Assembly (NCBI GenBank): GCA_030538175.1
Contig: JAUNUL010000004.1
Span: 12,226 to 25,790 of the forward strand
Length of the DNA stretch: 13,565 nucleotides
DNA from: Propionibacteriaceae bacterium
Lineage (GTDB): Bacteria > Actinomycetota > Actinomycetes > Propionibacteriales > Propionibacteriaceae
Reading direction: 5' to 3'
This document shows, in pieces, positions 1-13,565 of the stretch (position 1 is its first letter; each line of letters begins with the position of its first letter). The translations under genes and the position numbers were made by a program. Under the pieces are notes generated by a model that worked only from the letters and a program-made list of their open reading frames with translations, was not told where the DNA came from and did no database searches.

Positions 1-935
1 TGCCCGCCCTGCGGGACATGGTGGCCGAGACCTCTGTGGCGCCGCGCCAGCTCATCCTGCCGGTGTTCGTGGGGGAGGGGCTGACCGAGCCGAAGCCGAT
101 CACCAGCATGCCCGGGGTCGTCCAGCACACGATGGATTCGCTGAAGGCGACGGCCGCCGAGGCTGCTGAGGCAGGGCTGGCGGGGCTGATGATTTTCGGT
201 CTGCCCGAACACAAGGACGAACAGGGCTCCCAGGCGCTCGCGACCGACGGGATCCTGACCACGGCCCTGCGTGAGGTCCGCAGCGAGGTCGGCGATGCCT
301 GTCTCGTCATGTCCGATGTCTGCCTGGACGAGTTCACCAGTCACGGGCATTGCGGTGTGCTCACCGATTCCGGTCTGGTCGACAACGACGCCACGCTGGA
401 GATCTATGCCGAGATGGCTGTCCTGCACGCCGAGGCCGGTGCGCATGTGGTCGGGCCGAGCGGGATGATGGACGGTCAGGTTGGGGTGATCCGCTCCGCG
501 CTCGATCGGGCGGGGCACCCGGAGACCGTGATCCTGGCCTATGCGGCGAAGTACGCCTCAGCGTTCTATGGCCCGTTCCGCGAGGCGGTCAACTCATCGT
601 TGAGCGGTGACCGACGGACCTATCAACAGGATCCCCGGAACCTGCGTGAGGCGCTGCGGGAGATCGAGCTCGACGTCGCCGAGGGTGCGGACATCATCAT
701 GGTGAAGCCGGCGTTGGCCTACCTGGATGTCATCGCCGCCGCACGAGCGGTGTGTGAGCTGCCGATTGCTGCGTACAACATCTCGGGAGAGTACGCCATG
801 GTCGAGGCAGCCGCGGCGAACGGCTGGATCGATCGGGAGCGGGCGATCGACGAAACCTTGACATCGATTCGCCGGGCTGGTGCGGATGTCGTGTTGACTT
901 ATTGGGCGCTGGAGCTTGCCGGTCGATCTAAGTAA
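1..935 (+). CDS. hemB: Delta-aminolevulinic acid dehydratase (porphobilinogen synthase), 5' end outside window
   Basis: HemB condenses two 5-aminolevulinate molecules to porphobilinogen in the cytosolic heme pathway. The frame is open to the left window edge, and the residues before the ATG at 18 (P-A-L-R-D-M-V-A-E) continue the usual HemB N-terminus, so that ATG is internal and roughly 15-25 residues are missing. Counting from the ATG at 18, the two active-site lysines are visible as YAAKYASAF (K178) and [11 protein letters not shown] (K230). The metal loop [13 protein letters not shown] (about 101-113) keeps two of the three cysteines of the zinc-type enzyme and has Asp at the middle position. 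As I recall, this is the usual actinobacterial form. The TAA stop (933-935) lies inside the iron box of the next gene. The family call is certain; only the 5' end is missing. Confidence 0.97.
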
Positions 936-944
936 GGTTAGCCT
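916..944 (+). promoter_or_regulatory. Predicted bfd-bfr promoter inside the 3' end of hemB
   Basis: A -35-like TTGCCG (916-921), a 17-base spacer and a -10-like TAGCCT (939-944, fitting TANNNT) are followed by six bases and then the bfd ATG at 951. This predicts transcription starting on the start codon, giving a leaderless message. The -10 lies within the iron box. The -35 match is only partial. Confidence 0.5.
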
Positions 945-951
945 TATCTCA
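933..951 (+). promoter_or_regulatory. IdeR/DtxR-type iron box overlapping the hemB stop and the bfd -10
   Basis: The 19 bases TAAGGTTAGCCTTATCTCA match the consensus TTAGGTTAGCCTAACCTAA at 15 of 19 positions, including an unbroken AGGTTAGCCT core. The site begins with the hemB stop codon and ends on the A of the bfd ATG. Iron-loaded IdeR/DtxR repressors bind such sites. Binding here would cover the predicted -10 and start site of bfd-bfr. IdeR can also activate storage genes from sites placed further upstream, but this position fits repression better. Confidence 0.78.
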
Positions 952-1178
952 TGATCGTGTGTCACTGCGAAGTAGTGAGTGACCGCCAGATCCGCAAGGC
1001 GATCGGCAATGGTGCTGCTTGCCCCGGTGCGGTGGGCCTCATGACAGATGCTGGAACCAGGTGCGGCAATTGCATCCCCGCGATTTCGGCGATGTTTGCC
1101 CAGTACGCTGGGGTCGCCTTATCCAACCGAGAGGAACTCTATGAAGCCCCGCAGTGCTCGTGTTGTCGAGTTGCTTAA
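951..1178 (+). CDS. bfd: Bacterioferritin-associated ferredoxin, [2Fe-2S]
   Basis: A 75-residue Bfd-type ferredoxin. The family binds one [2Fe-2S] cluster and passes electrons to bacterioferritin so that stored ferric iron is reduced and released. The ligand pattern is complete: C4-x-C6 in MIVCHCEVVSD and C38-x-x-C41 in TRCGNC. The start directly abuts the iron box and has no well-spaced Shine-Dalgarno site, consistent with a leaderless message. The last 38 bases overlap bfr in another frame, so the C-terminal tail (EAPQCSCCRVA, with three extra cysteines) is encoded by the same DNA as the first bfr codons. The canonical fold ends near residue 60, so this tail lies beyond it. The bfr partner just downstream supports the assignment strongly. 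Confidence 0.93.
   Translation: MIVCHCEVVSDRQIRKAIGNGAACPGAVGLMTDAGTRCGNCIPAISAMFAQYAGVALSNREELYEAPQCSCCRVA
1129..1135 (+). promoter_or_regulatory. Ribosome binding site that sets the bfr start
   Basis: GAGAGGA lies five bases before the ATG at 1141. It favours that ATG over an upstream in-frame ATG at 1048, whose extra 31 codons lie inside bfd and resemble nothing in the bacterioferritin family. Confidence 0.7.
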
Positions 1179-1629
1179 CGATGCGCTCACCTTCGAACTG
1201 ACCGTCATCAACTCCTATTTTCTGTCAGCTCGGGTGCTCGACAACTGGGGTCTGCCGAAGCTCGGCAAGGTCTTCTATGACCTGTCGATCGGGGAAATGA
1301 AGGATGCCGACGAGCTCGTCCAGCGCATCCTCTTCTTCGAAGGCCATCCCAACCTGCAGAAGCTGAACCCGCTCGCGGTCGGTGAGGATCCTCAGGAGAT
1401 GCTCGAGTTGTCCCGCGATTCGGAGTACGCCGCATCCAAGCAGTTCAACGATGCCGCGGCCGAGTGCCGCGAGCTCGGGGATCAGGCGACCGCTGAACTC
1501 TTCGAGCGGATGGCCCTGGACGAGGAGGAGCACGCCGACTGGTTCGAAGCCCAGCTGGACGCGATCAACCTCGTGGGCGTGCAGAACTATCTCGCCCAGC
1601 AGGTCGACGCCGCCCAGGGCCTCGCCTGA
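1141..1629 (+). CDS. bfr: Bacterioferritin (heme-binding iron storage protein), altered ferroxidase ligand
   Basis: A 162-residue bacterioferritin, close to the usual 155-160. The family forms a 24-subunit shell that oxidises Fe(II) and stores ferric mineral, with heme held between subunit pairs by a methionine. By hand alignment to E. coli Bfr, the heme Met is M53 (SIGEMKDAD) and the di-iron ligands are E19, E52, E95, E128 and H131. The sixth ligand, His54 in E. coli (EMKHAD), is Asp here (D55). Two inner-surface iron residues, H46 and D50 of E. coli, are also changed, to D47 and G51. The start at 1141 has a good ribosome site and begins like the family (MKPRSARVVELLNDAL). It overlaps bfd by 38 bases, so the pair is probably translationally coupled and controlled by the same iron box. 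Confidence 0.95.
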   Translation: MKPRSARVVELLNDALTFELTVINSYFLSARVLDNWGLPKLGKVFYDLSIGEMKDADELVQRILFFEGHPNLQKLNPLAVGEDPQEMLELSRDSEYAASKQFNDAAAECRELGDQATAELFERMALDEEEHADWFEAQLDAINLVGVQNYLAQQVDAAQGLA

Positions 1630-1665
1630 TCGACACCCCCGAGGGTCATTGCGGCATAGCGTTAC

Positions 1666-2670
1666 TCAGGCATAGCAGGGCACGTCGAGTGCGACGTCGT
1701 CCCACGCCTGATCGCCGGTGAGCCACTCCATCGCGGCATAGCGCTGCCGGACGATCTCGGGATCGAGTTCGGCCGGTGGGCGCTGGCCGTCGGCGCGTGC
1801 CATGGTGACGCTGTGCTGCAGAGCCCGGGCGTTCTCCCAGGCATCGCAGACCTCGGCGACGGGGAGCAAGGCGAGCGTGCGCAGAAGTTCGGGCTCCTCG
1901 ACGCCGATGGAGGCGTTCCAGACCTGGCCCTGGTCGGCGAAGTCCCGCGGGAAACTCAACTCCACCGCCCCGCACATGGCCAGCAACTGGGCAGCGGCTT
2001 CGTAACCCCACTTCAGCCGGGCGGCGATCGCAGGACCCTTGTCCCGGAACAGGGCGAACTCGGTGGGGGTGCGTTCGGCAAGCGAGCGGGGGAAGATGCG
2101 CTCCATGTATTCCGAGTCCAGCGGCTCGCCGTCCAACACCGAGAGCGCGAAGTCGGCGCTGACGACGAGGGCCACCGCACGCTTGGCGACCTGCTCCGGG
2201 CGGCGCAGCAGGACCTCTTCGGTGCTGCGGACCGGAATCGCACCGGCCGGCACGGTGATGTCGCGGGTGGCCAAGTCGCGGCGTACCCGCTCGGAACGGG
2301 CCAACGCCTGCGGATGAAGGGGCAGCGACGCCGACTCGGCACCGTCCCCGATGAGGACCCGACCCGCCGGGTTCAGCACCTTGTCGCCGACCACGAGGAG
2401 GGCCTGCGCACTGCGCGCCCACGCGGCATAGACCGCCGGGTCGGCGATGTCGGTTTCGATCTCGTAATGCCATTGCACGTGGCGCAGGTGATCGAGCACG
2501 CCGGGCAGGGCAGCGGATCCTTCGCCCCGTTCGCTGACGTGGGCGCGCAGCTCGGTGAGTTGCATGGCGAGCACGTCATTGCGCAGGCCGGTCGGCGTCA
2601 CCAGGCGCTCGGCCGTTCCGCCGCGCAGAGGCAGCTCGCTGAGCAACGTCGAATAACCGTGGACCACCAT
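1666..2670 (-). CDS. DUF4272 domain-containing protein
   Basis: A 334-residue soluble protein with no signal peptide or membrane segment. The C-terminal two thirds resemble the DUF4272 family: a helical stretch beginning RRPEQVAKRAVAL (about 156), then LKWGYEAAAQLLAMCGAVEL, and the typical ending QRYAAMEWLTGDQAWDDVALDV (split here as Y-A-A-M-E-W-L-T-G and W-D-D-V). The function of the family is unknown. The N-terminal third (about 1-130) is less typical. The gene converges with bfr (36-base gap) and diverges from hemL (123 bases between starts), and probably has its own leaderless promoter. I see no catalytic motif. It sits between hemB and hemL, which are often close together in Actinobacteria, so it and bfd-bfr look like additions to a heme locus. 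Confidence 0.85.
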   Translation of the reverse strand: MVVHGYSTLLSELPLRGGTAERLVTPTGLRNDVLAMQLTELRAHVSERGEGSAALPGVLDHLRHVQWHYEIETDIADPAVYAAWARSAQALLVVGDKVLNPAGRVLIGDGAESASLPLHPQALARSERVRRDLATRDITVPAGAIPVRSTEEVLLRRPEQVAKRAVALVVSADFALSVLDGEPLDSEYMERIFPRSLAERTPTEFALFRDKGPAIAARLKWGYEAAAQLLAMCGAVELSFPRDFADQGQVWNASIGVEEPELLRTLALLPVAEVCDAWENARALQHSVTMARADGQRPPAELDPEIVRQRYAAMEWLTGDQAWDDVALDVPCYA

Positions 2671-2676
2671 GGGCCA

Positions 2677-2682
2677 AGATTA
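2677..2682 (-). promoter_or_regulatory. -10 element for the DUF4272 gene
   Basis: Read on the minus strand, TAATCT is followed by six bases (TGGCCC) and then the ATG at 2670. This fits TANNNT with transcription starting at the ATG. No Shine-Dalgarno site and no clear -35 were seen. Confidence 0.5.
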
Positions 2683-2780
2683 CGGTGCCTGCGCGGGGAG
2701 CCACGGACCTGACCGCCTGCCGTGCTGGGCTCCTCGGCACCGCCGAAGTGCGGACGGACAGGATTGTCAGCCCGAACAAC

Positions 2781-2786
2781 TACACT
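2781..2786 (+). promoter_or_regulatory. -10 element for hemL
   Basis: TACACT is followed by seven bases and then the GTG at 2794, which predicts a leaderless or nearly leaderless hemL message. A weak -35-like CGGACA (2755-2760) lies 20 bases upstream of it. The region 2671-2793 therefore appears to hold two divergent promoters and nothing else I can name. Confidence 0.45.
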
Positions 2787-2793
2787 CGCTGGC

Positions 2794-4101
2794 GTGCAGA
2801 CATCACGCTCGCTGGAGCTGTTCGAGAGCGCCCAACAGGTCATCCCCGGTGGGGTGAACTCGCCGGTGCGTGCGTTCCAGGCGGTCGGTGGGACGCCGCG
2901 TTTCATCGCCCGCGCCAAGGGGCCCCATCTGTTCGACGTGGACGGCAATGAATACGTCGACCTGGTCTGCTCATGGGGGCCGATGTTGCTCGGTCATGCC
3001 CATCCCGAGGTTCTCTCGGCTGTCGCCCGGACGGCTGCGGACGGCACATCGTTCGGCGCCCCGACCGAGTTGGAGGTCCAGCTCGCCGCCGAGATCGTGG
3101 GGCGGACGCCCGTCGAGCAGGTGCGGCTGGTCAACTCCGGCACTGAGGCGACCATGTCGGTCCTGCGTCTGGCCCGGGGCATCACCGGCCGCGACAAGAT
3201 TCTGAAGTTCGCCGGGTGCTATCACGGGCACGTCGACTCGCTGCTCGTGGCGGCCGGGTCCGGTGCCGCGACGCTGGCGATCCCCGGGTCGCCCGGGGTC
3301 ACCGTGGCGACGACCGAGGACACGATCGTGTGTGAATACAACGACCGGGCCGCGGTGGAGGCCGCGTTCGCCGAGCATGGCGACGCCATCGCCTGTGTGA
3401 TCACCGAGGCCGCACCAGGGAACATGGGCGTCATCCCACCGTCAGTGGTGGATGGGGAGAACTTCAATGCCTTCCTCGCCCGGGTCGCCCGGGCCCACGG
3501 TGCGCTGTTCATTTCCGATGAGGTGATGACCGGCTTCCGGGTCTCCCGGCAGGGCCAGTTCGGCCTCGATGGCGTCGTGCCTGACCTGATGACCTTCGGC
3601 AAGGTGATGGGTGGGGGATTCCCGGCAGCGGCATTCGGCGGTTCGGCGGAGTTGATGTCCCATCTCGCCCCGGCCGGTGCGGTCTATCAGGCAGGCACGC
3701 TGTCGGGCAATCCGGTGGCGACCGTGGCCGGGCTCACCACCCTGCGGCTGGCGACCGACGAAGTCTATGCCCGCATCGATGCAGCGTCCGACCGGCTGCG
3801 CGCGGAGGTCGCCGGTGCGCTCACCGACGCTGGCGTGGCCCACGTCATCCAGCGCTCGGGCAATCTCTTCTCGGTGTTCTTCACCGACGAGGGCGTCACG
3901 ACCGTCCCTGACTATGCGACGGCCAAAGGACAGCACGTCGAGCGGTTCCGAGCCTTCTTCCATGCGATGCTCGACCAAGGCGTCTATCTGCCGCCGAGCG
4001 CTTTCGAGGCGTGGTTCCTTTCTGCGACCCACGACGAAGCAGTGCTGACACGTATTGTGGAGGCGCTGCCGACAGCCGCCCGCGCAGCAGCCGCCGCCTG
4101 A
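2794..4101 (+). CDS. hemL: Glutamate-1-semialdehyde 2,1-aminomutase
   Basis: HemL moves the amino group of glutamate-1-semialdehyde to give 5-aminolevulinate, the substrate of HemB, using PLP in the cytosol. The protein has 435 residues, the usual length. The PLP lysine is K270 in [14 protein letters not shown], preceded by the cofactor-binding [11 protein letters not shown] (239-249). The substrate-gating loop is [15 protein letters not shown] (155-169), and [15 protein letters not shown] (114-128) is the phosphate-binding helix. I chose the GTG at 2794 because family homology begins just after it ([23 protein letters not shown]) and a -10 element lies seven bases upstream. An in-frame ATG at 2722 adds 24 unlike residues and lies upstream of that -10. 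The histidine phosphatase gene follows 39 bases later. Confidence 0.97.
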
Positions 4102-4140
4102 TCCACCCCACCCCAACGACAGCCCCAGGAGCCTGCCACC

Positions 4141-4797
4141 ATGTCGAAGGCCATCGTCCATTTGTTGCGCCACGGTCATGTCGAGAACCCGCAAGGGGTT
4201 CTCTATGAGCGACTGCCGGACTTTCACCTGTCCGAAGTCGGGCGCAAAATGGCCCTGCGCCTGGCGGAGTTCACCGCGGACATGGACTTGGTGCACCTGC
4301 GTTGTTCACCGCTGGAGCGCGCCCAGGAGACGATCGCCCCGATCGCGGAACGCCACGGTCTCGAGGTGGTCACCGATGACCGGGTCATCGAGGCGGGAAA
4401 CAACCTGCGCGGTCGCGTGTTCACCGGCAAGCTCAGCCAGCTCGCCCATCCGGCAGTGCTGGCCAAGCTGTGGAACCCCCTGCGCCCCAGCTGGGGTGAG
4501 GCCTATCGCGATATCGCGGCCCGCATGCGGGCGGCCATCGCCGATGCCGCTGCTGCAGCCGAGGGCCAGGAGGCCCTGATCGTCAGCCATCAGCTCCCCA
4601 TCTGGATGGCTCGGCGGGACGCCGAGGGGCGGTCGTTGGTGCATGACCCCCGCAAGCGCCAGTGCACCCTCGCCTCGCTCACCTCGTTCACCCTGATCGA
4701 TGGGCGGGTGACCAAGGTCGAGTACGCGGAGCCCGCGCTCGATCTTGTGCCGGCCAAGAACCGCCTCGGCCAGAAGAAGTTCGTGGCGGGAGCTTGA
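4141..4797 (+). CDS. Histidine phosphatase (phosphoglycerate mutase-like) family protein
   Basis: A 218-residue protein of the histidine phosphatase superfamily, which transfers phosphate through a phospho-histidine. The N-terminal motif LLRHGHVENP supplies catalytic H11 with R10. Further active-site residues are R60 in CSPLERAQET, the probable acid E84 in VIEAGNN, and the second histidine H150 in LIVSHQLPIW. An AGGAG site nine bases before the ATG fixes the start. The gene holds the same place between hemL and the thioredoxin-like gene as Rv0525 of M. tuberculosis (recalled order). Sequence does not show whether the substrate is a sugar phosphate, a nucleotide or something linked to heme, and the link is positional only. 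The long repeat-filled gap after it is unusual for this cluster. Confidence 0.9.
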   Translation: MSKAIVHLLRHGHVENPQGVLYERLPDFHLSEVGRKMALRLAEFTADMDLVHLRCSPLERAQETIAPIAERHGLEVVTDDRVIEAGNNLRGRVFTGKLSQLAHPAVLAKLWNPLRPSWGEAYRDIAARMRAAIADAAAAAEGQEALIVSHQLPIWMARRDAEGRSLVHDPRKRQCTLASLTSFTLIDGRVTKVEYAEPALDLVPAKNRLGQKKFVAGA

Positions 4798-4830
4798 TCG
4801 TGCACGGTGGGCAGCGGCCCGCACAAGACG

Positions 4831-4927
4831 CAGGGATCGTCACCCAGGGCCACGTGGACGAGCCAATGGGGTCGCAGTGCAGCGGAGATGACGATGCGAG
4901 GAACGCCGAGCGACCGATCGCGGCGCG
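4831..4927 (+). repeat. Long direct repeat, copy A
   Basis: This 97-base segment aligns without gaps to 5283-5379, with 82 of 97 positions identical by hand count. The last 75 bases (from 4853, starting CGTGGACGAGCC) match at 68 of 75. Both copies end in a GC-rich hairpin-like sequence; here it is weak (CGCG, four bases, CGCG). The two copies are 452 bases apart. Confidence 0.85.
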
Positions 4928-4969
4928 CGAGCGCGGAAACACGCCAGCGCCTCACCACGTTCTTCCTGG

Positions 4970-5083
4970 TGTCACAAATGCGCGGTCGCCGCACCAACCG
5001 GTTCGCGACGTCGTGGCGGATGTCACAAATGCACCACCGCCACGCCAGGAACCCCTTCACGTCATGCCAGATGTCACAAATGC
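4970..5083 (+). repeat. Three 12-base cores with exact 51-base spacing
   Basis: TGTCACAAATGC occurs at 4970-4981, 5021-5032 and 5072-5083, exactly 51 bases apart. The bases between the cores are only loosely alike; an ACGT about 11-12 bases before each core is shared. Three cores of only 12 bases with diverged intervals do not make a CRISPR array. The spacing is a multiple of three, so it would also give a 17-residue period if translated. Confidence 0.8.
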
Positions 5084-5160
5084 GCCACCGCCGCCCTCAG
5101 CCCGGGGCCTAGGGTCGGTGCAGGACCCCCAAATGGTGCTGCGATCCACACCTCCCACGC

Positions 5161-5206
5161 TGAAAGTCACCCACCACCGCGAGTCCACCGTGGTGAGTGA
5201 CTTTCA
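5161..5206 (+). repeat. Long inverted repeat (hairpin)
   Basis: The left arm TGAAAGTCACCCACCAC (5161-5177) pairs with the right arm GTGGTGAGTGACTTTCA (5190-5206) at 16 of 17 positions, leaving a 12-base loop. No T-run follows on either strand, so it does not look like a standard terminator. It could be a REP-type palindrome, an operator, or the end of a small mobile repeat. The right arm contains the first possible GTG start (5197) of the tlpA-like frame. Confidence 0.8.
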
Positions 5207-5943
5207 CAGTGGGGTGTCGGTGGGAGCGTCCCTCCGGTCTGCGCAGACAACACCGACAGCGCCCACTCGTGGGGCGAGAACCCTGGGAGCGTCCCTCCGG
5301 GCTGCGTGGACGAGCCCAAGGAGTCGCAGCGCAGCGGAGACGACGACGCGAGGAACGCAGAGCGACCGATCGCGGCGCGGTAGCGCCGCAGACAACACGC
5401 CTTGCCGTCGCTGCGACGGCTTTGGCCCTCGCGCTGGCCGGGTGCAGCAGTGGGTCCGGTGGCGCGGAGGGTTTCGTCGCCGGCAAGACCGGGCTGACCC
5501 AGGTCGCGGTGGCGGATCGGGTCGAGGCCCCGGTCGCCAGTGGTCCCGGGCTCGGTGGTGGTGAGGTGACCACGTCCCATCCGGGCAAGGTTGTCGTCAT
5601 CAACGTGTGGGGGTCCTGGTGTGAGCCGTGCCGCGCTGAGGCAGCGGACCTCGAGGCCGCCTGGCAGGACACCAAGGATGTGGCGCAGTTCGTCGGGATC
5701 GACACCCGTGACCCTGATCCGGCCCCTGCGCTGGCATTCGTGCGCACGTTCAACATCACCTATCCGTCGATCTTCGACCCCCAGGGCCGCAGCCTGTTGG
5801 AGTTCTCCGGCACGCTGCCACCATCGGGGATCCCCAGCACCTTGATAGTCGACGCCGAGGGCCGGATCGCTGCCCGCGTGATCGGTGAGGTCGACCGCAA
5901 CACCCTCACAGGACTCGTCCGGGACACCGCTGAGGGACGCTGA
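5197..5943 (+). CDS. TlpA/ResA-like thioredoxin lipoprotein; start codon unresolved, repeat-derived 5' end
   Basis: A membrane-anchored thioredoxin-fold protein that, in System II cytochrome c maturation, reduces apocytochrome haem-binding cysteines outside the membrane using electrons from CcdA. Counting from the GTG at 5197: signal peptide core LAVAATALALALAGC with lipobox LAGC (C83), thioredoxin motif WCEPC (141-145) in VVVINVWGSWCEPCRAEAADL, and the cis-proline region SGIPSTLIVD (P213). The mature domain is complete and of normal size. The start is the problem: the only usual start codons upstream of the signal peptide are GTGs at 5197, 5209 and 5269, none with a Shine-Dalgarno or -10 element in place. 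All lie in or beside repeat DNA, giving an arginine-rich extension (QRRRRREERR). The native start may have been lost. The ccdA gene follows after six bases. Confidence 0.8.
   Translation: MTFTVGCRWERPSGLRRQHRQRPLVGREPWERPSGLRGRAQGVAAQRRRRREERRATDRGAVAPQTTRLAVAATALALALAGCSSGSGGAEGFVAGKTGLTQVAVADRVEAPVASGPGLGGGEVTTSHPGKVVVINVWGSWCEPCRAEAADLEAAWQDTKDVAQFVGIDTRDPDPAPALAFVRTFNITYPSIFDPQGRSLLEFSGTLPPSGIPSTLIVDAEGRIAARVIGEVDRNTLTGLVRDTAEGR
5221..5242 (+). repeat. Short direct repeat matching the start of copy B
   Basis: These 22 bases (beginning TGGGAGCGTCCCTCCGG) recur at 5284-5305 with one mismatch, 63 bases away. Both lie in the same frame of the tlpA-like gene and each would encode WERPSGLR. 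The second copy is the left end of the long repeat copy B, so this looks like a partial third copy of the element. Confidence 0.8.
5283..5379 (+). repeat. Long direct repeat, copy B, inside the 5' part of the tlpA-like frame
   Basis: Second copy of the 97-base repeat at 4831-4927 (82 of 97 identical). Its right end runs into a 7-bp hairpin, GCGGCGC-GGTA-GCGCCGC (5372-5389), whose right arm ends about 11 bases before the codons of the lipoprotein signal peptide. The frame passes through the element without a stop. The repeat therefore supplies the coding-strand sequence where the native N-terminus and start of the tlpA-like gene should be. Confidence 0.85.
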
Positions 5944-5949
5944 CGGCAC

Positions 5950-6714
5950 ATGACATTGCTCGACATCGGGGTGTGGGCGCAGAACGCCGTGTCCGGGGGC
6001 CTGGCCCTGGCGCTGCCGATCGCTCTGCTGGCCGGCTTGGTGTCGTTCTTCTCTCCGTGCGTGGTCCCGCTGTTGCCGGGGTACTTGTCTTATGCGACCG
6101 GGTTGAGCGCGACCGATGTGATGGCCGGCAAGGGGTCGCGTTGGCGGATGCTGGCGGGGTCGACCCTGTTCGTCCTCGGGTTCGCCTTCGTCTTCGTGAT
6201 GTCGGGGGTGGCGGCGGGTTCGATCGGTCGAGCCTTGTTCGTGTATGCCCGGCCCCTCACGATCATCTTCGGCATCCTCATGATTCTGTTGGGGCTGATC
6301 TTCGCCGGCTTGGTGCCACTGGGCCAGCGGGATATGCGTTTCCACCGGATCCCCAAGGTCGGCGTTGCCTTCGCCCCTCTGCTGGGTGTGTTGTTTGGTC
6401 TGGGCTGGACACCGTGCATCGGCCCCACCCTGACCGTGGTGCTCACCCTCGCCATGACCGAGGGCTCTGCGGTGCGGGGCGGGATTCTCGCCTTCGTCTA
6501 TGCCCTGGGCTTGGGAATTCCGTTCGTGCTCGCCGGTCTGGCCTTCGCCCGGATGAATCGCGCGGTTCGGTTCGTGCGCCGGCACCAGGTGGCGATGATG
6601 CGCATCGGCGGGGGCTTGATGGTGGTGGTCGGCATTCTGTTGCTGACCGGCGGCTGGGATTTCCTGATGGCTGAGGTCCGCCAGTGGACCAGTTCGTTCG
6701 TGACGGTGATGTGA
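5950..6714 (+). CDS. ccdA: CcdA-type cytochrome c biogenesis / thiol-disulfide transport membrane protein
   Basis: A 254-residue polytopic membrane protein of the DsbD/CcdA family. It carries reducing equivalents from cytosolic thioredoxin across the membrane to the TlpA/ResA-like protein. The two redox cysteines are in the family motifs SFFSPCVVPLLPGY (C37) and GWTPCIGPTL (C156). Six hydrophobic segments are visible, near residues 18-35, 68-90, 100-122, 138-170, 177-197 and 214-236. It starts six bases after the tlpA-like stop with only a distant GAGGG, so translation is probably coupled. Its stop overlaps the resB start by one base (TGATG). Length and motifs are typical, and I see no defect. 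Confidence 0.95.
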   Translation: MTLLDIGVWAQNAVSGGLALALPIALLAGLVSFFSPCVVPLLPGYLSYATGLSATDVMAGKGSRWRMLAGSTLFVLGFAFVFVMSGVAAGSIGRALFVYARPLTIIFGILMILLGLIFAGLVPLGQRDMRFHRIPKVGVAFAPLLGVLFGLGWTPCIGPTLTVVLTLAMTEGSAVRGGILAFVYALGLGIPFVLAGLAFARMNRAVRFVRRHQVAMMRIGGGLMVVVGILLLTGGWDFLMAEVRQWTSSFVTVM

Positions 6715-8259
6715 TGAAGAAGGATTCCGACGCCTCCGCCCTGTCGGGTGTGGAACTGCTGCGTTTCGGCTGGACCCAGCTCACCTCGATGCGGACGGCG
6801 TTGACGCTGCTGTTCGTCGCCGCGCTGGCGGCGATCCCAGGCTCTCTGATCCCGCAACGACCGGTCTCGCCGGTGCAGGTGGCTGACTTCATCGCCGAAC
6901 AGCCGACGCTCGGACGGATCTATGACACCCTCGGGTTGTTCGAGGTCTACACCTCACCGTGGTTCTCGGCGATCTATCTGCTGCTGTTGGTGTCGTTGCT
7001 CGGCTGCATCATTCCCCGCATCGGGGTGTATGCGAAAGCGGTTCGTGCCCAGCCCGTGCAGACCCCCCGCAACCTGGCCCGGTTGCCGGCGTACGCGAAG
7101 GTCCCCGCCCGCGACGACGCGATCGATGCGGCTGAAGCCCACCTCAAGGGGCGCCACTATCGCGTACGCCGCATTGACGAGCCGACGGGCGTCAGCCTCT
7201 CGGCAGAGCGGGGCAGGGAACCTCGTCTTCCACCTGTCGCTGGTCTTCCTGCTTGTCGGGGTCGCGATCGGCGTGTTGTTCGGCTACCGCGGGACGTCGA
7301 TCGTCCCGGTGGGCGGCGGTTTCGCCAACACCCTGTCGCAGTATGACGAGCTGACCTCGGGGGCGGAGTTCACCGATCTGGACCTGGATCCGTTCAGCGT
7401 GGTCGTCGACGATTTCGTGGTCCGCTTCGAGACGGGCCGCGTCAACACCGGCCAGCCGCGGGAGTTCACCGCGCACGTGCGGGTGGCCGACACCCCGGGT
7501 GGCCCGGAGCGCACGGAGACGATTGAGGTCAATCACCCACTGGAGGTCGCGGGCACCCAGGTGCATCTGTTGGGTCATGGGTATGCGCCGCGGGTGACGG
7601 TCCATGACGGCAACGGCGATGTCGCGTTCTCGGGGCCGGTCGTCTTCCTGCCGCAGGACGGGAGTTTCACGTCCAATGGGGTGATCAAGGTCCCGGATGG
7701 CCGCCCCGATCGGTTGGCGTTCGAAGGCATCTTCGTGCCCACTGCGCCGGTGGATGACCCGATGCCGCAGTCGTTGTTCCCGGATCCGTATAACCCCGAG
7801 CTGTTCCTCAACGCCTTCCACGGTGCGCCGCGGGATTCGTCGGGCAAGCCCGAGAACGTCTATTCGCTCAACAAGGACGGGTTGACGCAATATCACGCAT
7901 CCGATGGCGACCTGTTGCGGTTCCGGTTGAAGCCGGGCGAGCAGTTCGCTTTGCCCGATGGTCGCGGGACGATCTCCTTCGACGGCTGGCAGCGCTGGGT
8001 GCGGCTGCAGGTGAGCTATACCCCGGGTCTGCCGTTGGCGCTGGGTTCGGTGCTGGTCGGCGTCGCGGGGCTGTGCCTGTCGCTGTTCATCCGGCCGCGC
8101 CGGCTGTGGGTCCGGGTGAGGGCGGACGGTATGGCCGAGGTGGCTGGGCTTGACCGGGCCGAGGCCCGGACCGGGCTCGCTGAGGCCGTGGGTGATGTGG
8201 GGGAGGCGGTTCTGCGCACTGCGTCACCCGTCACGAATGAGTCCGAGATGGCAAGATAG
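6714..8259 (+). pseudogene. resB: Cytochrome c biogenesis protein ResB (Ccs1), frameshifted by an apparent small deletion
   Basis: ResB works with CcsB to carry heme out of the cell and attach it to apocytochrome c. The N-terminal part (6714-7211, 166 codons) includes transmembrane segments MRTALTLLFVAALAAIPGSLIP and SAIYLLLLVSLLGCIIPRIGVY (overlapping text shortened to family core). The C-terminal part (7213-8259, 348 residues) has the third segment LVFHLSLVFLLVGVAIGVLFG, the extracytoplasmic domain with VNHPLEV, and the fourth segment near LALGSVLVGVAGLCLSLF. The parts are in different frames. Relatives read roughly SAEKGYLREAGNLVFH; here AER meets AGN with one base (7212) between, as if about 14 bases were lost. 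Unshifted, the N-terminal frame ends at 7346 after 210 residues. Start ATG 6714 overlaps the ccdA stop. A true mutation or an assembly error are both possible. Confidence 0.85.
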
Positions 8260-8279
8260 GGCCGCTAGGGAGGTCTTTC

Positions 8280-9266
8280 ATGGACGCACTGGGTCAATAT
8301 TCGATGCTGGCGATGGTCACCGCAGCGGTGATCTATCTGTTCGCGGTGTTCGCACACGCAGCCGAATGGGCGACGGCCCGCGGGGCGGTGGCGGTCGTGT
8401 CGACGACGAAACGTCGCGTTCCGGTGCTCGTGGGCGGTGCCCCACAGGACGACGGCGTCGATGTTGTCGCGGACCCCGTCAGTGATGCGGAGGCGCCCGC
8501 CGAACCGGAGTCGGCGAAGGTGCGGACCAACCTGTTCGGTCGCATCGGCATCGCCCTGACAACCGTGGCCTTGGCGTCTCAGATCCTGGCGGTGGTCCTG
8601 CGGGGTCTCGCGGCGGATCGGCTGCCCTGGGGGAACATGTATGAGTTCACCTCCAGCTCCTTGATCTTCGTCGTCTTGGCCTATCTGGTGATGGCCATCC
8701 GATTCGAGCAGCGTTGGCTCGGCCTGCCCGTGGCCATGCTGTCGACGATTGGCCTGGGCCTCGCGGTGACGGTGTTCTATGTTGACGTCGCCCCGCTCGT
8801 GCCGTCCCTGCACTCAGCGTGGTTCCTGTTCCACATCCTGGCCGCCGTCGTGGCCGGTGCCGCGTTCACCCTGGGCGGGTTGAGCGCGATCCTCTATCTG
8901 CTGCGCCGCCGGGCCGAGGCAACCGGCGTGGTGCGCGGCTATCTGGCGAAAGTGCCGTCGGCGGAGAAGCTGGACCGGTTCACGTATGTCACCGCTGCCT
9001 TTGCCTTCCCGCTCTTCACGTTCGTGATCGCCGCCGGCGCGATCTGGGCGCAGTACGCGTGGGGCCGCTATTGGGGCTGGGATCCCAAGGAGACCTGGTC
9101 GCTGGTGACCTGGGCCATCTATGCGGCATATCTGCATGCCCGGTCCACCGCAGGCTGGAAGGGCAAGCCGGCGGCGATCATCGCCATCGTGGGTGCGGTC
9201 TCGTTCTGGTGGAACTTCGTCGGCATCAATCTCTTGGTCTCGGGCCTGCATTCGTACGCGAAGTAG
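8280..9266 (+). CDS. ccsB: Cytochrome c biogenesis protein CcsB/ResC (CcsA family, heme handling)
   Basis: A 328-residue polytopic membrane protein of the heme-handling family, partner of ResB in System II. The tryptophan-rich heme-presenting motif is WGRYWGWDPKETWSLVTW (261-278). Candidate heme-ligand histidines lie in SLHSAW (H178), FLFH (H185), YLHAR (H286) and the C-terminal LHSYAK (H324). The WGNMYEF motif (117-123) is also typical. About eight hydrophobic segments are present. A hydrophilic loop at about 40-80, rich in Asp, Glu and Pro, follows the first segment. AGGGAGG (8267-8273) six bases before the ATG fixes the start. It is intact, unlike its partner resB 20 bases upstream. It ends 12 bases from the convergent SDR gene, with no obvious terminator between. 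Confidence 0.95.
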   Translation: MDALGQYSMLAMVTAAVIYLFAVFAHAAEWATARGAVAVVSTTKRRVPVLVGGAPQDDGVDVVADPVSDAEAPAEPESAKVRTNLFGRIGIALTTVALASQILAVVLRGLAADRLPWGNMYEFTSSSLIFVVLAYLVMAIRFEQRWLGLPVAMLSTIGLGLAVTVFYVDVAPLVPSLHSAWFLFHILAAVVAGAAFTLGGLSAILYLLRRRAEATGVVRGYLAKVPSAEKLDRFTYVTAAFAFPLFTFVIAAGAIWAQYAWGRYWGWDPKETWSLVTWAIYAAYLHARSTAGWKGKPAAIIAIVGAVSFWWNFVGINLLVSGLHSYAK

Positions 9267-9278
9267 CCCGCGGGCGGA

Positions 9279-10076
9279 TCAGCCCTTCGCCCAGAGCCGG
9301 GCGATGGGCAGGACCACGCGGGTCGGGACGACGCTCGCCGCGATCGACGTGATGCGGTTCATCGGCCCGTCGACGACTTCCATAGCGTCGCGGTTGAGTG
9401 CCCGGAAGGTGGACTGCACGACCTGTTCGGTTGAGCGGCGGTTCGGCAACATGCCCGGCGAACCGGTGTTGGCCATCCACTCGGTGTCGGTGGGGCCGGG
9501 GCAGACCGACAGCACCCGCACCCCGGTGTCCCGGGTTTCCGACCACAATGCCTGGGAGAAGCTGCGGACATAGGCCTTGCTGGCGCCATAGACGCTCATC
9601 GTCGGCCACGGCTGGAAACCGGCGGTCGATGCCACGTTGACGATCGCGCCATATCCCCGGGCCAGCATCGGGGGCAGGAACTGGCGCGCCAAATCCGTCA
9701 GCGCCACGCAGTTCAGTTCGATCTCACGGATGATGCGGTCCGGGTCCATGTCGGCGAAGTTGCCCTGGGTGCCGAACCCCGCGTTGTTGATCAGCACGTC
9801 GACGGTCAGGCCCTGGTCGGCGATGGCCGTGGGCAACGCCTGGCGTGCCGCCCGGTCGGTCAGGTCGGTGGGCAGCACGGTGGCCGTCCGGCCGTGTCGC
9901 TGGAGCACCTCCGCCGCCAACTCCTGCAGCTCCTCGCCGCGACGGGCGACGAGGATCAGGTCCATGCCCGCGCGGGCCAAGAATTCCGCATAGTGGCGGC
10001 CGAGGCCGCTGGAGGCGCCTGTCACCAATGCCGTGCCGTGGAGGGAAAAGGAACGATCGGAGCGCTTTTCGGCCAT
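9279..10076 (-). CDS. Short-chain dehydrogenase/reductase (SDR), classical type
   Basis: A 265-residue classical SDR oxidoreductase. The cofactor motif is TGASSGLG (19-26); NNAG (97-100), S150 and the catalytic YGASK (Y163, K167) complete the active site. The ARR after the second strand (VARRGEEL, about 44-49) places arginines where NADP(H) enzymes usually bind the phosphate, so NADPH preference is likely. The substrate cannot be read from the sequence, though the family (SDR 'DltE-like' short chains) often acts on lipids or small carbonyl compounds. The C-terminal stretch TSIAASVVPTRVVLPIARLWAKG is hydrophobic and may be membrane-peripheral. The gene diverges from mtr, with 60 bases between starts. 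Confidence 0.92.
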   Translation of the reverse strand: MAEKRSDRSFSLHGTALVTGASSGLGRHYAEFLARAGMDLILVARRGEELQELAAEVLQRHGRTATVLPTDLTDRAARQALPTAIADQGLTVDVLINNAGFGTQGNFADMDPDRIIREIELNCVALTDLARQFLPPMLARGYGAIVNVASTAGFQPWPTMSVYGASKAYVRSFSQALWSETRDTGVRVLSVCPGPTDTEWMANTGSPGMLPNRRSTEQVVQSTFRALNRDAMEVVDGPMNRITSIAASVVPTRVVLPIARLWAKG

Positions 10077-10082
10077 GGCGAC

Positions 10083-10088
10083 AGCCTA
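10083..10088 (-). promoter_or_regulatory. -10 element for the SDR gene
   Basis: On the minus strand TAGGCT is followed by six bases (GTCGCC) and the ATG at 10076. It fits TANNNT with transcription starting at the ATG. No Shine-Dalgarno site or convincing -35 was seen. Confidence 0.5.
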
Positions 10089-10124
10089 GCCACCGGCCCG
10101 GACTGCCTCTTGTTCCATCCCCAT

Positions 10125-10130
10125 TAGGAT
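10125..10130 (+). promoter_or_regulatory. -10 element for mtr
   Basis: TAGGAT is followed by six bases (GACTCC) and the ATG at 10137, predicting a leaderless message. The same bases contain AGGA (10126-10129) seven bases before the ATG, so a Shine-Dalgarno reading is an alternative. Confidence 0.45.
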
Positions 10131-10136
10131 GACTCC

Positions 10137-11567
10137 ATGGCTTCACCAATGCCGCACTATGACCTGTGCGTGATCGGCTCCGGGTCCGGCAACTCCCTGC
10201 TCGATGAACGTTTCTCGTCGATGAAGGTTGCGCTGGTCGACAAGGGCATCAACGGCGCCTTCGGCGGGACCTGCCTCAACGTCGGCTGCATCCCGACCAA
10301 GATGTTCGTTCGTCCGGCCGACCTGGCGGCGGCCCACGTCGACGCACAACGCGTGGACGTTGCGCTCACCCCGGGACGTCCGGACTGGCCGGCGATCCGC
10401 GACCGCATCTTCGGGCGGATCGACGCCATCGCGGAGTCCGGCAAGCAGTGGCGGCAGGACAATGAGCACATCACCCTCTTCCAGGGGGAGGGACGCTTCA
10501 CCGGGGAGAAGACCCTCGGGGTCGCCGGTGGCAAGTTGACCGCTGACCGGTTCGTCATCGCCACCGGATCCCGCCCGCGCCCGTTCGAGGTCGATGTCCC
10601 CGAGGGCGTCACGGTGCACACCTCGGACACTGTGATGCGGCTGGAGAAGCTGCCCCGTTCCATGGTGATCATCGGTGGGGGCTTCATCGCCGCAGAGTTC
10701 GCTCACGTTTTCTCCGCCTACGGCACCCGCGTCACGGTGATCAACCGGTCGAGCACGCTGCTGCGCCGGGAGGACACCGACGTCTCCCGCCGCTTCACCC
10801 AGCTCATGTCCCGACGGATGACGGTGCGCCTCAACCAGAAGCTGGTGCGCCTGGAGCCCGACGAGGACGGCCAGATCCTGGTCATCACCGCCGACTCCTC
10901 GGGCATCGAATATGAGTACGCGGCAGAGGTCGTCCTCAACGCCACCGGACGGGTCCCCAACGGCGACACGATGAACCTCTCGGCTGCCGGGGTCGAGACC
11001 GATCCCGACACCGGACTCATCGTGGTCGATGAGTTCCAGCGCACGAGCGCCGATGGCATTTTCGCGCTCGGCGACGTGTGTTCGCCCGCCCAGTTGAAGC
11101 ATGTCGCGAACCATGAGATGCGGGTCGTCCAACACAACCTGCTGCACCCCGATGACTTGATCGCTGCCAATCACAACGCGATTCCGCATGCGGTGTTCGG
11201 CCTTCCGCAGATCGCGGCCGTGGGGGCCACCGAACAGGAATTGAAGGAGGCCGGGCGGCGCTATGTCAGCGCAGTCCAGGACTACGGCTCGGTGGCCTAT
11301 GGCTGGGCGATGGAGGACCGGGAGTCCTTCTGCAAGCTCCTTGCCGACCCCGACACCGGGCAGCTTCTGGGCGCCCACATCCTGGGCGAGCAGGCACCGG
11401 TGCTGATCCAGCCGTTGATCCAGGCGATGAGCTTCGGGCTCGGCGTCCGGGACATGGCCCGGGGCCAGTATTGGATCCACCCCGCCCTCGCGGAAGTGGT
11501 CGAGAATGCGCTGTTGTCGTTGCCTCTGGCGGATCCTGCTGACGGCTCCGACGCGGGGCGCGCATGA
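10137..11567 (+). CDS. mtr: Mycothione reductase
   Basis: An FAD-dependent pyridine nucleotide-disulfide oxidoreductase that reduces mycothione (oxidised mycothiol) with NADPH in the cytosol. At 476 residues it is slightly longer than M. tuberculosis Mtr and matches it closely. Key parts are the FAD-binding start DLCVIGSGSGNSLLDER, redox cysteines C46 and C51 in GGTCLNVGCIPTKMF, the NADPH motif IIGGGFIAAEFAHVFSA (178-194), the FAD site FALGDVCSP (309-317), and the catalytic dimer-interface HPALAEVVE (H448, E453). SGNS near the N-terminus and MARGQYWIHP separate it from lipoamide and mercuric reductases. A second in-frame ATG at 10149 (MPHYDL) aligns better with relatives; 10137 is preferred for its spacing to the -10. 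The stop overlaps the next start (ATGA). Confidence 0.95.
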   Translation: MASPMPHYDLCVIGSGSGNSLLDERFSSMKVALVDKGINGAFGGTCLNVGCIPTKMFVRPADLAAAHVDAQRVDVALTPGRPDWPAIRDRIFGRIDAIAESGKQWRQDNEHITLFQGEGRFTGEKTLGVAGGKLTADRFVIATGSRPRPFEVDVPEGVTVHTSDTVMRLEKLPRSMVIIGGGFIAAEFAHVFSAYGTRVTVINRSSTLLRREDTDVSRRFTQLMSRRMTVRLNQKLVRLEPDEDGQILVITADSSGIEYEYAAEVVLNATGRVPNGDTMNLSAAGVETDPDTGLIVVDEFQRTSADGIFALGDVCSPAQLKHVANHEMRVVQHNLLHPDDLIAANHNAIPHAVFGLPQIAAVGATEQELKEAGRRYVSAVQDYGSVAYGWAMEDRESFCKLLADPDTGQLLGAHILGEQAPVLIQPLIQAMSFGLGVRDMARGQYWIHPALAEVVENALLSLPLADPADGSDAGRA

Positions 11568-12847
11568 GGGCTCGTCGCCCTCGTGGGGCACGCATCAGCG
11601 GGGTCCGCGTCCTGCCGGCGCTGGCGGCGGCCGTCGTGGGGTTCGCGGGTTGTACGTCCCCGTCGGCGGCCCCGGGGGAACCATCCCCGGCTCCCGCCTC
11701 GCCGTCCCCTTCAGCGAGCGCTGTTGGGCGTACGCCAACCCCGACGCCCGTGCCCGCCGAACCCACAGAACCCGCGGCACCCGCCGAACCGGAGCAGTGC
11801 AACGTGCTGATCGACCGACTGACACCCGAAGAGCGGATCGGGCAGCTCTTCATGGTGGGCAAGACCAGCACGGAACCGGTGACTGAGGAATACCGGCAGA
11901 TGCTGGCGACGACCCACGTCGGCAGCGTCGTGCTGCTCGGCAACTCCCGGGAGGGCACCGCCCGGGTCAAGGAACTCACCGACAGCCTGCGGCACTCAGC
12001 TGCGGCACCTGAGTCCATCGGCTTGCTGATCGCCGTCGATCAGGAGGGTGGCCAGGTGCAGCGCCTGAAGGGCCCGGGCTTCGACACCATGCCATCTGCG
12101 CGGGTGCAGGCGAATCGACCCGTGCCGGAGCTGGAGCGCTCCGCCGCGCATTGGGGACGCCAGCTCGTCGCGGCCGGTGTGGATGCGAACCTGGCCCCGG
12201 TCGCGGACGTGGTGCCCGCCAATCGGGTCGCGAACAACGCCCCGGTCGGGCAGCTCGAGCGGCACTATGGCGAGACCGTCGCGGAGGTCTCCCCGCGGGT
12301 GGCGGCTGTCGTCCGAGGGTTCGACGAGGCGGGCATCACCACCAGCGTCAAGCACTTCCCGGGCTTGGGCCACGTCGCCGGCAATACCGACTTCGCTGCG
12401 GGTGTGAACGACACCTCGATCACCCGCCGCGACCCGGGATTGGCCGCCTTCAAGGCCGGCACGGATGCGGGTGCGGACATGGTCATGATCGGCACCGCCA
12501 CCTATGCCCGCATCGATCCCGGGGTGCCCGCTGCCTTCTCCTCGGTCGTGATCGAACGCATGGTGCGCCAGGACATGGGTTTCAACGGGGTGGTGATCTC
12601 CGATGATCTCGGCGTCGCCCAGCAGGTCTCCGATGTGGCGCCCGGTGAGCGGGCTGTGCGGTTCCTGGCTGCGGGCGGTGACCTCGTCATCAACGGTGAT
12701 CCGCGCCTGCAGGCAGAGATGACCCGGGCCGTCACCGAACGGGCGGCGGCGGATCCGGCCTTCGCGGAACGGCTCCGGGTGAAAGTCCAACGGGTCGTGG
12801 ACATGAAAGCGCGTGGTGGTCAGGTGACCTGCCTGCCGCCTGCCTGA
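11564..12847 (+). CDS. Glycoside hydrolase family 3 lipoprotein (NagZ-like, beta-N-acetylhexosaminidase)
   Basis: A 427-residue secreted lipoprotein. It has a basic n-region with arginines, a hydrophobic core, a lipobox-like GFAGC (C30), a Pro/Ser/Thr/Glu-rich linker (about 32-76), and a single GH3 N-terminal barrel. Barrel motifs are AVDQEGGQVQRL (157-168), VKHFPGLGHVAGNTD (262-276) and VISDDLGV (344-351), in which D347 is the probable nucleophile. NagZ-type enzymes remove N-acetylglucosamine from peptidoglycan fragments, which fits a surface lipoprotein. The flexible loop that carries Asp-Ser-His in standard NagZ reads Asn-Thr-Asp here, so the usual acid/base histidine is missing. It overlaps mtr by four bases (ATGA), so co-translation is likely. 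The -3 lipobox residue is Phe, slightly unusual. Confidence 0.9.
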   Translation: MRARRPRGARISGVRVLPALAAAVVGFAGCTSPSAAPGEPSPAPASPSPSASAVGRTPTPTPVPAEPTEPAAPAEPEQCNVLIDRLTPEERIGQLFMVGKTSTEPVTEEYRQMLATTHVGSVVLLGNSREGTARVKELTDSLRHSAAAPESIGLLIAVDQEGGQVQRLKGPGFDTMPSARVQANRPVPELERSAAHWGRQLVAAGVDANLAPVADVVPANRVANNAPVGQLERHYGETVAEVSPRVAAVVRGFDEAGITTSVKHFPGLGHVAGNTDFAAGVNDTSITRRDPGLAAFKAGTDAGADMVMIGTATYARIDPGVPAAFSSVVIERMVRQDMGFNGVVISDDLGVAQQVSDVAPGERAVRFLAAGGDLVINGDPRLQAEMTRAVTERAAADPAFAERLRVKVQRVVDMKARGGQVTCLPPA

Positions 12848-12870
12848 GTTTTCGCCGTTCCGTGCGCGCG

Positions 12871-12893
12871 TCCGGGTCAGGGGCCGACCCGGA
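12871..12893. terminator. GC-rich hairpin between convergent genes
   Basis: TCCGGGTC (12871-12878) and GACCCGGA (12886-12893) form a perfect 8-bp stem with a 7-base loop. It lies 23 bases after the GH3 stop and overlaps the stop codon of the minus-strand gene. No T-run follows on either strand, so termination is only a guess; GC-rich actinobacterial terminators often lack one. Confidence 0.35.
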
Positions 12894-13565
12894 GGCTGGC
12901 CATGGCCTGTCGGGCAGGTTCTTCCCATTCGGGGCTGACGTTGGGGATCGAGGCGGAGAAGATGCTGGAGCGCCCCTCACCGGTATCGACGATCAACACT
13001 GCGAGCCACTCCCGGTCAGTACGCAGGCCCGGGATCTTGAACGACAGGTCGGACTCGATCAGCCAGGCATCGTGGCCATCGACCTGCATCGCCTTGCTGA
13101 CCGTGTCGTTGCGGGTGACCTTGGCGTCGCCATAGAACTGGCCGATGATGCACGTGGTGACGATGCCGGCGCCGTCGCGAGGGTTGAAGAAACCGTCCCC
13201 GGCCCGCAGCTCGCCGACCATGACCGAGGCCACCCAGCCCTGGGTCTGCCCGTTCTCCGGATAGCTATCGACGAGGATGTCCTGTTTCGCGGCGTTGAAA
13301 CCGAACGGGATCCGCACCTCTTGGGACGGGAAGCTCCACGGCTCGGGCAGTTGGGGATAGGACAACAGCCCACCATGGACCCGACCGTTGCGGGTCGCCT
13401 CCTCGGTCGGTGGCTGCATGTCGAGCGGGGGACAGAGCACCTTGTTGTCGCCCGAACCCGGCTTGTTCTCCCCGCCCAGCCCGCCGGTGTTGCTGATGCC
13501 CCGGACGATGAAACCCACCACCACGACGAGGACGACAACGATGGCCGCGGCCGCGATGATCCAGC
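12877..13565 (-). CDS. Membrane-anchored extracytoplasmic protein of unknown function, N-terminus outside window
   Basis: I do not recognise a family. The frame is open to the right window edge, so the start lies outside; a GTG at 13524 falls inside the membrane segment and is unlikely to be the start. The visible protein (about 228 residues) begins with one hydrophobic segment, WIIAAAAIVVVLVVVVGF, then a Gly/Asn-rich linker (SNTGGLGGENKPGSGDNK) and a soluble domain of about 180 residues. Two cysteines (VLCPP and TTCIIG) could pair outside the cell. The arrangement suggests a single-pass protein with its C-terminal domain outside, and a short or proline-rich cytoplasmic part that is cut off. 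It converges with the GH3 gene (29-base gap). No catalytic motif is visible. Confidence 0.8.
   Translation of the reverse strand, partial: WIIAAAAIVVVLVVVVGFIVRGISNTGGLGGENKPGSGDNKVLCPPLDMQPPTEEATRNGRVHGGLLSYPQLPEPWSFPSQEVRIPFGFNAAKQDILVDSYPENGQTQGWVASVMVGELRAGDGFFNPRDGAGIVTTCIIGQFYGDAKVTRNDTVSKAMQVDGHDAWLIESDLSFKIPGLRTDREWLAVLIVDTGEGRSSIFSASIPNVSPEWEEPARQAMASLRVGP

Follow-up and report, generated by a model that had tools for sequence, protein, structure and literature searches.

A composite array of dispersed hairpin repeats interrupts the 5' end of a tlpA gene in a draft Propionibacteriaceae genome

Rickettsia palindromic elements (RPEs) lie in frame inside unrelated genes, according to a review of MITEs (PMC10969869). 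REP sequences are reported inside genes of several species (PMC3733652) and have been counted in Acidipropionibacterium thoenii (PMC12306157), and CcsX-type thioredoxins are described as reducing apocytochrome c (PMC4222556). The repeat element described here shares with RPEs a length in the range of about 100-150 bp, a palindrome, a dispersed distribution and, probably, in-frame positions in unrelated protein genes, a likeness of behaviour. Unlike RPEs, it occurs in a host of another phylum and GC content and many of its copies lie at gene ends; in-frame insertion is shown for a HAD hydrolase gene, inferred for fadJ and not the case in tlpA. Its likeness to REP/MITE-type repeats is one of small size, dispersal, a hairpin and a frequent position next to stop codons. 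The interrupted gene resembles those of ResA/CcsX-type TlpA lipoproteins of System II in its thioredoxin fold, CxxC motif, lipobox and adjacent ccdA-resB-ccsA genes; unlike in those systems, the start codon and n-region are severed from tlpA and resB is frameshifted. In the literature searched, which covered subscription journals sparsely, an in-frame element was not found in Actinobacteria.

The window, that is, the whole stretch of DNA analysed (13,565 nt), lies on contig C409 of a 553-contig draft genome (G000; 87.8% complete, 5.1% contaminated). Its gene order, with names assigned from Pfam families and gene order, is hemL, a histidine-phosphatase-family gene, tlpA, ccdA, resB and ccsA, a cytochrome c maturation System II cluster. 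The tlpA product matches AhpC-TSA (3.1e-12) and Redoxin (5e-12), its CxxC reads WCEPC, and the genes clustered with it carry DsbD_TM (ccdA), ResB (resB) and Cytochrom_C_asm (ccsA) domains. On reading the sequence and aligning it with relatives, the h-region and lipobox are present and the start codon and n-region are missing, and the complete export signal that runs from the start codon in ResA/CcsX-type proteins is thus absent from the remnant. No TlpA relative was found in the viral contigs searched. A protein of 343 aa in the databases (P0083) combines a histidine-phosphatase domain (PF00300) with a TlpA domain and so unites what the two coupled genes of the tlpA locus encode separately. 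The features of the locus are collected in Table 1.

Table 1. Features of the interrupted tlpA locus (positions in the window)
Feature	Position	Strand	Basis
Histidine-phosphatase-superfamily gene, intact	4141..4797	+	PF00300, E 9.8e-34; synteny with congeners
SD-like GGGAG for GTG 4800; function inferred	4788..4792	+	anti-SD duplex -6.6 kcal/mol
Probable native tlpA start GTG; frame open to 5564	4800..4802	+	frame relation to upstream stop as in 20/23 relatives
Composite repeat array separating start from rest of tlpA; left boundary approximate	4803..5398	+	blastn vs G001
Alternative start GTG 4807 in tlpA frame (frame relation of G004); frame ends at TAG 5110-5112 inside array	4807..5112	+	ORF list
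Element copy A	4828..4934	+	repeat comparison; genome search
Three 34-nt repeats, 51 nt spacing (...GATGTCACAAATGC...)	4957..5092	+	related stretches elsewhere in G000
Inverted repeat, 24-nt arms 88% complementary, strong hairpin	5154..5213	+	six places in G000 at E<1e-4
In-frame GTG 5209, best standard in-frame start, inside inverted repeat	5209..5211	+	SD-like GGTGAG
Element copy with internal deletion that joins its 5' and 3' ends	5221..5251	+	repeat detection; sequence reading
Element copy B, full length	5282..5398	+	genome search; sequence reading
Terminal hairpin of copy B, GCGGCGC-GGTA-GCGCCGC	5372..5389	+	hairpin pairing analysis
tlpA remnant (complete mature domain with CxxC 5620-5631, preceded by signal-peptide h-region and lipobox Cys 5443)	5399..5943	+	Pfam AhpC-TSA/Redoxin; protein alignment
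resB, frame broken in two near 7212, where 14 nt present in G001 are deleted	6714..8259	+	comparison with G001; Pfam

Comparison by blastn with G001, the closest congener, delimits the foreign segment: DNA homology ends at 4798, directly behind the upstream stop codon, and is found again from the lipobox (5443) onwards. The DNA on either side is orthologous and collinear with that of four congeners, which makes a chimeric contig unlikely. A first-pass annotation of this DNA had noticed a repeat in two copies upstream of tlpA and had regarded the second as the whole of the foreign segment. The two copies indeed align at 84% identity over 107 nt (4828-4934 and 5280-5386) and are members of a dispersed family, but the segment proves to be a composite array of about 600 bp. 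The same annotation placed the change from repeat to gene at about 5390-5400, in agreement with a junction at about 5398/5399, where the usual end of the element (...GCAGACAACAC) stops. A comparable composite array is carried by contig C212 (71% over 444 nt). When positions 5282-5400 were used as query, 21 of the 34 matches listed in G000 for this element of about 119 bp had E<1e-6, including both window copies and many partial ones; since eight of these 21 lie 13 nt or less from a contig end, the true number is probably higher. A scan of 4750-5500 found neither a sigma-70-like promoter nor a terminator-like site, and no known RNA family was found in the array, three weak microRNA matches falling far below the cut-off. 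The interruption of tlpA by a lineage-specific repeat family is judged real and unusual; in this draft assembly the gene may be dead, bypassed or mis-assembled.

In relatives, the start of tlpA coincides with or adjoins the stop codon of the histidine-phosphatase gene, whose 3' end overlaps or abuts it. The distance from the upstream stop to the lipobox Cys codon was 41-169 bp (median 62) in the 23 measurable of 29 relatives' loci, fetched out of the 91 other genomes with a match (in the other six the script did not find the lipobox or the upstream gene), and 77-110 bp in the four congeners; it is 645 bp in the window. Divided by three, this distance leaves a remainder of 2, the signature of an ATGA/GTGA/TGATG stop-start overlap, in 20 of the 23, of 1 in two and of 0 in the congener G004; the window also gives 0. 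All 18 relatives aligned, picked from 120 listed, are 183-208 aa long with short leaders, and their alignment at the tlpA 5' end revealed no extension like that of the window; a few longer relatives such as P0096 (251 aa) stand among the 120, outside the 18. A conserved N-terminal extension was rejected on these grounds and because none of 521 candidate database proteins matched the array-derived leader at E<=0.01.

The GTG at 4800 follows its SD-like GGGAG by seven bases, and TTG 4794, which overlaps the upstream TGA, shares its frame. It should be noted that an SD duplex of -6 or better is reached at 21% of the 626 NTG codons on the + strand of the window, so that the SD is not decisive alone. 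The frame of GTG 4800 stays open for 200 codons through the array, and the tlpA remnant lies in another frame. The frame of the remnant can be entered at GTG 4807, and is stopped within the array and again at TGA 5161-5163. As neither frame reaches the remnant, the gene looks broken in the assembly. The first-pass annotation proposed that the repeat had replaced the start of tlpA; a native-looking start site that it passed over, GTG 4800, persists at the far end of the array, and the coupled-type start is probably separated from its gene by the approximately 600 bp of array and not replaced.

The explanation that we favour, and consider probable, is that the repeat family built the array within tlpA at its very 5' end and thereby cut the coupled start from the gene. 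The array itself lies between the upstream stop and the signal-peptide core. The translationally coupled GTG 4800 would have survived, and ribosomes starting there would read the array out of the tlpA frame and stop at 5564; the lipoprotein would then be absent, or produced inefficiently from a start in the tlpA frame within the array. The selection data given below suggest that the insertion was recent. Elsewhere the element is tolerated inside N-terminal coding regions when in frame, as shown for the HAD gene and likely for fadJ. Some observations count against this explanation. An open frame as long as that of GTG 4800 was obtained in 5.9% of 2000 shuffles, a hint that the true array might be in frame; G004 has the same remainder of 0 as the window, so that the native frame relation is uncertain, though the frame from GTG 4807 that would match it is stopped at 5110-5112; and draft assemblies may contain errors in repeats.

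A different reading, which we regard as possible but doubtful, is that tlpA is now translated from a start within the array (GTG 5209, 5197 or 5269, or CTG 5302) and that the array supplies an arginine-rich n-region before the lipoprotein signal. The leader would be strongly basic, as n-regions are, the tlpA frame is open from 5164, and the mature domain shows no relaxed selection. The first-pass annotation had the frame run through copy B without a stop; this is correct for copy B, but the frame is stop-free only downstream of TGA 5161-5163. Because dinucleotide shuffling of 5164-5399 also leaves the frame open in 28% of 2000 trials, the open frame is not evidence of coding. Likewise, the statement that the nearby GTGs have no ribosome site holds for GTG 5197 and GTG 5269, with weak SD duplexes (-2.5 and 0.0), but not for GTG 5209, which is preceded at nine bases by the SD-like GGTGAGTG (duplex -7.4 kcal/mol). 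Both this SD and its start codon are enclosed in the 24-nt inverted repeat, however, the GTG lying in the right arm, and the 78 residues from 5209 to the Cys exceed the leader of any of the 18 aligned relatives. The non-standard in-frame CTG 5302 is preceded by GGGAGCGT (duplex -6.9), but CTG is a rare start codon. Further against a start in the array are the empty promoter scan of 4750-5500 and the failure of the leader to match any of the 521 database candidates. Reading the sequence bore out that the frame has no ATG, GTG or TTG after 5269 and before the signal-peptide core. The core itself includes TTG 5422, where the database model of this gene (P0001, 173 aa) begins, seven residues before the Cys. 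Users of this annotation should be warned that the model starts inside the signal peptide. Of the two outcomes proposed at first pass, the loss of normal initiation fits best; GTG 5209 or CTG 5302 might give rise to an arginine-rich leader.

It is very improbable that the array acts as a regulatory spacer giving tlpA its own promoter and start and uncoupling it from the upstream gene. Insertions between coupled genes could do so in principle, and by reading some copies appear upstream of open frames (on contigs C207, C158 and C34), but the scan of 4750-5500, made for sigma-70-type sites, yielded no promoter-like match and the n-region itself is lost.

Over the 166 codons of the mature domain, tlpA has a dN/dS of 0.055 against G001, and synonymous and nonsynonymous changes number 26 and 8 in the G000 lineage versus 24 and 7 in that of G001 (hemB, without a G001 match there, was dropped from the comparison). 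Decay of the mature domain under relaxed selection was rejected on these values. Such strong purifying selection is ill-suited to a dead gene and counts against the explanation that we favour; it is compatible with three readings: the break is recent, the assembly is wrong, or translation from GTG 5209, or perhaps CTG 5302, in the tlpA frame bypasses the break. The resB gene is single in all five genomes of the genus, split only in G000 and intact in 4/4 congeners. Pairwise dN/dS values of its halves are 0.074 and 0.073, with a nonsynonymous share slightly higher in the G000 lineage than in that of G001 (11/41 vs 7/38 and 23/75 vs 22/98). This frameshift counts against continued function of the tlpA pathway. 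In G000 an open frame of 357 aa containing two cytochrome c domains remains intact, which suggests that cytochrome c maturation is still needed and counts against the favoured explanation; loss of the whole cytochrome c pathway was rejected for the same reason.

The resB frameshift, 1.8 kb away, is also a second lesion and counts towards an assembly error. We consider it unlikely that the array is mis-assembled, by an indel, collapsed copies or a wrong path, and that the genome itself has tlpA whole or in frame. The fragmented, incomplete and partly contaminated state of the draft and the eight element matches adjoining contig ends speak for such an error, but the collinear flanks, a junction at the usual end of the element and the similar array on C212 argue against it.

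A family-wide DNA search matched the element in two of 198 genomes, G000 and G003, the latter with two divergent copies; as the best four candidates per genome were scored and copy A as query missed G003, absence elsewhere is not firm. Weak matches in G033 and G054 were discarded as not element-like on reading, and exact-pattern scans did not find the element in the contigs of the named genomes, a set from which records near G000 were possibly left out. The palindrome is conserved as in RPE-like repeats: with arms picked as best-scoring, the terminal hairpin pairs 7/7 in 12 of 17 copies. Pair 4 is GC in seven of these twelve, CG in three and TA in two, indicating that pairing is kept while the sequence changes. 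In 9 of 14 copies (13 from G000 and one from G003, with the window, HAD and fadJ copies excluded), no more than 8 nt separate the 3' end from the stop codon of an open frame that converges on the element, an outcome towards which the choice of the longest frame by the script is biased; six of these nine frames carry a Pfam domain. The hairpin, which has no T run, may protect or end transcripts at gene ends; termination in particular is a guess, given that the terminator scan of 4750-5500 was empty. The family is probably non-coding and non-autonomous.

Two further genes contain the element near their 5' ends. The first encodes a HAD hydrolase (Pfam) downstream of an apparent xseB, named by reading (L081 on contig C194 in G000, L125 in G001). 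In G002, G003 and G004 (3/3) the start codon of this gene overlaps the preceding stop, and the protein has no leader. G000 retains the overlapping GTG, which is followed by 59 residues, mostly element sequence, in frame before the HAD motif; in G001 the same GTG opens an in-frame leader of 26 residues. This shorter leader resembles the element weakly, since equally high scores were reached by 38 of 2000 mononucleotide shuffles in comparison with the G000 leader and by 131 of 2000 with the family consensus. L081 also has a run of 10 Ns inside the HAD gene. The second gene, fadJ, with enoyl-CoA hydratase and hydroxyacyl-CoA dehydrogenase domains (Pfam), is divided between contigs: C120 (L130) runs out in element sequence, 51 codons downstream of the start codon, and C157 (L112) starts in the element and continues into fadJ. 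The two halves are likely in frame, being so if the unassembled C120-C157 gap is 23 nt, an interval seen in 12 of 14 element copies (15 were given, one not being matched). In G001, 15 nt of fadJ agree with the 5' part of the element at all but one position (a match reached by 22 of 2000 shuffles), and the gene has a perfect terminal hairpin; these remains are in frame, and by reading both are absent from G003. The G001 gene thus probably carries a shortened relic of the element, so that the fadJ insertion, and perhaps that in HAD, would predate the G000/G001 split. Loss of the start, as in tlpA, was considered for these genes and rejected, both keeping one. The same element stands in frame in the HAD gene, would do so in fadJ with a 23-nt gap, and in tlpA is out of the frame of GTG 4800.

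We tentatively suggest, as an idea with a low chance of being right in full, that the family is a GC-rich actinobacterial counterpart of RPEs: a selfish hairpin repeat near the starts of coupled genes that is translated within unrelated proteins, stays in frame from one species to another and has given tlpA a new basic n-region. The locus shows that small repeats at stop-start overlaps are able to uncouple operon genes, and the comparative case (two species, two genes, probably shared insertions) may allow selfish DNA to be followed as it turns protein-coding outside Rickettsia.

The inverted repeat of the array, built around TGACTTTCA, represents a second dispersed hairpin family in G000, found at 5154-5213 of the window and on contigs C98, C212, C299, C513 and C170; no Rfam match above the cut-off was found for it. 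Finally, a subfamily of the element itself (L076, L077, L078 and L081) ends in a different hairpin, around TGCGGGGGTCGTCCCCCGCA.
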